Part shown: one piece after another, positions 1-64,000 of the stretch
Numbering within the stretch: the stretch's first letter is position 1
Layout: the number at the start of each line of letters is the position of its first letter
Source of the DNA: Rhizobium sp. 32-5/1
GTDB taxonomy: Bacteria; Pseudomonadota; Alphaproteobacteria; Rhizobiales; Rhizobiaceae
Length of the DNA stretch: 64,000 nt
Reading direction: 5' to 3'
NCBI RefSeq assembly: GCF_029537235.1
Contig: NZ_CP120638.1
Location: forward strand, 1,426,001 to 1,490,000
Translations under genes and position numbers: made by a program
Notes under the pieces: model-generated
The model's input: only the letters and a program-made list of their open reading frames with translations
The model's database searches: none
Told to the model about the DNA's origin: nothing

Positions 1-1124
1 GCCAGCGCAAATTCATTGGCAAGCTTCAGGAAGCCGGAGCGTGATGTGCGGTGCAGAGACGGCAGCGTCACGTTCTGGAAAATCGACAGGCCGATGATGG
101 CGCCTTGGCGGCCGCGCTCTTCCGGCACATAGACGATGCCCGCTTCGATGGCTTCCGCCGGAGAGCGGATGACGAGAACCTTGCCGTCGAGCTTCACGGC
201 ACCCGCAGACGGGCGCGTGATGCCGATCAGCGATTGCATGAATTCCGAACGACCGGCACCGATCAGGCCATAGAAACCGAGGATTTCGCCGCGGCGCAGT
301 TCGAAATGGATGTCCTCGAATTCGGTCGGGTGGCGATAGCCCGAGACGGTCAGGACCGGTTCGCCGATATCAACATCGACTTTCGGGAAGACCTGGCCGA
401 CGTCGCGGCCGACCATCATCTTGACGAGACGATCCTGATCAACATCGGCAATCAGCCCCTCGCCGACCATGCCGCCATCGCGGAACACCGTGTAGCGGTC
501 GGCAATGCGAAAAATCTCGTCGAACTTGTGGCTGATGAACAGGATCGCCTTGCCGTCCGCCTTCAGCCGGTCGATCAGCTCGTAGAGCTCGTGAATTTCC
601 TTGTGCGACAGGGCGGCGGTCGGCTCGTCCATGATGACGACGCCGGCGTCGATCGACAGCGCGCGGGCGATTGCCACCATATGTTTGTTGGCGATGCCGA
701 GATCACGCAGCCGGATCGTCGGATCGATGTCGGCGCCGACGCGGGCGAGAAGCTCGCGGGCGTTGCCGTTCAGCGTCTTCCAGTCGATCAGGCCGAAGCG
801 GTTGCGTGGCGCGTGACCAAGGAAGATGTTTTCCGCAACGGAAAGCTCATCGAACAGCACGGTTTCCTGGTGGATGGCCGTGACGCCATGGCGGGATGCG
901 GCCATCGCGGTCGGGAATTGGGTCTCGATGCCATTAACGCGGATCGTTCCACCATCGGGCTGGTAGATGCCGGTCAGAATCTTGACGAGGGTCGATTTGC
1001 CCGCGCCGTTCTCGCCGATAAGCGCAGTCACGGAGCCGGGATACAGCGACAGCGAGACGTCGGACAGCGCCTTCACGCCCGGGAAGGACTTGGAGATGCC
1101 TTCCAGCGTTATGGCGGGTTTCAT
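1..1124 (-). CDS. rhaT: Rhamnose ABC transporter ATP-binding protein RhaT (3' end beyond window)
   Basis: This is the cytoplasmic ATPase of a CUT2-type sugar importer with two tandem nucleotide-binding domains. Walker A GENGAGKST lies at residues 37-45 and Walker B VVIMDEPTAAL follows further on. The second domain begins near residue 270 with the degenerate Walker A GLIGAGRSE that is usual in this family. About 374 of roughly 500 residues are present; the C-terminus lies outside the window. I chose the ATG at 1122-1124, which gives the family start MKPAITLEGISK. It is transcribed from rhaR and rhaS, so by comparison with R. leguminosarum rhaRSTPQUK the permeases, mutarotase and kinase should follow to the left. 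The substrate L-rhamnose is inferred from context. Confidence 0.9.
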   Translation of the reverse strand, partial: MKPAITLEGISKSFPGVKALSDVSLSLYPGSVTALIGENGAGKSTLVKILTGIYQPDGGTIRVNGIETQFPTAMAASRHGVTAIHQETVLFDELSVAENIFLGHAPRNRFGLIDWKTLNGNARELLARVGADIDPTIRLRDLGIANKHMVAIARALSIDAGVVIMDEPTAALSHKEIHELYELIDRLKADGKAILFISHKFDEIFRIADRYTVFRDGGMVGEGLIADVDQDRLVKMMVGRDVGQVFPKVDVDIGEPVLTVSGYRHPTEFEDIHFELRRGEILGFYGLIGAGRSEFMQSLIGITRPSAGAVKLDGKVLVIRSPAEAIEAGIVYVPEERGRQGAIIGLSIFQNVTLPSLHRTSRSGFLKLANEFAL

Positions 1125-1204
1125 CCGCAATGGGGTCGTTTCCTGCAGCAAGAGGCAATCCACCGGTGGAGTTGAATTTGAAGTAGCTAGGCGTGTTGCA
1201 AACC

Positions 1205-1345
1205 GCGGGCTCCCTCTTCTCCCCGCGGGGAGAAGTGCCGAGCGCCAGCGAGGCGATGAGGGGTCTTTCCGCAACGCTGTGTTTGCCGAACCGCCCCCTC
1301 ATCTGCCCTACGGGCATCTTCTCCCCGAGGGAGAAGAGAACCTTT
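1205..1345. repeat. Rhizobial palindromic intergenic repeat between rhaS and rhaT
   Basis: The 225-bp gap between rhaS and rhaT holds two related palindromes. One is a perfect 20-bp palindrome at 1216-1235 with arms CTTCTCCCCG/CGGGGAGAAG. The other is a near copy at 1317-1337 (TCTTCTCCC/GGAGAAGA), with a small TGCCC/GGGCA hairpin at 1304-1316 just before it. This resembles the RIME/ABC mosaic repeats known between rhizobial genes. Lying inside an operon directly after the binding-protein gene, it could stabilise the rhaS 3' end or lower transcription into rhaT; that role is inference. Confidence 0.75.
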
Positions 1346-1349
1346 CAAA

Positions 1350-2339
1350 TCAGAAGATCTTCGAGAACTCTTCGACGTTCGAAGCGTCGTAGACGAACGG
1401 GTCGGCCATGGCGCCTTCATTGTTGTCGTCGAGCTTGACGGTGCCCATGCGGCCCATCTTGAGTTCGGCGCCCGGCTTTGCTTCCGCGCCGCCGATCAGG
1501 TCATAGGCGATCATGGTTGCGGAGTAGCCGAGATCGATCGGGTTCCAGATCGCGAAGGACTTCGACGCGCCGGACTTCACATGGCCCGCCATTTCGGACG
1601 GAAGACCGAGACCGGTGACGTTGATCTGCCCTGTCTTTCCGGCATCGGTAACGGCCTGTGCTGCAGCAACGATGCCGACGGAGGTCGGCGCGATGATCGC
1701 CTTCAGGTTCGGGTAGGACTGGATGAGGCCTTGCGTTTCGCGATAGGACTTGTCGGCGAGGTCGTCACCGTAAACGGTGGCAACGACGTTGATGCCCTTG
1801 TAGTTCGGCAGCACCTTCTTCATTTCCTCGATCCAGACGTTCTGGTTTGTCGAGGTCGCCGTTGCGGAGAGAACAGCAACATCGCCGCCTTCCGGCAACT
1901 GGTCAGCGGCCAGCTTGATGATCATGTTGCCGATCAGCGGGCTGGACGACGGGTTCAGGTGCATCGAACGGCCTTCCTTGGCGACGCCCGAATCCCAGGA
2001 AATAACCTTGATGCCGCGTTCCATGGCCTTCTTCAGGGCCGGAACCAGTGCATCCGTGTCATTGGCGGAAACGGCGATCGCATCGACCTTCTGGGCGATC
2101 AGCGAATTGATGACCTCGATCTGGCCTTCGGCCGTCGTCGTGGTCGGACCGGTGTAGATCACCTCGACATCGCCAAGTTCCTTGGCAGCTTCCTGCGCGC
2201 CCTTGTTGGCGGCCTCAAAGAAGCCGATGCCGAGCGCCTTGACGACGAGCGCGATCTTCTTGTCCGCGGCATGTGCGGTGCCGGCCATCAGCGCCAGCGA
2301 AACTGCCGTCGTGACCATCAGAGCCTTGAAAATTTTCAT
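1350..2339 (-). CDS. rhaS: Rhamnose ABC transporter periplasmic substrate-binding protein RhaS
   Basis: This is a periplasmic sugar-binding protein of the ribose/rhamnose (Peripla_BP_4) family, 329 aa. The N-terminus is a clear Sec signal peptide (lysine, hydrophobic stretch to about residue 20, AHA-AD cleavage near residue 24). The mature start KKIALVVKALGIGFFEAANKG is typical of RhaS. The stretches VDAIAVSANDTDAL and IKVISWDSGV form the hinge and binding-cleft region. It lies between rhaR and rhaT on the same strand, and a purine-rich ribosome site sits just upstream. Delivery of L-rhamnose to the RhaTPQ importer is inferred from locus order and the close family match. Confidence 0.92.
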   Translation of the reverse strand: MKIFKALMVTTAVSLALMAGTAHAADKKIALVVKALGIGFFEAANKGAQEAAKELGDVEVIYTGPTTTTAEGQIEVINSLIAQKVDAIAVSANDTDALVPALKKAMERGIKVISWDSGVAKEGRSMHLNPSSSPLIGNMIIKLAADQLPEGGDVAVLSATATSTNQNVWIEEMKKVLPNYKGINVVATVYGDDLADKSYRETQGLIQSYPNLKAIIAPTSVGIVAAAQAVTDAGKTGQINVTGLGLPSEMAGHVKSGASKSFAIWNPIDLGYSATMIAYDLIGGAEAKPGAELKMGRMGTVKLDDNNEGAMADPFVYDASNVEEFSKIF

Positions 2340-2475
2340 GACATTCTCCTCCCGTTAAAACCGCATGCGGTCACAGCGACCGCCTTCATCCGGCTTTGTT
2401 CTCTCAAATTTTGCCCCATGCTTCCGGCTAAAAATGCCTTGGCCATTGGCGACGTCTCCCCGCCTCCCGCCGGTC

Positions 2476-3288
2476 TCATGCCGACGACGAAGCATTCTCC
2501 TCAACGATGCCCGACCTGGTATTGGCGATTACCAAACCGACGCCTGCATCTTCGAGCATCTGGACATGACGGTCCTCGATGCCCGAATCCGTGATGACAG
2601 TGGTGATGCGCTTCAGCCCGCACAGGATGAGGCTGGAACGCTTGTGAAATTTCGACGAGTCGATCAGCACGACCAGTTCATCGGCCTGATCAATCAGCTT
2701 CTGTTCTGCCTGGATCAGCAAAGGATCGCCTTCCATGAGGCCGAGCGGACCCAGTCCTTGAGCCCCCATGAACATGCGGCGCGCATAGAAATTGCGCGTC
2801 ACGTCATTATCGAAGGGGCTCAGAATGATGTTCTGCTCGCGGTAGATCGTTCCGCCCGACAGCATCACTGTGTTTTTCGAGTGCTTCAGCAGATGCTCGG
2901 CGATCGGGAACGAGTTGGTGAACACCTGCATGCGGCGGTTCGTGAGGAAGTGTACCATCTGGAAGGTCGTCGTGCCGCCATTGATGATGATTGGCTCGCC
3001 ATCCTGACAGAGCGCAACGGCCTCCTTGGCGATTGCTTGCTTCTGCCGGGCATGCAGCCCTTCGTTGACACTGAAGGGACGACCGGCGAGGCCGACGAAC
3101 TGCGGTGGATTGATCGCTTCAGCCCCGCCGCGCACCCGGCGAAGACGCTTCTGCACATGCAACGCAGCGATATCCCTGCGGATCGTCGCTTCGGAGCTAT
3201 CCGTCAGATCCACCAGTTCAGGCACGGTGATGACCGGCTTGTCCTGGACCGCTGACAGGATGATCCTGTGTCGCTCTTTCTCGTGCAT
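2476..3288 (-). CDS. rhaR: DeoR-family transcriptional regulator RhaR
   Basis: This is a 270-aa DeoR-family repressor. The N-terminal helix-turn-helix (about residues 5-58) contains ITVPELVDLTDSSEATIRRDIAAL, the diagnostic DeoR DNA-recognition segment, and is followed by LRRVRGGAEAI. The C-terminal sugar-phosphate sensor domain (about 80-235) contains IINGGTTTFQMVHFL and VVLIDSSKFHKRS. It heads the rhaR-S-T operon and faces rhaD across a 206-bp divergent promoter region, where it probably acts. Effector and sites are not visible; in R. leguminosarum the homologue represses both transcripts. Confidence 0.9.
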   Translation of the reverse strand: MHEKERHRIILSAVQDKPVITVPELVDLTDSSEATIRRDIAALHVQKRLRRVRGGAEAINPPQFVGLAGRPFSVNEGLHARQKQAIAKEAVALCQDGEPIIINGGTTTFQMVHFLTNRRMQVFTNSFPIAEHLLKHSKNTVMLSGGTIYREQNIILSPFDNDVTRNFYARRMFMGAQGLGPLGLMEGDPLLIQAEQKLIDQADELVVLIDSSKFHKRSSLILCGLKRITTVITDSGIEDRHVQMLEDAGVGLVIANTRSGIVEENASSSA

Positions 3289-3309
3289 TTCGTTCCTCCA
3301 ACGTGCCCT

Positions 3310-3338
3310 ATGCTTCCATCACGACCATGCATTGTCAA
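3310..3338 (-). promoter_or_regulatory. Candidate sigma-70 promoter of rhaR-rhaS-rhaT
   Basis: Read on the minus strand, a perfect TTGACA (complement of 3333-3338) is followed after exactly 17 bases by AAGCAT (complement of 3310-3315), about 20 bases ahead of the rhaR start. The -35 match and spacing are good and the -10 match is moderate. Position in the divergent rhaR/rhaD gap supports it. Confidence 0.45.
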
Positions 3339-3399
3339 TCACATTCAGTCATATTTTTTCATTGTGCAGTGCAGTATGATGGTTTTTGATCGTTTCTGA

Positions 3400-3428
3400 T
3401 TGACATCGCCGGGAATATTATGTGATCT
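3400..3428 (+). promoter_or_regulatory. Candidate sigma-70 promoter of rhaD-rhaI
   Basis: TTGACA at 3400-3405 is followed after 17 bases by TGATCT at 3423-3428, about 70 bases upstream of rhaD. The -10 is weak, as expected for a regulated promoter. Just upstream, 3385-3400 holds two TGATYG-like half-sites (TTGATCG, CTGATTG) that could be part of a RhaR operator; this is inference only. Confidence 0.35.
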
Positions 3429-3500
3429 GACGGCAACGAAAGCGTCTTTGCCCCTGACACGTCAGCAGGCCAGCGCGGAATTGACCGGGAGGAAATGCAG

Positions 3501-5600
3501 ATGCTCGACAAGCAACAAGGCTCGCGCCTTGCCAATCTCTGGGATGACGCCAAGGCAGCGGCGATGAGCGAATCGGAGCGGCTCCTGTACCGCTCGAACC
3601 TGCTCGGCTCCGACAAACGCATTACCAACTACGGCGGCGGCAATACCTCCGCCAAGGTCATGGAAAAGGACCCTCTCGGCGGCGGCACGGTCGAGGTTCT
3701 CTGGGTCAAGGGCTCCGGCGGCGACGTCGGCACGATCAAGATGGATGGTTTTTCCACACTCTATATGGAGAAGCTTGAAGCCCTGAAGGGTCTCTATCGC
3801 GGCCTCGAGCATGAAGACGAGATGGTCGGTTGTCTCCCGCACTGTACCTTCAACCTCAATCCGCGCGCCGCTTCGATCGACACGCCGCTGCATGCCTATG
3901 TGCCGAAGAAGCATGTGGATCACATGCACCCGGACGCGATCATCGCCATTGCCGCGTCCAAGAACAGCCGCGAGCTGACGCAGCAAATATTCGGCGACGA
4001 TATCGGCTGGCTGCCCTGGAAACGCCCCGGCTTCGAACTCGGCCTCTGGCTTTCGAAATTCTGCGCAGAAAACCCCAATGCGCGCGGACTGATCCTGGAA
4101 AGCCATGGCCTTTTCACCTGGGGCGATACCGCCAAGGAAGCTTACGAGACCACGGTCGAGATCATCAACAAGGCGATTGCATGGTTCGAAACGACCAACA
4201 CAGCGCCTGCCTTCGGTGGCGCAGTGAAGCCAGTGCTTCCGGCGGAGCAGCGCCGCGCCATTGCACAGAAACTGATGCCGGTCATTCGCGGTATGATCAG
4301 CGCCGACGAGCGCAAGCTCGGCCATTTCGACGACAGCCAGGCCGTTCTGGATTTTGTCACCTCGAAAAACCTTGCGCCGCTGGCGGCACTCGGCACCTCC
4401 TGCCCCGACCATTTCCTGCGCACCAAGATCTGCCCGCTGGTGATCGATTTCGATCCGGAAAACCCGGATATCGACAAGACGCTAGCCGGGCTTGAGGCTG
4501 CGATCGCCGAATACCGCGCCGGTTATGCCGCCTATTACGATCGCTGCAAGCGCGACAACAGCCCGGCGATGCGCGACCCGAACGCGGTGGTCTACCTCAT
4601 CCCCGGCGTCGGCATGATCACCTTTGCCAAGGACAAGGCAACCGCCCGCATCTCCGGCGAATTCTACGTCAACGCCATCAACGTGATGCGCGGCGCATCT
4701 GGGGTCTCGACCTATGTCGGCCTGCCGGAACAGGAAGCCTTCGACATCGAATACTGGTTGCTGGAAGAGGCCAAGCTGCAGCGCATGCCGAAGCCAAAGA
4801 TGCTGGCCGGCAAGATTGCACTCGTCACCGGCGGTGCCGGCGGCATCGGCAAGGCAACCGCCAACCGGCTGATGCAGGAAGGCGCCTGCGTCGTGCTCGC
4901 CGATATCGACGAGACGGCTCTCGCCTCGGCCTTGAGCGAACTTGGCGGCCGCTACGGCAAGGATTTCGTCCGCGCTGTGACCATGAACGTCACCGATGAA
5001 GCTGCCGTCGAGAAGAGCTTTGCCGATACGCTCCTGGAATTCGGTGGTCTCGACATTCTTGTCTCCAATGCCGGCCTCGCCTCATCAGCTGCGATCGAAG
5101 ACACGACGCTGGCACTGTGGAACAAGAACATGGATATCCTGGCGACAGGATACTTCCTGGTTTCGCGCGAAGCCTTCCGGATCTTCCGCAACCAGAAGGC
5201 CGGCGGAAACGTCGTCTTCGTCGCGTCCAAAAACGGCCTTGCCGCATCGCCGGGTGCTTCCGCCTATTGCACGGCCAAGGCGGCCGAAATCCATCTTGCC
5301 CGATGCCTGGCACTGGAAGGTGCGGCCGCACAGATCCGGGTCAATGTCGTCAACCCGGATGCCGTGCTGCGCGGGTCGAAGATCTGGTCGGGCGAGTGGA
5401 AGGAACAGCGCGCGGCCGTCTACAAGACGGATATGGAAGGGCTGGAGGCGATGTATCGAGACCGCTCCATGCTGAAGCTCAGCGTTTTCCCGGAAGATAT
5501 TGCCGAGGCAATCTATTTCCTCGCTTCCGACATGTCGGCCAAGTCCACCGGCAACATCATCAATGTCGATGCGGGCAACGCCCAATCGTTTACGCGCTGA
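3501..5600 (+). CDS. rhaD: Bifunctional rhamnulose-1-phosphate aldolase / short-chain dehydrogenase RhaD
   Basis: This is a two-domain enzyme of about 699 aa. Residues 1 to about 400 form a class II aldolase/adducin domain: NYGGGNTSAK near residue 40, the metal-site segment HVDHMHPDAII near 140, and LILESHGLFTWG near 200. Residues about 430-699 form a short-chain dehydrogenase with Rossmann motif TGGAGGIGKATA, NAGLASSAAIE and catalytic YCTAK. The aldolase splits L-rhamnulose-1-phosphate to dihydroxyacetone phosphate and L-lactaldehyde; the dehydrogenase is thought to oxidise lactaldehyde. ATG at 3501 lies 7-8 bases after GGGAGG (3488-3493), so I prefer it to the ATG at 3495, which is too close. 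It is divergent from rhaR and followed by rhaI. Confidence 0.93.
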   Translation: MLDKQQGSRLANLWDDAKAAAMSESERLLYRSNLLGSDKRITNYGGGNTSAKVMEKDPLGGGTVEVLWVKGSGGDVGTIKMDGFSTLYMEKLEALKGLYRGLEHEDEMVGCLPHCTFNLNPRAASIDTPLHAYVPKKHVDHMHPDAIIAIAASKNSRELTQQIFGDDIGWLPWKRPGFELGLWLSKFCAENPNARGLILESHGLFTWGDTAKEAYETTVEIINKAIAWFETTNTAPAFGGAVKPVLPAEQRRAIAQKLMPVIRGMISADERKLGHFDDSQAVLDFVTSKNLAPLAALGTSCPDHFLRTKICPLVIDFDPENPDIDKTLAGLEAAIAEYRAGYAAYYDRCKRDNSPAMRDPNAVVYLIPGVGMITFAKDKATARISGEFYVNAINVMRGASGVSTYVGLPEQEAFDIEYWLLEEAKLQRMPKPKMLAGKIALVTGGAGGIGKATANRLMQEGACVVLADIDETALASALSELGGRYGKDFVRAVTMNVTDEAAVEKSFADTLLEFGGLDILVSNAGLASSAAIEDTTLALWNKNMDILATGYFLVSREAFRIFRNQKAGGNVVFVASKNGLAASPGASAYCTAKAAEIHLARCLALEGAAAQIRVNVVNPDAVLRGSKIWSGEWKEQRAAVYKTDMEGLEAMYRDRSMLKLSVFPEDIAEAIYFLASDMSAKSTGNIINVDAGNAQSFTR

Positions 5601-5606
5601 CGCCGT

Positions 5607-5765
5607 TTATCGCCTGAGAATGACCCAGATGGCGTGGATGATACCGGGAATGTAGCCGCACAGCGTCAAGAGGATGTTCAGCCAGAACTGCAGGCCGATG
5701 CCGACCTGCAGGAACACACCGACCGGCGGCAGAAGAATGGCAAGAAGAATACGGACAACGTCCAA
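5607..5765 (-). CDS. Pmp3/YqaE-family small membrane proteolipid
   Basis: This 52-residue protein starts at TTG (complement of 5763-5765) with a GGAGG ribosome site five bases before it, and ends in RR-stop. It has the classic Pmp3/YqaE layout: a first hydrophobic segment ending in ILLPPVGVFLQ, a short loop with LQFWLNILLTL, and the CGYIPGIIHAIWVI second segment. Family members sit in the inner membrane and are linked to salt, cold or membrane-potential stress. It lies on the strand opposite to rhaD and rhaI, ending 6 bp after the rhaD stop, so it is an antisense guest inside the rhaD-rhaI gap. No alternative start with a better ribosome site is visible. Confidence 0.85.
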   Translation of the reverse strand: MDVVRILLAILLPPVGVFLQVGIGLQFWLNILLTLCGYIPGIIHAIWVILRR

Positions 5766-5845
5766 GATGACCTCCAAAGGGGTTCAACAATCGAGACGTG
5801 GTAACGCGGATAGCGAGGAAAAGTTCAAATGCTGGGGAGGAAACC

Positions 5846-7142
5846 ATGAGCGACTTCATCATCGAGCCCGACATCATTGTGCGGGACAACGAGGCGCGCA
5901 TCGCCGACATCAAGGCTGACTATGACCACCTCGGCGCGCAACTCGCCCGCAGCGGAATCGATATCGAAAACGTCAAAGCGAAAGTCTCCGCTTACGGTGT
6001 AGCGGTTCCTTCTTGGGGCGTCGGCACGGGCGGAACCCGGTTTGCCCGTTTCCCCGGCACCGGCGAACCCCGCAACATCTTCGACAAGATCGAGGACTGC
6101 TCCGTCATCCAGCAATTGACCAAGGCGACGCCGACCGTTTCGCTGCACATCCCATGGGACAAGGTCGATGACCTGAAGGGGCTGAAGGAAAAGGGCAACG
6201 CGCTCGGCCTTGGCTTCGATGCGATGAACTCCAACACCTTCTCGGATGCGCCGGACCAGGCGCATTCCTATAAATTCGGATCGCTCAGCCACGCGGATGC
6301 AGCGACGCGGCAGCAAGCCGTCGATCACAATCTCGAATGTATCGAGATCGGCAAAGCGCTTGGCTCGAAGGCGCTTACCGTCTGGATCGGCGACGGCTCG
6401 AACTTTCCGGGCCAGAGCAATTTCACGAAGAGCTTCGAGCGTTATCTCGAAGCGATGAAGGCGATCTACAAGGGCCTGCCGGACGACTGGAAGATCTTCT
6501 CCGAGCACAAGATGTTCGAGCCGGCCTTCTACTCGACCGTGGTCCAGGACTGGGGCACCAATTATCTGATCGCCCAGGAGCTTGGTCCCAAGGCACACTG
6601 CCTCGTCGATCTCGGCCATCATGCGCCCAACGTCAATATCGAGATGATCGTTGCCCGGCTCATCCAGTTCAAGAAACTCGGTGGCTTCCATTTCAACGAT
6701 CTCGAAATATGGCGATGACGATCTCGATACGGGCTCGATCGATCCCTATCGCCTGTTCCTCGTCTTCAACGAACTGGTGGATGCGGAAACACGAGCCGCG
6801 GAAGGCTTTGCGCCAATGCACATGCTCGACCAGAGCCATAATGTCACCGACCCGATCGAAAGCCTGATGAACTCGGCGACCGAAGTCAGCCGCGCCTATG
6901 CGCAGGCGCTGCTCGTCGATCGCAAGGCGCTTGAAGCCTATCAGGACGGGAACGACGCATTGATGGCGACGGAAACGCTGAAAGCCGCATTCCGCACCCA
7001 TGTCGAGCCTATTCTTGCCATGTCGCGTTATGAGGCCGGCGGCGCGATTTCGCCGGTCGCGGCCTATCGGGCGAGCGGCTATCGCGCCAAGGTCTCGGGC
7101 GAACGCCCGGCATCGAAAAGCGGCGGCGGTGGCATCGTCTGA
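5846..7142 (+). CDS. rhaI: L-rhamnose isomerase RhaI (one-base frameshift at about 6701)
   Basis: This is a rhamnose isomerase of the type found with RhaD in rhizobia (xylose-isomerase-like TIM barrel), interconverting L-rhamnose and L-rhamnulose. The N-terminal part runs from MSDFIIEPDIIV through WKIFSEHKMFEPAFYSTVVQDWG and LVDLGHHAPNVNIEMIVA, which carry metal-binding Glu, Asp and His. The frame breaks at GGFHFND (about 6700). The next frame continues as SKYGDDDLDTGSIDPYRLFLV to GGGGIV-stop at 7142. Removing one C from GATCTCGAAA at 6699-6705 restores a single protein of about 431 aa, the expected length. ATG 5846 follows GGGGAGG by six bases. I treat it as one gene; the lesion is either a sequencing insertion or a recent mutation. 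Confidence 0.88.
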
Positions 7143-7169
7143 CAGCCTCCGTATCGGAAAGAACAGCCT

Positions 7170-7199
7170 CGAGCCCCGGCGTGGAAATGCCGGGGCTCG
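7170..7199 (+). terminator. Stem-loop after rhaI
   Basis: A perfect 11-bp inverted repeat (7170-7180 with 7189-7199, arms CGAGCCCCGGC/GCCGGGGCTCG) encloses an 8-base loop 27 bases after the rhaI stop. It is followed by GCTTGCTTTCC rather than a pure T run, so it is probably a terminator or 3'-end stabiliser of the rhaDI transcript. Confidence 0.7.
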
Positions 7200-7322
7200 C
7201 TTGCTTTCCGGCTGGAATATTACCTCTAAACGATATATTCGAAAATTGTCACGTGCTCCTCTAACCATTTGGCCGTGCCGCACTATTTCGATTTATGAAA
7301 TGCAACGGGAAAGGAACCATCC

Positions 7323-7577
7323 ATGGGCATTGAAAGCATTCTTATCTTCATCCTGGTCGGCGCAGTCGCCGGCTGGCTCGCAGGACTTATCGTCAAGGGC
7401 TTCGGCTTTGGCCTGCTCGGCAATATCGTCGTCGGCATCGTCGGCGCCTTCATCGCGGGTATGCTGTTTCCGCGGCTCGGCGTACCGCTCGGCAGCGGCA
7501 TTCTTGGCGCCATCCTGGCAGCAACCCTTGGCGCGGTTATCCTTCTCCTTCTGATTCGCGTCATCAAGCGCGCTTGA
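7323..7577 (+). CDS. GlsB/YeaQ/YmgE-family stress-response membrane protein
   Basis: This is an 84-aa transglycosylase-associated (Transgly_assoc) membrane protein. It opens with MGIESILIFILVGAVAGWLAG and continues with the family glycine-rich segment KGFGFGLLGNIVVGIVGAFIAG, giving three short hydrophobic segments (about 5-22, 30-50, 57-78). It is monocistronic: the rhaI stem-loop lies upstream and its own T-run terminator downstream. Members are general-stress inner-membrane proteins of unknown mechanism. Confidence 0.85.
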   Translation: MGIESILIFILVGAVAGWLAGLIVKGFGFGLLGNIVVGIVGAFIAGMLFPRLGVPLGSGILGAILAATLGAVILLLLIRVIKRA

Positions 7578-7592
7578 ACCAGACAACTGAAT

Positions 7593-7622
7593 GGCCTGCA
7601 GGTCACTGCGGGCCGTTTTTTT
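7593..7622 (+). terminator. Rho-independent terminator
   Basis: GGCCTGCAG (7593-7601) pairs with CTGCGGGCC (7606-7614) with one G-U pair around a GTCA loop, followed by a run of seven T at 7616-7622. It ends the small membrane-protein transcript 16 bases after its stop codon. Confidence 0.85.
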
Positions 7623-7646
7623 ATCCTACGATCTACGGGAGCAGCC

Positions 7647-7835
7647 ATGTCGGAGCTTTACAAGTCGGACCTCGAGCAGGCCCTGAAGGCTTTCATCGCC
7701 GATCACCCAGGCATTCATTCGCGCGAAGAAGCGATTGCGGCCGTGCTGGAAAACTGGTTCAGCACGCATGGATACCTGCCCACGGGCCAGACCGGAACAC
7801 GCCCCGAGGATCTTGACGCGACCAACGACGACTGA
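7647..7835 (+). CDS. Small conserved hypothetical protein, 62 aa
   Basis: This is a short acidic, helical protein. The middle, LKAFIADHPGIHSREEAIAAVLENWF, looks like a DNA-binding ribbon-helix-helix or helix-turn-helix type segment (cf. SREEAIA...L..WL in antitoxin-like proteins), but there is too little to assign a family. It lies between a T-run terminator and the YbaK gene on the same strand; the 35-bp gap to YbaK suggests possible cotranscription. No toxin-like partner is adjacent, so I do not call it an antitoxin. Confidence 0.6.
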   Translation: MSELYKSDLEQALKAFIADHPGIHSREEAIAAVLENWFSTHGYLPTGQTGTRPEDLDATNDD

Positions 7836-7879
7836 AACAAATCGCCGATACAGCATCCGATTGTTTCATCGTGAGCGTC

Positions 7880-8341
7880 ATGAGCCTTTCTTCCGTCAAA
7901 GCCTTCTTCTCCGAAAAAGCGCCGGATATCACCGTCATCGAACTTGAGCAGAGTACGGCAACGGTGGCGCAGGCCGCCGAAGGCCACGACGTCACACAGG
8001 GCCAGATCGCCAAGACGCTCGCCTTGCGCGTCGGCGAAACGGTTATTTTGGTTGTCATCCGCGGCGATGCCCGGCTGGACAACAGGAAATTCAAGGCGAA
8101 ATTCGCAACCAAGGCCAAGATGCTCGGATTTGACGAGGTGGAAGCGGAGACCGGCCATCCGGTCGGCGGCGTCTGCCCCTTCGGCCTCATAAAACCACAC
8201 ACGATCTATTGCGATGTGTCGCTCAAGGCCTTCGACGAAGTCGTGCCCGCAGCCGGTGCAACCAATGCGGCGGTGCGGATCAACCCGATCCGCATGGCAG
8301 AACTCGCTGACGCCGAATGGATTGATGTTTCGGATGTTTGA
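7880..8341 (+). CDS. YbaK/EbsC-family aminoacyl-tRNA deacylase
   Basis: This protein of about 153 aa belongs to the YbaK/ProRS-editing-domain superfamily, which hydrolyses mischarged aminoacyl-tRNAs (for example Cys-tRNA-Pro) in the cytoplasm. Visible signatures are QGQIAKTLALRV with the conserved catalytic-site lysine (about residue 48), the VIRGDARLD strand, and ETGHPVGGVCPFGL near residues 95-108. An in-frame start three codons upstream (7871) is possible; the ATG at 7880 gives the usual N-terminus. Substrate specificity cannot be read from sequence. Confidence 0.85.
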   Translation: MSLSSVKAFFSEKAPDITVIELEQSTATVAQAAEGHDVTQGQIAKTLALRVGETVILVVIRGDARLDNRKFKAKFATKAKMLGFDEVEAETGHPVGGVCPFGLIKPHTIYCDVSLKAFDEVVPAAGATNAAVRINPIRMAELADAEWIDVSDV

Positions 8342-8968
8342 CTATCGATGACGGGTCACAAAGGTTTGTCAGCGACGCTTTCCAATAATGAGCGGACCAG
8401 CTCTCTACCTCTATCCGTGACTGCTGTGACTGACGTGACCGGGGAAGAGCGTGAAGGCCCGTCTGTAAAGCGTTTGAACGACTACAATACCAAGATGAAC
8501 AGCATCACAGATGCGAACGACAGCACGCCGAAGATGTTCAGAAGTGTCTTCATGATATGGTCAGTCATGCCGCACGTCCTTCCTTCACCGGTCAAACCCG
8601 GAGCGGCGCCTTTGCAACCGCTCTTGAAGGGAACAACGGACAAACTGTATATTTTGATCCATTGTCGGAACCAGTTTGACCGAATTTACGCCACATAGAT
8701 TAAAAAACCGTCACCACCGAAACGCTTGAACCTCTGGTTAACCTTATCCCTTAACACACTGGTAGAATTCCTCCTGAGCTCGTCCGCGAAACTCCATCGA
8801 CAGCCCTCGCCAGCTTGAGATTCCACCGAAAACAACGAGATGGCATTTCCTGCCCGCGCCGAAAAGACGTACCGTTGGGGAAATCCTGTCGGCACCTCGT
8901 CTATAGGCCCCTTGAGCGAACGGACCTATCCGCAGACCATGGGGTACCCGAAGGATTTCGAGTGAACG
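8342..8968. other. Intergenic region, about 630 bp
   Basis: This stretch separates the YbaK gene from the deacetylase operon on the opposite strand. Apart from the possible 28-residue membrane peptide at 8482-8568 I see no gene. A plus-strand frame at 8348-8698 has unremarkable composition and no family resemblance. The segment 8640-8760 is AT-richer than its surroundings. No clear terminator is visible for either flanking gene. Confidence 0.6.
8482..8568 (-). CDS. Possible 28-residue single-span membrane peptide
   Basis: The minus-strand frame starts at ATG (complement of 8566-8568), with AAGGAC seven bases upstream, and encodes MTDHIMKTLLNIFGVLSF followed by ASVMLFILVL-stop. It is one strongly hydrophobic helix with a short charged N-terminus, the pattern of bacterial membrane microproteins. 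It stands alone in a 630-bp gap. No homologue is recognised and coding is not proven; a chance frame is the main alternative. Confidence 0.35.
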   Translation of the reverse strand: MTDHIMKTLLNIFGVLSFASVMLFILVL

Positions 8969-9997
8969 TCAGCGACCAGCATTGGTGAAACCGGTGAGGA
9001 AGGATGTGAGATTGTTCGAAAGCGCATCGCAGAGATAGCCACCCTCCTGGACGATGACGCTTGGCAGGCCGATTTCGGCGATGGCCTGCGCGATCCTCGC
9101 AAAACCGGATGTGGAAACCGAGAGACCGCCAAAGGGATCGCCCTCATAGGCATCGAGGCCGAGCGCCACGACCAATGCATCGGGCGCATAGGCCTCGATA
9201 CGGCGCAGGGCGGCGGACAGGGCCTGCAGGAAGCCCTCGTCACCTGTCTTGCGCGGCAGCGGCAGATTGTAGTTGTAGCCGAGGCCTAAGCCTTCGCCGC
9301 GCTCGTCGGCATGGCCCCAGAAAAACGGATAGAAGCGCACCGGATCGGCATGCAGCGAAACGGTCAGCACATCGGAACGGCCGTAGAAAATGCCCTGTGT
9401 GCCGTTACCGTGATGCAGGTCAACGTCGAGGATCGCCACTCTTCGCCCATCCTTCAGCAGATGCTGGGCGGCGATCGCCGAATTGTTGAGAAAGCAGAAG
9501 CCGCCGGCCACATCGGCAAAAGCATGGTGCCCCGGCGGACGGCAGAGCGCATAGGCAGAACGATCGCCAGCCATAACCGCATCCGCCGCCTCCACTGCGC
9601 TCCACGCGCTCCAGCAGGCACTGATCCACGTATCCGCAGAAATCGGGCAGGCCGTATCGGCCATATGATAGCCCGCCTGCCCGACGGCGGAGGCCGGATA
9701 ACTTCCGTGGCGGGCGAGCGGATGGATATTGGGAATGACCTCTTCGGAAGCACCCTCGATCCGCTGCCAGCGTAGGAAGATGTTTTGCAGGAATTCGAGA
9801 TATTCCGGCGTATGCACGGCTGCGATGGATTTGAGGCCATGATTGCGCGGCCGGTGGATCTCCGAGCCGGCCGCCTTTGCTCCCGCCAGCAGCCGTTCGA
9901 TCCGCTCGGGCTTTTCCGGGTTTGGCTGCGGCGCCCCGCTGGAGAGAAACATCTTGGGATGATGCGACTTCTGTTCGTCGGCATAGAAGGTTTTCAT
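8969..9997 (-). CDS. Histone deacetylase-family protein, acetylpolyamine amidohydrolase-like
   Basis: This is a zinc amidohydrolase of the arginase/deacetylase fold, about 342 aa. Catalytic-site features are CRPPGHHAF (paired histidines 157-158), the zinc ligands DVDLHHGNG (Asp191, Asp193/His195), and SLHADP followed by the bacterial acetylpolyamine-deacetylase insertion YPFFWGHADERG. The C-terminal aspartate motif is LGLDAYEGDPFGGL. It deacetylates acetylated amines, probably acetylpolyamines, in the cytoplasm. ATG 9997 gives the family start MKTFYADEQ; an upstream GTG at 10015 is in frame. It is the last gene of a five-gene operon, 24 bp after the GNAT gene, so one enzyme could remove an acetyl group that the other adds. 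Confidence 0.87.
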   Translation of the reverse strand: MKTFYADEQKSHHPKMFLSSGAPQPNPEKPERIERLLAGAKAAGSEIHRPRNHGLKSIAAVHTPEYLEFLQNIFLRWQRIEGASEEVIPNIHPLARHGSYPASAVGQAGYHMADTACPISADTWISACWSAWSAVEAADAVMAGDRSAYALCRPPGHHAFADVAGGFCFLNNSAIAAQHLLKDGRRVAILDVDLHHGNGTQGIFYGRSDVLTVSLHADPVRFYPFFWGHADERGEGLGLGYNYNLPLPRKTGDEGFLQALSAALRRIEAYAPDALVVALGLDAYEGDPFGGLSVSTSGFARIAQAIAEIGLPSVIVQEGGYLCDALSNNLTSFLTGFTNAGR

Positions 9998-10021
9998 TGG
10001 TAGGGCCTTTCGCACATCCTG

Positions 10022-10525
10022 TCAGACGCCGCTCTCATACTGGCCGGCGAGCGCATCGAAGGCATCGCCGTAGACGGCATGGACATGCTCATCCTTCGAC
10101 CATTCGAGCCCCAAACGCTCGTAGAAATGCTGCGCCGACAGGTTCTTCGCATCGACCGACAGGCGCAAATAACAACCGCCGTTTTCGCGCACATGGGCGG
10201 CCGTTGCCCGCAGCAGGGCGACGCCGATGCCGGAACCGCGGAAACGCTCATCCACCACGATATCCTGGATGTAGGCACCGGGCCTGCCGCGCCAGGTGGA
10301 GAAACTCGGGAAGAACAGAGACATGCCGGCAAAATCTTTACCCACTTCAGCGATCAGCACGGTGAAAGCGGGACGGTCCCCGAAGCCATGATGGCGAAGA
10401 TCGGCGGGCGTCGCCGTAATCCTGCCTTCCTCACCCAGATGCCGTGCGATCATCATCAGGCCACCATGGATGGCCTCCGCATCCTCTACCGTTGCCAGTC
10501 GAATCGTGAAGGATATATCCGACAT
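10022..10525 (-). CDS. GNAT-family N-acetyltransferase
   Basis: This 167-aa single-domain GNAT uses acetyl-CoA to acetylate an amine. The acetyl-CoA loop is VVDERFRGSGIGVALL (motif A, R-G-x-G-I/V-G) near residues 85-100, followed by AKNLSAQHFYERLGLEW (motif B). The overall pattern matches spermidine/spermine- or diamine-type acetyltransferases, but the substrate is inference. Its start codon overlaps the BKACE stop by one base (TGATG), which indicates translational coupling in the same operon. Confidence 0.85.
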   Translation of the reverse strand: MSDISFTIRLATVEDAEAIHGGLMMIARHLGEEGRITATPADLRHHGFGDRPAFTVLIAEVGKDFAGMSLFFPSFSTWRGRPGAYIQDIVVDERFRGSGIGVALLRATAAHVRENGGCYLRLSVDAKNLSAQHFYERLGLEWSKDEHVHAVYGDAFDALAGQYESGV

Positions 10526-11454
10526 CAGAACGCCACCTTGTCGCCGCCCTTGAGCGCCAGCATGGCCCGCGCCTCGTCGGGCGCCGCGACCTCCAGCGAC
10601 AGGTTTTCGAGGATGATGCGGATGCGCGCCACCTGTTCGGCGTTGGATTTCGCCAGTTCTCCGCGCCCGAGATAAAGGCTGTCCTCCAGCCCCACCCGTA
10701 CATTGCCCTTCATCGTCGCTCCCATGGTGATCAACGGCATCTGCTGGCGTCCCGCGGCCAGCACCGAGAAACGATACTGGTCTGCGAACAGCTTGTCGGC
10801 AATACGCTTCATATGAACAAGGTTTTCCGGATCGGCACCGATGCCGCCGAGAATGCCGAGCACGAACTGGATGAACAGCGGTCCCCTGACCAGCCCGCGA
10901 TCATAGAAATGCTTCAGCGTGTAGAGATGGCCAACATCGTAGCATTCGAACTCGAAGCGCGTGCCGCAGCCTTCGCCGAGCTGCTTCAGGATGCTTTCGA
11001 TATCGGCAAAGGTGTTCTTGAAGATCGTGCCGCGTGTCGCCTCGAGCACCTGCGGCTCCCATTCGTGCTTCCACATCATATCGGCTTTGGCGAGCGGGAA
11101 TACGCCGAAATTCATCGAGCCCATATTGAGGGAGCACATTTCCGGCTCGGCCCGCAGTGCGGCGGCCAGCCGATCTTCCAGTGTCATCAGCGAACTGCCG
11201 CCTGTCGATATGTTGATGACCGCACCGGTCGCCTGCTTGATGCGGGGCAGGAACTGCATGAACACATCTGGGTCGGCCGTTGGCCGGCCGTCTTCAGGGT
11301 TGCGCGCATGCAGGTGCAGGATCGACGCTCCGGCCTCCGCGGCAGCAATGGCTTGTTGGGCGATCTCGTCCGGCGTGACCGGAAGATGCGGGCTCATCGA
11401 CGGCGTATGCACGGAGCCGGTCACGGCACAGGTGATGATGACTTTGTTTTTCAT
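10525..11454 (-). CDS. Beta-keto acid cleavage enzyme (BKACE, DUF849)
   Basis: This is a 309-aa zinc TIM-barrel enzyme that condenses a beta-keto acid with acetyl-CoA and cleaves it to acetoacetate and a new acyl-CoA; 3-keto-5-aminohexanoate cleavage is the type reaction. Seen are the N-terminal KVIITCAVTGSVHTPSMSP, the zinc-site HLHARNPEDGRPT (about residues 46-58), NISTGGSS, and VRVGLEDSLYLGRGELA near 255. I start at MKNKVI (11454); the frame stays open 19 codons upstream. It sits seven bases after the aminotransferase stop. In such operons the aminotransferase usually makes the keto acid that BKACE cleaves; the true substrate is unknown. Confidence 0.9.
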   Translation of the reverse strand: MKNKVIITCAVTGSVHTPSMSPHLPVTPDEIAQQAIAAAEAGASILHLHARNPEDGRPTADPDVFMQFLPRIKQATGAVINISTGGSSLMTLEDRLAAALRAEPEMCSLNMGSMNFGVFPLAKADMMWKHEWEPQVLEATRGTIFKNTFADIESILKQLGEGCGTRFEFECYDVGHLYTLKHFYDRGLVRGPLFIQFVLGILGGIGADPENLVHMKRIADKLFADQYRFSVLAAGRQQMPLITMGATMKGNVRVGLEDSLYLGRGELAKSNAEQVARIRIILENLSLEVAAPDEARAMLALKGGDKVAF

Positions 11455-11461
11455 GATGCCC

Positions 11462-12817
11462 TCACCCGTTGACCGGCAGATCAAGTTCGCGCGCCAGGAC
11501 CTCCAGCGCATCGCCGAGGATCGACACCATTTCGCCGACCTGTTCGGCGGTGATGATCAAGGGCGGCGCGAGGATGAAATTGTCGGCCTCGATACCGTCG
11601 CCGCGGATGCGCCGCGAATAGATGATCAGGCCGCGCGCGTAGCAGAGATCGACAAGGCGCTGGTTGGTGCCCTTGGCCTTCGGCAGCGATTCGAAGGTCA
11701 CCGGATCGGCCACCAAATCGGCCCCCAGCAACAGGCCCTTGCCACGCACGCCGGCGATGAACGGAAAGCGCTTCGATAGATCTTCCATCTCGCCTTTGAG
11801 CAATTCGCCCATCGCCGCCGCATTGCCTTCGCAGTCCAGCCGCTCCATTTCCTCCATCACCGCGAGACCGGCCGCGCAGGCGAGCGGATTGCCGGCATAG
11901 GTATAGCCGTGCTGGAAACCGCCCATGTCGAGCACCGGCTTGACCAGCCGGGACGAGGCGGCCATGGCGCCGAGCGCCGCATAGCCGGAGCCGATGCCCT
12001 TCGACATGGTGACGATATCGGGTCTGCAGTTCCAGTGATCGCCGCCTAGATAACGGCCGGTGCGCGCCGCACCCGTCATCACCTCATCATGGATCAAGAG
12101 GATGCCGTACCGGTCGCAGATCTCGCGGATACGGGCGAAATAGCTGTCGGGCGGAACGAGTGCCGCGGTGGCTGCGCCACCGATCGGCTCCATGATGAAG
12201 GCGACGACACTGTCGGGCCCCTCCTCCACGATTTTTGCCTCCAGCATGTCGGCGTAACGAAGGCCGCGCTCTTCCATCGAGAGGTTGTCGCGGTCGCGAT
12301 AGGCACGCGGCGCCGGGATCGCCGGCATCGGCTGGATCTGCGGCGCGAAGGTTTCGGTCAGCGCCAGATCGCCGGTCACACCAAGCGCACCCATCGTGCC
12401 GCCATGATAGGACGGAAACCGGCCGATCACCTTCCAGCGGCTCGCCTGACCGGTCGCGACGGCCCATTGCCGGGCGAGCTTGATCGCCGATTCCACCGCC
12501 TCGGAACCGCCGGACACGAAGAAGATCCGGTCGAGATCATCAGGCATCTTGGCCGCCAGGCGCCGCGCCAATTCCTCGGCCGGCTCGTTTTCGAAATGCA
12601 GGCGATAGGCAAAGGTGGTCTTTTCCATCTGCCGTTTCATCGCTTCGATCACATGGCGGTTGCCATGGCCGATATTGCTGACCATCGGCCCGCTCGACCC
12701 GTCGATGAAACGCTGCCCGTCCGCAGTCCAGAAGTAGATGCCTTCGGCGCGATCGACCAGAGGGCGGCGCAGGCGGGTAACGTAGAAGAGATGGGAAGCC
12801 GGACGTTCGATGTTCAT
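11462..12817 (-). CDS. Class III (omega) aminotransferase, PLP-dependent
   Basis: This 451-aa fold-type I aminotransferase carries the PLP-binding elements VSGGSEAVESAIKLARQ (phosphate site), LIHDEVMTGAARTG (Asp pairing with the pyridine nitrogen) and IVTMSKGIGSGYAALGA (Schiff-base lysine). These enzymes transfer amino groups from terminal amines or beta/omega amino acids to pyruvate or 2-oxoglutarate. It lies between a dimethylformamidase-like gene (19 bp upstream) and BKACE (7 bp downstream) on one transcript, which suggests a substrate released by the amidase and then deaminated to a keto acid. The specific donor cannot be told. Confidence 0.9.
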   Translation of the reverse strand: MNIERPASHLFYVTRLRRPLVDRAEGIYFWTADGQRFIDGSSGPMVSNIGHGNRHVIEAMKRQMEKTTFAYRLHFENEPAEELARRLAAKMPDDLDRIFFVSGGSEAVESAIKLARQWAVATGQASRWKVIGRFPSYHGGTMGALGVTGDLALTETFAPQIQPMPAIPAPRAYRDRDNLSMEERGLRYADMLEAKIVEEGPDSVVAFIMEPIGGAATAALVPPDSYFARIREICDRYGILLIHDEVMTGAARTGRYLGGDHWNCRPDIVTMSKGIGSGYAALGAMAASSRLVKPVLDMGGFQHGYTYAGNPLACAAGLAVMEEMERLDCEGNAAAMGELLKGEMEDLSKRFPFIAGVRGKGLLLGADLVADPVTFESLPKAKGTNQRLVDLCYARGLIIYSRRIRGDGIEADNFILAPPLIITAEQVGEMVSILGDALEVLARELDLPVNG

Positions 12818-12836
12818 GAGGATTTGCTCTGTCGAT

Positions 12837-14474
12837 CTATCGGTTGAGGAAACGGTTCAGCACATTGGCGGTGACGCGCTCGACCATCGCGTCGCTGCGT
12901 AACAGCCCGGCTACCCATTCGCAGGTTCCGGCGTGGAACACCTCGCCCTTGCCGCGCTTGAAATGGACGATCATGCCGTTGCTGTAACGAACCTTTTCCA
13001 TGTTCTCGTCGCTCGCCTCGCCATAGAGTGTCTCGGCGATAAAGCGGCCGTCTTCGTCGCCGAAGAACTGGTCTTCCGGCGAGAGAATGTCGCTTTCCTC
13101 GACCTGGCTCGCCATGCCCAACGCCAGGATTTCCAGCCCTTCCGGTGCGCCGCTGTCGGCTGTCGGATAAGGCAGGCCGTGGCGGATCTCATAGGACAGG
13201 CCATCGACCTCGTAGCCATAGATATGGCTGTCGGCGCCGAGCACGTCGCCATAAAACAGGCCGGTTCCGGCAAAGGCCCAGTGGCCGGGACGATAGATCG
13301 GAAAACCCTTGACACCGCGCGGCGCGCAGCCACCCCAGCCGGCATAGACGCCGCTTGTTGCATTGAGCCCGAAGGTCAGCGCGCCCGGCCGCCCGATTTC
13401 CGGCGCTTCCCAGGAATTGGTGGCGCGGGTCACGTCGCCGGTCGCGTAGACGGGGTCCTCTTTACGAGCGACATATTTGTAGCAGACCTGCCGCCGGCCC
13501 TCGTCCTGCAGCCGCGTCTGCCACATGAAATTGCCGGCAAAGCGCGCAACGCGGCCGCCTCTGTCGACATAGGCATCGATCGCGTCGCGCATCTCCCAGG
13601 TCCAGTATTCGTCGTGACCGACGCAGACGACGCAGTCATAGCCATCCAGCAGGTCTGGCCGGACATGCAGTTCGTCCTGCGAGACCAGGTCTACGGCATA
13701 GCCTTGCCGTTCGGCCCAGCGGAAGAAGTGGCTGTCATAGCTTGCCCAGCCGGACGAGGCATATTTCTTGGAATAGCCCTTGGCATAGGCCCATTCCATA
13801 TGCGGATAACGCGGCACTGTGCCAGGTGGGAGGCTGACCTCCAGCGGCACGCGCGGCGCATCCGGCGGCAAGACCACGAAACCCCGACACCATGGACGCT
13901 CCCGGCTGACCGTGGTCGCGAACTGGTCGCGGCCCGGCCCGGTGATGCCCTGATAGTGATTGGAGCCGCCCCAAGTGTTGTAGGCCGCCCAGGTTCCGGT
14001 TGCCGCCACCTGCAGGATGCGGCCAGGTTTTGGCCCGGCCTTCGGCAGGACAATGATGAGGTGATGGCAGCGGATCGGCTTTCCATCTCGGCCATCCGCC
14101 GTCAGCGTGATGCGATAGCCGCCGGAGGGCCAGCTTTCATGGATCTGGAATGTATGGCTCGGCGCCCAGCCGCATCCCTCCACCGAGCATTGGTCCGGCG
14201 TCTCCTGCCAGGCGGTCGCAATGCCGTCCGTGCCGTAGACGGCCGTTTCGACGCTGCCATCCCGAACGACGTCCATGCGGCAGGAGGACGCCGTCGAGCT
14301 GATATGCAAATCCACCATCGCGCCGGGTGCATAAGAAAAATCGCACGTATAGCACCAGATTTCGCCGCGCGCGCCGTCCATGCCCGGCGTTTCGTAATAA
14401 TGCCCGAGCACCGCATGGCGCCGTTCTTCAGCACTCAGCCCGAAATCGGGAAACGGATCGGTCACTTCAACCAC
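12837..14474 (-). CDS. N,N-dimethylformamidase large (beta) subunit-like amidohydrolase
   Basis: About 545 aa, matching the large catalytic subunit of N,N-dimethylformamidase over its C-terminal two thirds: WAAYNTWGGSNHY, WSYAKGY-like WAYAKGYSKKYASSGW, YDCVVCVGHDEYWTWEMRDAID (glutamine-amidotransferase-like fold) and GEVFHAGTCEWVAGL at the end. DMFase hydrolyses an N-alkyl formamide with a mononuclear iron held by Tyr/Glu side chains. I start at GTG 14474, which follows GAGGAG by five bases; an open frame extends further upstream without a ribosome site. No small (alpha) subunit gene is nearby. It is the first gene of the amidase-aminotransferase-BKACE-GNAT-deacetylase operon, so its natural substrate is probably not dimethylformamide. 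Confidence 0.8.
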   Translation of the reverse strand: MVEVTDPFPDFGLSAEERRHAVLGHYYETPGMDGARGEIWCYTCDFSYAPGAMVDLHISSTASSCRMDVVRDGSVETAVYGTDGIATAWQETPDQCSVEGCGWAPSHTFQIHESWPSGGYRITLTADGRDGKPIRCHHLIIVLPKAGPKPGRILQVAATGTWAAYNTWGGSNHYQGITGPGRDQFATTVSRERPWCRGFVVLPPDAPRVPLEVSLPPGTVPRYPHMEWAYAKGYSKKYASSGWASYDSHFFRWAERQGYAVDLVSQDELHVRPDLLDGYDCVVCVGHDEYWTWEMRDAIDAYVDRGGRVARFAGNFMWQTRLQDEGRRQVCYKYVARKEDPVYATGDVTRATNSWEAPEIGRPGALTFGLNATSGVYAGWGGCAPRGVKGFPIYRPGHWAFAGTGLFYGDVLGADSHIYGYEVDGLSYEIRHGLPYPTADSGAPEGLEILALGMASQVEESDILSPEDQFFGDEDGRFIAETLYGEASDENMEKVRYSNGMIVHFKRGKGEVFHAGTCEWVAGLLRSDAMVERVTANVLNRFLNR

Positions 14475-14775
14475 GCAAGCTCCTCGGCATTCCGTCGACG
14501 ACGCGTGTCGCGGCGTGACAGGAGAATGACCGGGGATGACGTCGACTGCAAATACATAGTGGCAATGCCATGCATAGACCGGGCGAATGATACAAGGCGT
14601 CGAGTTTTTGAATTTGCGTCGGATGGCGATGATGCAGGCGCTGCCCGCCACCTAGCTCACTCAGGGCGGTGGCGAGATGGCGGCCGCTGGTGAAAACCAG
14701 AACCGGAGAGACTGCTTCCGAGAGTTTTAAGTCACGGATCCCATCGCAAGACAACCTCGTTGATTTGAATGGACC
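14475..14775. other. Promoter-bearing gap upstream of the dimethylformamidase-like operon
   Basis: These 301 bp lie between two minus-strand operons. The gap must hold the promoter of the five-gene operon to its left and the 3' end of the GlcG transcript to its right. No strong inverted repeat, T-run terminator or convincing -35/-10 pair stands out to the eye. An open minus frame through it is probably only an extension of the downstream gene. Confidence 0.5.
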
Positions 14776-15207
14776 TCACCGGGCGGGCATCTGCGAGAGT
14801 AGCACGTTAATGCCGGCCTGGCAGCATTCGGCATCCTGGGCCGGCGTTCCGGAACTGACACCAATTGCACCCACGACTTCGCCGTCAATCAACACAGGTA
14901 TGCCTCCTGCAACCACGAGCAATCGGCCACCAATAGCCGAATGGATACCATAGGCGGGTTTGCCCGGCTGGCTTGCTTCGCCATAGCTTTCCGTGGTGCG
15001 CTTTGCTCCGGCCGCCGTATAGGCCTTGTCCTGAGCGATGATCGTGCTTGTGATCTTACCGCCGTCCATCCGCTCAAAGGCGATCAACTGGCCGGATTCA
15101 TCTGTGACGGCGATACACATCGCAACGCCGATTTCGTCTGCTTTCGCGCGTGCGCCTTCAATCAGTATGCGGGCATCGTCCAGGCTCAGTCTCTTGATGG
15201 TCAGCAT
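14776..15207 (-). CDS. GlcG/HbpS-family (DUF336) heme-binding-like protein
   Basis: This 143-aa single-domain GlcG/HbpS protein has family features LSLDDARILIEGARAKADEIG, AVTDESGQLIAFERMDG, and the C-terminal glycine-rich VVAGGIPVLIDGEVVGAIGVSSG with a terminal QDAECCQAG. Some members bind heme or corrinoids or accompany sugar/glycolate/diol pathways; the function is unsettled. It is the last gene of the seven-gene carbohydrate operon, 18 bp after the ROK kinase, suggesting an accessory role there. No signal peptide is visible. Confidence 0.82.
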   Translation of the reverse strand: MLTIKRLSLDDARILIEGARAKADEIGVAMCIAVTDESGQLIAFERMDGGKITSTIIAQDKAYTAAGAKRTTESYGEASQPGKPAYGIHSAIGGRLLVVAGGIPVLIDGEVVGAIGVSSGTPAQDAECCQAGINVLLSQMPAR

Positions 15208-15225
15208 GATCTTTAAATCCTTAAT

Positions 15226-16206
15226 CTAGAAGTTCGCGAAAAAGCCGGGATGGTTCTCCGGCGGCATTTCGGCAAGGAATGCGAGCGCCGCCGCGCCGAC
15301 GAGGCCGGAATTCTGGCCCAGCGCCGCCCGGATGACTTGCACGTCGTTGAACGCCGGCATGGCCCGTTGGGCGATGTAGTTCTGGATGCCAGGCTGCAGG
15401 CGGTCGAACTCATGGGAAAGGCCGCCTCCCATGACGACAATCTCCGGGCTGAAGATATGGATGAGGCTTACGAAGCCACGGCCGAGGATTTCGGCCTCCT
15501 CTTCGATCAGTGTATTGGCAAGAACATCGCCATTCCGAGCGGCGGAAAAGACATCGCGGCTGTGAACCTCGGTGCCGTTTTTTCCAAGCACCGTTTCCGT
15601 GCAGTTCAGTGCCCTGATGCGTGCCCGCAGCGCAAAGGCGGTTCCCGATCCGTAGGCCTCGAAGCATCCCCGGTTGCCGCAGGGGCAGAGTTCGCCGTTC
15701 GGCATGACGGACATGTGGCCGATATGGCCCGCCATACCCTTGCGGCCGCGAACGACGCGACCGTCGCTGATGATGCCGCCGCCGATGCCGGTGCTGACCG
15801 TTACGTAGATCAGGTTGTCATACCCCTTGCCCTCACCGAACTGCCACTCACCGATCGCCGCAGCAATGCCGTCGTTTTCTAGGCTGACAGGATAGACGAA
15901 GCGCTTCTGCAATTCCGCCTTCAGCGGGAAGCCAGCAAAGCCGGCAAGCGTCGGCACATCGCTTGCGACCCCGGCCATCGTATCGACCGGACCGGGCGTC
16001 GACACACCGACGCCCACCACCGACAAGGGCTGCCCTGCCGCCAACACCCGTTCTGCCAGGTCGAGAATTTGGCTGAGAACGCGCTCTGGGCCGGCCAAAG
16101 CCTCCGTCTGATCCTCGGCCTGGGCAAAGATTGTACCCTGTTCGCCGACCAGAGCCGCACGAACCTGCGTCCCTCCCAGATCAATACCGATGGCGACCTG
16201 CTGCAT
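15226..16206 (-). CDS. ROK-family sugar kinase
   Basis: This 326-aa ROK protein lacks an N-terminal helix-turn-helix, so it is an enzyme rather than a repressor. The ATP phosphate-binding motif GIDLGGTQVRAALV is at the N-terminus, the catalytic region NDGIAAAIGEWQFGEGK follows near residue 115, and the zinc motif GHMSVMPNGELCPCGNRGCFEAYGSG is near residue 170-195 with the expected His and Cys residues. It phosphorylates a hexose or aminosugar at O6 with ATP. It lies in an operon with an epimerase, hydrolase, isomerase and oxidoreductase. The exact sugar is unknown. Confidence 0.88.
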   Translation of the reverse strand: MQQVAIGIDLGGTQVRAALVGEQGTIFAQAEDQTEALAGPERVLSQILDLAERVLAAGQPLSVVGVGVSTPGPVDTMAGVASDVPTLAGFAGFPLKAELQKRFVYPVSLENDGIAAAIGEWQFGEGKGYDNLIYVTVSTGIGGGIISDGRVVRGRKGMAGHIGHMSVMPNGELCPCGNRGCFEAYGSGTAFALRARIRALNCTETVLGKNGTEVHSRDVFSAARNGDVLANTLIEEEAEILGRGFVSLIHIFSPEIVVMGGGLSHEFDRLQPGIQNYIAQRAMPAFNDVQVIRAALGQNSGLVGAAALAFLAEMPPENHPGFFANF

Positions 16207-16221
16207 CCCGCGATCCGCCGG

Positions 16222-16923
16222 CTAGAGAGCGTGCAACCACGCCATGCGCTCGGATAGCGATGGCGCGTTGAAGGCTAGTGAACCGAGGACGACGGTTTGG
16301 GCGCTGGCTTGGCGAAGCAGCGGCACGGTATGCTCGCGAATGCCGCCGTCGGCAGCAAGAACGATGCGATGGTCCGCGCCGCAACCGGCAATGATCCGCC
16401 CGGTCTGTTGCAGACGCTCGCCCGCCTTTTCGTCGAGCCCCTGCCCTTTCACACCGATCGCCGTGCCAAGCAGCGTGATGAAATCGAGGCGGGCTGCATA
16501 TTTTCGGATCGTCTCGACCGGTGTTTCGACCCGAAGAACCATACCGGCAGCGATGCCACGGCGATCCATAAGGTCCAGCGCCGCATCGGCGACCGCCTCG
16601 TTCTCGACGTGGATGCTGATCAGGTCACTGCCGGCATCGGCGAATTGTTCGATCTGCGACAGAAGAATGCTGTCGGCAACCATCAGATGCACATGGATCG
16701 GGCGCGCGGAGATCTTTCGAACACCGGCGGCGAGATCTGGAAAGAACAGCATGGCCGGTGCGAAATGACCATCGGCGACGTCGATGTGCAGGACGTCGAC
16801 AAAGGGTTCGACACGGGCAAGATCGTCAGCCAGACGCACGAGATCGGCCGACCAGACGGAGAACTCCGCAATCAGGCGATCCTTCGGAAGGGCGTTGATC
16901 CAGGTCTTGGAGTGGGCGGTCAT
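16222..16923 (-). CDS. Ribulose-phosphate 3-epimerase-family protein
   Basis: This is a 233-aa TIM-barrel protein of the RPE family. Seen are EFSVWSADLVRL, the metal-site strand DVLHIDVADGHFAP (RPE has DVMDGHFVPN), PIHVHLMVAD, and the phosphate-binding VLAADGGIREHTVPLLRQASAQTVVLGS. The usual catalytic Asp/His residues of the metal site are present in the second and third strands. It probably epimerises a pentulose or hexulose phosphate; divergent family members include allulose-6-phosphate epimerase. The start at 16923 is four bases from the upstream hydrolase stop, so it is tightly coupled. Confidence 0.85.
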   Translation of the reverse strand: MTAHSKTWINALPKDRLIAEFSVWSADLVRLADDLARVEPFVDVLHIDVADGHFAPAMLFFPDLAAGVRKISARPIHVHLMVADSILLSQIEQFADAGSDLISIHVENEAVADAALDLMDRRGIAAGMVLRVETPVETIRKYAARLDFITLLGTAIGVKGQGLDEKAGERLQQTGRIIAGCGADHRIVLAADGGIREHTVPLLRQASAQTVVLGSLAFNAPSLSERMAWLHAL

Positions 16924-16927
16924 GATT

Positions 16928-17737
16928 TCAAAGCTCCTTCAAAAATGTGCTCATGGCATTCCGGAAGTCGGCGACATACTGCGCGCGGCTTTCGGCCTTT
17001 GGTGTGATCTGGACAAACCGCGCCGTCGCAATCTGCTCGGTCAGGGTGCGGGCATGGGCGATCGGATGAATGCTGTCCTGTTCGGTTCCTATGACGAGCG
17101 TTGGAACGGCGATGCGTGAAACCTCGTCTTCCGTCACGCCCGGCCCATCACTGGAAAACGCGGTCAGCAAGGCTGATGTCACCGCGATCGGCTGTCGTGT
17201 GAAGAACCCGGTGAGCGAGGCCAGATTGTCGGGCGCCTCAACAGCAAGGCGCTGGCCGATTGGCCCGGCCAGAAAGACGGTCTTCGCCTCGTTGGGCGGC
17301 AGGGTCTGCAGAAGCCGGCCGATCTCGGCATTGGGCGCCATGTTGTCCGGTGCCGCCGCCGTTACCCACGCGGGTCTTGCCAGGATCAGTGCCTTAACGA
17401 GATCCGGTCGCGTGACGGCAAGCCGTAGCGCGATGGCCGCCCCCATGGAAATGCCGCCGACTACCACGGGTGCCATCAGCTGCGTTTCTATATAGGCGGC
17501 GATGTCATCGGCAAATGTCGCGATCGACAGGCGCTCGATCGGTCCGGACTGTGAAGCGCCATGGCCGCGCGCTTCCACTGTGATGCGGCAAAAACCGGGC
17601 TCGGGCGGAAAGGCTTCTTGCGTCTGGCCGGCATCTCCGCACAGGCCATGCTGGAAAACCACCGGCGGTCCCTCGCCTGCAATATCGACATGCAGCCGGG
17701 TGCCGTCATGCGTCTCGAAGAACCGGCCCTCGCTCAT
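16928..17737 (-). CDS. Alpha/beta-fold hydrolase
   Basis: This 269-aa alpha/beta hydrolase has the oxyanion region VVFQHGLCGD, ARGHGASQSG, the nucleophile elbow VVGGISMGAAIALRLA (catalytic Ser in GISMG near residue 98), and the later acid strand VPTLVIGTEQDSIHPIAHA. The final histidine of the triad is not obvious: the usual C-terminal GH motif is replaced by TPKAESRAQYV. It overlaps the following isomerase gene by four bases. It is probably an esterase or lactonase acting on a sugar derivative, given its operon; that is inference. Confidence 0.82.
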   Translation of the reverse strand: MSEGRFFETHDGTRLHVDIAGEGPPVVFQHGLCGDAGQTQEAFPPEPGFCRITVEARGHGASQSGPIERLSIATFADDIAAYIETQLMAPVVVGGISMGAAIALRLAVTRPDLVKALILARPAWVTAAAPDNMAPNAEIGRLLQTLPPNEAKTVFLAGPIGQRLAVEAPDNLASLTGFFTRQPIAVTSALLTAFSSDGPGVTEDEVSRIAVPTLVIGTEQDSIHPIAHARTLTEQIATARFVQITPKAESRAQYVADFRNAMSTFLKEL

Positions 17738-18567
17738 CGCTCTGCCCCCGCAAGCCTGGCCTTCAGAAATTCGGCAACCCTGCCGGCTTCTGGAGCGGAA
17801 AGCCCGTGTGTGATCAGGCTCCCGTCAAAGTCGATTTCGGCCAGTTTGCGCAGGTACAAGGAATAGTCGAGAACGCCCTTGCCCGCGGTCGCAAAATGGC
17901 CGTCCTTTGTTCGGTCCTTGGCATGGGCCATGATGATGCAGTCGCCAAGCAGATCGATCGCCGAAGAAACGATCGTCCGCTGCTCCTCCATTGTCTCCAC
18001 CTCGAAGAGATTGGCCGGATCGAACACGATCCTGATGCGCGGGCTCTTCATCTCGTCAATCAGGCGTCGTGCCTTGGCCGCCGAATTGACGACATTGGCA
18101 AGCTCGGGCTCGATGCCGAGAGCAACGTCAAAGCCCTCGGCGATCTCAACCGCCGTACCCATGGCTTCCAGCAGATCGCGCCAGGCCTCCGGCGAATTAT
18201 TGTCGGGATGCGCCTTCCACTGATCCTGCGGATCGCGCGTGCCCGTGCAGAGCGTGATCAGCCCGGTGGACATGGCAGCGCAGCGCTTGGCCAGGACCGC
18301 GAGCCGGCGATGGCCGGCCTCGCGGATGGCGAGATCGGGATGGATCATGTTGTAGGTGCCGGAGACAGCGACGATCTCGACGCCGGTCACTTTCGCTGCC
18401 GCCGCCACCGAATGCGCCTGTTCTTCGCTGATCTCCTCGGGCATCGCGGCAAGCCCGGAACAGGCCATGTTGTATTGCGCGCACGTATAGCCCGCATCGG
18501 CAACGGATTTCAGCACCGTTTCCGGATCAGCACCCTCGAAGGTCTTGGCGAAGATGCCGAGCTTCAT
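17734..18567 (-). CDS. Sugar phosphate isomerase/epimerase (xylose-isomerase-like TIM barrel)
   Basis: This is a 277-aa AP-endonuclease-2/xylose-isomerase-like barrel. The metal-binding motifs are FDVALGIEPELANVV (Glu near 160), IRIVFDPANLFEV (Asp near 190), and IIMAHAKDRTKDG (His/Asp near 220). It begins MKLGIFAKTFEGADPETVL at 18567, sharing one base with the stop of the upstream oxidoreductase (TGATG), and overlaps the hydrolase start by four bases (ATGA). Such proteins isomerise or epimerise ketoses, inosose or 3-keto sugars. A longer reading frame upstream is not used because it lies inside the oxidoreductase gene. Confidence 0.87.
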   Translation of the reverse strand: MKLGIFAKTFEGADPETVLKSVADAGYTCAQYNMACSGLAAMPEEISEEQAHSVAAAAKVTGVEIVAVSGTYNMIHPDLAIREAGHRRLAVLAKRCAAMSTGLITLCTGTRDPQDQWKAHPDNNSPEAWRDLLEAMGTAVEIAEGFDVALGIEPELANVVNSAAKARRLIDEMKSPRIRIVFDPANLFEVETMEEQRTIVSSAIDLLGDCIIMAHAKDRTKDGHFATAGKGVLDYSLYLRKLAEIDFDGSLITHGLSAPEAGRVAEFLKARLAGAER

Positions 18568-19643
18568 CACACGCCACCCGATGTTTCGGCCAGCGCCACC
18601 GCCTTGCCGCTTTCGACGGAACGGGCGATCGCCACCATTGCCTGGACCGAGGCGAGACCATCGTCGATATCGGCGCCTTCCATGGGCGTGCCGTCCAGAA
18701 CTGTGCGGGCAAAGCCCTCCAGCTGGCGGCGATAGAAATGCCCGTCGGCCCCAAGCACGCGATGGGTCGCGCCATCGGCTTCGCGAAAGATGTCGACTTC
18801 GCTCGACTTGTAGTACCAGGGATTGAAGGTCCTGCCGAGAATGCTGCCATTCTCGCCGTAGATCTGGAAGCCTTCGTGCCAGTCCATGCGCACCTGCACG
18901 GTCAGGTCGAGATGGCCAAGCGCGCCGGAGGCAAATTCGACATCGACAAACCAGCACCAGATCCCAGCACGCTCCGACAGGCGCGCGTCAACCGAAACGA
19001 TATCGCCCGCGAAATAGCGTGCCGTATCGATCAGGTGGCAGCCATGCGCCAGCACGTAATAGCGGCGCAGGTCGGCCTTGGGATTGATCGAGGGCTTCCG
19101 CGCATTGGCGCTTGCAACGATCAGCGGCTGAACCGCATCCGTCATCGGGTAACGATGCGTGCTGTCACAATACCAGGCCTTCAGCGCGATCAGCGCGCCC
19201 ATCTCGTCGGAAATGAAGCGCTTCGCCGCCTGGAGGCCGGCGTCGAAGCGCTTCATATGCCCGACCTGAAAGACTTTACCGGATGCTTCGACGGCGGCTT
19301 TCAGGTCATGGCATTCCTCGACCGTCAGGCCGACCGGCTTTTCGCACAGCACATGTTTGCCGGCTTCGAGCGCTCGAATGGAAGCCGGAACGTGGAAGGC
19401 ATCGGCCGTCGCGATGATCACCGCGTCGATATCGGGATCGGCCAGCATCTTGTCGTAGTCGTTGTAGGACTTCTCAGCACCATGCGTTATCGCCATGCGC
19501 TCGCGCAGATCATCGGCGACGTCGCAGATTGCAAAGAGATCGGCATTGGCAGCCTTGGTGCAGCTTTCGAAATGGGCCGCCTGGGCGATCTGGCCCGCTC
19601 CCAATACCCCGACGCGAAGGCGTTTTTCCTGCTTTGCTGGCAT
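18567..19643 (-). CDS. Gfo/Idh/MocA-family NAD(P)-dependent oxidoreductase
   Basis: This 358-aa sugar dehydrogenase has an N-terminal Rossmann fold RVGVLGAGQIAQAAHFES, VIIATADAFH, and the family signature GKHVLCEKPVGLTVEE (catalytic Lys in EKP, near residue 100). The C-terminal alpha/beta domain includes HGCHLIDTARYFAGDI, with the usual Asp/His pair. It oxidises or reduces a sugar or cyclitol with NAD(P). It lies 90 bp after the ABC ATPase gene and is translationally coupled to the isomerase behind it, consistent with an oxidation-isomerisation route for a sugar taken up by the ABC system. Confidence 0.9.
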   Translation of the reverse strand: MPAKQEKRLRVGVLGAGQIAQAAHFESCTKAANADLFAICDVADDLRERMAITHGAEKSYNDYDKMLADPDIDAVIIATADAFHVPASIRALEAGKHVLCEKPVGLTVEECHDLKAAVEASGKVFQVGHMKRFDAGLQAAKRFISDEMGALIALKAWYCDSTHRYPMTDAVQPLIVASANARKPSINPKADLRRYYVLAHGCHLIDTARYFAGDIVSVDARLSERAGIWCWFVDVEFASGALGHLDLTVQVRMDWHEGFQIYGENGSILGRTFNPWYYKSSEVDIFREADGATHRVLGADGHFYRRQLEGFARTVLDGTPMEGADIDDGLASVQAMVAIARSVESGKAVALAETSGGV

Positions 19644-19733
19644 GGAGTAAACTCTCGATTTTCTTTGGTTGAATGCTGTGAAGCCGGCGTGGTGTCTCCA
19701 AGCAGAACACGACCGCCACGCGCGACGAAGCCG

Positions 19734-20879
19734 TTAAAGCGCCAAGTGTGTATCGGGGTCGAAGAAATGCAGCTTTGTCGGGTCTAGAGCCAGGGCGATC
19801 TGCCTGCCCGTCTCGATCGTGCTGGTCGCCTCGAATTTTGCCACAGTATTGGCGGCGCCTTTGAGATCCTCGACGGCGTCGGGGTCGCCGGAATCCACCT
19901 GAACGGCATCGACGCTCAAGTGCACGATGAATTCAGATCCGAGCTCTTCAATGGTTTTCACGGTCGCCGGAATGGACGGAAATGCAGCACCAGACGGCAG
20001 GCGGCTGTCATAGAGGTCTTCGGGGCGGATTCCGAAAACGACGGTTTTGCCCTCGAACCCCGCAAGACCGGGCGCACGCTCGAAGACGCTGGCCGGCAAG
20101 GGAATCGAGAATGCCGGCACTTGAATGCTGCCGTTCTGAAGGCGCCCTTCATAGAGGTTCATCGATGGCGAACCGATAAAGCCGGCGACAAAGGCGTTGA
20201 CCGGCCGATTGTAGAGCGCCCGGGGCGTATCGACCTGCTGAAGCACACCGCCCTTCAGCACGGCGACACGGTCGCCCATCGTCAGCGCTTCGGTCTGGTC
20301 ATGGGTGACGTAGATCGTCGTGACACCGAGCTGGCGCTGCAGGCTTGCAATCTCCGCCCGCATCTGCACGCGCAGCTTCGCATCGAGGTTCGACAGCGGC
20401 TCGTCCATCAGGAATGCGGCCGGTTCGCGGACCATCGCGCGGCCCATGGCGACGCGCTGGCGCTGGCCGCCGGAGAGCTGGGCAGGCTTGCTGCCGAGCA
20501 GGGATTCAAGCTGCAGGATCTTGGCGATCTCATTGACGCGTTTTGTGCGCTCGGCCTTGCTCTTGCGCGCAAGCTTCATCGAAAACGCAATATTGTCGAA
20601 AACCGTCATGTGCGGATACAACGCATAGTTCTGAAAGACCATGGCGATATCCCGGTCCTTCGGCGGAAGATCGACGACATCCTGCCCACCGATGCTCAAT
20701 GTGCCACTGGTGATCTCTTCCAGTCCGGCGATCATGCGCAAGGCGGTTGATTTCCCGCAACCGGAAGGACCAACCAGGATCAGGAATTCGCCGTCGTTTA
20801 CCGTCAGGCTCAACTCCTTGATCGCATGGTAGTTGTTGCCGTAGGTCTTGCAGATTTTGTCCAGAACAACCACGGCCAT
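19734..20879 (-). CDS. Orphan CUT1-type sugar ABC transporter ATPase (UgpC/MsmK-like)
   Basis: About 381 aa. Walker A is GPSGCGKST near residue 37, followed by the Q-loop MVFQNYALYPH, signature LSGGQRQRVAMGRAM, Walker B AAFLMDEPLSNLD and switch VTHDQTEAL. The C-terminal TOBE domain includes VFGIRPEDLYD. ATG 20879 follows GGGGAGG by six bases. These ATPases energise CUT1 sugar importers. No permease or binding-protein gene is next to it. The only sugar importer in the window lacking an ATPase is the one at 28702-31814, on the other strand about 8 kb away, so the two probably work together. It heads the minus-strand carbohydrate operon. Confidence 0.9.
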   Translation of the reverse strand: MAVVVLDKICKTYGNNYHAIKELSLTVNDGEFLILVGPSGCGKSTALRMIAGLEEITSGTLSIGGQDVVDLPPKDRDIAMVFQNYALYPHMTVFDNIAFSMKLARKSKAERTKRVNEIAKILQLESLLGSKPAQLSGGQRQRVAMGRAMVREPAAFLMDEPLSNLDAKLRVQMRAEIASLQRQLGVTTIYVTHDQTEALTMGDRVAVLKGGVLQQVDTPRALYNRPVNAFVAGFIGSPSMNLYEGRLQNGSIQVPAFSIPLPASVFERAPGLAGFEGKTVVFGIRPEDLYDSRLPSGAAFPSIPATVKTIEELGSEFIVHLSVDAVQVDSGDPDAVEDLKGAANTVAKFEATSTIETGRQIALALDPTKLHFFDPDTHLAL

Positions 20880-21222
20880 GACAATTTCCTCCCCGCCATT
20901 CCGAAACACCGGAGAGCGATCCTCTCATCGCCCCCAGCTCCCTCCTAAAAAGCTCAGGAGTGCGGCACAAAGTCAATACAAAAAACGTCCACCATTGCAG
21001 GTAGGATCGCCAGTATAGAAATTAAGTAATTGATATCATGTTATAAATACAGATTTATTGATCTGTATGTATGAGATTTTATTTTTTGACGCGCGTAATT
21101 TTATGCATCCACGGCTGCAGCGAAACGAGCGTTCAGGTGAAAGGCCCGCGTCAGGACGGAAACACCCATCGCGGCGGACCGATCGGGATCGCCGCCGCTG
21201 GGACACCGTCTGGCCTGCATCT
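20880..21222. other. AT-rich promoter region upstream of the ABC ATPase operon
   Basis: This is a 343-bp gap between the PfkB kinase gene and the ABC ATPase gene, both on the minus strand. The part from 20960 to 21110 is distinctly AT-rich and contains the inverted repeat at 21047-21068. I see no gene in it. It most probably carries the promoter and operator of the seven-gene operon. Confidence 0.6.
21047..21068. promoter_or_regulatory. Candidate operator: perfect 8-bp inverted repeat
   Basis: The arms ATACAGAT (21047-21054) and ATCTGTAT (21061-21068) flank a TTATTG spacer, within AT-rich DNA about 170 bp upstream of the orphan ABC ATPase. The size and symmetry suit a dimeric regulator of the DeoR or LacI type; the nearby DeoR and LacI genes are candidates. 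Regulator identity is inference. Confidence 0.4.
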
Positions 21223-22154
21223 TCACCCGGCTAGCGGGATGGGAACGGGAGCGCCTTCCGCAGCCATCCAGTCGCGGCACGTGCTGTCGTCGGGAAGGCC
21301 CATGCGGCCACCCCGCGCCGTGACGGCGATGGCCGCGGCGGCTGTGGCATAGGCGACGCAATCGAGCGGCGCCTTTCCCTGCGCCAGCGCCAGGCAATAG
21401 GCACCGTGAAAACAGTCTCCGGCACCGGTCGTATCGACCGCCCGTACCGCATAGGTTGGGAAATGCCACCGAGTGGCGTCGCTCCGTTGCCGAACATAAG
21501 AGCCATTTTCGCCGTCCGTGAGCACAACAGCAGACCGTTCGTCCGACCAGAGCGCATGGAGGACGGCTTCCGGCGCAGTTTTCCCCGTATAGGCCTGGCC
21601 GAAGGCAAGCGGCAGCACGAGGTGGTCGGCAAGTGTCAGGATCCTGTCCGTGACAGGACCGACCGTCCATTCGATATCAGCGACGATGGCCAGGCCGAGC
21701 CCCGCGCGCGCGCCACAATGGCTTCGGAATGCGCAGAATAGCCATCGATGAGCAGGACCGGCGCCTGCATCAGCACGGCATCGGGCAAGGCAAGGGACGT
21801 ACCATGCAGCACGTCGTCGTCATAGGCGATGAAGCGATCTCCGTTCGTATCGACAGTAATGACCGAGCGGATCGGCAGGGAGGCGGCAGACCGCGGCGCA
21901 AGAGATGTGTCCACCCCGTCGCGCTCGAGCTGCTGCCCACCCACATCGTTTATCGGCTGGTCATTCAACCAGCCGATAAAGGCGGCGCGCCCACCGAGGC
22001 GAGCAATGGCCACCAAGGCGGTGGCTACGTTTCCGCCGTGGTCCATGGCGCGTTTGATGACCTTTCCCTTGCCCGATGACAGCACCCGATCGACATAGAT
22101 AATGTCGTCGATGGCAAGCGCACCGAAGCCCAGGACATGGAAAGGTCGCGACAT
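21223..22154 (-). CDS. PfkB-family carbohydrate kinase, frameshift at about 21700
   Basis: This is a ribokinase/PfkB-fold kinase of about 310 aa. The first part has GFGALAIDDIIYVDRV and the glycine motif DHGGNVATALVAIARLG. The second carries the catalytic signature VDTTGAGDCFHGAYCLALA and a terminal GGRMGLPD. The frame breaks at ARARG; adding one base to the four-base C run at 21700-21703 joins the halves as GLGLAIVADIEWTVG. The C-terminal DTTGAGD-FHGA and GGR-G-PD patterns recall YihV-type (6-deoxy-6-sulfofructose) kinases, but I cannot exclude a tagatose- or fructose-1-phosphate kinase role. It ends the operon begun by the class I aldolase, starting three bases after its stop, a natural kinase-aldolase pair. 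Confidence 0.85.
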
Positions 22155-22157
22155 GGT

Positions 22158-22958
22158 TCAGAGACCTGCTGCGGCCAGGGCGTCTGCCGGCGCCATGTCG
22201 TCGTGGATGACCAGTTTGAAGGCAAGTGCAGCCTTGGTCGTATCGCCGTGACCCCAGAGATTGCGTCCGACGACCGCGCCCTTTGCACCGGCGCGCAGGG
22301 CGTCCGATGTCTGCGTCAGGGCGCCGAGCAACGTTTCGGTCTTCGGTCCACCGGCGATCACGACAGGCACCGGGCAGGTCGCCACCGTCTCGCGGAAGGA
22401 GTCGAAGTCGCCGGTATAACCGACCTTGATCACATCGACGCCGGTCTCGTAACCGATGCGCACGGCATAAGCGATTTCATCCGGGGTGAAGACGATCTTT
22501 CCGCCGTCGGAGAAATCGCGCGGATAGACATGGGCGACGACGGGCATTTCGAAACGGGCCGCGGCATTCACCGTATCGGTCAGCCAACGGATGTATTCAC
22601 CTTCCGTATTGCCGCGAACCGGGATCGCAACCGCGAGCGCATCTGCGCCATAGCGGACGGCATCTTCCGGCGTTGCGATCAACTGGCGGATACGATCGTC
22701 GGCGGTGAAGCAACCGGCCTGGATGACCAGTGCGGCCTTGCCGGCATATTGTTCCCACAGATGGCGCGCAGCGCCCGGCTGGATGCTAACATAGTCAGGT
22801 CCGCCGGCCATCACCCGGCGCAAGGCACCCGGCAGGTCCGCAAGGCCGCCTTCGCGCACATTGCCGTAGCCGACGAAATGATCGACCGCGCCGCCGAACA
22901 ATCTGCCTGACGGATTGGAGAAGAGGCGCGAGAGGCGAATTTTGGTTCCGAGACCCAT
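22158..22958 (-). CDS. Class I aldolase of the DhnA/LsrF family
   Basis: This 266-aa protein is a class I Schiff-base aldolase of the DhnA/LsrF (fructose-bisphosphate/DeoC-like) family. It has GGAVDHFVGYGNVREG, DYVSIQPGAARHL, VVAHVYPRDFSDGG, the lysine-bearing strand VDVIKVGYTGDFDSFRE (Schiff-base Lys near residue 175), VPVVIAGGPKTETLLG and the phosphate-binding GAKGAVVGRNLWG. It probably cleaves the ketose phosphate made by the adjoining PfkB kinase. It is transcribed away from the DeoR regulator across a 212-bp gap containing TTTC-type repeats. Confidence 0.87.
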   Translation of the reverse strand: MGLGTKIRLSRLFSNPSGRLFGGAVDHFVGYGNVREGGLADLPGALRRVMAGGPDYVSIQPGAARHLWEQYAGKAALVIQAGCFTADDRIRQLIATPEDAVRYGADALAVAIPVRGNTEGEYIRWLTDTVNAAARFEMPVVAHVYPRDFSDGGKIVFTPDEIAYAVRIGYETGVDVIKVGYTGDFDSFRETVATCPVPVVIAGGPKTETLLGALTQTSDALRAGAKGAVVGRNLWGHGDTTKAALAFKLVIHDDMAPADALAAAGL

Positions 22959-23020
22959 GGCAGAATTCCTTCGTGTTTGCTGGGCTGATGTTGACCGGAC
23001 CCTAACGTAAATAAAACAAG

Positions 23021-23043
23021 TTTCAATATTTCGAATTCTTTCA
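23021..23043. promoter_or_regulatory. Candidate DeoR-type operator upstream of the aldolase-kinase operon
   Basis: Three TTTC-containing repeats (TTTCAA at 23021, TTTCGA at 23029, TTTCAT at 23039) lie 63-85 bp upstream of the aldolase start in the divergent gap. Repeated TTTC/TTTCGA half-sites are typical of DeoR-family operators. Binding by the divergent DeoR protein is inference. Confidence 0.35.
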
Positions 23044-23120
23044 TTTTGTACTTAGCGGACGATTTTTTCTATGCTAAATCGATGACTCATCAGATTTCGG
23101 AAGAGAAGCGACGGAAATCC

Positions 23121-23135
23121 TTTCGAAATTCGAAA
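23121..23135. promoter_or_regulatory. Candidate DeoR operator, perfect palindrome TTTCGAA-A-TTCGAAA
   Basis: A perfect 7+1+7 inverted repeat lies 36 bp before the DeoR start codon, in a good position for autoregulation. It shares the TTTCGA core with the repeats at 23021-23043, so one regulator could bind both sites and control both directions. Confidence 0.45.
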
Positions 23136-23170
23136 CCTTTTTTGAATGCAACAGGCGGTCGAGGTCACAC

Positions 23171-23931
23171 ATGCTTGCAGAGCAAAGACGGCATCAGATT
23201 TTGCTCGAACTTCAGCGGGTCGGTCAGGCGCGGACGCGACAACTCGCTGAGTTCTTCGAGGTTTCCGAAGTTACGATCCGCTCCGATCTCGAAATCATGG
23301 ATGCGAAAAAACAACTGATCAAAACCCATGGCGGGGCAATTGCCATCCCGGCGGATTCCCCGCTGCAGCCTTCGAAGACCGCATGCTGCGCAATTTCGAG
23401 GCCAAGCGGCGGATCGCCCAGATGGCCGCCCGGCAAATCATCGACAATCAGTCGATCGTCTTCGACAGCGGGTCGACCTTGCTGCAGGTCGCCATGCAAA
23501 TGCCGCCGGTCAACAATGTCGTGGTGGCGACGACGGCGATGAACATCGCCCAGCACCTCATGTATCGTCCGGGGCTCGACGTGCACATGATTGGCGGCCG
23601 GGTTTTCCCCAATACGGTCAGTACCATCGTCTCCGATTCCGACAAGGTCCTTGGCGGGCTGGTGGCCCATCAGGCTTTTGTCAGCGCCCATGCGATCGAC
23701 CAGGCATTTGATGTTGTGGATGTCTCCGAAGACATCGCCCGGACCAAACGCAACCTCGTGCGTATGGCACGTCGGGTCGTCCTGGTGGCCGATTCCAGCA
23801 AATGGGACACCGGCGCCTCCTCCAAGGCCTTTTCCCTGTCGCGCGTCGACCTTGTTATCACCGACAGCAATATGCCCCACAGCATCCGAAGCCGGCTCGA
23901 CAAACTGGGCGTGGAAGTTCGCTATGCCTGA
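23171..23931 (+). CDS. DeoR-family transcriptional regulator, frameshift at about 23367
   Basis: This is a DeoR-family repressor of about 253 aa. The N-terminal winged helix MLAEQRRHQILLELQRVGQ, VSEVTIRSDLEIMDAKK and THGGAIA is intact. After ADSPLQ the frame breaks; one extra G at CAGCC (about 23367) gives AFEDRMLRNFEAKRRIAQMA and the C-terminal effector domain IVFDSGSTLLQVA, VHMIGGRVFPNTVS, VVLVADSSKWDTG, to the stop at 23931. The C-terminal domain senses a sugar phosphate in this family. It is divergent from the aldolase-kinase operon and is probably its regulator. Confidence 0.87.
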
Positions 23932-23970
23932 CCGGCGTTCCCTGCAAAAAGACAAGGCAGGGCGCTGCAA

Positions 23971-24789
23971 TCAAAGCCCCATCAGGCGCAAGGCCTGGTG
24001 GTTTGCGCGCACGGCAGCCGCCGGATTCAGGCCCGCCTGTTCCGATTCCTCCTCCACCACGATCCAGCCGTTAAACAGCGGCGCTTGGCGCACCGCGGCG
24101 ATCACAGCCGGCACGTCGCATGCGCCCTCGCCCAGCATCGTCCACGTCCCGCTGGCATCGACGTCCTTCAGGTGAACGTACCGGATGCGATCGTAAAAAG
24201 CCGCGAGCGTATCGGCCATCGTCTGGCCGCCGCGCAGGATATGGCCGGTGTCCGGCACCCAGCCAACCTGCGGCTCCAGCAGGGCAAACAGCGCGTCATA
24301 ATCGGCGCGCGTCAACAGCAAGGTGTTGTGATGGGACGAGGGATGGACCGCGACGGTGACACCGGCTGCCTTGCCGATCTCCATCGAGCGATTGTAGCAC
24401 TCCGCGGCAACCGCGAATTTGTCCGTACGCGGTCCATCCGAAACGACGGTTGCCGAACCCATCGACACGAGCGCGCCGGGAAAATTCGCCGCAAAATCCA
24501 CCCAACGGCGCGTCGTCTCCATGTCGGCCGCAATCTGCTCGGGCAACGTGAAACCGCTTTGCGAGCCGAAGGCAAAAGACACCAGCGTCAGGCCGGCATC
24601 GCCAAGCGAGCGGACGAAGGCTTCGGGTTTGTCGGCATACTCGCCGATCATCGTATCGGTAATTTCTATGCCGGAATATCCGCCCTCGGCGATCGCGCGC
24701 AGCAGGTCGTCCGGTCCGCCTTTCCAGGCATTCCCCAGCATTTCCCAGGTGAAGGTCTGGCAGCCGATTTTCAATTCTGTGCTCTTCAT
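23971..24789 (-). CDS. Sugar phosphate isomerase/epimerase (TIM barrel)
   Basis: This 272-aa xylose-isomerase-like barrel starts MKSTELKIGCQTFTWEMLG at 24789. Metal- and substrate-site segments are YSGIEITDTMIGEYADKP (Glu), VTVAVHPSSHHNTLL (His), VGWVPDTGHILRGGQ (Asp/His near 180) and IRYVHLKDVDASGTW (His-Lys-Asp near 205), ending WIVVEEESEQAGLNP. The IGCQTFTWE start is common in inosose-isomerase/2-keto-myo-inositol-type proteins. It lies alone on the minus strand, convergent with the DeoR gene (39-bp gap) and divergent from the second Gfo/Idh/MocA gene. Substrate unknown. Confidence 0.87.
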   Translation of the reverse strand: MKSTELKIGCQTFTWEMLGNAWKGGPDDLLRAIAEGGYSGIEITDTMIGEYADKPEAFVRSLGDAGLTLVSFAFGSQSGFTLPEQIAADMETTRRWVDFAANFPGALVSMGSATVVSDGPRTDKFAVAAECYNRSMEIGKAAGVTVAVHPSSHHNTLLLTRADYDALFALLEPQVGWVPDTGHILRGGQTMADTLAAFYDRIRYVHLKDVDASGTWTMLGEGACDVPAVIAAVRQAPLFNGWIVVEEESEQAGLNPAAAVRANHQALRLMGL

Positions 24790-25050
24790 AACTGGTCCTG
24801 ATTGATCGTTGCGTCGGGCATCCACGGGCAGGCGCGGCCTTCCTTAGCCGCCAAGAATGCACAGCCCCAAATGGGCGCGACAAATGCCGATAGATCGATA
24901 AGTTAAGGGGATCGACACGCCTCCAAGTGTCTTGTCACTACGTAAGATTAAATGTTACCGTGCGTCAATATAATTTCTTCTCTGCGTTCAAGCGGCGGTC
25001 AGTCCGCATCTCCATCCACCCTCTTCAATCCGGCAGGATCAGGCAATCAC

Positions 25051-26199
25051 ATGACAAACACAAATGACACGGCACTTCGCATCGGCGTGGTGGGATGCGG
25101 AAACATTTCCATGGCCTACATGCGCAATGCACCGCTCTTCCGCGGCGTCGCGATTACCGCCTGTGCCGATCTCGACATGGCCGCCGCGCAACGCCGCGCT
25201 ACGGAGTTCAGACTTCGCGCCGCCGATGTCGATTCTCTGCTGGCCGACAAGGATATCGACCTCGTCTTGAACCTCACCATACCCGCGGCCCATTTCGATA
25301 TTTCGATGAAGGCGCTTTCCGCGGGCAAACACGTCTTCACTGAGAAGCCGCTGGGCGTCACAGCGAATGAAGGGCGCAAACTGGTCGAAACTGCCGCCGC
25401 CAAGGGATTGTCGCTCGGATCGGCACCGGACACATTTCTGGGTGCAGCCGGTCGACATGCGCGCCGGCAGATGGAGGCGGGCGCCATCGGCAAGCCGGTC
25501 ACCGGCACCGCCTTCATGATGGGCCGCGGCATGGAACACTGGCATCCCGACCCCAGCTTCTACTACCAGCCGGGCGCCGGCCCGGTGATGGACATGGGAC
25601 CTTATTACCTGACCATGATGGTCAATCTGCTCGGTCCCGTGCGCCGGGTTCAGGCCGTGGCGACCAGTGGCCAGGAAGAACGGGTCATCACCGCAGATGG
25701 GCCAAAGAAGGATACAAGCTTCAAGGTCGGTACGCCTACCAGCGTGCTCTCCATCCTGGAATTCCACTGCGGCACGACGATTACATTCGGCGCCTCCTGG
25801 GATGTGTTCCGCCACTCCAATCACCCGATCGAACTGCACGGCACCGAGGGATCGCTTCGCCTTCCCGATCCGGACAATTTCGGCGGTGTCGTGGCCATCT
25901 CGAACCGCGGCGCGCCATGGCAGGAAACGGATACGGCGGGTCACCTGTTCGGCGCCATCAACTGGCCGGTCGCAGCACCTGATCGCGCCAACTACCGGAT
26001 GCTCGGTCTTGCCGATCTGGCCCGCTCTATCATCGAAGCACGGCCGGCAAGGGCCTCAGGGGCGCTGGCGCTGCATGTGCTTGAAATCATGGAGGCAATC
26101 CTGCGGGCGGGCGAGACCGGCGCGGCGCAGATCGTCGAAGGAAAGATCGCGCAGCCACAGGAACTGCGCGAAGACGAAGCCGCGAGCCTGCTGGCATGA
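25051..26199 (+). CDS. Gfo/Idh/MocA-family oxidoreductase
   Basis: This 382-aa NAD(P)-dependent sugar dehydrogenase is the second in this region. Features are the Rossmann motif RIGVVGCGNISMAYM, LVLNLTIPAAHFD, and GKHVFTEKPLGVTANEGR with catalytic EKP lysine near residue 98. The C-terminal domain has GPVMDMGPYYLTMMVNLLG, where an Asp replaces the more usual H..D.. pair, typical of the subgroup that pairs with sugar isomerases. I start at MTNTNDTALR (25051); an open frame reaches 24952 without a better ribosome site. It is coupled by a four-base overlap to the esterase behind it. Confidence 0.88.
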   Translation: MTNTNDTALRIGVVGCGNISMAYMRNAPLFRGVAITACADLDMAAAQRRATEFRLRAADVDSLLADKDIDLVLNLTIPAAHFDISMKALSAGKHVFTEKPLGVTANEGRKLVETAAAKGLSLGSAPDTFLGAAGRHARRQMEAGAIGKPVTGTAFMMGRGMEHWHPDPSFYYQPGAGPVMDMGPYYLTMMVNLLGPVRRVQAVATSGQEERVITADGPKKDTSFKVGTPTSVLSILEFHCGTTITFGASWDVFRHSNHPIELHGTEGSLRLPDPDNFGGVVAISNRGAPWQETDTAGHLFGAINWPVAAPDRANYRMLGLADLARSIIEARPARASGALALHVLEIMEAILRAGETGAAQIVEGKIAQPQELREDEAASLLA

Positions 26200-27131
26200 G
26201 CGGTCTGGATCCTTCCGCGAAACGCGCACTGGCATGGCCAGGCGATCCGGAAAGGCCCGTAGAGGAGTGCTCGCCGCAAGAGGCAAAGCAGCAATTTCTG
26301 GACGGTTTCGCTCAAAAACAACTTCCTCTTGAAGACGTTGACAGCATCCAGGAACGCCGGATCGGTGACATCAGGCTGAAAATCTGGCGTGGCCGCGGCA
26401 CCCCGGGCCAGGATGCGCCTTCGCTGCTCTATCTTCATGGCGGCGGCTGGGTGATCGGTGCCCCGGAAAGCCACGAAGATATCTGCCGCATCCTTGCCAA
26501 TGCTGTCGGGGCTGTGGTTATATCGCCCGATTATCGGCTGGCCCCGGAACATCCCTTCCCCGCCGCAGTTGAAGATTGTGCAACGACGCTGCACTGGATG
26601 AGCGAACAGGCAGGCACGCTCGGCATCGACACGAAACGCATTCTCGTTGCAGGCGACAGTGCAGGAGGAAATCTTGCCGCCGTCCTCGCCTTGATGGCGC
26701 GCGACGCAACGGCACCACCCATCATAGGGCAGGTCTTGATTTATCCGGTTACGGATCAAAGCCAGGCATCGGACAGTTACCGGCGCTACGCGAAGGATTT
26801 CGGTCTGACGGCGGATGGCATGCGATGGTTCCGTGACCACTACCTGCCGGCCGGTGCAGACCTGACCGACTGGCGCGCTTCACCGCTCAGCAAAGCAACA
26901 CTACAGGACGTTGCGCCGGCCTTCATCGTGCTTGCAGGACACGATGTGCTGTTTGACGAGGGCCTAGCCTACGCCGAACGTCTCCAGGCGGAAGCACACG
27001 CCGATCTTCGCATTTGGCCTGGGCAGATCCATGGCTTCCTCTCCATGGGCGGCACCATACCGGAAGCGCAGGAGGCTCTGGACGCGATCGCGCAGGCCTG
27101 GCGTTCAATGGATCCCGCGCTTGGCAGATAA
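26196..27131 (+). CDS. Alpha/beta hydrolase of the hormone-sensitive-lipase family
   Basis: This 311-aa HSL-type esterase has the oxyanion-hole motif LYLHGGGWVIG (HGGGW near residues 83-87), the nucleophile elbow VAGDSAGGNLAAVLALMA (Ser in GDSAG near 155), the acid region HDVLFDEGLAYAERL, and the catalytic His in PGQIHGFLSMGG near 280. The triad is complete. It probably deacylates sugar esters or other short-chain esters in the cytoplasm; no signal peptide is present. Its ATG overlaps the oxidoreductase stop by four bases. It is convergent with the LacI gene. Confidence 0.88.
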   Translation: MSGLDPSAKRALAWPGDPERPVEECSPQEAKQQFLDGFAQKQLPLEDVDSIQERRIGDIRLKIWRGRGTPGQDAPSLLYLHGGGWVIGAPESHEDICRILANAVGAVVISPDYRLAPEHPFPAAVEDCATTLHWMSEQAGTLGIDTKRILVAGDSAGGNLAAVLALMARDATAPPIIGQVLIYPVTDQSQASDSYRRYAKDFGLTADGMRWFRDHYLPAGADLTDWRASPLSKATLQDVAPAFIVLAGHDVLFDEGLAYAERLQAEAHADLRIWPGQIHGFLSMGGTIPEAQEALDAIAQAWRSMDPALGR

Positions 27132-27153
27132 CGCGGAAAGGCTCTCGCTGATG

Positions 27154-28188
27154 TCAGGCCGAATCGCGCATAATCAGGGTTGCCTCAAGGATCACCCTGT
27201 TTGCCATAGGCGCCCGATCCGCGGCATCATCCTCCATGCTAAGCAACAGGATTTCAACTGCCTTGGCGGCGATCTCCGGCGCATTCTGAGCCATTGTCGT
27301 CAATGAGGGGCAGGCATAGCGGCTAAGCGGATGGTCGTCATGGCCGGCGATCCGCACGTCGCAGCCGTCCGCACGGCCTATCTTAAGGCCAGAGGCAAAG
27401 GCCGCCGCCATCGCGCCGAAGGCGAAGCGGTCGTTTGCGCACAGAAGCGTCTTGCCCGGTAGGCCGCCCTTTGCGAGAATTCGCTGCATTTGTTCATAGC
27501 CCAACCGCTCGAACTCCCAGGACGGCGCCGCGTCGCAACTGAGGACGAGCGGCGAATGCCCTTCTCGAGCCATTGTTGCACGATAGCTTTCCGTGCGCTC
27601 GTCGGTGTTCGCCATCATATGCGGAACATCAAGGAAGATGGGTGGCTCGCCGGATCGGCAGAGATATTGCACGATTGCAGCCACACTCTGCGAATTGTCG
27701 TTGCCGACGAAGGGAAGATCGAACGTGGCCGGGCTATCGAAACAGACGACAGGGATCGCATTGGTCAGCCGCTCCAGAGCGGAACGGCGCGAGCCAGGAC
27801 CAAGAGGTGCCACGATCGCACCCGAAACCTTCAGGGACATCAGCGTCCGAACCGCCTCCTCCTCAAGCTCTGGCCGCGTATGGGATGACAGTTGCACCGG
27901 CCAGAAACCCTTCGCACGCAATTCCAACTCTATCAGGGAGACGACCTGAACGTAGAACGGGTCGGACATTGTCGGCACCAGAATGCCGATATTCTTGGTG
28001 CGCTTGCGGTTGAGATGGCGGGCGAAGAGATTGGGCTCGAAGCTCGACTTCTTCAGCGCAGCCTCGATGCGCTTGCGGGTCACTTCCTTGATCTGTGTCG
28101 GATCGTCGAAATATTTCGAAAGCGTAGGGCGCGAGACGCCACAGGCGCCCGCGAAATCGTCCATCGATTTGTAAGTCTTCTTTGCCAT
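27154..28188 (-). CDS. LacI-family transcriptional regulator
   Basis: This 344-aa LacI/GalR regulator has the N-terminal HTH SMDDFAGACGVSRPTLSKYF, and the hinge helix region KSSFEPNLFARHLNRKRTKNIGILVP. The periplasmic-binding-protein-like effector domain includes VVCFDSPATFDLPFVGNDNSQS, LLCANDRFAFGAMAAA and VRIAGHDDHPLSRYACPSLTTM. It is divergent from the sugar ABC importer across a 513-bp gap holding a small palindrome. It most likely controls that importer and perhaps the nearby catabolic genes. The effector sugar is unknown. Confidence 0.9.
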   Translation of the reverse strand: MAKKTYKSMDDFAGACGVSRPTLSKYFDDPTQIKEVTRKRIEAALKKSSFEPNLFARHLNRKRTKNIGILVPTMSDPFYVQVVSLIELELRAKGFWPVQLSSHTRPELEEEAVRTLMSLKVSGAIVAPLGPGSRRSALERLTNAIPVVCFDSPATFDLPFVGNDNSQSVAAIVQYLCRSGEPPIFLDVPHMMANTDERTESYRATMAREGHSPLVLSCDAAPSWEFERLGYEQMQRILAKGGLPGKTLLCANDRFAFGAMAAAFASGLKIGRADGCDVRIAGHDDHPLSRYACPSLTTMAQNAPEIAAKAVEILLLSMEDDAADRAPMANRVILEATLIMRDSA

Positions 28189-28701
28189 TCAAGTCCTTAG
28201 TGCCCCGCAGAACGCCGTGCGAAGGGCGAAATTTGATTTTGCGTCTACGGGACATCGGCTGACACGCATAATACGCAAGAGAGATTTCGAACAGTTCCAG
28301 GCCAAAAGGCATTGGCTCTACCGGAATCGCACCATTTTTCCCCTTCTAACTTGAAGCCAGCTTTTCGACCATACACTGCGGCGGAGCAATACTCGTCGCC
28401 TCAATCGATCCACAGTCGTCCAGCCAGGCGGGGTAATAGAAAACGCGATTTCAATAAACCCTTTCATTTGTTTACGAAAGTAAAGAAAAAAGCTCCACAA
28501 GCAACACGAACGGCACAAAAAATTTTCGCGCGCAAATTTTTATTATTATTTAAAATCATCATCTTATCGCAATAATAAAGAAAAACTCTCCTCCCTTTTC
28601 AGTCACTCTCGCATTTCGCCGTTGACATAGAGAGCCTCCAGGAACCTACTTCCATGGCGATCTGGGAGGATCGATCAACGCATAGCTCTTGGGAGGCAGA
28701 C
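28189..28701. other. Divergent promoter region between lacI-type regulator and sugar ABC importer
   Basis: This is a 513-bp gap without a credible gene. The right half (28440-28600) is strongly AT-rich for this genome. It contains the palindrome TTTAC-GAAA-GTAAA at 28471-28484 and an imperfect AAATTTT/AAATTTT symmetry around GCGCGC at about 28517-28542. The importer promoter and the LacI operator probably lie here. Confidence 0.6.
28471..28484. promoter_or_regulatory. Candidate LacI-family operator
   Basis: A perfect inverted repeat with arms TTTAC and GTAAA spaced by GAAA sits in the divergent region. It is short but resembles the even-spaced LacI-family operators that keep a central symmetric core. 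Its distance of about 220 bp from the importer start makes a direct -10/-35 overlap uncertain. Confidence 0.3.
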
Positions 28702-29948
28702 ATGAATTTCAAACAATTCGGCAGTACAATGCGCGCGGCCGCCGCGGCATGGGCACTTTGCACAACAGCGGCCTATGCCGACACCACCATCGAGTTCATC
28801 CAGTGGTGGGAGCCGGAAATGCCGGCCGGCGCCCTGCGCGGCATCATGGACGATTTCGAGGCAAAAATCCCGGCATCAAGGTCACTCTTGTCAGTGGCCC
28901 CTATTCTTCGACGCGTGACCAGATCGTTGTCGGTGCTGCGTCCGGCACGCTCAGCGACGTGGTCGGCCTCGACGGCGCATGGGTCAACGGCCTGTCCAAG
29001 CAGGGTGCCATTGCCTCGCTGGACGAACTGATGGACAACGCCAAGTACGACAGGACCCAGATCACCGACATCGTGAAGGTAGATGGCAAAAGCGTGATGT
29101 TCCCGCTCGCCTCCTTCGTCTACCCTGTCTTCGTCAACCTCGATCTGGCCAAGGCGGCCGGCGTCGATAAGATGCCTTCCACGCGCAGCGAATTCGCCGA
29201 CGCCGCAAAGAAGATGACGGATGCCTCCAAAAACCAGTATGGCTGGGTTTTGCCGCTTTCGCTGCAATCGCCGGGCGGCATCCAAAATGACGTCATGTCC
29301 TGGGTATGGGCATCCGGCGCTTCGATGATGAAGGATGGCAAACCGGATCTCGAGAATGAAGCTGTTGTCGGCACGCTCGAATACATCCAGTCGCTCGGCA
29401 AGGACGGCGTGATTTCGCCCGGCATCTTCGCAAAGAAGGAGCAGGACAAGGTCGAGGAATTCGTCAACGGTCGCGTCGGCATGATGGTCGATTCACTCGC
29501 GCACGTGAACCTCATCCGCGAGCGCAACCCGAACCTGAAGTTCGGTATTTCCGCCCTGCCGGCCATGGATGGCTACACAGGCAAGCGCGGCATGCCCTAT
29601 GCCTCGTGGGGCATCGGCGTCAGCGAAGGCAGCGCACACAAGGAAGAAGCCTGGAAACTGGTCGAATTCCTGATGAGCGCTGAAGTCAACGGTCGCCTTG
29701 TCTCGATCGCCAACGCTTTCCCTGGCAACGTCAACGCAAAGCCTGATTTTGTTGCAGGCGATCCGGTCTTTGCGGAAGCCTTCAAGATCTTTCAAAGCGG
29801 TTATCCGGCCAACGAGTTTGTCGGGCTGCCGGTTGCCGAAGAACTGATGCGCGACATGAATGTCGAAGTGCAGAAGATGTTCGATGGCGGCCAGACCGCC
29901 AAGGAAGCTGCTGCGAATGCACAGAAGGCATGGCTGGCCAAATTCTAG
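28702..29948 (+). CDS. CUT1 sugar ABC transporter substrate-binding protein, frameshift at about 28865
   Basis: This is an extracellular solute-binding protein family 1 member of about 415 aa. MNFKQFGSTMRAAAAAWALC to AYA-DTTIE is a signal peptide (cleavage near residue 27), and FIQWWEPEMPAGALRGIMDDFEAK begins the mature domain. One A appears lost from the A run at 28863-28867; adding it gives NPGIKVTLVSGPYSSTRDQIV and the rest of the protein. Ligand-side segments include DVVGLDGAWVNGLSKQ and GMPYASWGIGVSEGSAHKEEAW. GGGAGG lies six bases before ATG 28702. It binds a mono- or oligosaccharide in the periplasm and is the first gene of the importer operon. Confidence 0.88.
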
Positions 29949-30033
29949 GCAACCGCGTTCACAGGCACCGGCTGCGCTTCCTGCGCTACCGGTGCCATTC
30001 GCAGTCTTCGGCAGATTGGAAAGTCTAAAGCCC

Positions 30034-30963
30034 ATGAACGGTTCCGCTCCGGCAATGGCCACCGCCCGGCCAAAGGCGCGCAAATTCCGCTACAGGACAT
30101 TGCGGAAACTGGTGCCCTATCTCTTCGTGTCGCCCGCGACCCTACTCCTCACCCTGCTGATGCTGTTTCCGATGCTGATGGTGGTGCGCTATTCGCTGAT
30201 GGATGGCGCCATCATGAAGAAGGGGGCCGCCTTTGTCGGTTTCCAGAATTATATGGCCCTGTTCGCGGATCCGGTCTTCTGGCAGTCGGTCGGCCAGACG
30301 CTCTACTTCACGGTCATGAGCGTGGTGTTCCATTTCATCATCGGCCTCGCCTTTGCGCTGCTGTTGAACACCGATCGTGTCGATCCGCTGATCCGCAGTA
30401 TCCTGCGCGTTCTTTTTATCCTGCCCTGGCTGTTTACGGCCGTGATTATCGCCATCATCTGGCGGTTGCTGCTCGACCCGAACGGTGTCGTCAACAGCGT
30501 ACTGATGGCGCTGCATATCATCGACTTCAAGGTGGAGTGGTTTTCCTCGACCAAGACGGCGATCCACGCCCTGACCTTCGCCAATATCTGGGCCGGCTAT
30601 CCGCTCTACATGGTCAGCCTGCTGGCCGGCCTCCAGGGCATTCCGAAGGAGCTTTACGAGGCCGCCGGCATCGACGGCGCAAACGAAGTCGAAAAATTCT
30701 GGTACATCACCATTCCGCAACTGATGCCCATCATTATCAGCATCGCGCTTCTCGATTTCATCTGGACGATGCAGGTTTTCCCGCTCGTCTGGATGACCAC
30801 CGGCGGCGGCCCGATCTATTCGACGGAAATGCTTTCCACCTACACCTACAAGCTTGCATTTTCCCGCTACGAGTTTTCGCTGGCCTCGGCGAGCGCCATC
30901 ATCATTCTCGTGATTTCGATGAGCGTCACCTATTTCTACATCAAGCACCAGCAGCGCAGGTAA
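30034..30963 (+). CDS. CUT1 sugar ABC transporter permease (MalF/UgpA type)
   Basis: This 309-aa inner-membrane permease has six predicted spans: LVPYLFVSPATLLLTLLMLFP near the N-terminus, TLYFTVMSVVFHFIIGLAFALLL, VLFILPWLFTAVIIAIIWRLL, and later helices to the end. The EAA loop is YEAAGIDGANEVEKFWYITIPQLMP, the contact site for the ATPase. I start at MNGSAPAMA (30034), which leaves 85 bp after the binding-protein gene; an upstream extension reads through that gene's end. It pairs with the following permease. Confidence 0.88.
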   Translation: MNGSAPAMATARPKARKFRYRTLRKLVPYLFVSPATLLLTLLMLFPMLMVVRYSLMDGAIMKKGAAFVGFQNYMALFADPVFWQSVGQTLYFTVMSVVFHFIIGLAFALLLNTDRVDPLIRSILRVLFILPWLFTAVIIAIIWRLLLDPNGVVNSVLMALHIIDFKVEWFSSTKTAIHALTFANIWAGYPLYMVSLLAGLQGIPKELYEAAGIDGANEVEKFWYITIPQLMPIIISIALLDFIWTMQVFPLVWMTTGGGPIYSTEMLSTYTYKLAFSRYEFSLASASAIIILVISMSVTYFYIKHQQRR

Positions 30964-30969
30964 CCGGTC

Positions 30970-31814
30970 ATGGCAAAACGTTCCCTCAAGCACTCTGTCC
31001 TGCCAACCGTGGTGACTTATGTCGGGTTGGCCGTGGGACTGGTCTTTGCGACTTTCCCGATCGTCTGGATGTTCTTCAGTTCGCTGAAATCAAACAGGGA
31101 GATTTTCGCCCTGCCGCCTAAACTCCTGCCGGACGATTTCACTATTGCGGCCTATCTGACGATCTTCAACGATCCCGTGAAGGTCCGGTTCTTCATCAAC
31201 AGCTATTTCGTAGCCGGCGTCGTGACGGTTCTCACACTCCTGATCGCCATCGTCACGGCCTATGGATTCAGCCGTTTTCAATTCCGTTTCAAGAATACCC
31301 TGAACATCTTCATCATCAGCACCCAGACCGTGCCGCCCATCACGCTTCTCATTCCCTATTTCGGCATGGTCGTGGCCTTCCGGATCTTCGATACCTATCT
31401 GGCACTCATCCTGACCTACATGGTTTTCACCCTGCCCTATGCCGTTCTGCTGATGACGGGCTACCTGAATACACTGCCGAAGGAACTCGACGAGGCGGTG
31501 CTCGTCGACGGCGGCTCGAGCTGGACGGCGTTGTGGCGGGTGATCGTCCCGGTCTCGATCCCCGGCATCGTCGCAACGGCGGTCTATACCTTCCTGCTCG
31601 CCTGGAACGAGTTTCTCTTCGCGCTGACGCTGACCAAGTCGATGGACTTGCGCACCGTGCCGATCGGCATCCAGCTTCTCATGGGGCAGCATGCCTTCGA
31701 ATGGAACGAGATGATGGCGATGAGCGTGCTCGGATCGCTGCCGCTGCTGGTGCTCTATCTGGTTGCTCAGCGTTATTTTCTGGCCGGCATGACGGCGGGT
31801 TCGGTAAAAGCTGA
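30970..31814 (+). CDS. CUT1 sugar ABC transporter permease (MalG/UgpE type), stop lost by frameshift
   Basis: This is an inner-membrane permease of about 280 aa. Six spans are visible, starting TYVGLAVGLVFATFPIVWMFF, with the EAA loop DEAVLVDGGSSWTALWRVIVPVSIPG and the usual C-terminal FLAGMTAGSVK. In the sequence as given the frame runs on through the terminator and antisense into the next gene. One extra A in the run at 31806-31809 would give a stop at 31812-31814, eight bases before the hairpin, which is the expected gene end. It starts six bases after the first permease. No ATPase gene follows; the ATPase at 19734-20879 is the likely partner. Confidence 0.87.
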
Positions 31815-31821
31815 AGCCGCC

Positions 31822-31851
31822 GTGGCCTGTCCATGCACGTGGACAGGCCAC
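31822..31851. terminator. Bidirectional hairpin between the sugar importer and the ATP-grasp operon
   Basis: A perfect 12-bp stem (GTGGCCTGTCCA / TGGACAGGCCAC) with a six-base TGCACG loop lies between convergent genes, eight bases after the restored permease stop and two bases from the ligase stop. No long T run flanks it. It probably ends both transcripts. Confidence 0.75.
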
Positions 31852-31853
31852 TC

Positions 31854-32900
31854 CTACAGGGTCGCCAGCGCCCTGTTTGATATATTGTTGCCATTGGCCT
31901 TGCGGATGGCCACCTTGGTCTCCAATGCCGCGATGACATCGACTGCAAAATCAACTCCGCAAAGGGCTGCGATATCCGGAAGGCCACCGGGCGTGAAGAC
32001 GTTGATCTCCAGGATTTTGTCTCCAACGATATCGAGACCGACGAGGAACATCCCGTCCTCAATCAGCTTGGGTCGGACCATCTCGGCGACGGCCAGAATG
32101 TCCGGCGTGATTTCCACAGCCGCGGCGGTGCCGGCGGCGTGCATATTGGAACGAACCTCGCCGGAGGCCGGAACCCGCCGGAATGCCGCATAGGTGCCGT
32201 CCCGGGACAGAGGCCTGCCATTCATCAGGAAAAGCCGGATATCGCCGGCCTTTGCCTCGCTCAGATAGGCTTGCGCGATCAGGTAACCCTCGCCGCTGAC
32301 GGCTTCGAAAATCTGGTTGAGATTTGCGTCATCCTGGGACGCGATCTTGAAGACATTCTTGCCGCCCGACCCCTGCAGCGGTTTCAGGATCACGCCCTGC
32401 TGGTGTTCGCCGATGAAGGCGCGGATTTCCTCGATGCTTTTGGAAATCAGCGTGGTCGGCCGCACTGCTGCGGGAAAACCCTGGAAATAGAGCTTGTTTT
32501 GGGCCATCGCCAAACCGCCAGGATCGTTGAGAACGATCACCCCGCGTTCGGCGGCCAGACGTCCGAAGATTGCGCCGACATGGGCAGCCCAAGGACGGTC
32601 GTCGGCGTCAAGCGATGGGTCGCTGCGCAGAAACAGGACATCGATATCGCGCGCATCGATCGTCTCGATCGCTGCATCCTTGCTCTGAAGTACCGCGTGA
32701 AAAGTCTCAGCCTTCTTGTATTTCGATCCGGGGAGCGTCAGCGCACGGACCATCAGGCTGTCATCCGGGCGCAGAACAAAGTCACCAGGCGTCAGGTAAC
32801 AAATCTTATGGCCACGATCGAGTGCCGCCAATGCCAGAGCGGTTGTCGTGAAATAGGGTTCTTCCAACTCAATCGAATTGACAAAAAAGGCGATGCGCAT
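31854..32900 (-). CDS. Glutathione synthetase-like ATP-grasp ligase
   Basis: This 348-aa ATP-grasp enzyme resembles GshB. The N-terminal domain has RIAFFVNSIELEEPYFTTTALALAA and DVLFLRSDPSLDADDRPW (GshB: RKDPPFD). The ATP site includes NDPGGLAMAQNKLYFQGFP, GVILKPLQGSGGKNVFK, GDIRLFLMNGRPL, and metal ligands in GLDIVGDKILEINVFTPGG. GshB proper has an INVTSPT ending there, so the acceptor site differs. Such enzymes form an amide bond between a carboxylate and an amine through an acyl phosphate. It is the last of three co-directional genes, eight bases after the QEGLA peptidase. It is probably not the cell's main glutathione synthetase; its true substrates are unknown. Confidence 0.85.
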   Translation of the reverse strand: MRIAFFVNSIELEEPYFTTTALALAALDRGHKICYLTPGDFVLRPDDSLMVRALTLPGSKYKKAETFHAVLQSKDAAIETIDARDIDVLFLRSDPSLDADDRPWAAHVGAIFGRLAAERGVIVLNDPGGLAMAQNKLYFQGFPAAVRPTTLISKSIEEIRAFIGEHQQGVILKPLQGSGGKNVFKIASQDDANLNQIFEAVSGEGYLIAQAYLSEAKAGDIRLFLMNGRPLSRDGTYAAFRRVPASGEVRSNMHAAGTAAAVEITPDILAVAEMVRPKLIEDGMFLVGLDIVGDKILEINVFTPGGLPDIAALCGVDFAVDVIAALETKVAIRKANGNNISNRALATL

Positions 32901-32908
32901 GGTGACTC

Positions 32909-34794
32909 CTATAATTCGATCATATCGACAGGGGAAATGCCATTGCGGCTCCTCTCGAGACGGGCCTGGGCATCCGGATGCGAGAGAAAGTCCGGACGCA
33001 CGACTGGCGCCTTGAGAAGGCCTCGGGCACTCAGTTCCTGCATGACCGAAAAATGCGACGCGGAAATCTTGCCCATCCAGAACGGGTCGAGCGCGCGGTC
33101 GCTTTTCAGATGCTCCAGCAACTGCAACAGCCCGCGAAGGTAGATCGCATCCTTTGCAAGACCGCCACCACGATAGAGGCGCAATACTAGGTTGAAGGCA
33201 TCGCTTTGCGCAAGACCGTGCTCATCCGTCAGCCGCGAAAACGTCCGCTCGAAAGGCACCCCTTCCAGCATCATGGCACAGCCGACAACCCGCGCGGCAA
33301 TCAGGCGCAGGCGCTCGACCGTCATGCCGCCGCTCAGATACTCCGCAAACACCGCAAGCCCCTCCTGCATGCCTTCATAACCCGCAAGCCCGGAGCGGAA
33401 CAGCCGCAACCCCTGCGCCGATCCATTGAAATAGGTGAGAAGATGGACGCCGACTTCATGACTGAGCAGCGGCCCGACCCGCGCACGATCCATCAGCGTG
33501 TTGCGGGATATAAGCAGGCGGTTGCCGGAAACCATCAGGCCGGAGGGAAGATCACTGCGGAGCTCGACCGTCGCCTCGAAGCCGGAATATTGATTCCGGT
33601 ATCCCGCGATCATCGCCCGCGCCAGCATGTCGAGAACAAAACAATCCGCCGTTTCCGGCTCTTGCAGACTTGCTTTGGTAACCGATGTGTCAGCCAGAAT
33701 CTGTGTTGCCACCTGCAGGAGCGACGGCTCGACGGGACCGTAGAGCGCCCTGCCCAGCTCGATGAAGCGCGGCATTTCACGCGCGGCCAGCAGAGAGAGC
33801 TGCAGATCCAGTTCCTGCTGTTTCTCCCGATAAAGCGCATGCAGCACCGGATCCTCGAAACGATCGAAGCCGATTGTGAAGAGCTTGCGTTTTTCAAGCT
33901 CGATATCGACAGTCAACGGCCGATAGAGAAATCTGGGCGCTTTTCGAAACCCGCCAGCCTTGAATTCCTGCCAGGCAGCATCGGCGTTGATCGGCGTCAC
34001 GGCCAGCAGAAAATCAAAGCTCGACGCGATTTCATCGATACTGCGGTCGGCGCGACTGACGGCATCGACGAAGGCCTTTCGTCCGAGTTGCCGGTGTGTC
34101 GTCAGCTTCAGAGCACCCTTCGCCTTGATGAACGCGGCCAGAGCCTGCAATCCGGCATCGAAAATATTGGCAACAAGGCGCTCTTGAAGATCCGGATAGA
34201 TTTTTTCTGATTTCGCCAGCCGATAAATCGGCGCGACACGCACGCTGATGCAGGGGAACAGCGTGTCGGGAAACGCAGCATCGCTGGTCGAAGCCTGTGC
34301 TATCGCCGCCAGTTCGGCCCGGGGTGTCCGGAATTTCGCTTTGATGCCCTGCACTGCCTGCACCAGCGTACGGGCCGCGACAGACGCTGCCTCATCGTCG
34401 GTGTGAAACACCTTTACCTCGAAAGGCGGCAGATAGGGCGCATCGTCAGTCAGCAGCGTATCGGCTGCCAGTTCACCGATCTCAAGCAACATGAAGGCAC
34501 CGAACCGCCTCTCAAGCGCCGCACCCACAGCTTCAACAATCGGCAGGGCAACATCGACATCGGGAGCCAGGAGATAGACCGCGCTGGCCGAGACGATATT
34601 GCGGGCAACCGCATCGTCCCTGCCCCTTTCTATATAGACGCAAAGGAAGGGAAGCGGCCTGTCGATATGAAGGCGGCCACCCTCGCCAAACTCCTTGCGT
34701 ACGGATTTTCCAGTCTCGATAGAAGCCAGAACCTCCGGCATCCAGTCCGACGCCGTCGCCTCTCGCGACAGTTCTTTTTTCGGAGTTGGGTCAT
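32909..34794 (-). CDS. QEGLA-motif (DUF1704/MATCAP-like) metallopeptidase, frameshift at about 34778
   Basis: About 628 aa of the family annotated as 'flavohemoglobin expression-modulating QEGLA motif protein' (DUF1704). The zinc site is seen: SHEVGVHLLTYFNG (HExxxH, about residues 446-451) and EGMQEGLAVFAEYL (QEGLA, about 476-480, with the third ligand Glu). The same HExxxH arrangement occurs in eukaryotic MATCAP tubulin carboxypeptidases of this domain family. ATG 34794 overlaps the amidohydrolase stop (ATGA). From there the frame breaks at the A6 run 34775-34780; a seventh A gives MTQLRKKELSREATASDW and one continuous protein. Predicted activity is carboxypeptidase-like removal of a C-terminal residue; the substrate is unknown. 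Confidence 0.83.
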
Positions 34795-35612
34795 CGCATC
34801 GCCGCCAACGTGTCCTCGAGCACAGGAATGGTGGATGCGAGCATGGCACGCAGTGCCTGGAGCGCTTCCGGATCAGGCATGCCCGTCCATTCGTCCATGA
34901 AGAATTTCTTGAACTCGACGGCGATTGCGCAGCCGGTCTCGGGAAAGGTCTCATGAATGAACCGTGTCTGTTCACCCTTGCCCTGAAAGGCAATGTTTTC
35001 GCGGACATCCATGCGGCGACCGCGGAATTCGAAGCTGGACAACGTCTCCATGAACGCATCGACCACCCCACCCCAACGGACGCGGTCCATCGAGGACGTG
35101 CCGATATTGATTTCCGGCGCGGCGTCTCTGTCGGTCGGCGATTGATCGCGCCCGTTGCGACGATGATTGTAGCTGTGAATGTCAAGCACGACGAAACGGC
35201 CGAAATTTCGCTCTATTCCTCGCAGAAATGCCCCCAGCATCGCATAGTAATCGTCATGAACACCCAGCGAAGCCTCGACCAAATCTGCGGCAGGCGTCTG
35301 TTTCCAAACATTCAGCCCCCATGCCTGCTCCGGCAGGACATACACCGCTGCATCGCGGGCGCGATTGAGATCGACCTCGAAGCGGGACCGGTGAACGACA
35401 ACACGATTGGGAACGTCGCGAATGGTAAATTCGGTGAAGGGATCCTCTTCACGCAGCCGATCCTCAGATGAGAGCGCCATAGGGAGCCGAAGATCGTTGC
35501 GGATATGATGCCCGTTGTGGATCGCGGTGGCGACGATCGGAGAATCACCGCGCTCCATCGACCACCAGGCATCCGAAGGGGAGAAATTTTCCAGAGATTG
35601 CTTGGCCGACAC
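34791..35612 (-). CDS. N-formylglutamate amidohydrolase-family protein
   Basis: This 273-aa protein is of the FGase/HutG-2 family, zinc enzymes related to carboxypeptidases that cleave N-acyl glutamate-type amides. Seen are IVATAIHNGHHIRNDLR (zinc His), REEDPFTEFTIRDVPNRVVVHRSRFEVDLNR (Glu and substrate-binding Arg residues), VVLDIHSYNHRR (second zinc His near 165) and the closing CAIAVEFKKFFMDEWTG (catalytic Glu). It is the first gene of the three-gene operon and overlaps the peptidase start by four bases. There is no his-utilisation gene nearby, so a role in histidine degradation is unlikely. Confidence 0.85.
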   Translation of the reverse strand: MSAKQSLENFSPSDAWWSMERGDSPIVATAIHNGHHIRNDLRLPMALSSEDRLREEDPFTEFTIRDVPNRVVVHRSRFEVDLNRARDAAVYVLPEQAWGLNVWKQTPAADLVEASLGVHDDYYAMLGAFLRGIERNFGRFVVLDIHSYNHRRNGRDQSPTDRDAAPEINIGTSSMDRVRWGGVVDAFMETLSSFEFRGRRMDVRENIAFQGKGEQTRFIHETFPETGCAIAVEFKKFFMDEWTGMPDPEALQALRAMLASTIPVLEDTLAAMR

Positions 35613-36302
35613 TCCGTATCCCCCTGGTGTCTCATCCGGTTCGCTCTGTTCGGAAACGATTATCAGAGCCGAATAACAACGCGTTGTGCGGAACTTTGTT
35701 CCTCTCCAGCGGATACAGCGTATCTCGATCGTGTCGCAGGAGGGTCTGGGGATCTACACCGTGGAACTTTATTTGAAGGTTCGTCTGGCCTGCTGGGAAG
35801 GAATGAGCCGGCGTCAGGCTGCGAAGCATTTCAACATATCGCGCGACAGCGTTGCCAAGATGATGTCCTATTCGACGCCACCAGGTTATCAGCGGCAATC
35901 ACCAATCCGGCGGCCCAAGCTGGATGCGTTCGTTTCGACCATCGAGCATTGGTTGGAGGACGATCTGAAGGTGCCGCGCACGCTGTGCCATACGGCCAAG
36001 CAGGTATTCGACCGGGCGATCGAAGGGCTTCCAGGTCTCGCCGATCACCTGTTCGTAGGCGGAAAACGCCCCCTCGGCTGCCATCCTGAGCGGCTCCGGC
36101 CCCGTGCCGGCCTGCCCTTCGGTGCGGGTAAAAGGAACCGGCGGAAGGCGGCGCTTTCACCGGTCCGGGACGGCTGAGGGAGCAAATTCGGTTACGGCCA
36201 AACGGGTGGCACACCTGCGACGGACGCGGGCCTGATTTGCGAAACGAGGCTGGTCCGGCCGCACAGCGGCGCGACAGCGGCCTCTTTAAAGGCGTTGCGT
36301 TG
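35613..36302. other. Gap of about 690 bp holding an IS21-type remnant
   Basis: Between the amidohydrolase and the tandem GNAT gene, both on the minus strand, lie the transposase remnant at 35737-36020 and, right of it, about 280 bp of GC-rich DNA with no recognisable gene. Minus-strand frames across the remnant are open but show no known family. This gap separates the two operons and probably holds the promoter of the amidohydrolase operon at its left end. Confidence 0.55.
35737..36020 (+). pseudogene. Truncated IS21-family transposase (IstA N-terminus)
   Basis: The plus strand encodes GIYTVELYLKVRLACWEGMS, RRQAAKHFNISRDSVAKMM and SYSTPPGYQRQSPIRRPKLD, a clear match to the N-terminal helix-turn-helix region of IstA. 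It continues to CHTAKQVFDR and then loses all resemblance; the catalytic DDE domain and IstB are absent. Only about 90 of 500 residues remain. No terminal inverted repeats or target duplication are evident, so this is an old remnant and not a mobile unit. Confidence 0.8.
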
Positions 36303-37202
36303 TCATCCCATCGATTGGGAGGCAAGAGCGAACAGTTTAGCGCGTCCATCGCCAGCCGCTCCGTAATCGACACCTTCGCCGAGCGTCATAGTCGTGACGG
36401 TGTCAAAGATCGGAAGGCCGCATTGCTGTACAAAGTTGGCAAAGGACCCCGTGTCAAAATGGGTGTCAATACGCAGGAAACGACCAGCGTGAGCTTCCAC
36501 CTGCGGCCCCGCAATGGCGATCGCCTCTTCAACGGACAATGCGGCAACCGGACCCAGCACGTGGCCCCGTCCAAAGGCACGGCTCATGGAATATGCCGAC
36601 AATTTTTCGCCCCGAAACAGCCCATAGCAGAGCGAAATCTCGAACAAACGGGCGAGATGGACGGGGCGAGAAACCGCAAATCCTGGCGCGTCGAGTGCGA
36701 TCACCGCATCGAGATCGCTTGATCGCAACGGCCTGATCTCATGCCCGGCAGGCAAGTCAGTCGTCTCCGCCGGTCTGCGGGCCTCACCCTGGCACTGGAA
36801 CACCGTCTGCCGCGCCACAAAATCCAACGAGCGATAGAGGCGGCGCGCGGCGCGCGTTGCATTGAGCCGCAGGCCCATGCCGGGGCACTCGGCCAGAACA
36901 CGCTGCATCAGCCATTTCGCCGTCCCATTGGCCTGCAACCGAGGCGATGTGATCAGCATTCCAAGGGTCGCGAAATGCTCTCCGTGGGGGAACCACATGG
37001 CTGAGCCCATCACACGGTCGATTTCGTCGAGAGCGACGAAACCGCGGCCGAGTTCACGCAGATATTGCCAATCTTCTGCCCGATGCGGCCAGCCGACCGC
37101 AATCGACAGCGCATGCAACTGCTCCAGCTCGACATCCGCCACGTCGGCGAAACGCATCTGGTAGGCGTCGACATGCAACGTGTCGGGTATTTTCAGATCC
37201 AT
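36303..37202 (-). CDS. Tandem GNAT-family acetyltransferase (two-domain)
   Basis: This 299-aa protein has an N-terminal GNAT domain with the substrate-loop signature SIAVGWPHRAEDWQYLRELGRG, MLITSPRLQANGTAKWLMQ (acetyl-CoA loop) and RAARRLYRSLDFV. A second GNAT-like half begins near residue 165 (IRPLRSSDLDAVIALDAPGF, GHVLGPVAALSVEEA, RFLRIDTHFDTG). ATG 37202 follows GGGAGG by six bases. The GWPHR-EDW segment recurs in the gene at 48297, so the two are paralogues; both sit beside amine/amino-acid catabolic genes. An acetyltransferase for a small amine is likely, not proven. It is divergent from the deacylase gene. Confidence 0.85.
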   Translation of the reverse strand: MDLKIPDTLHVDAYQMRFADVADVELEQLHALSIAVGWPHRAEDWQYLRELGRGFVALDEIDRVMGSAMWFPHGEHFATLGMLITSPRLQANGTAKWLMQRVLAECPGMGLRLNATRAARRLYRSLDFVARQTVFQCQGEARRPAETTDLPAGHEIRPLRSSDLDAVIALDAPGFAVSRPVHLARLFEISLCYGLFRGEKLSAYSMSRAFGRGHVLGPVAALSVEEAIAIAGPQVEAHAGRFLRIDTHFDTGSFANFVQQCGLPIFDTVTTMTLGEGVDYGAAGDGRAKLFALASQSMG

Positions 37203-37436
37203 CGTCCGCCTCCCTGGTGCCAAGCGAACCTGCCGTCAGCCGCTCGATACATTCTTTTACGCGTATTCTAGCCGGCCCCTACAGAACATTCCGCTTCAGC
37301 GACCTCATCCAGCACAAGAATTGACCGTATGGTGATCGCTTTCGGCAGCCATTCATGCCGTTCGCGCCTAATCTTTCAAGTCAAACTGCAACCAAGAGCC
37401 GAAGCGGGTGCCAGAAACCGCACGAGGAACAGCGCA

Positions 37437-38560
37437 ATGAATGCCACCGATATCCTGACAGCGCTGGTGAGCTTCCCGTCCATCGTCGGCACGCCCAATG
37501 CCGGCATCGTCGAATGGGTCAGTTCGTATCTCGAGGGCTTCGGCATCACCGTGCATATACTTCCCGGCCCCGAGGGCGACAGGGCCAATCTCTTCGCCAC
37601 CATCGGCCCCTCGGACAAAGCTGGTTACATTCTTTCCGGTCACATGGACGTCGTTCCCGCGCACGAAGGGGGTGGAGCAGTGATCCATTTTCCCTGCGGC
37701 GCGATGGAGAAAAGCTCTTTGGCCGTGGCACCAGCGACATGAAGGGGTTTCTAGCCGCCATGCTGGCAGCCGTCCCCGCGCTTGTCGCATCACCACTAAC
37801 CCGGCCCATCCATCTCGCCTTTTCCTATGACGAAGAAGCCGGATGTCGCGGGGTGCCGCATCTCCTTGCCCAGTTGCCCGAGATGTGCGTGGCACCGCTG
37901 GGCGCGGTGATCGGCGAACCCAGCGGCATGCGGCCTATTCTGGCGCACAAGGGCAAGGCAGCCGCCCGTATCACGCTACGGGGCCGATCCGGTCACTCGT
38001 CCCGGCCGGATCTCGGTTTGAATGCTGTGCACGCCATGGCCACGGTGTTGCAGGCGGCCGTGTCGGCGGCACAGGATCTCGCAAGCGGACCTTTAGACCC
38101 GACCTTCGAGCCAGCCTATTCCTCGTTACAGGTGGGCCTGATCCAGGGTGGCCAAGCGCTCAACATCATTCCCGATTTCTGCACGCTGGACGTCGAGGCA
38201 CGTGCCATCTCCGGCGTCGATCCCGCCGCCCTGCTGGCACCGATCCGCATTGCGGCCGAGGCACTGCGGGTATCCGGGATCGGCATCGAATGGGAAGATC
38301 TGAGCGCCTATCCCGCCCTCTCCTTGGCGCGGCATAAGGCCCTTGCCGACCTCTTGACGGAACTCACTGACCAGGAACCGCTCGCCGCCGTCAGCTACGG
38401 GACGGAAGCAGGCCTTTTCCAGGCAGCCGGCGTGGACGCTATCATCTGCGGTCCGGGTGATATCGGCCGCGCCCACAGGCCCGACGAATACATCCTGGTG
38501 GGTGAGCTTTCGGCCTGCCAGGCCATGATCGAGGCGCTCGGCAAGCACTGCTGCGCCTAA
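37437..38560 (+). CDS. M20-family acetylornithine deacetylase-like hydrolase, frameshift at about 37670
   Basis: This is an M20 metallohydrolase of the ArgE/DapE type, about 375 aa. The zinc ligand His lies in [13 protein letters not shown], the bridging Asp in [17 protein letters not shown], general base and zinc Glu in [17 protein letters not shown], and the last His in [16 protein letters not shown]. The dimerisation domain is between. One G appears missing from the G5 run at 37668-37672; adding it gives [18 protein letters not shown] and continuity. It removes the acetyl group from N2-acetylornithine or a similar N-acyl amino acid. It heads a plus-strand operon with a hydroxyacid dehydrogenase and a cupin and is divergent from the GNAT gene. 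Confidence 0.87.
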
Positions 38561-38592
38561 CTTCTCCACAGATACCGAACGGACCCCTGCCC

Positions 38593-39515
38593 ATGACCTT
38601 CCTCTTCCACTCCGACGTCCAGCGCGGCGCAATCTTCCGGGAGGCGTTTGCGCGGGATCTGCCAGATCTGCCTTTTTCCATGGACCCCGGCACAGTTGAT
38701 CCGGAATCCGTGCGTTACCTGATTACCTGGACGGTTCCCGAAAACCTGCAGCGCTACCGTAATCTCGAAGTGCTGTTTTCCATCGGCGCCGGCGTCGACC
38801 AGTTTCGCATCGCCGACGTGCCGGACCATGTGAAGGTCGTTCGCATGGTGGAAGAAGGCATCGTGCGCATGATGCAGGAATATGTGACGCTTGCCGTACT
38901 CTCGCTGCACCGTGACCTACCGGCCTATCTGGGCCAGCAGCGGCAAGGGATCTGGCAGGCTCTTGCCCCGGTACAGGCGGCTGAACGGCGTGTCGGCGTG
39001 CTTGGCCTCGGCATGCTCGGACAGGCCGTACTCGAGCGGTTGAAGCCCTTCGGTTTCCAGCTTTCGGGCTGGAGCCGATCGGCCCACGAGATTGATGGCG
39101 TGACGTGCCATGCGGGAAGCGATGGCCTGAACGATATGCTTTCTGCAACCGACATTCTGATCTGCCTGCTTCCGCTGACGACCGAAACGCGCGGTTTGCT
39201 GAATGCGGATCTCTTCAGTCGCCTGCCGCAGGGGCTGGCCTCGTTCATACCGGTCGGGGACCACAGCTCGACCACGAGGACCTGATCTCGGCCCTCGACA
39301 GCGGCCAGCTCTCCGGTGCCGTCGTCGATGTCACCGATCCCGAACCGCTTCCAGCTGGCCATGCCTTCTGGAGCCATCACCGCATCCTGCTGACACCCCA
39401 CGTTGCGAGTGTCACGCAGCCGCATTCTGCCGCGAAGGCCGTCATCGACAACATCAAACGCCTGCGCGCCGGTCTCGATCCGACAGGCCTTGTCGACCGC
39501 CGTCGCGGATACTGA
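38593..39515 (+). CDS. D-2-hydroxyacid dehydrogenase (GhrA-type), frameshift at about 39243
   Basis: This is a glyoxylate/hydroxypyruvate reductase A-like enzyme of about 308 aa. Seen are [11 protein letters not shown], the NAD(P) Rossmann motif [31 protein letters not shown], and [20 protein letters not shown]. The frame breaks at LPQGLAS; one extra G in TCGTTC at 39241-39245 gives [20 protein letters not shown] with the catalytic Arg, then [12 protein letters not shown] (Glu), and [15 protein letters not shown] (catalytic His), ending at 39515. It reduces a 2-keto acid to the D-hydroxy acid. It lies 32 bp after the M20 hydrolase. Confidence 0.87.
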
Positions 39516-39539
39516 CTTCTTCAACCCGAAAGGAAAACC

Positions 39540-39890
39540 ATGTCGCTTCTGAAAACCATCGACCCCACGCCATCGTTTGCTCCGCGCCAGGCGGTGCCAA
39601 CACCGGAACGACTGATCTCCGGAACCCCCAGCTTCAGGACCTGGGCGCAGGACGCCGCCCGCAACGACACCATTCACACCGGTGTATGGGAGGCCACCCC
39701 GGGCCTTACCCACTCGATCAAGGGCGAGACCTTCGAGTTCTGCCATATCCTCTCCGGTTTGGTGGAAATCACGCCGGAAGGCGGCGAGCCGGTGACTTAC
39801 AAGGCTGGCGACAGTTTCGTCATGAAGCCCGGCTTCGTCGGCACATGGCGGACGATCGAAACCGTCCGCAAGATCTATGTGACGGCTTAA
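39540..39890 (+). CDS. Cupin-domain protein
   Basis: This 116-aa single cupin barrel resembles the EutQ-type cupin group: GVWEATPGLTHSIKGETFEFCHILSG (motif 1 with His and Glu residues) and KAGDSFVMKPGFVGTWRTIETVRKIYV (motif 2). The conserved WE-T.G.....GETFEFCHIL pattern is common in cupins linked to amine or amino-acid catabolism, with unknown activity. It ends the operon 24 bp after the dehydrogenase; a strong hairpin follows within nine bases. Confidence 0.83.
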   Translation: MSLLKTIDPTPSFAPRQAVPTPERLISGTPSFRTWAQDAARNDTIHTGVWEATPGLTHSIKGETFEFCHILSGLVEITPEGGEPVTYKAGDSFVMKPGFVGTWRTIETVRKIYVTA

Positions 39891-39898
39891 AGGCGTGA

Positions 39899-39929
39899 GG
39901 CAGCGGCGGTCATCCCGTCCGCCGCTGCC
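39899..39929 (+). terminator. Stem-loop after the cupin gene
   Basis: A perfect 11-bp GC-rich stem (GGCAGCGGCGG / CCGCCGCTGCC) with a nine-base loop lies nine bases after the cupin stop. No T run follows, so termination may be partial or Rho-assisted. It separates the M20-GhrA-cupin unit from the aldehyde-dehydrogenase unit. Confidence 0.65.
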
Positions 39930-40063
39930 ACAACAGAGCGCCGAAGATTAAGCTGCGCGGCGGCCGCAAAACAGGGTTTTCATCCGTCGCCCCTGCAGTG
40001 ATCGGGGCAAGCTACTCCAGCCGATCCGCTAGCCTCGCAAGACAGCGATCCGAGGTAATTCTG

Positions 40064-41527
40064 ATGACCCTGAGTTTCGATCCAGACAGCCTGTCCCTTC
40101 CGATCGGGCATTTCATCGGAGATAACCTCATCCCGGCCCATGGTGTCATCCCGATGCACCGGCCCTCCGATGGCAAGGCCTATGCCGGTTGCCCGCTCGC
40201 CGACGCCGACATGGTCGACCGTGCAGTCGAGACCGCCAAGGCGGCATTGAAGACAAGCAACTGGGGCGGTGTCCGCCCGCGCGAGCGGCTGAAGGTGATG
40301 CACCGCTGGGCCGATATGATCCAGCAGGATGCCGTGACGCTAGCCCGGCTCGAAGCCCTTTCCTCGACCCGGCCGGTCGGCCATCTCGTTGAAGGCGACA
40401 TTGCCATTTCGGCCGAGCAGATCCGTTTCTTCGCCGAATTCGCCGACAAGGAAGGCAGCGACCTCGTGCCGACCGATGACGGCAATCTCGGCATGATCCT
40501 TACCGAACCCTATGGCGTGGTGGGTGCCATCACCCCATGGAACTTCCCCATCTCCATGGCCGTGTGGAAGCTCGGCCCGGCCCTTGCCGCCGGCAATGCC
40601 GTGGTCCTGAAGCCCTCGGAGATGACGCCGTTTTCCGCCATTTATCTCGCGGAACTTGCCCTGCGCGCCGGCATGCCGGCCGGTTTAATCAATGTAGTCC
40701 TCGGGAATGGTCAACTGACGGGCAATGCCATCACCGGCCATCCAGACATTGCCAAGGTCAGTTTCACCGGCTCGACGCGCGCAGGTTCGGCGATCATGGA
40801 AAATGTCGCCCACACCGGCATCAAACCCATGACGCTGGAACTCGGCGGCAAGAGCCCGCAATTGGTCTTCGCCGATGCCGATCTCGACAAGGCGGCGGCA
40901 GCAATCGCCACCAGCATCATCAGCAATGCCGGACAGGCCTGCGTTGCCGGTTCGCGCCTGATCGTCGAAGAGAGTGTTGCAGCGCCGCTTGTCGAGGCGA
41001 TCCTGCGTTACATGAACGCCGTTCATCCCCTGCCGACCTGGGATGAGGCAGCGCAGTATTCGCCCATCATTTCCGACCAGCAGCGCCAGCGGATCCATTC
41101 GATTGTCTCGGCGGCGGTTGCCGCTGGCGGCGAATGCCTCACAGGCGGTGCGCCGATGGATACGCCCGGCTATTTCTATGCCCCGACGCTGATTGCCGGC
41201 GTCGGCGAACAATCTCCGGCCGTCACGCAGGAGATCTTTGGTCCTGTGCTGACACTCCAGACCTTCCGCGAGGAAGAAGAAGCACTGGCACTGGCCGAGC
41301 ATCCCACCTACGGGCTGGCCGCCGGGGTTTTCACCCGCGACCTTTCCCGGGCGATCCGCATCACCCGCCGCCTTCAGGCCGGAACGATCTGGGTCAACCG
41401 TTACGGCCGCTCGCGCGACCATATCCTGCCGACCGGCGGCTACAAGCAATCCGGCATCGGCAAGGACCTTGGCCGTGAAGCCTTCCAGGCCAACCGCAAG
41501 AGCAAGAGCGTCTTGATCAGACTTTGA
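40064..41527 (+). CDS. Aldehyde dehydrogenase (NAD(P)-dependent)
   Basis: This 487-aa ALDH superfamily enzyme has the cofactor-binding VGAITPWNFPISMAVWKLGPAL and VSFTGSTRAGSAI, the general base Glu in MTLELGGKSPQLVF, and the catalytic Cys in NAGQACVAGSRLIVEE near residue 285. The C-terminal GPVLTLQTF and WVNRYGRSRDHILPTGGYKQSGIGKDLG segments close the active site. It oxidises an aldehyde, for example an aminoaldehyde, to the acid. I start at MTLSFDPD (40064). It is the first of three dehydrogenase genes; the next follows four bases later. Confidence 0.9.
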   Translation: MTLSFDPDSLSLPIGHFIGDNLIPAHGVIPMHRPSDGKAYAGCPLADADMVDRAVETAKAALKTSNWGGVRPRERLKVMHRWADMIQQDAVTLARLEALSSTRPVGHLVEGDIAISAEQIRFFAEFADKEGSDLVPTDDGNLGMILTEPYGVVGAITPWNFPISMAVWKLGPALAAGNAVVLKPSEMTPFSAIYLAELALRAGMPAGLINVVLGNGQLTGNAITGHPDIAKVSFTGSTRAGSAIMENVAHTGIKPMTLELGGKSPQLVFADADLDKAAAAIATSIISNAGQACVAGSRLIVEESVAAPLVEAILRYMNAVHPLPTWDEAAQYSPIISDQQRQRIHSIVSAAVAAGGECLTGGAPMDTPGYFYAPTLIAGVGEQSPAVTQEIFGPVLTLQTFREEEEALALAEHPTYGLAAGVFTRDLSRAIRITRRLQAGTIWVNRYGRSRDHILPTGGYKQSGIGKDLGREAFQANRKSKSVLIRL

Positions 41528-41531
41528 GGAC

Positions 41532-42581
41532 ATGCCCATGACGAAAACCCACAGGATTGCCCTTATTCCCGGTGACGGCATCGGAGGTGACGTCACGGCT
41601 GCTGCCTGGGCGGTGCTGCAGAAGGCGGCGGGGTCGGCCGGCTTTGTGCTCGAAGGTACCGAATTCCCTTGGTCCTGTGCCTTCTACAGGCAAACCGGCG
41701 CGATGATGCCGCAAGATGGGATTGAGACATTGCGTGGTTTCGACGCCATCCTGCTCGGCGCGGTCGGCTGGCCGCAGCAGGTGCCGGATTCGGTTTCGCT
41801 GCACGGCCTCCTGCTGCCGATCCGCAAGAGCTTCGTGCAATACGCCAATATCCGCCCCCATCGCCTGCTGCCGGGGGTTCAGGGTCCGCTGAGAGCTGAG
41901 GCCTTCGACATTCTCTGCATCCGCGAAAACACGGAGGGCGAATATTCCGGCGCCGGCGGCCGCATTCATCAGGGCACAGCCAATGAAGTGGCGGTCGAAA
42001 CCTCGATCTTCACGCGCACGGGCGTCGAGCGCATCCTGCGTTTCGCCTTCGGACAGGCGCGCAATCGCCGCGGCAAGCTCGCCTCCGTCACCAAGTCGAA
42101 CGCGCAGAAATACTCGATGGTGTTCTGGGACGAGGTGACCCATCAGCTCGCGGCCGAGTATCCGGATGTCGAGGTCACCAGCTATCACATCGACGCGATG
42201 GCGGCGCGCATGGTCATGGCGCCGGAAACCCTCGACGTCGTCGTCGCCTCCAATCTCTTCGGCGATATCCTCACCGATCTCGGCGCCGCCATCCAGGGCG
42301 GGCTCGGCTATGCCGCGTCCGCCAACATCAATCCGGACAGAGGCGCCCCCTCGATGTTCGAGCCTGTGCATGGCTCGGCGCCCGATATCGCCCATCTCGG
42401 CATCGCCAATTCGATCGCGACCATCTGGTCTGGAGCGATGATGCTCGACCATCTGGGTGAAACCGACGCTGCCGCTGCGATCATGGCGGCCATCGAGCGC
42501 ACGACGGCAAGCGGCATCGGCACCATTCCGGGCAAGGACAGGACGGAAACGATCACCGCTGCGATCCTCGCGGCACTCTGA
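41532..42581 (+). CDS. Isocitrate/isopropylmalate-family dehydrogenase, tartrate dehydrogenase-like
   Basis: This 349-aa beta-decarboxylating dehydrogenase carries RIALIPGDGIGGDVTAAAW, QYANIRPHRLLPGV (substrate Arg), IRENTEGEYSGAGGRIHQG, the lysine of SVTKSNAQKYSM, and the metal-binding DVVVASNLFGDILTDLGAAIQGGLGYAAS. The NIRPHRLLPG and EGEYSGAGGR patterns fit tartrate dehydrogenase/decarboxylase or D-malate dehydrogenase more than LeuB. It oxidises a 2-hydroxyacid, often with loss of CO2. It is flanked by two aldehyde dehydrogenases on the same transcript. The specific hydroxyacid is unknown. Confidence 0.87.
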   Translation: MPMTKTHRIALIPGDGIGGDVTAAAWAVLQKAAGSAGFVLEGTEFPWSCAFYRQTGAMMPQDGIETLRGFDAILLGAVGWPQQVPDSVSLHGLLLPIRKSFVQYANIRPHRLLPGVQGPLRAEAFDILCIRENTEGEYSGAGGRIHQGTANEVAVETSIFTRTGVERILRFAFGQARNRRGKLASVTKSNAQKYSMVFWDEVTHQLAAEYPDVEVTSYHIDAMAARMVMAPETLDVVVASNLFGDILTDLGAAIQGGLGYAASANINPDRGAPSMFEPVHGSAPDIAHLGIANSIATIWSGAMMLDHLGETDAAAAIMAAIERTTASGIGTIPGKDRTETITAAILAAL

Positions 42582-42604
42582 TTTCTATTGGACAGGACAG
42601 AAAA

Positions 42605-44062
42605 ATGCAGACCTTGAAAGAACCGGGCCTTTTCCGGCAACAGGCTTTGATCGGTGGCCAGTGGACACCGGCGGCGTCAGGCAACACGATCGACGTGATC
42701 GATCCAGCCAGCCAATCCTTGGTCGGCACCGTGCCGGACATGGGCACCGCCGAGACATGTGCAGCCATCGACGCAGCCTCCGCCGCCTATGCCCCCTGGA
42801 AGAAGAAGACCCATGCCGAGCGGGCCGCCCTGCTCGAAGCCTGGCATGCGCTGATGCTCGAGCACATCGAGGACCTTGCGCTGATCCTGACGACAGAACA
42901 GGGCAAGCCCTTGGACGAGGCACGCGGCGAAATCCGCTACGGCGCCTCCTTCGTCAAATGGTTCGCCGAGGAAGCCCGGCGCATCGAGGGCCACACCATT
43001 CCCTCGCCCACGCCGGACCGGCGGATCGTCGTCCTGAAGGAGCCGGTCGGCGTCTGCGGCATTATCACACCCTGGAACTTCCCCAATGCGATGATCACCC
43101 GCAAGGTCGCTCCGGCCCTTGCCGCCGGCTGCACCGTGGTCATCAAACCGTCCGAATTCACGCCCTACTCGGCGCTGGCAATCGGCTGGCTTGCCGAAAA
43201 GGCCGGCATTCCGGCCGGCGTCATCAATATCGTCACCGGCATGCCGGCCGACATCGGCAACGAGATCATGGCAAACGAGACGGTGCGGAAAATCTCCTTC
43301 ACCGGTTCGACGAGAGTCGGTTCGCTTTTGATGCGCGGCGCAGCCGATAGCGTGAAGCGGCTTTCGCTCGAACTTGGCGGCAATGCACCGTTCATCGTCT
43401 TCGACGACGCCGACCTCGATCTGGCCGTGGAAGGTGCCATCGCCTCGAAATTCCGCAATGGCGGGCAGACCTGCGTCTGCGCCAACCGTATTCTCGTGCA
43501 GGCCAGCGTCTATGAGACCTTTGCAGGAAAACTCAGCAGCCGTGTCAACGCCATGAAGGTCGGCCCCGGCACCGAATCCGGCGTTTCGATCGGGCCGATG
43601 ATCAACCAGGCCGCCATCGCCAAGATCAACCGCCATGTCGAAGACGCGCTGGCCAAGGGAGCGACGATTGTCACGACCCGCACGAACATGCCAGCCGGCG
43701 AACAATATGCCGCCCCCATGGTTCTCACCGGCGCCACGACGGAGATGCAGCTTGCCAGCGAGGAGACCTTTGGCCCGGTGGCACCGCTCTTCCGCTTCGA
43801 AACCGAGGAAGAGGCGCTGACAATCGCCAATGGCACGCCCTATGGCCTTGCCGCCTACTTCTACACCGAGAATCTGAGGCGCGCCTGGCGTGTCGGCGAG
43901 GCGCTGGAATTCGGCATGGTGGGCCTCAACACCGGCGCCATCTCCACCGAAGTCGCGCCCTTCGGCGGCGTCAAACAGTCCGGCCTCGGCCGCGAGGGTG
44001 CCAGGGCCGGCATCGACGAATATCTGGAAATGAAGTCCTTCCACATCGGCGGGCTCGCCTGA
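42605..44062 (+). CDS. gabD: NAD(P)-dependent succinate-semialdehyde dehydrogenase
   Basis: This 485-aa ALDH closely follows the GabD pattern: N-terminal FRQQALIGGQWTPAASGNTIDV, AWHALMLEHIEDLALILTTEQGKPLDEARGEI, GVCGIITPWNFPNAMITRKV, LELGGNAPFIVFDDADLD (general-base Glu) and NGGQTCVCANRILVQ with the catalytic Cys and the adjacent redox-sensitive Cys near residue 288-290. It ends EVAPFGGVKQSGLGREG. It converts succinate semialdehyde to succinate, the last step of GABA and polyamine breakdown, which fits the aminotransferases and amine oxidases to the right. It lies 23 bp after the tartrate-type dehydrogenase. Confidence 0.88.
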   Translation: MQTLKEPGLFRQQALIGGQWTPAASGNTIDVIDPASQSLVGTVPDMGTAETCAAIDAASAAYAPWKKKTHAERAALLEAWHALMLEHIEDLALILTTEQGKPLDEARGEIRYGASFVKWFAEEARRIEGHTIPSPTPDRRIVVLKEPVGVCGIITPWNFPNAMITRKVAPALAAGCTVVIKPSEFTPYSALAIGWLAEKAGIPAGVINIVTGMPADIGNEIMANETVRKISFTGSTRVGSLLMRGAADSVKRLSLELGGNAPFIVFDDADLDLAVEGAIASKFRNGGQTCVCANRILVQASVYETFAGKLSSRVNAMKVGPGTESGVSIGPMINQAAIAKINRHVEDALAKGATIVTTRTNMPAGEQYAAPMVLTGATTEMQLASEETFGPVAPLFRFETEEEALTIANGTPYGLAAYFYTENLRRAWRVGEALEFGMVGLNTGAISTEVAPFGGVKQSGLGREGARAGIDEYLEMKSFHIGGLA

Positions 44063-44085
44063 GCCTTCCGCGATCTGCAGGAATG

Positions 44086-44128
44086 AAAAAGGGGATGCCA
44101 AGCCCAGCCTCTAACTGAAATGTGGAAT
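44086..44128 (-). repeat. Copy A of an inverted element flanking tetR-yciI-tag
   Basis: Read on the minus strand, this segment begins ATTCCACATTTCAGTTAG, then AGGCTGGGCTTGGCATCCCC and a T5 run. Copy B at 45931-45976 has the same order in plus orientation, matching at about 26 of the first 27 positions bar a few transitions, with the central TTGGCAT turned round. It lies 24 bp after gabD and ends in a T run, so it could also serve as its terminator read from the other strand. Nature unknown: a small inverted-repeat element or a repeated RNA 3' end. Confidence 0.55.
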
Positions 44129-44259
44129 ACTTTCTGTAGCAAATATCCTTCGCGAAACTCCGACTTTTGCGAGTAAGTTTTGCGACAGATGTTCCCCTGA
44201 ATAATCGGTGATGCCGATTTTGTCGCTTAACTCAGGATTTCCACTACAAGCATATGGCT

Positions 44260-44311
44260 TTGACAAATTAGGTCAATTGTCCTAGTAGTGGTTTGCCACT
44301 AGGACAATTGA
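44260..44311 (+). promoter_or_regulatory. TetR promoter with overlapping palindromic operator
   Basis: TTGACA at 44260-44265 is followed after 17 bases by TAGTAG (44283-44288). Across the -10 lies a long inverted repeat: arm TCAATTGTCCTAGT (44273-44286) and its exact complement ACTAGGACAATTGA (44298-44311), with an inner AGTGG/CCACT pairing. It ends six bases before the TetR start codon. This is a typical self-repressing TetR promoter; direct binding is inference. Confidence 0.7.
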
Positions 44312-44317
44312 GCAAAC

Positions 44318-44898
44318 ATGCCGGTATCATCCACCCGTGAAATAATAGTCGAAAAGGCGGATCCCCTTTTTACGAAGGTGGATACGAGGCCACGTCCTTT
44401 GCCGAGATCGCGGCGGCCGTGGGCATCTCGCGCGGCAATTTCTACCACCACTTCAAGACCAAGGATGACATTCTGGATGCAGTAATCGCGCGCCGCATGG
44501 AGCGAACACGCGCGATGCTCGACGGCTGGCAAGCCGATGGCGACGGCCCGCGTGAGCGGGTCTTATCCTTCATCCATATGCTAATCGCCAACCGGGCAAA
44601 GATCATGGCCTTCGGCTGCCCTGTCGGCACCCTGTCCTCCGAACTCGCCAAGCTCGATCACGCGGCGCAAAACCGTGCGGCCGAAATCTTCGGCGTGTTC
44701 CGCGACTGGCTCGCCAACCAATTTCGGGCGCTTGGTGCAGGCGACCGCGCCGAGGCGCTGGCGCTGCATCTTCTGGCACGGTCGCAAGGGGTGGCGGTCA
44801 TGGCCACGGCGTTCCGCGACGAAACTTTCATCCGCAGCGAGGTTGCCGAAATAGAGCACTGGCTGGCAACCTTGCCGAACCTTTCCCCGTCCAACTGA
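44318..44898 (+). CDS. TetR-family transcriptional regulator, frameshift at about 44369
   Basis: This is a TetR-family repressor of about 193 aa. MPVSSTREIIVEKADPLF is followed after one missing T (run 44367-44371) by YEGGYEATSFAEIAAAVGISRG and NFYHHFKTKDDILDAVIARR, the diagnostic TetR helix-turn-helix. The C-terminal domain has CPVGTLSSELAKLDHAAQNRAAEIFGVFRDWL, a pattern of the subgroup (TetR_C) that regulates small-molecule or detoxification genes. It sits after its own palindromic operator and before yciI by 13 bp. The downstream yciI and tag genes are the likely regulon. Confidence 0.85.
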
Positions 44899-44911
44899 CC
44901 AAAGAGCACCG

Positions 44912-45205
44912 ATGTTCGTGACCTTCCTGAAATTTGCCGAGAACCGCGCCGCCGCGCCGGAGTTCATGGCAGCGCATAACGATTGGATCGCGCAGGGCTT
45001 TGCCGATGGTGCGTTCCTCTGCGTCGGCTCACTTCTGCCCGCTGCCGGCGGGGCTATCCTCGCCAATGGGGAAAGCCGGGCCGATCACGATGCGCGTATC
45101 GTCGCCGACCCGTTCGTTGTTCAGGGCATCGTGACCGCTGAAACCTACGAGATCGACCCAAAACGCACTGTTGCCGCGCTGGATTTCGTGAAGATGCCAG
45201 CATGA
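44912..45205 (+). CDS. YciI-family protein
   Basis: This 97-aa YciI-like ferredoxin-fold protein has the N-terminal strand FVTFLKFAENRAAAPEFMAAHNDWIAQGFADG with the conserved His-Asp dyad region, LCVGSLLPAAGGAILAN, and the C-terminal DPFVVQGIVTAETYEI. Some family members are hydrolases or dehydrochlorinases with a catalytic His/Asp; most are uncharacterised. It overlaps the tag start by four bases (ATGA), so all three genes appear to form one operon under TetR. Confidence 0.83.
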   Translation: MFVTFLKFAENRAAAPEFMAAHNDWIAQGFADGAFLCVGSLLPAAGGAILANGESRADHDARIVADPFVVQGIVTAETYEIDPKRTVAALDFVKMPA

Positions 45206-45834
45206 GTGGAACCGTTCCCGGCCCGGATGGCCGCCCGCGTTGCCGGTGGTGCGCCGCCGCCCCGGAGTTTTTCGCCTACCATGATCGCGAATGGGGCGTC
45301 CCGGTCGTTGAAGACATACGGCTATTCGAGAAACTTTGCCTTGAAAGTTTCCAGTCGGGTTTGAGCTGACGCACCATCCTCGCCAAGCGCGAGAACTTCC
45401 GAACCGCTTTCGCTGGCTTCGATTTCCGCAAGATGGCCCTATTCGGAGAGGCCGATGTGGCGCGGCTGCTGGCGGATCCGGGCATCGTCCGCCATCGGGG
45501 AAAGATCGATGCCGTGATTAACAACGCCCGCCGTGCCTGCGACCTGGTCGTAGCCGAGGGATCACTGGCGGCGTTTGTCTGGCGGTTTGAGCCGGAAAAA
45601 GACAATGCGGAGCCGCAAAGCCGTTCAACTTCTCCAGCTTCCGAGAAGCTATCCAAGGAGCGCGCAAGCGGGGTTGGAGATCTCGTCGGCGCAACCACAG
45701 TCTATGCATTCATGCAGGCAATGGGGCTGGTCAATGACCATGTAGAGGGGTGCGCCATGCGATCCGAAGTCGAGCAAGCACGAATGAATTGCGTCGCCCC
45801 TCCTAGGGGTCGCAAAACCAACGTTCTCCGTTAG
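45202..45834 (+). pseudogene. tag: DNA-3-methyladenine glycosylase I with in-frame TGA at 45367
   Basis: This is a Tag-family base-excision glycosylase. RCRWCAAAPEFFAYHDREWGVPV holds the first zinc Cys and HDxEWG active-site Glu. ESFQSGLS is then followed by TGA where all Tag proteins have Trp (SWRTIL), and reading resumes RTILAKRENFRTAFAGFDF. Later GLVNDHVEGC keeps the zinc His and Cys. Near 45655-45685 the segment KERASGVGDLVG departs from the expected KR.F.FVG, which two compensating indels would explain. The protein removes 3-methyladenine from alkylated DNA. As written it is truncated to 55 residues; whether error or true decay cannot be told. Confidence 0.8.
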
Positions 45835-45880
45835 GTGAGGACGGAGAATGCTTCAAGAAGGTATTTCCCGCAACACAAAC
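45790..45880. terminator. Two small hairpins after tag
   Basis: CCCCTCCTAGGGG (about 45797-45809) and, 20 bases on, TTCTCCGT/ACGGAGAA arms at about 45824-45848 lie across and just after the tag stop codon. Either could end the tetR-yciI-tag transcript; neither has a T run. Confidence 0.35.
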
Positions 45881-45930
45881 CGCTCCAAACACCCATGCCA
45901 CAAGGGGATTCGGCACCAGTATCTACTAGG

Positions 45931-45976
45931 ATTCCACATCTCGGTTAGGGGCTGGGATGCCAAGGCCCCCTTTTTT
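45931..45976 (+). repeat. Copy B of the inverted element flanking tetR-yciI-tag
   Basis: ATTCCACATCTCGGTTAG, then GGGCTGGGATGCCAAGGCCCCC and a T6 run. It matches copy A (44086-44128) in opposite orientation, with the internal GGCAT/ATGCC block inverted. The GGGGC...GCCCC arms plus T run make it look like an intrinsic terminator in the plus direction, so a repeated terminator is one explanation. Confidence 0.55.
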
Positions 45977-46012
45977 ATACATATCGGAACCAGCCAGAAA
46001 CCGGACTGGTCC

Positions 46013-47287
46013 CTACTGAAACCGGTCGAGCGCCTTGTAATAGAGCCCCACCAGGGGCAGGAACCAGGGCGTGCCGAAATGGCCCGGAACCGCCGGCCAG
46101 TCGAGGCCTTTGAGCGGGTTGTGGTCCGGGCGTCCAAGCATGGCATCGGCCATCGTCATGCCAAGATGGGTGGAAAGCTGTGCGCCATGGCCGGAATAGC
46201 CCATCGCGTACCACACCCCATCCTGATAGCCTGCCCGCGGAAAACGGTCCTTGGTCATATCGACCAACCCGCCCCAGCAGTAGTCGATCTCGACCTTGGC
46301 GAGCTGCGGAAAGAGCCGAACAAGGCTTTCGCGCAGGATCGCGCCGCCCTTGGCGTCGGATCGCTGGTCGGACGTGGCCGAGAAACGCGCCCTGCCGCCG
46401 AAGATCAGCCGGTTGTCTGGCGATAGACGCCAGTAATTGCCGATATTCATCGAGTTCACACAGGTGCGGTTGCCCGGCATGGTCGCAGCGACTTCGGCAT
46501 CCGTCAACGGCCGCGTGGCGACGATGAAGCTGCCGACCGGGATGATGCGACGCCGGAAGTAGCCGAAATTCGAGCTGGTATAGGCGCCGGTGGCGACCAG
46601 AACCTGATCTGCCGTCACAATGCCCCTTGCCGTCTTCAGAACATGCCGACCGCCCGTGTGGGTATGCTCCGTAACCGCCGCCTTCTCGGCAATGACCGCA
46701 CCGCTGCGGCTGGCCGCCCCGGCCAGGCCGACAACATAACGCCCCATATGCATCATCGCGCTCTTCTTCGACAGCATGGCGCCGTGGAAGGGCGATCCGA
46801 CTTCACGCCTGAGGTCGGCGGGCGAAAGCAGCGCCGTATCGGCATCCACTTCGGCATGCACCGCCTCGAAATTCTTCGCGATGCTGTCGAAATGCACCGG
46901 CTTGGAGGCGAGCTTCAGCTTGCCGGCCCGGCGGAAATTGCAGTCGATGCCCTCCTCGGCGATGATGGCCTCCAGCGTGTCGATCGAGGCATCCAGTGCC
47001 TGGTAGAGCGCAATGGCGCGCTCCTTGCCGATCTCCGCCTTCGCCGCCAGATAGCTGTGCGCCAGACCATTGTTGAGATGGCCGCCATTGCGCCCCGACG
47101 CCCCGTAACCCACGGTTTCCGCCTCCAGCACGATCACCCTGGTCCCGGCCTTGGCAAGCTGCCGCGCCGCGCCAAGCCCGGTAAAGCCGCCGCCGATCAC
47201 CGCGACATCGTAGTGACCCTCGATCGGTCCTTCGACGGCGCCATCGAAGGCGGATGCCGTATCGTGCCAGTAGGACAGGTATTTCAT
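46013..47287 (-). CDS. FAD-dependent amine oxidoreductase (gamma-glutamylputrescine oxidase/DadA type)
   Basis: This 424-aa DAO-family flavoenzyme has the FAD ADP-binding motif DVAVIGGGFTGLGAARQLAKAG near residue 29, the second FAD region VGYGASGRNGGHLNNGL, VTADQVLVATGAYTSS, and the C-terminal YCWGGLVDMTKDRFPRAGYQDGVWYAMGYSGHGAQLSTHLG that contacts the flavin. It oxidises secondary or primary amines with release of an aldehyde or keto acid. PuuB is the nearest named relative by pattern. It is cotranscribed 14 bp after a HAD-II protein. Together with aminotransferase and gabD it suggests polyamine or amino-acid use. Confidence 0.88.
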   Translation of the reverse strand: MKYLSYWHDTASAFDGAVEGPIEGHYDVAVIGGGFTGLGAARQLAKAGTRVIVLEAETVGYGASGRNGGHLNNGLAHSYLAAKAEIGKERAIALYQALDASIDTLEAIIAEEGIDCNFRRAGKLKLASKPVHFDSIAKNFEAVHAEVDADTALLSPADLRREVGSPFHGAMLSKKSAMMHMGRYVVGLAGAASRSGAVIAEKAAVTEHTHTGGRHVLKTARGIVTADQVLVATGAYTSSNFGYFRRRIIPVGSFIVATRPLTDAEVAATMPGNRTCVNSMNIGNYWRLSPDNRLIFGGRARFSATSDQRSDAKGGAILRESLVRLFPQLAKVEIDYCWGGLVDMTKDRFPRAGYQDGVWYAMGYSGHGAQLSTHLGMTMADAMLGRPDHNPLKGLDWPAVPGHFGTPWFLPLVGLYYKALDRFQ

Positions 47288-47301
47288 GGGTTTGTCTTTC
47301 C

Positions 47302-47970
47302 TTAGAGCCCGACGACGCCAGGCAGGCCGGAGATATCGGAGATTTCGACATAACCGTAATAGGGATTGGCCGGTTCATGGCCACGGTTGACCCAGACCTT
47401 GTTCTTGATTCCAAGATCATGGGCAGACATCAGATCGTAGCGGAAGGAGGAAGAGCAGTGCAGGATGTCTTCCGGCCCGCAGCCGAGCATGTCGAACATA
47501 TACTCGAAAGCCTGGAAGCGTGGCTTGTAGGCATTCGCCTGCTCGGCCGTATAGACGGCGTGAAAGGGTGCGCCGAGCTTTTCGACATTCGACATGATCT
47601 GCGCATTCATCGCATTGGAGAGAATGACCAGCGGGATTTCCTTGGCGACCTTGGCGAGCCCGGCCGGCACATCCGCATGCGGCCCCCAGGTTGGCACCCG
47701 CTGATAGACGAACCGCGCATCTTCGTCCTTGAAGGCGACACCGTTTCGCTTGCACGCCCGCTCCAGCGAATTGTAGACGACATCGGCATAAGGCTTCCAG
47801 TCGCCGAGGATCTCGTCGAGCCGGTAGGCTGCGAAGTTCCTGATGAACTCCAACATCTTCGGTTCATCCATCCGCTGTCCGTAGAGGTCGCGCGCCGCTT
47901 CCGCCATCTGGAAATTGGTCAGGGTGCCGTAGCAGTCGAAGGTAATGTATTTCGGGTGGAAGGTCGTCAT
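47302..47970 (-). CDS. Haloacid dehalogenase type II family protein
   Basis: This 222-aa HAD-superfamily hydrolase of the L-2-haloacid dehalogenase type has the nucleophile Asp in ITFDCYGTLTNF (residue about 10), motif II Ser/Asn in LVILSNAMN, motif III Lys in EQANAYKPRFQAFEYM, and motif IV in LHCSSSFRYDLMSAHDLGIKNKVWVNRG. Genes annotated this way next to PuuB-type oxidases are common in rhizobia and are unlikely to dehalogenate; a phosphatase or hydrolase role is open. It heads the operon with the FAD oxidase. A second paralogue is at 50739. Confidence 0.85.
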   Translation of the reverse strand: MTTFHPKYITFDCYGTLTNFQMAEAARDLYGQRMDEPKMLEFIRNFAAYRLDEILGDWKPYADVVYNSLERACKRNGVAFKDEDARFVYQRVPTWGPHADVPAGLAKVAKEIPLVILSNAMNAQIMSNVEKLGAPFHAVYTAEQANAYKPRFQAFEYMFDMLGCGPEDILHCSSSFRYDLMSAHDLGIKNKVWVNRGHEPANPYYGYVEISDISGLPGVVGL

Positions 47971-48296
47971 GCGCGTCGTCCTTGATAGGCAGGGCCGTGC
48001 AGCCGGTTGCTGATGGCTAGATCATAGGTCGGCTTCCAGCGACCGCGTCGACTGAATTGCGGGATTTGAAAGCAGAAAGTTCCGTATCTGTCGGCCGGAA
48101 TGGCATTTGGTTGGGCATGGAGCACACAATCGGGTTTCGAAATCTCTTTCCAGCGACGCCTATGACCAGCTCACAGCATAAGATGCGGCGGCCACCTGCT
48201 CCTACGGCTGAAGATATCGTTGCTGGTGCTGCCTTCAGACAATCTACCGGCCCGTTGAACGCAACACTTGTATTCAGGAAATGAAGGTACCACCCC
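47971..48296. other. Divergent intergenic region, 326 bp
   Basis: This is the gap between the HAD-II operon (minus) and the tandem GNAT gene (plus). It should hold both promoters. I see no convincing -35/-10 pair, palindrome or RNA. A 75-codon open frame at 48057-48284 shows no family pattern and is not called. Confidence 0.5.
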
Positions 48297-49135
48297 ATGC
48301 AGATTTTCGACATCGCCATTGCGCCCATAGCCCTGGAGCATCTTGATGATGCCGTCCGGCTGTCGCGCCAGTCCGGCTGGCCGCATCGGCCGGAAGACTG
48401 GCGACTGGCTCTGGCACTGAGCGAAGGCTTCGTCGCGGTCACGGGCTCCGGCGAGGTTGCCGGCACGATCCTGATGACCCCTTATGGCGCAGACTGCGCA
48501 ACGATCAACATGGTGATCGTCGACGAAGGAATGCGCGGACGCGGGCTTGGACGAAGGCTGATGGACGCCGCCATGACGCTTGCCGGTGGCCGGCCACTGC
48601 GCCTTGTCGCCACGGCCGAGGGATTGCCACTTTACGAACGCCTGGGTTTTCGCAAAACGGGAACGATCGTCCAGCATCAGGGCGTTGCCGGCAGCATCGC
48701 AGCACCCGACAACACCCGGGCAGCGACCGCTGACGATCTTCCGGCCATTCTCGACCTCGACAGGCAAGCCTACGGTGCCGACCGCTCCGATCTCATTCGA
48801 AAGCTTGCTGAGATCGGCGAATATGCCGTGATCTGCCGCGAGGCGCAGGTAGCCGCATTTGCCGCTATTCGCACCTTCGGCCGCGGCGAAGTGATCGGCC
48901 CGGTCGTTGCTCCAGATCTCGAAGATGCCAAGGCACTTGCCTCGCACTTCATCAGTCGCCGGGAAGGCGCTTTCCTACGCGTCGATACCGGTGCCGGAAC
49001 TGGTCTCGCCCCTGGCTCGAAGATCAGGGCTTCGCCCATGTCGGCGGTGGCATCGCCATGGCCCGGCCCGTGACCATCCCGCCCGCCGCACCGGCGGTCA
49101 CCACCTTTACCCTTGCCAATCAAGCCCTCGGCTGA
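48297..49135 (+). CDS. Tandem GNAT-family acetyltransferase, frameshift at about 49010
   Basis: This two-domain GNAT protein of about 279 aa is paralogous to the one at 36303. It shares the SGWPHRPEDWRLALALSEGFV loop, then has NMVIVDEGMRGRGLGRRLMDAAM (acetyl-CoA motif RGxGxGR) and GLPLYERLGFRK. The second half has DDLPAILDLDRQAYGADRSDL and GEVIGPVVAPDLEDA. One C is apparently lost from the C4 run at 49009-49012; adding it continues as APWLEDQGFAHVGGGIAMARP to stop 49135. It is eight bases ahead of the aminotransferase and may be coupled to it. The acetylated substrate is probably an amine from that pathway. Confidence 0.83.
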
Positions 49136-49142
49136 CCCGGAG

Positions 49143-50524
49143 ATGACAATGTTGAACAATTCCCTCATCGAGCTTGATCGCGCTCACCTCATCCATCCGG
49201 TCGCCTCCTATCGTGGCCATGAGCAACAGGGCGTTCGGGTACTCGCCTCCGCCAAGGGGGCGACGGTGACCGACGCTTCCGGCCATCGGCTTGTCGACGG
49301 TTTTGCTGGCCTCTGGTGCGTCAATGCCGGCTACGGTCATGATTCGATCGTCGAGGCAGCCGCGCGCCAGATGCGGGACCTGCCCTATGCGACGGCCTAT
49401 TTCGGCCTGGGTTCTGAACCGGCAATCCGACTTGCTTCCGAACTCGCCGACAGGGCGCCCGGCGACCTCAAGCACATCTACTTCACCCTTGGCGGCTCGG
49501 ACGCCATCGACAGCACCATCCGCTTCATCCGCTATTACTGGATCGCCAAGGGCCAGCCGCAGCGCGACCAGTTCATCTCGATCGAGCAGGGCTATCATGG
49601 GTCTTCCACGGTCGGAGCCGGATTGACAGCCCTCCCCAATTTTCACGCCGGCTTCGGTATCCCGTTCGACTGGCAGCACAAGATTCCGTCGCCCTATCCC
49701 TACCGCAACCCGGTTGGGGAGGATGCAGCCACAATCATCGCGGCGTCGCTTGCCGCCCTGCGCACCAAGGTCGAGGCCATCGGTCCCGACCGGGTCGCGG
49801 CTTTTATGCCGAGCCGATCCAGGGTTCGGGCGGCGTCATCGTGCCGCCGAAAGGCTGGATCAAGGCCATGCGTGACCTCTGCCGGGATCTCGATATCCTT
49901 TTTGTCGCCGATGAGGTGATCACTGGCTTTGGCCGTACCGGCCCCCTGTTCGCCTGCTCGGACGACGACATCGTTCCCGATTTCATGACGACCGCCAAGG
50001 GCTTGACCTCGGGCTATGTGCCAATGGGTGCAGTTTTCATGGCGGACCATATCTATCAGGTGATTGCGGATGGCGCGGGGGCGTCCTCGGTCGGCCACGG
50101 TTATACCTATTCGGCCCACCCGGTCAGCGCCGCCGTCGGCCTCGAAGTTCTCAGGCTTTATGAAAATGGCCTTCTGGAAAACGGGGTGAAAGCCGGCGCG
50201 CGGCTGATGACCGGCCTTAAGGCGCTTCGCGATCACCCACTTGTCGGCGACGTGCGCGGTCGCGGCATGTTGGCGGCAATCGAACTGGTCTCGAGTAAGA
50301 AGACGAAAACTCCTTTGCCCGCCGAAGCGCAGCCGGCACGCCGCATATTCGACCGTGCCTGGGACAACGGGCTGGTCATCCGCGCCTTTGCCACCGGCGT
50401 GCTGGGCTATGCGCCTCCGCTCTGCTGCACCGACGAGGACATCGACGCCATTCTCGAGCGAACCGTAAAAACGCTCGACCAGACACTGGAGGATCCGGAT
50501 GTACGCCGGGTGCTGAAGGACTGA
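49143..50524 (+). CDS. Class III omega-aminotransferase, frameshift at about 49804
   Basis: This is a PLP-dependent aminotransferase of about 461 aa. VNAGYGHDSIVEAAARQM, FTLGGSDAIDSTIRFIRYYW (phosphate site) and QGYHGSSTVGAG precede the frame break. One T lost from 49802-49805 explains it, since adding it gives FYAEPIQGSGGVIVPPKGWI. The second part has LFVADEVITGFGRTG (Asp), DFMTTAKGLTSGYVPMGAV (Schiff-base Lys) and YSAHPVSAAVGLEVL. It fits the putrescine/beta-alanine/taurine:pyruvate transaminase group. It lies behind the tandem GNAT and ahead of a HAD-II gene, a peptide/opine-type importer and amine oxidases. The amino donor is unknown. Confidence 0.88.
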
Positions 50525-50738
50525 AAGGCCAGCAGGCAAGCACTCCCCGAAATATCGCGGAGCGCTGCATTTTAGAATCTTCTGCCGTGCCATGGCATCG
50601 ATTCGGCGAAAACGGTGCGATGAAGATGCCAAACTTGACGACAGCGAAGGCCCACCCCTTGAAATTGGGGCATTTGACAGGAAAGCCCCGGTAAGTTCGG
50701 GACAGGGAACAGCATAATCTTTCGCCAAGCGTACCGAA

Positions 50739-51479
50739 GTGGTGCCCTATACATTCGAAACTGGGGATCTGAAATTGACCAAGTCGCTGCCTGAATTCAA
50801 ATACATGAGTTTCGACGTCGTCGGAACGCTGATCGATTTTGAAGGCGGGCTGACCTCTTGCCTCAACGAGATCGCGTCGGAAGCGGGCGTGACCATTGAC
50901 GCCGAGGAAGCGCTGAGCCTTTATCGCTATGCCGATGATGCCGATCTTTTCCCGGATGACCTCGTCCGCGTCTACCTCGCGATTGCTCCAAAGCTCCGCC
51001 TGCCGGCTGACCGGGCCCTTGGCGAGCGCCTGCGCGATTCTGCCAAAAAATGGAAAGCCTTCCCCGACAGCGCTGAAGCCATGGCGCGGCTTGCCCGCGA
51101 CTACCGGCTCATAGCCATGACAAATGCCCGTCGCTGGGCGTTCGAGCATTTCTCAGCAGAACTCGGCAATCCCTTTCATGCCACTTTTACCGCAGACGAT
51201 ACCGGCACAGAGAAACCCGATCCGGCATTTTTCCACCAGGTCTTCAACTTCCTCTCCGGCGAAGGCGCAAGCAAGGATGATATCCTGCACGTGGCGCAGA
51301 GCCAGTATCATGACATCGGCGTCTCGCGTGACCTGGGCATGACCAATTGCTGGATCGAACGTCGCCACGCGCAGAGGGGCTATGGCGGCACGATCGAGCC
51401 GGCGGAGTTCACCAAGCCGGACTACCACTTTACCTCCATGGCCGGCCTTGCCTATGCCGCGACTGCCGCACGGAGCTGA
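50739..51479 (+). CDS. Haloacid dehalogenase type II family protein (second copy)
   Basis: This HAD-superfamily protein of up to 246 aa has nucleophile Asp in MSFDVVGTLIDFEGG, motif II in RLIAMTNARRWAFEHF (Thr-Asn), motif III Lys in GTEKPDPAFFHQVF, and motif IV ILHVAQSQYHDIGVSRDLGMTNCWIERRHAQRG. The start is uncertain: GTG 50739 gives MVPYTFET, while TTG 50775 lies shortly after GGGGAT and gives LTKSLPEFKYMSFD, closer to the usual length. It is a paralogue of the protein at 47302, and precedes the dipeptide-type importer by 80 bp. Catalytic role unknown. Confidence 0.83.
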   Translation: MVPYTFETGDLKLTKSLPEFKYMSFDVVGTLIDFEGGLTSCLNEIASEAGVTIDAEEALSLYRYADDADLFPDDLVRVYLAIAPKLRLPADRALGERLRDSAKKWKAFPDSAEAMARLARDYRLIAMTNARRWAFEHFSAELGNPFHATFTADDTGTEKPDPAFFHQVFNFLSGEGASKDDILHVAQSQYHDIGVSRDLGMTNCWIERRHAQRGYGGTIEPAEFTKPDYHFTSMAGLAYAATAARS

Positions 51480-51559
51480 CCGACGATCATCTCAACGACG
51501 AGCAAAGCCCGCGTCAAGACGGGCGGCCCGATAACCAGACGACAAAAAAGGGGAATGAC

Positions 51560-53170
51560 ATGACCGATAGAACTCTCAACTGGACCTCGTCAGACGATGC
51601 GATGGTCGAAAACGCTATTCGTCGCGGCGCCACGCGTCGTGAGCTTCTCCACATGCTGCTGGCCGGCGGCGTTGCCCTCACGGCCAGCGGTGCGATTCTC
51701 GGACGCGCCACCAGCGCTTTTGCCGCAACGCCCAAGTCGGGCGGACACCTCAAGGCGGCAGGCTGGTCGGCATCGACGGCCGACACACTCGACCCGGCCA
51801 AGGCCTCGCTGTCGACAGACTATGTGCGCTGCTGCGCGCTGTACAACCGATTGACTTTCCTTGACAAAAGCGGCGTGGCTCAGATGGAGCTCGCCGAGAG
51901 CGTAGAGAGCTCGGACGCCAAGATCTGGACGGTCAAGCTGCGCTCGGGCGTCACCTTCCATGATGGCAAGACCCTGTCGTCGCAAGACGTCGTCTTCTCG
52001 CTGATGCGGCACCTGGATCCCGATGTCGGTTCCAAGGTCAATTCGATCGCCAAGCAGATCACCAGTGTCAAGGCTGTCGACCCGCTGACGGTGGAGATCA
52101 CCCTGGCGAACCCCAATGCCGACCTTCCAACCATCCTGTCGATGCATCACTTCATGATCGTCCAGGATGGCACGACAGACTTTTCCAAGGGCATCGGCAC
52201 GGGCGCCTTCAAGCTCGAAAGCTTCGAGCCGGGCGTCAAGTCTGTCGCGGTCAAGAATCCGAACTACTTCAAGTCTGAAGGGCCATACATCGATTCCTTC
52301 GAGTATTTTGCCATCAGTGACGACAACGCGCGCGTCAATGCGCTTCTTTCGGGCGACATTCATCTGGCGGCATCCATCAAGCCCCGTTCGATGAAGCTGG
52401 TGGAAAGCCAGCCGGGCTTCGTCCTCTCGCAGACCACGTCCGGGAACTATACCAACCTCAACATGCGCCTCGACATGGAACCGGGCAACAAGGCCGATTT
52501 CGTAGCCGGCATGAAGAACCTGATCAATCGCGAGCAAATCCAGAAATCGGTCATGCGCGGCCTGGCCGAACTGGCCAGCGACCAGCCGGTTTCGCCCGCA
52601 AGCATATACTATAATGCCGAACTGAAGCCGAAGACCTACGATCCCGAAAAGGCCAAGTTCCATTTCGAAAAGGCAGGGCTGGTTGGCCAGTCCGTCCCAA
52701 TCGTCGCGTCCGATGCGGCGACTTCCTCGGTCGACATGGCCACGCTGGTTCAGCAGGCAGGAGCAGAGATCGGTATGAATTTCGACGTCCAGCGCGTGCC
52801 GTCCGACGGCTATTGGTCAAACTATTGGTTGAAGGCGCCCGTGCATTTCGGCAACATCAACCCCCGCCCCACGCCAGATATCCTGTTCTCGCTGCTCTAT
52901 TCCTCCGACGCACCGTGGAACGAAAGCCAGTACAAGTCGAAGAAGTTTGACAGCATGCTGGTCGAGGCTCGAGGTCTGCTTGACCAGGTCAAGCGCAAGG
53001 CGATCTACGACGAAATGCAGGTCATGATCTCTGAGGAAGCCGGCACCGTGATCCCGGTCTTCCTGTCCAATGTTGACGCGCTTTCAGGCAACCTGAAGGG
53101 CTTGGAAGCCAACCCGCTGGGTGGCCAGATGGGCTACGCCTTCGCGGAATATGTCTGGCTCGAGGCCTAG
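51560..53170 (+). CDS. Peptide/opine-type ABC transporter substrate-binding protein (family 5)
   Basis: This 536-aa solute-binding protein family 5 (DppA/OppA) member has an N-terminus with a twin-arginine-like leader: a polar segment, RRGATRRELLHMLLAGG, and a hydrophobic stretch ending SAFA-ATPK (near residue 59), so Tat export is possible. The mature domain has LDPAKASLSTDYVRC, LTFLDKSGVAQMELAESV, the family pattern VKLRSGVTFHDGKTLSSQDVVFSL, and C-terminal IVASDAATSSVDMA. AAGGGG precedes ATG 51560. It binds a peptide, opine or amine ligand in the periplasm. It is the first gene of a four-gene importer. Confidence 0.88.
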   Translation: MTDRTLNWTSSDDAMVENAIRRGATRRELLHMLLAGGVALTASGAILGRATSAFAATPKSGGHLKAAGWSASTADTLDPAKASLSTDYVRCCALYNRLTFLDKSGVAQMELAESVESSDAKIWTVKLRSGVTFHDGKTLSSQDVVFSLMRHLDPDVGSKVNSIAKQITSVKAVDPLTVEITLANPNADLPTILSMHHFMIVQDGTTDFSKGIGTGAFKLESFEPGVKSVAVKNPNYFKSEGPYIDSFEYFAISDDNARVNALLSGDIHLAASIKPRSMKLVESQPGFVLSQTTSGNYTNLNMRLDMEPGNKADFVAGMKNLINREQIQKSVMRGLAELASDQPVSPASIYYNAELKPKTYDPEKAKFHFEKAGLVGQSVPIVASDAATSSVDMATLVQQAGAEIGMNFDVQRVPSDGYWSNYWLKAPVHFGNINPRPTPDILFSLLYSSDAPWNESQYKSKKFDSMLVEARGLLDQVKRKAIYDEMQVMISEEAGTVIPVFLSNVDALSGNLKGLEANPLGGQMGYAFAEYVWLEA

Positions 53171-53321
53171 CAGACATTAGGAAGGGCAAGGCGTCGCAGT
53201 GGCGCCTTGCCTTCTTCATCCGCGGCCGCCCGGAGCTTGCTCGGCGAATGACCGCGCATCGGACTATCGCCCCGCGGCGTTGTCCGCCATTGTAAAACTA
53301 TGTCCAGCAGGGAGCCTCTTC

Positions 53322-54271
53322 TTGAGCACATATGTACTCAATCTTATCGCGGTTCGGCTGCTGATCGCGGCCTTGACACTCCTAATCGTGTCCTTCGCGG
53401 TGTTTTTCGCGACGGCGATGCTGCCGGGCGATACTGCGACCATCCTGCTCGGCCAGGCCGCAACACCGGAAGCCGTCGCCGGACTCCGTAGCGCCATGCA
53501 CCTTGACGATCCCGCATACCTACGTTTCCTGTGGTGGCTTGGTGGGCTCTTAAGTGGCGATCTCGGAACGTCCTACGTCAACAATGTCGCAGTTGCGGAC
53601 CTGATTGGCGGTCGCTTCGTCAATACGATGAGACTTGCCGGCATCACCGCCTTGTTCTCCGTGCCGCTTGCACTGACACTTGGCATCACCGCAGCGATGT
53701 TTCGTGGTTCGCTCTACGACCGCGCGGTGACCATCCTTACCATCGGCGTCATCTCGATTCCGGAATTCATGGTCGCAACCTCGGCTGTCCTGGTGTTTTC
53801 TGTCTACCTCAAATGGCTGCCCGCGCTTTCCTTTGCCAATGATGTCACCTCCATCTGGCAGATGCTCCAGGTCTACGCCATGCCGGTGATCAGCCTGACG
53901 TTCGTTGTCGCGGCACAGATGATCCGGATGACCCGCGCCGCCGTCATCGATACCATCAACACACCCTATGTCGAGACAGCGCTTTTGAAGGAGCTTCCCG
54001 CCCCCGCATGGTGCTACGTCACGCCTTGCCAAACGCCGTCGGCCCGATCGTCAATGCGGTCGCGCTGTCCCTGTCCTATTTGGTCGGCGGCGTGATCATC
54101 GTCGAAACCATCTTCAATTACCCCGGCATTGCCAAGCTGATGGTCGACGGGGTGGCAACCCGCGACCTGCCACTTATCCAGTCCTGCGCCATGATCTTCT
54201 GCATCGGCTATCTCAGCTTGATCACACTCGCAGACATCATTGCCATTCTTGCCAACCCGAGGCTGCGTTGA
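53322..54271 (+). CDS. Dipeptide-type ABC permease (DppB), frameshift at about 53990
   Basis: This is an inner-membrane permease of about 316 aa. Features are LIAVRLLIAALTLLIVSFAVFFA, the DppB signature MLPGDTATILLGQAATPEAVAGLRSAMHLDDP, and later spans. After TALLK the frame breaks: a lost G in AAGGAG (53988-53992) hides the EAA loop, which in the repaired frame reads KGASRPRMVLRHALPNAVGP and continues to ILANPRLR-stop. I start at TTG 53322, which follows GGGAG by seven bases; no in-frame ATG is better. It lies 151 bp after the binding-protein gene. Confidence 0.86.
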
Positions 54272-54273
54272 TC

Positions 54274-55114
54274 ATGACCCAATCCGCCACCCTTTCGCAA
54301 AAATTCGGCTACCGCTTCAGCTGGGTCGGCATGATCGGCCTGTCGATCATGCTTTTCTGGGGGTCATGGCGTTGATTGCGCCACATATCATTCCTCACCC
54401 GGTCGGCGAGATCGTCGATGAGGATTATTTCGGCGCGATAAGCAGCCGGTTCTGGCTCGGCTCGGACTATCTTGGCCGCGACATGCTATCCCGGGTTCTT
54501 ATGGGCGCTCGCTACACCGTCGGTATCTCGCTCGCCGCCGTCTCTATCGCCTGCTTCTGCGGCGTCGTCCTCGGCATGACAGCGGCAGTTGTCGGTGGAT
54601 GGTTGGATGCAGTGTTGAGCCGTTTTCTTGATGCCATGAACTCCATACCCGGCAAGCTATCCGGTCTGGTCGTGGTCGCCGCGGTCGGCTCGTCCATCAG
54701 CGTGCTGATCGTCACGCTCGCCGTCATCTACACGCCGGGTGCCTATCGTTTTGCCCGGGCGCTGGCCGTGAACATCAACACCATGGACTACATCACGGTG
54801 GCGCGCACACGCGGTGAAGGCATCTTCTACATCATTCGCTCCGAAATCCTGCCCAACATCACCGGCCCGGTGCTTGCCGATCTCGGCCTGCGCTTCGTTT
54901 TCATCGTCTTGCTGTTGTCCGGCCTTTCTTTCCTGGGGCTCGGTGTGCAGCCGCCTTATGCAGATTGGGGCGCGCTGGTGCATGAAAACGTCGGGGGCTG
55001 CCGTTCGGCGCCCCCGCCGTCATCGTCCCCTCGCTGGCGATCGCCAGCCTGACCATCAGCGTGAACCTCCTGATCGACAACCTGCCGCAAAAAATCCGAG
55101 ATCGGAACGCCTGA
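54274..55114 (+). CDS. Dipeptide-type ABC permease (DppC), frameshifts at about 54361 and 54995
   Basis: This is an inner-membrane permease of about 280 aa. MTQSATLSQKFGYRFSWVGM and IGLSIMLFWG precede a lost G (run 54359-54363), after which VMALIAPHIIPHPVGEIVD, RFWLGSDYLGRDMLSRVLMGARYTVG (typical DppC) and the EAA loop VARTRGEGIFYIIRSEILPNITGP follow. A second lost G in the run 54993-54997 precedes LPFGAPAVIVPSLAIASLTI and the end DRNA-stop at 55114. Two lesions within 640 bp, both in G runs, support sequencing error. It starts three bases after the DppB stop. Confidence 0.86.
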
Positions 55115-56766
55115 ATGGAAAACCTCGTCGAAGTCCGCGATCTGAAAGTTGAGGCCACCACCGACAGCGGCCGCCGCGTCGAAATCATCAAGGGCGTGAG
55201 CCTGGATATCGCGCCTGGAGAAATTGTGGCCCTCATTGGCGAGAGCGGATCGGGAAAACCACCATCGCTCTGACGCTCATGGGCTACACCCGCTCCGGCT
55301 GCAGCATTTCGGGCGGCACTGTCCGGATCGCCGGCAAGGACATGGTGACGCTGAGCGAACGTGAACGCGCCGGAATCCGGGGCACCGAGGTCGCCTATGT
55401 CCCCCAGTCCGCTGCGGCGGCATTTAACCCGGCCCAGCGCATCATCGACCAGGTAGTCGAAGTCACTCGGATCCATCGGCTGATGCCGGCTGAAGAGGCA
55501 CGGCAGAAGGCGGTCGGACTATTCCGTGCCCTTTCGCTGCCCAATCCCGAGACGATCGGCGGCCGCTATCCCCATCAGGTTTCCGGCGGCCAGTTGCAAC
55601 GCCTTTCGGCCGCTATGGCGCTCATCGGCGACCCGAAGCTTGTCATCTTCGACGAACCGACCACTGCCCTCGATGTCACCACCCAGATCGAGGTGCTGCG
55701 CGCCTTCAAGTCGGTGATGAAGGCGGGCGGCATTTCGGGTGTTTACGTGTCGCACGATCTGGCCGTGGTCGCCCAGATCGCTGATCGCATTGTGGTCTTG
55801 CGCAACGGTGAAGTACAGGAGGTGGGCGCCACGGCTGACATTCTGACCCGTGCTCGGCATCCCTACACGCGCGAACTCCTGGCCGCGTTCGAACCCAAGG
55901 CGCGAGGCGAAGAGACTATGGTGGAAGAGAGAAAAGTCCTTCTAGAAATTAAGGGGCTATCCGCCGGCTACGGCCCGATTCAGGCGGACGGGCTACCTCT
56001 GGTTCGCGCGGTTCAGGATGTAAGTCTGACTGTGGAAAAAGGGCGCAATCTCGGGATCATCGGTGAATCCGGTTGCGGCAAATCCACGCTGGCTCGTGCC
56101 ATTGCAGGCATTCTGCCCGCATCCTCGGGGACAATCTTCTTCGATAAATCCGAACTTGAAGGCTCGGTCCGACAGCGCAGCCGCGATCAGTTGCGCGAAA
56201 TGCAGATTGTCTTCCAGTACGCCGACACGGCACTCAACCCGGCAAAATCGATCGAGGAGATTCTCGGTCGGCCGCTGATGTTCTACCACGGAATGAAAGG
56301 CAAGCAGCGGGACAGCCGCATCGATCAGTTGCTCGACATGGTACACCTACCGAAGGCGCTCCGCCACCGGCGACCACAGGAACTGTCAGGCGGCCAGAAG
56401 CAACGCGTCAACTTTGCCCGCGCGCTTGCCGCCGAGCCGAAGCTCATCATTTGCGATGAAGTCACGTCGGCTCTGGATACCGTGGTCGCAGCGGCCGTCA
56501 TCGAACTCCTGAAGGAACTGCAGCGTGAACTTTCGCTGTCCTACATCTTTATCAGTCATGATCTTTCGGTGGTCGAGGCAATCTGCGACGAGATTGTCGT
56601 TATGTATGGCGGCCGCAAGGTTGAGGAGATCACGCCTGCCGCGCTGAAGGCACCGCAGCATCCCTATTCGAAGCTGCTCTTCTCTTCCGTTCCGAAGCTT
56701 GATCCGAGTTGGCTGGACACTCTCGAACTTGATCCTGAGCTGGTCACGACGTACGGCCATCGCTGA
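55115..56766 (+). CDS. Fused dipeptide ABC transporter ATPase (DppD-DppF fusion), frameshift at about 55256
   Basis: This is a single polypeptide of about 550 aa with two nucleotide-binding domains. The first has ALIGESGSGK, where one lost A (run 55255-55258) breaks the frame; repaired it reads TTIALTLMGYTRSG, followed by signature VSGGQLQRLSAAMAL, Walker B LVIFDEPTTALDVT and VSHDLAVV. The second starts near residue 270 and has Walker A GESGCGKST, LSGGQKQRVNFARAL, LIICDEVTSALD and ISHDLSVVEA. It powers the importer above. ATG 55115 directly follows the DppC stop (TGAATG). No separate DppF gene is needed. Confidence 0.88.
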
Positions 56767-56898
56767 CGACGAGCTTCATCGTACACCTTACCGCAAACCT
56801 AGAGTGGGTGGCTTAACCGATGGAGCGGCATCGCTCTGCGCCATCCTCATGCAACGGCGTGCTGAGCCAGAAGAATGGACTGTAAAGGAAATGAAGCT

Positions 56899-57375
56899 CT
56901 AAAGTGGAAACAGGCTGGTCAACGGCATATGAGTTTTCACGATTGGTGATTTCAGCACGACGAAGCTGAAATACTTGTCGATGCCGATATCCATATCGGT
57001 CAACCGTTCCATTATCCCCTGATATTCGCCAATACCGGCCGTGACGAACTTGATGAGATAGTCGTAGCCCCCCGACACCAGATGGCATTCAATCACTTGA
57101 TCGATCTTCCCCACGACAGCCAGGAAACGGGCGAAATCGATCTGCCGGTGATTCTTTAGTGTGACCTCAGTAAAGACGGTCAGTGTCTGCCCGAGCTTGC
57201 TGATATTGATTTGTGCGGAATAGCCCTCGATGAAACCTTCCTGCTGGAGCTTCTTGACGCGCATCAGGCAAGGACTGGGAGACAGGTTCACCAACTCGGC
57301 CAACTCGACATTCGTGATGCGGCCATTCTTCTGCAGCTCATGGAGAATCTTGATGTCTATCCGGTCTAGTTTCAT
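56899..57375 (-). CDS. Lrp/AsnC-family transcriptional regulator
   Basis: This 158-aa leucine-responsive regulator has N-terminal helix-turn-helix LDRIDIKILHELQKNGRITNVELAELVNLSPSPCLMRVKKL and the RAM domain with the effector-binding EVTLKNHRQIDFARF, IECHLVSGGYDYLIKFVTAG and the terminal VLKSPIVKTHMPLTSLF. It is convergent with the importer operon and divergent from the FAD oxidoreductase, which it probably controls in response to an amino acid. It forms octamers in this family. The ligand is not known. Confidence 0.9.
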   Translation of the reverse strand: MKLDRIDIKILHELQKNGRITNVELAELVNLSPSPCLMRVKKLQQEGFIEGYSAQINISKLGQTLTVFTEVTLKNHRQIDFARFLAVVGKIDQVIECHLVSGGYDYLIKFVTAGIGEYQGIMERLTDMDIGIDKYFSFVVLKSPIVKTHMPLTSLFPL

Positions 57376-57609
57376 CTATTTATCTCCCCGATAAGCGCCG
57401 AAAACTGGCGGAATTTTATGCTGCAGATTTCCTCGATCGAGCTTAACACCATGGCGGATCGTGTCTATTCCATTCTGCGCAGATGAGCCCAGCACGATCG
57501 TCGGCATTGATATGTCGTCACGGAATCTTCTGCTGCACAACTAGTATGTGCGGCACCCTTGGTGCGGACGAGCCGTTATGCTGGTTTCGCGATCAGGAGA
57601 CCGATACCC

Positions 57610-58933
57610 ATGCCAGCGCCGCTTATGCTTGTGGAAAGCCCAGATGAATTCCCCGATCGGCCGATGCCGTCATCATCGGAGCCGGCATTGTTGGCGTCTT
57701 TGCAGCGTATTATCTCGCAAGAAGAGGCCTAAAGGTCGTCCTGCTGGAGAAGGGCCGCGTCGGCGCCGAACAATCGAGTCGCAACTGGGGCTGGTGCCGC
57801 CAGCAGAACCGCGACGCCCGTGAACTGCCGATGGCCACGAAGAGCCTCGATCTCTGGGAACAATTCGGCCAGGACAGCGGGGAAGACACCGGCTTTCGCC
57901 GCTGCGGGTTGCTTTACCTGAGCAACAGTGAGGAAGAACTGGCCGGCTGGGCACGATGGCGGGACTTCGCCCGCACCGTTGGCGTGACGACCCATATGCT
58001 GGACAGCGTCGCTGCCGCCGAACGAGGTGTGGCGACTGGCCGTGCCTGGAAGGGTGGCGTGTTTTCACCAAGTGACGGGACAGCCGATCCGTCCCGCGCC
58101 GCACCGGCCGTCGCGCGCGCCATCCTCAAGCTTGGCGGAACCGTGCTTCAAAACTGCGCCGCACGCGGCATCGAGACCGAAAGTGGCCGGCTTTCAGCCG
58201 TCGTCACCGAGCAGGGTACGATCCGCACGACAACGGCGATCCTTTCCGGCGGTGCCTGGGCTTCCTCCTTTGCCGCCAGCTCGGCATCCGGTTTCCCCAG
58301 GCGTCCATCCGATCGTCGATCCTCTCTGTCTCTCCGGGAGAAGCCGTGCTTCCCGATGCGCTGCATACAGCCGGGGTCTCGGTGACCCGCCGGGGCGACG
58401 GTGGTCATACGCTTGCCATCAGCGGCCGTGGCCGGGTGGACCTCACCCCACAACAGATCCGCTTTGCGCCACAATTCCTGCCGATGTTCCTGCGCCGCTG
58501 GCGCTCCCTCTCGCCGGGCGGTCTCGAGGGCATGCGCAGCGGCCATGAGAGCCTCTCTCGCTGGCGCCTCGACCGTCAGACCCCGATGGAACACATGCGG
58601 ATCCTCGATCCGGCCGTCAATCGCGGCACGATCCGGCTGACCTATGAGCGCGCCACAGAACTGCTGCCGGCCCTGAAGGGACGCCGTATCGCCGCAAGCT
58701 GGGCCGGTTATATCGACTCCACCCCTGACGGTGTGCCCGCTATCGGGGAGACGCCATCCGTTCCTGGCTTCATCCTGGCCGCCGGATTCAGTGGCCACGG
58801 TTTTGGCATCGGCCCCGGCGCAGGCCATCTGATCGCCGATATCGTCACGGGAGCGGACCCGCTGGTCGATCCGCGCCCGTATCATCCCAACCGCTTCTCG
58901 CAATCCGCATGGGGCAAAGTGGCAGACTTTTGA
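57610..58933 (+). CDS. FAD-dependent D-amino-acid/amine oxidoreductase (DadA-type), two frameshifts
   Basis: This is a DAO-family flavoenzyme of about 441 aa. A lost G at 57659-57660 separates MPAPLMLVESPDEFPDR from ADAVIIGAGIVGVFAAYYLARRG, the FAD motif. SSRNWGWCRQQNRDARELPMA and RCGLLYLSNSEEEL follow. A lost T in the run 58269-58271 separates LSGGAWASSF from CRQLGIRFPQASIRSSILSV. The C-terminus has WAGYIDSTPDGVPAIGETPSVPGFILAAGFSGHGFGIGPGAGHLIAD, typical for flavin contact. It oxidises an amino acid or secondary amine to keto acid or aldehyde. It is divergent from the Lrp gene across about 235 bp. Confidence 0.85.
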
Positions 58934-58989
58934 AACACAGCATTTGGCGCTAGGCTGCCCCGCGGTTAGTCCGCTAGACAAACTGGAGA

Positions 58990-60281
58990 TCTCGATGCAA
59001 GCCCGACAGCTCGCATTTCCGAAACATGCCGGGCGAAGGAGATCTGCCGGTCGCCGACTTCGTCGCTGAGGTCGCGGCGACGGGATATGACGGCTATCTC
59101 TCGCTGGAAATCTTCAACGACCAGTTCCGCGGCGGCTCGCCCAGGGCCATTTCCGTCGACGGGCATCGCTCGCTGATCTACCTGGGCGACCGGGTGCGAC
59201 GAAAGCCCGATGCTGCAGGCCTGACGGTGCCGTCGATGCCGGACCGCGCTTCGGTGGCCGGTGTCGCGTTCATCGAGTTTTCGGTTGGCGAGGGCGATGC
59301 CGAGCTACTGATCACGATGATGCATTCACTCGGCTTCCGGAAGACCGCGATCCACAAAACGAAAAATGTTAGCGTCTACCAGCAGGGTGATGTCCGCATT
59401 CTCGTTAACAGGGAAGAGATTGGCTTCGCCAGCAATGCCTATGCCGTTCACGGCGCATCGGCCTACGCCATGGCCTTGCAGGTCGAGGATACATCTACTG
59501 CCATGGCCCGCGCGGTTGCTCTGGGCGGAGAGCCCTTCAGTCAGCCGGTTGGCCCTGGTGAACTTGAAATTCTCGCGATCCGCGGGGTCGGCGGGACCTT
59601 GATATATCTGGTTGATGCCAAATCCAACCTCGAGCGGGGGTGGGAGATAGACTTCCAGCCCGCCGAAGACGAAGCCGCCCCGAATTCGGCGGCACTGCTT
59701 GCTGTCGATCATGTGGCCCAGACGGTGGCCCATGAGGAGATGCTGACCTGGCTCTTGTTCTACACATCGATCTTCGAGACTAAAAAGTCCCGATGGTCGA
59801 CATCATCGATCCGTCCGGCGTGGTGCGCAGCCAGGTCATCCAGAACGACGAGGGAACGCTGCGCATCACGATGAACGGTGCGGAAAACCGGCGTACGTTT
59901 GCCGGCCATTTCATCGCTGAGACATTCGGGGCCGGAATCCAGCACATCGCCTTTCGCACTGAGGACATCTTCGCCACGGCCGAGGCGCTTCGTAGGAACG
60001 GCTTTACAGCGCTGCCGATCTCACCGAACTACTACGGCGATATCGAAGCGCGTTTCGGTCTCGATCCGGCAATGACCGAGAGGCTCTGGGCTGACAACAT
60101 CCTCTACGACCGCGACGCGCACGGCGAATACTTCCAGCTCTACAGCGGCACCTACGGCGAGGGCTTCTTCTTCGAGATTGTTCAGCGCAGCGGGTATCAA
60201 GGCCATGGCGCCGCCAATGCGATATTCCGGATTGCGGCCCTGAAGAAACAGATGAGACCGGAGGAAATGCCGCGAATTTGA
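58990..60281 (+). pseudogene. Truncated bifunctional isomerase/4-hydroxyphenylpyruvate dioxygenase-like protein
   Basis: The C-terminal two thirds of a roughly 630-aa fusion protein are present. The tail of a xylose-isomerase-like barrel (HFRNMPGEGDLPVADFVAEV, GYDGYLSLEIFNDQFRGGSPR) is followed by two vicinal-oxygen-chelate domains with IEFSVGEGDAELL, LLAVDHVAQTVAHEEMLTWLLFY, and, after a lost C at 59789-59791, VDIIDPSGVVRSQVI through AFRTEDIFATA and a final metal-site Glu in YGEGFFFEIVQRSGYQGHG. The first 230 or so residues of the barrel are missing, apparently deleted just after the FAD gene. Such proteins act like 3-dehydroshikimate dehydratase or HPPD. As written it is a pseudogene. Confidence 0.8.
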
Positions 60282-60478
60282 TGAGCACTCCCGCCTTGTT
60301 GGGGGCCGTCCACATATGGGATCTCAAGGCCACAGATTATCACCATTGCGCGTAGCAATCCGTCACCGGCGGCAAAAGCAAGATTCTGATATCAGGTAGC
60401 CACGCGTTCGCCCCGCCGTCGGAGCGAGCAGACCAAACACGAAGACCGTGCTTTTAATTCTGCAATCCTGCACTGCTT
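60282..60478. other. Short gap without recognised gene
   Basis: These 197 bases lie between the truncated isomerase/HPPD-like gene and the transporter remnant on the opposite strand. I see no gene, strong hairpin or repeat. Together with the remnants on both sides it forms a decayed stretch. Confidence 0.4.
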
Positions 60479-60703
60479 TCAACGGCCCGGCAGCTCATGG
60501 GCGGCCACGAGAACCAAGATGGCTCCCGATAGGGCCTGCAGACCCTTCTTCGATCGGGATATCAGCTTGGGACGTGTCTCGAACATATGCACCATTTGCT
60601 GTCGGAAGAATACCGCAGTGACCGCGACCGAAGACAAAGCCAGTGCAACGCAGAGCGTCATGACGAAGAGCGGCAGTGGGCACGGGATCAGTCCGGCCAA
60701 CAA
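60479..60703 (-). pseudogene. Remnant of a NicO/UreH-type membrane transporter
   Basis: This is a 74-codon frame starting at TTG with AGLIPCPLPLFVMTL, the GLIPCP signature of NicO/UreH-like or sulfite-exporter-type membrane proteins, and ending with VAVTAVFFRQQMVHMFETRP and a last span GAILVLVAAHELPG. The normal protein is over 200 aa; the N-terminal half is absent and the loop between the two segments looks shortened (an internal deletion). No ribosome site is clear. The family call rests on one short motif and is tentative. Confidence 0.45.
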
Positions 60704-60756
60704 TCCGACGACGATTGTTGAGTTTCAGCAGGTTTTGCCCCTCTTTTCAGACCATT

Positions 60757-61665
60757 CTATTGGAGCCCGCCACGTTTCACGGACGCAATCAACAGATCTA
60801 CGAACGCAGAGACTTTTGGCGGTCTAAAGCGGGCGGCGGGGTATACCGTGTAGACACCACCCGATGGTAGATGCCAGTCGGGCAGGACATGAGTCAGGCG
60901 TCCGCTCGCTATGTCAGCGGCCGCCAGGAAATCCGGCAAAACCGATAGCCCGCCGCCCTGCCTCACCGCTTCCATCACCGCCGGCGTTGTGTTGATCGCG
61001 ATGTCAGCCCTGAAACGCACAGTTCGTGCCTCGCCTTCGTTGCGAGTAAAGGTCCAGTCCAGGGGTTCCTTCAGCGCGTTGTTGGCTACGAATGGCAGGG
61101 ACGGCAAATCGCCCGGCCCATTGAGTTTGGCTACTTTGCTCACGAGGTGGGGCGTGCCAACCAGATATTGGCGAAATGTTCCGACCCGGCGCGCTTGCAG
61201 GCTTGAATCGGCCAGCCAGCCGACGCGAATGGCGAGGTCCATGTTGTCGGCGACGAGATCCACCATTTTGTCGCTGAGGCTCAGCTCGACCTTGCAGTCC
61301 GCATATCGGGCAGTGAAGGCGGTCACCAGGGGCACAATCACCGAGGTGCCATAGTCATATGGCGCGGTGATCCTCAGCAGACCCTTTGGCTCTGTTCTGG
61401 CTTGAGCCAACTCTCTCAGAGCATCCTCAGCCTCGCGCAAGACGAGGACGCAACGGAGGTGGAACATCCGTCCTGCCTCGGTCGGCTGGAGGCGTCTTGT
61501 CGTGCGCATCAGCAGCGTGGTGCCGACCTCTTCTTCGAGCTTTGCCACCTGCTGGCTGACGACGGCCTTTGTGATGCCGAGATATTCGGCCGCGCGTGTG
61601 AAGGAACCTGCATCGACGACAGCGACGAAGTAGGCAAGCCGATTGAGGTTTGTCGCTTCCTGCAT
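60757..61665 (-). CDS. LysR-family transcriptional regulator
   Basis: This 302-aa LTTR has N-terminal winged helix NLNRLAYFVAVVDAGSFTRAAEYLGITKAVVSQQVAKLEEEVG and TTLLMRTTRRLQPTEAG. The effector domain includes GLLRITAPYDYGTSVIVPLVTAF, VELSLSDKMVDLVADNMDLAIRVGWLADSSL and VRQGGGLSVLPDFLAA, typical of the group that controls quinone, aldehyde or oxidative-stress genes. ATG 61665 follows GGAG by about nine bases; an upstream ATG at 61704 is less likely. It is divergent from the DsbA-type operon (108-bp gap), which it most probably regulates. Confidence 0.9.
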   Translation of the reverse strand: MQEATNLNRLAYFVAVVDAGSFTRAAEYLGITKAVVSQQVAKLEEEVGTTLLMRTTRRLQPTEAGRMFHLRCVLVLREAEDALRELAQARTEPKGLLRITAPYDYGTSVIVPLVTAFTARYADCKVELSLSDKMVDLVADNMDLAIRVGWLADSSLQARRVGTFRQYLVGTPHLVSKVAKLNGPGDLPSLPFVANNALKEPLDWTFTRNEGEARTVRFRADIAINTTPAVMEAVRQGGGLSVLPDFLAAADIASGRLTHVLPDWHLPSGGVYTVYPAARFRPPKVSAFVDLLIASVKRGGLQ

Positions 61666-61773
61666 GCGTACGCTCCAAGCTGATTGTTTGCTTTTAGCAT
61701 ACATTCTGTCCTATTCAACGGACTTCTCGGTCCAATGCTCTCATGCCATTTATAGCTCCATAAGGAGCAAGAC

Positions 61774-62439
61774 ATGAGCGACAAGGCCTACGTTACCTAC
61801 CTCTTCGATCCCCTCTGCGGCTGGTGCTATGGCGCGTCGCCTTTGCTCGCACAACTCGTCGCGCTTCCAAACCTCCTCGTCACACTGGCGCCGACGGGCC
61901 TTTTCTCAGGGAGAGGCGCACGGGTGGTAGACGAACATTTTGCGAACTTTGCTTGGTCCAACGATGTTCGCATCGCGAGCTTAACGGGGCAGCAGTTCAC
62001 CGAGCACTATCGCGTAAAGGTGCTCGGCGGTGGCGGCTTGCTAAATTCTGGCCCAGCGACGCTGGCAGTCACAGCCGTTTCTCTGACAGAACCGTCTCGC
62101 GAAATTGATGCCCTTCGGCTTATCCAGGAAGCGCGCTATGTCGCTGGTCGCGACGTGACCGCCATGCCGGAGTTACGCGCCATCCTGGAGGGTGCCTATC
62201 TCAGTGCCGCCGCCGCTCGCCTTGCGGCACCGGATGCGGAGTTGCTGGCGGCAAACTGCAAGCGTGTCGAGCGGGCCCAGTTGCTGATGCAGGAGTTCGA
62301 AGCCGGTGGCGTGCCAGCGTTGATTGTCGATGACGGACAGCGAACCGAGCTGGTCAAGGCCCACCAGCTGTTCGGCAACGCCGATGATCTCATAGCAAGG
62401 CTTTCCGCTCTTGGCAGGGCCCGGCCAACCCTTTCCTAA
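61774..62439 (+). CDS. DsbA/FrnE-family thioredoxin-fold protein
   Basis: This 221-aa protein has the thioredoxin-fold redox motif FDPLCGWCYGASPLL with CGWC at about residues 15-18, close to the N-terminus and without a signal peptide, so it acts in the cytoplasm. The helical insertion and the cis-proline segment GVPALIVDDGQ near residue 188 fit DsbA/FrnE-type oxidoreductases. AAGGAG lies nine bases before the start. It is the first gene of a three-gene operon with an MBL-fold protein and an NTF2-like protein. A thiol-disulfide or glutathione-dependent isomerase role is possible. Confidence 0.87.
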   Translation: MSDKAYVTYLFDPLCGWCYGASPLLAQLVALPNLLVTLAPTGLFSGRGARVVDEHFANFAWSNDVRIASLTGQQFTEHYRVKVLGGGGLLNSGPATLAVTAVSLTEPSREIDALRLIQEARYVAGRDVTAMPELRAILEGAYLSAAAARLAAPDAELLAANCKRVERAQLLMQEFEAGGVPALIVDDGQRTELVKAHQLFGNADDLIARLSALGRARPTLS

Positions 62440-62462
62440 AACCCTAAACCTGGAGACTATCA

Positions 62463-63358
62463 TGTTCACAAGGAGAACCATCATGAAAACCACTCTCGCC
62501 GCCGGTGTCACCGCCGTCTTCGCGCCTGCTGACTTGGGCCATGCCGCAGGAGGCCTCACCTGGAAGCATTTCCCCGCCGGGCAGAATGGCTTCTTCCGTG
62601 TGCCTGTTCTGATCTCCGGCGCCACGGAAGGCGTGCTCATCGATGGCGGCTTCACGCTTCCCGACGGCAAGGCCCTGGCCGAGGCGATCACGGCAACGGG
62701 CAAGAGGCTCACAACGATCTATGTCAGCCAGTCCGACCCAGATTACTATTTCAGCCTAGGTCCGATCAAGGCTGCTTTCCCCAATGCCAAGGTGATCGCC
62801 GCCTCGGCCACGGTTGCTGCGATCATGGCCAGCGTCGAGAAGAAGCTCGCCGTCTGGGGTCCTCAGCTCAAGAAAAATGGCCCACAGACGCTGGCCGACG
62901 TCGTAATGCCCGAGATCTTTGACGGCGGGGCGTTGACCGTCGACGGCGAGACGATCGAGATTGTCGAGGCGGAAGGCCTCGCCAACCGGCGCTATCTGTT
63001 CGTGCCATCGCTGAACGCTGTGTTTGGTGGCGTGATGATCTTCAACAGTGTCCATGTTTGGACGGCAGACACCAACAGTGTGGAACTGCGGGCGGCCTGG
63101 ATTGCCAATCTCGAAAAGATCGCAGCGCGCCAGCCGGCGGTTGTCGTCGCCGGCCATATGGCTCCAGACGCTCCAACCGACCTTTCCGGCGTCGAACACA
63201 CCATTGCTTACCTGAAGGCCTTCGAGGAGGAACTCGTCAAGCATAAGGACTCCACCTCGCTTAAGGCTGCGATGGAAGCACGCTTTCCGGGTCTCGGCAT
63301 GGGGGTAGCACTTGACATCGGCTCCAAGGTCGCCACCGGCGAAATGAAGTGGGGCTGA
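62463..63358 (+). CDS. Metallo-beta-lactamase-fold protein lacking the HxHxDH motif, exported
   Basis: About 298 aa. The start MFTRRTIMKTTLAAGVTAVF ends at LGHA-AGG, a signal peptide with a twin-arginine-like TRRTIMK. The core follows the MBL fold: GVLIDGGFTLPDGKALAEAI, then TTIYVSQSDPDYYFSLGPIKAAFP where true metal enzymes have HxHxDH. Here the first two His are Ser and Ser-equivalents and only Asp and a Tyr remain. FVPSLNAVFGGVMIFNSVHVW and VVVAGHMAP (a retained His) follow. An alternative ATG lies at 62484. Catalytic activity of the usual type is doubtful; related proteins with this SQSDPDYYF form occur widely in proteobacteria, to my recollection. Confidence 0.83.
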
Positions 63359-63363
63359 TCGCC

Positions 63364-63762
63364 ATGGGTGCCAATCTCGATCTCATCAGGGCCACCTATG
63401 AGGGCTCGTCGGAAGATAACGGCCGCAACCTGCTTGCGGCTCTGGCGCCCGATGCGACGTGGACAGAAGCCGAAGGCTTCCCCTATGCCGGCACATATGT
63501 AGGCCCCGACGCCATTGTCACCGGGGTATTCCACAGGCTCGGCACGGAGTGGATTGGCTATAACGCGAAAGTCCATACCTTTATGGAAGACGGTGATCGT
63601 GTTGCGGCGTTCGGTATCTACTCTGGCACCTACAAAGCGACGGGCAAGTCGATGATGGCGCACTTTGCCCATCTCTACGAGGTCCGCGACGGCAAGATCG
63701 CCAGCATGGTCCAATATGTCGATAGCCATATGGTGATGCAGGCGACAAGCCCTGCTGAATAG
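63364..63762 (+). CDS. NTF2-like (SnoaL/ketosteroid isomerase-type) protein
   Basis: This cone-shaped alpha+beta fold protein of about 132 aa has MGANLDLIRATYEGSSEDNGRNLLAALAPDATWTEAEGFPYAGTYVGPDAIV, followed by the strands DRVAAFGIYSGTYKATGKSMMAHFAHLYEVRDGKIASMVQYVD with the typical closing Asp/Val strand. Members bind small ligands as isomerases, dehydratases or carriers. Start 63364 leaves five bases after the MBL gene; an earlier in-frame ATG at 63349 overlaps it. It is the third gene of the operon. Function cannot be set further. Confidence 0.83.
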   Translation: MGANLDLIRATYEGSSEDNGRNLLAALAPDATWTEAEGFPYAGTYVGPDAIVTGVFHRLGTEWIGYNAKVHTFMEDGDRVAAFGIYSGTYKATGKSMMAHFAHLYEVRDGKIASMVQYVDSHMVMQATSPAE

Positions 63763-63780
63763 GATTATGACTCTGAATAA

Positions 63781-63815
63781 CCTGACATCGTTTCCTTACG
63801 GGATTCGATGTCAGG
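63781..63815 (+). terminator. Stem-loop after the NTF2-like gene
   Basis: A perfect 10-bp stem (CCTGACATCG / CGATGTCAGG) with a 15-base loop begins 18 bases after the stop codon and is followed by TTTCC. It is a fair terminator for the DsbA-MBL-NTF2 operon. From here to 64000 I see no gene that I can support; a minus-strand frame at 63765-63950 shows no known family. Confidence 0.6.
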
Positions 63816-64000
63816 TTTCCGGGTCGTATTTCCATATTGGGCCGCATGTAAGCCGTCACCACTTACCGATCTCCACAGGCTAAGATCAAGGACTAGCCAG
63901 CCGCTCTGCGAGGCCAGAACCTCGTCCCTCAGCACCCGGATCGCCCGCAAGCGAAACCCTTTGGAGTCCTCCCACGGTGCTGGGTCGTCGAGCGAACCTT

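Follow-up and report, generated by a model that had tools for sequence, protein, structure and literature searches.

What would a bacterium do with an amide-cleaving zinc enzyme, a relative of the peptidases that trim tubulin and an ATP-grasp ligase, all encoded side by side? The question is raised by a locus of Rhizobium sp. 32-5/1, where, within the stretch of 64,000 nucleotides of contig NZ_CP120638.1 that we analysed (the window), positions 31854-35612 of the minus strand are filled by three genes in the order FGase, DUF1704/MATCAP, GshB-branch ligase. We propose, tentatively and at rather less than an even chance, that the trio forms one make-and-break cycle, which would act on peptide or protein C-termini of the glutamate type and be used at low osmolarity. 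The features on which the argument draws are these:

34791..35612, minus strand: gene 1, an FGase-family (N-formylglutamate amidohydrolase-like) zinc enzyme of 273 aa with a GTG start
35511-35525, minus strand: AIHNG, presumed zinc-site motif of gene 1
35436-35450, minus strand: EEDPF, presumed zinc-site motif of gene 1
35157-35183, minus strand: DIHSYNHRR, presumed zinc-site motif of gene 1
32909..34741, minus strand: gene 2, a long-form DUF1704/MATCAP-family (QEGLA) protein of 610 aa from the ATG at 34741
34112..34741, minus strand: N-terminal domain of gene 2 (residues 1-210), a degenerate FGase fold without conserved histidine
32918..34009, minus strand: MATCAP-type metallopeptidase domain of gene 2 (residues 245-608), by profile and fold match to MATCAP
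33443..33460, minus strand: HEVGVH, presumed zinc-site motif HExxxH of gene 2, with H, E and H kept in 131/131 relatives
33341..33367, minus strand: QEGLAVFAE of gene 2, with the presumed third zinc ligand; Q, E and G kept in 131/131 relatives
31854..32900, minus strand: gene 3, a GshB-branch ATP-grasp ligase of 348 aa (NF009110)
31983..32009, minus strand: EINVFTPGG motif of the ligase, with E, N, V, P, G and G invariant in 16/16 operon ligases

The earlier note on this DNA had placed three minus-strand genes of these families here, and profile scores and motifs agree with it. It had also called the genes overlapping or nearly touching, of which the second description stands, the intergenic gaps being 49 and 8 bases; a 4-base overlap is seen in relatives only, and the window's ATG within the FGase stop codon does not lie in the reading frame of the peptidase. 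The length of gene 2, counted from the ATG at 34741, is that of the identical database protein P0001. A promoter scan found no sigma-70-like site. The operon adjoins a sugar-type ABC transporter, whose ABC genes lie on the opposite strand, and a transporter of this type also follows the operon of S. meliloti.

Gene 2 shares its fold, profile and metal site with the MATCAP/TMCP tubulin tyrosine carboxypeptidases (PF08014; 7z5g, 7z6s). It scores 301 bits against PF08014 (cut-off 27) and 360 bits against TIGR02421 (cut-off 338.65), and its structure model (pLDDT 92.1, pTM 0.75) matches the fold of the solved MATCAP structures, with about 19 % identity across the aligned part. The DUF1704 domain, which the earlier note had related to MATCAP, is thus a true relative by sequence profile and fold, and the HExxxH...QEGLA zinc site described there is present and invariant throughout the relatives compared. 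Single-sequence PDB searches with the DUF1704 and FGase proteins returned nothing useful, whereas profile and fold searches succeeded. Unlike the MATCAP/TMCP enzymes, gene 2 carries a degenerate FGase domain and shares its operon with genes for a ligase and an FGase; in a bacterium, moreover, one would not expect tubulin as the substrate. According to PMC10499314, animal and Tetrahymena members of the MATCAP/DUF1704 family cut back polyglutamate chains but spare the branch-point residue, and these are the only members for which carboxypeptidase/deglutamylase activity is described as known.

Gene 1 belongs to the FGase family by profile score (76 bits against PF05013, cut-off 28.9), fold and conserved site, with 18 % identity to 2q7s; here too the first description, of an N-formylglutamate amidohydrolase-like zinc enzyme, was sound. 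The zinc ligands assigned to its three motifs are those that we presume for FGases. Enzymes of this family are known for the hydrolysis of N-formylglutamate in histidine breakdown (HutG). Gene 1 differs from such N-formylglutamate amidohydrolases (PF05013; 2q7s, 2odf) in its linkage with a peptidase and a ligase, and in some genomes in its fusion to the peptidase. The N-terminal domain of gene 2 has no histidine conserved at 90 % or above in residues 1-210 across 49 sequences, and is therefore a degenerate relative of the FGases rather than an FGase. Here an enzyme domain has plainly become an accessory, with its active counterpart encoded by the adjacent gene. Neither this extra domain nor the low-salt link described below appeared in the earlier note.

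The three families occur together widely. All three genes are present at 70 of the 80 ligase loci, spread over at least eight bacterial phyla by record title, and among these 70 complete loci the gene order is altered in three and extra ligases, two or three in tandem, are found in four. FGase and DUF1704 are fused at 6/18 loci with the full-length DUF1704 form, and fusions of FGase and peptidase also occur on Vibrio and Photobacterium plasmid records. In the FGase part of one fusion (L049) the third presumed zinc ligand, and that one only, is missing, while L053 retains the FGase site residues; no ligase lies within about 7 kb of the Vibrio HDW18 fusion. The co-occurrence check proposed for this locus thus came out in favour of a single unit. 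That the context is shared by all DUF1704 genes was considered and rejected, as 41 of 58 loci, where DUF1704 is of the short form or lacks the FGase-like region, gave no FGase match; an ATP-grasp match was found at two of these 41, and a RimK profile fits both better. Linkage and fusion speak for a shared role, and we predict that ligase and peptidase share one substrate. Five of the 80 loci, including one at a contig edge, have the ligase without the peptidase, which counts against a cycle, as do the ligand loss in L049 and the lack of a nearby ligase at the HDW18 fusion.

The ligase is a two-domain ATP-grasp protein like GshB (TIGR01380; 1gsa), matching 1gsa with a profile E of 2e-62. However, it scores 472 bits against NF009110 (cut-off 408) and falls below both models of true GshB (TIGR01380, 202 against a cut-off of 299; NF003573, 212 against 272). 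The ordinary GshB of the same genome, at 402 bits, reads EINVTSPTG, with TSPTG after EINV, and comparison with it upholds the change of the INV(TSPT) acceptor motif to INVFTPGG reported earlier; the operon ligases carry PGG in place of TSPTG, and stand beside a true GshB or in genomes that lack one. Every operon ligase scored falls below the TIGR01380 cut-off, and those of L047, L055 and Photobacterium DA100 exceed that of NF003573 (277, 277 and 292, cut-off 272). Judged by sequence, the view that the operon ligase is not an ordinary GshB is supported, although these proteins are annotated as glutathione synthetases. The score of gene 3 against TIGR00768 (RimK family) is 68 bits, under the cut-off of 143, so that it lies nearer to GshB (202-212 bits) than to RimK, which counts against the proposed cycle. 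Tubulin tyrosine ligase (TTL) is the ATP-grasp ligase that opposes MATCAP, and the earlier note had seen the same two chemistries in the trio. This is true only at the level of ATP-grasp ligation; kinship with TTL falls away, since gene 3 is of the GshB branch and has no TTL-family match among its Pfam matches up to E 0.01. The trio would resemble the TTL/MATCAP pair in opposing an ATP-grasp ligase to a MATCAP-family peptidase, and differs from it in its third enzyme and its pseudoenzyme domain.

What the data show directly is the linkage and fusion of the genes, the families, predicted folds and conserved sites of their products, and the degeneracy of the N-terminal domain of gene 2; the steps of the cycle are inferred. 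The ligase would attach an amino acid to the C-terminal carboxylate of an acceptor at the expense of ATP, and relatives and neighbours make glutamate the most likely amino acid; where an operon has two or three ligases, residues would be added one after another. The DUF1704 domain would remove C-terminal residues again, as the animal MATCAP/TMCP enzymes do, and the FGase would cleave the acyl-glutamate-type bond left by the peptidase, for example at the branch point or at the first residue. For the degenerate FGase domain we predict a role in docking or regulation, and an origin in an active FGase fused to the peptidase, an arrangement that some relatives retain. A more specific version, which we think unlikely, would make the trio a counterpart of the tubulin-tail cycle, an osmotic down-shift switch that puts glutamate on and takes it off the C-terminus of a cellular protein through a MATCAP peptidase with an active and a pseudo-FGase, the animal enzymes being an offshoot of the bacterial family.

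PMC11957791 and PMC12239564 describe RimK/RimB and RloA-RloB-RloC as pairings of an ATP-grasp ligase with a peptidase in glutamate-tail chemistry, similar to the trio in this respect; their peptidase is a retropepsin-like aspartic enzyme, whereas the trio has a metallopeptidase and an FGase. The Rlo system acts in hypo-osmotic stress, where RloA cuts polyglutamate and is required in hypo-osmotic medium (PMC12239564). Expression data come from one transcriptome of one Photobacterium damselae strain, with genes as named in PMC10308900: at 1 % versus 3 % NaCl, RimK rose strongly, 52.2-fold, in company with a chromosome II 'GshB' (38.4-fold) and, at the next locus tag, the QEGLA gene (27.5-fold). 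In L049 the trio has a RimK-family gene as its neighbour, and in L092 a short-form DUF1704 gene lies beside a true RimK. We rejected a constant association with Rlo, as rloABC-type genes were seen to follow the operon in one genus only and RloB (PF14402) is found in 8/18 genomes searched. The window's own genome has no RloB-type membrane protein by PF14402, which likewise counts against the proposed cycle.

Genes of osmotic character also occur nearby. Among 43 non-Rhizobiales loci, which include four ligase-only loci and clusters of near relatives such as Pontibacter, MscS lies within 2 kb at six (0.15 expected) and CorA within 8 kb at five (0.12 expected), with the expected values taken from whole-genome Pfam profile counts and the observed ones from profiles grown on the loci, so that the methods differ. 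The 37 Rhizobiales loci have no MscS within 2 kb and no CorA, and MscS within 8 kb at three (0.50 expected); neither family has a match in the 64-kb window. Of 176 near and 163 far ORFs, 139 and 127 were sampled, and MscS makes up 5/139 and 3/127, respectively, a control that does not separate the two, so the enrichment of MscS and CorA holds against genome density only. LysR accounts for 7/139 near neighbours and is not among the 25 families listed for far ones.

A second explanation, possible but more doubtful, is that what the operon makes and breaks down is a free small peptide, perhaps not glutamate-rich, that serves as an osmolyte, thiol-like compound or signal, with no protein touched. 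The ligase comes from the glutathione-making branch, and the tandem ligases at 4/70 complete loci, which stepwise assembly needs, fit the building of a peptide as well as that of a protein C-terminus. There is a precedent in the osmolyte N-acetylglutaminylglutamine amide, whose ligase operon includes a peptidase gene as well. However, this explanation alone leaves the peptidase family unaccounted for, its studied members being trimmers of protein tails (PMC10499314), and no exporter or precursor gene recurs among the neighbour families listed (partial lists). Very unlikely, in our judgement, is a catabolic operon whose hydrolases scavenge acyl-glutamyl or other modified peptides while the ligase stores or protects the products: the role of FGases in histidine breakdown and the sugar-type transporters beside the window's and the S. 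meliloti operons would suit it, but the window's ABC genes run on the opposite strand, the near families listed show no recurrent uptake beyond ABC ATPases (4/139, against 4/127 far), and a ligase is superfluous for scavenging. Least probable is that the ligase is a second synthetase of glutathione or a close thiol tripeptide, with the hydrolases recycling glutathione-type peptides, and we set an ordinary glutathione operon aside, since against the naming by NCBI models and the three passes of NF003573 stand the uniform shortfall under TIGR01380, the PGG motif, the separate GshB of the window's genome, the lack of a GshB over cut-off in 29/38 operon genomes and of a match to either glutamate-cysteine ligase family in 11/38 (several of these genomes being drafts).

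Our literature searches listed no paper describing the three-gene set, and none of the papers listed by one of them contains 'N-formylglutamate'; an earlier mention is possible in a survey of ATP-grasp gene neighbourhoods, such as Iyer and colleagues reportedly made in 2009. If the make-and-break cycle is real, the bacterial relatives of the tubulin-trimming enzyme would gain a function and partners, the GshB annotation would be corrected across several phyla, the strong low-salt response of the Photobacterium 'GshB' and QEGLA genes would be explained, and a metallopeptidase-based system would join RimK/RimB and Rlo in bacterial glutamate-tail chemistry. The existing database name of the bacterial DUF1704 proteins, 'flavohemoglobin expression-modulating', is uninformative.

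The three-gene operon of Rhizobium sp. 32-5/1 is a conserved unit, and the linkage of its genes is not a matter of chance. In the window it comprises the following features:

31854-35612, minus strand: the operon of three genes
34791-35612, minus strand: gene 1, zinc enzyme of the FGase family (PF05013 match)
32909-34741, minus strand: gene 2, DUF1704 peptidase of 610 aa from the ATG at 34741 (PF08014 and TIGR02421 above cut-off)
31854-32900, minus strand: gene 3, GshB-branch ATP-grasp ligase (NF009110 above cut-off, both models for true GshB below)

A ligase-based genome scan gave at least 577 confirmed relatives, and among the best 80, which were retained, 70 loci carry all three genes, five carry ligase and peptidase and reach the contig's end at most 0.7 kb upstream, and five carry the ligase alone, including one (L161) at a contig end. 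The window's gene order is kept in 63 of the 70 complete loci. In three others, the Actinomycetes drafts L156, L164 and L184, the ligase and FGase genes come first and the peptidase (DUF1704) gene faces them from the opposite strand. Four complete loci have two or three ligases; in a Phycisphaerae draft (L155, 3021-12508) one same-strand run holds FGase, DUF1704, three tandem ligases, an MscS channel and CorA. Going by the labels of the genome records, all three genes come together in Pseudomonadota, Planctomycetota, Actinomycetota, Poribacteria, Calditrichaeota, Gemmatimonadota, Verrucomicrobiota (with Kiritimatiellae) and Bacteroidota, and in one record labelled "Deltaproteobacteria".

DUF1704 itself is uncommon (8 of 289 genomes in the class, 47 of 398 in the phylum). 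We searched 58 loci fetched around DUF1704 matches, together with the window, using profiles built from the three proteins that the window encodes. A full-length DUF1704 with an FGase-like region in front was found in 18 loci, counting the window and two truncated by a contig end (L094, L096). The ligase lies near the peptidase in 17 of these; the exception is L056, where an AstE/AspA-type enzyme precedes the peptidase. There (9157-12109) that enzyme replaces FGase beside a long-form gene, and the same genome has a complete operon on a different contig (L058). FGase is present in 14 of the 18, as a separate gene in eight and fused in-frame to the peptidase in six, including L047 in the window's own class; where the organism is given, fusions belong to Vibrio and Photobacterium. 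The remaining 41 loci had no FGase match to these profiles. On a Vibrio HDW18 plasmid a fusion (L190, 6974-8965) follows maoP, with no ligase match in the 16 kb examined; a DUF413 (maoP-type) gene likewise stands before the operon in Photobacterium DA100 (L191, 5465-5869) and in L052.

In the window, 49 bases separate genes 1 and 2 and 8 bases genes 2 and 3; annotated Pararhizobium and Sinorhizobium relatives share the gene order, with genes 1 and 2 overlapping by 4 bases. Relatives begin DUF1704 (628-632 aa) at an ATG within the FGase stop, which in the window (34741-34794) is out of frame with the DUF1704 gene, and translation in the window appears to begin at an internal ATG, at 34741. Directly upstream of the operon, a 163-aa ORF on the opposite strand (35686-36177, plus) has weak helix-turn-helix matches (PF13518, PF05225) and may be a transposase remnant.

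Judged by its sequence, the operon ligase is distinct from the glutathione synthetase of the cell. The only other GSH-S gene in the window's genome is a full GshB (402 bits), with EINVTSPTG against EINVFTPGG in the operon ligase; all 16 operon ligases compared have E, N, V, P, G and G unchanged in the latter motif. Among 38 operon genomes, several of them drafts, GshB exceeds the TIGR01380 cut-off in 9, PF04262 is found in 3 and PF04107 in 24, and neither of these two families was matched in 11. Counting against this conclusion, however, three operon ligases (L047, L055 and Photobacterium DA100) score above the cut-off of the second GshB model, NF003573, and the L040 ligase falls marginally below NF009110 (405 vs 408).

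An MscS-type channel lies within 2 kb in 6 of 43 loci outside Rhizobiales (L148, L150, L155, L159, L160, L169); the channel density of those genomes predicts 0.15 (Poisson P 1.6e-8). For CorA, 5 of the 43 loci have a gene within 8 kb (0.12 expected). In the DUF1704-based set, MscS lies within 2 kb in 2 of 17 full-length loci (L049, L059; 0.07 expected) and CorA within 8 kb in 3 of 17 (0.06 expected), and the 41 short-form loci showed neither. The 37 Rhizobiales loci have no CorA and no MscS within 2 kb (3 have MscS within 8 kb; 0.50 expected), and neither matched in the window. Inside loci, near and far neighbours hardly differ in MscS share (5/139 vs 3/127), so the excess is region-wide, relative to genome density.

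These neighbours in several phyla, together with one transcriptome, suggest that the operon would act at low osmolarity. In Photobacterium damselae at 1 % vs 3 % NaCl, a table of selected genes lists RimK up 52.2-fold, a chromosome II "GshB" up 38.4-fold and a QEGLA gene, the adjacent locus tag after it, up 27.5-fold (PMC10308900). We take this pair to be a probable operon of the three-gene type because in Photobacterium DA100 the operon ligase stands immediately before an FGase-DUF1704 fusion and in a fusion-bearing genome (G510) GshB proper and the operon ligase lie on separate contigs (C1 and C2). In a separate survey, brackish relatives carried glutamate-ligase gene families more frequently than marine ones (PMC10219603).

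The ligase is retained beside two hydrolases with relatives acting at C-terminal or acylated glutamate, which makes a make-and-break cycle a plausible, still tentative reading. With the tandem ligases, a free peptide is about as likely a product as a protein tail, and a free-peptide product, only slightly less probable, is therefore set beside that cycle. FGases are known to act on N-formylglutamate. From this specificity, deglutamylation by MATCAP/TMCP enzymes (PMC10499314) and the company of RimK and Rlo, we infer that the make-and-break cycle would handle glutamate. Three rlo operon genes follow the three-gene operon in one genus; the Rlo protease is reported to cleave polyglutamate, and rlo loss to impair Pseudomonas growth in hypo-osmotic medium (PMC12239564). 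A RimK-family gene adjoins the trio in L049, and in L092 (3043-5617) a true RimK lies 299 bases from a divergent short-form DUF1704 gene, which may be its partner in that genus.
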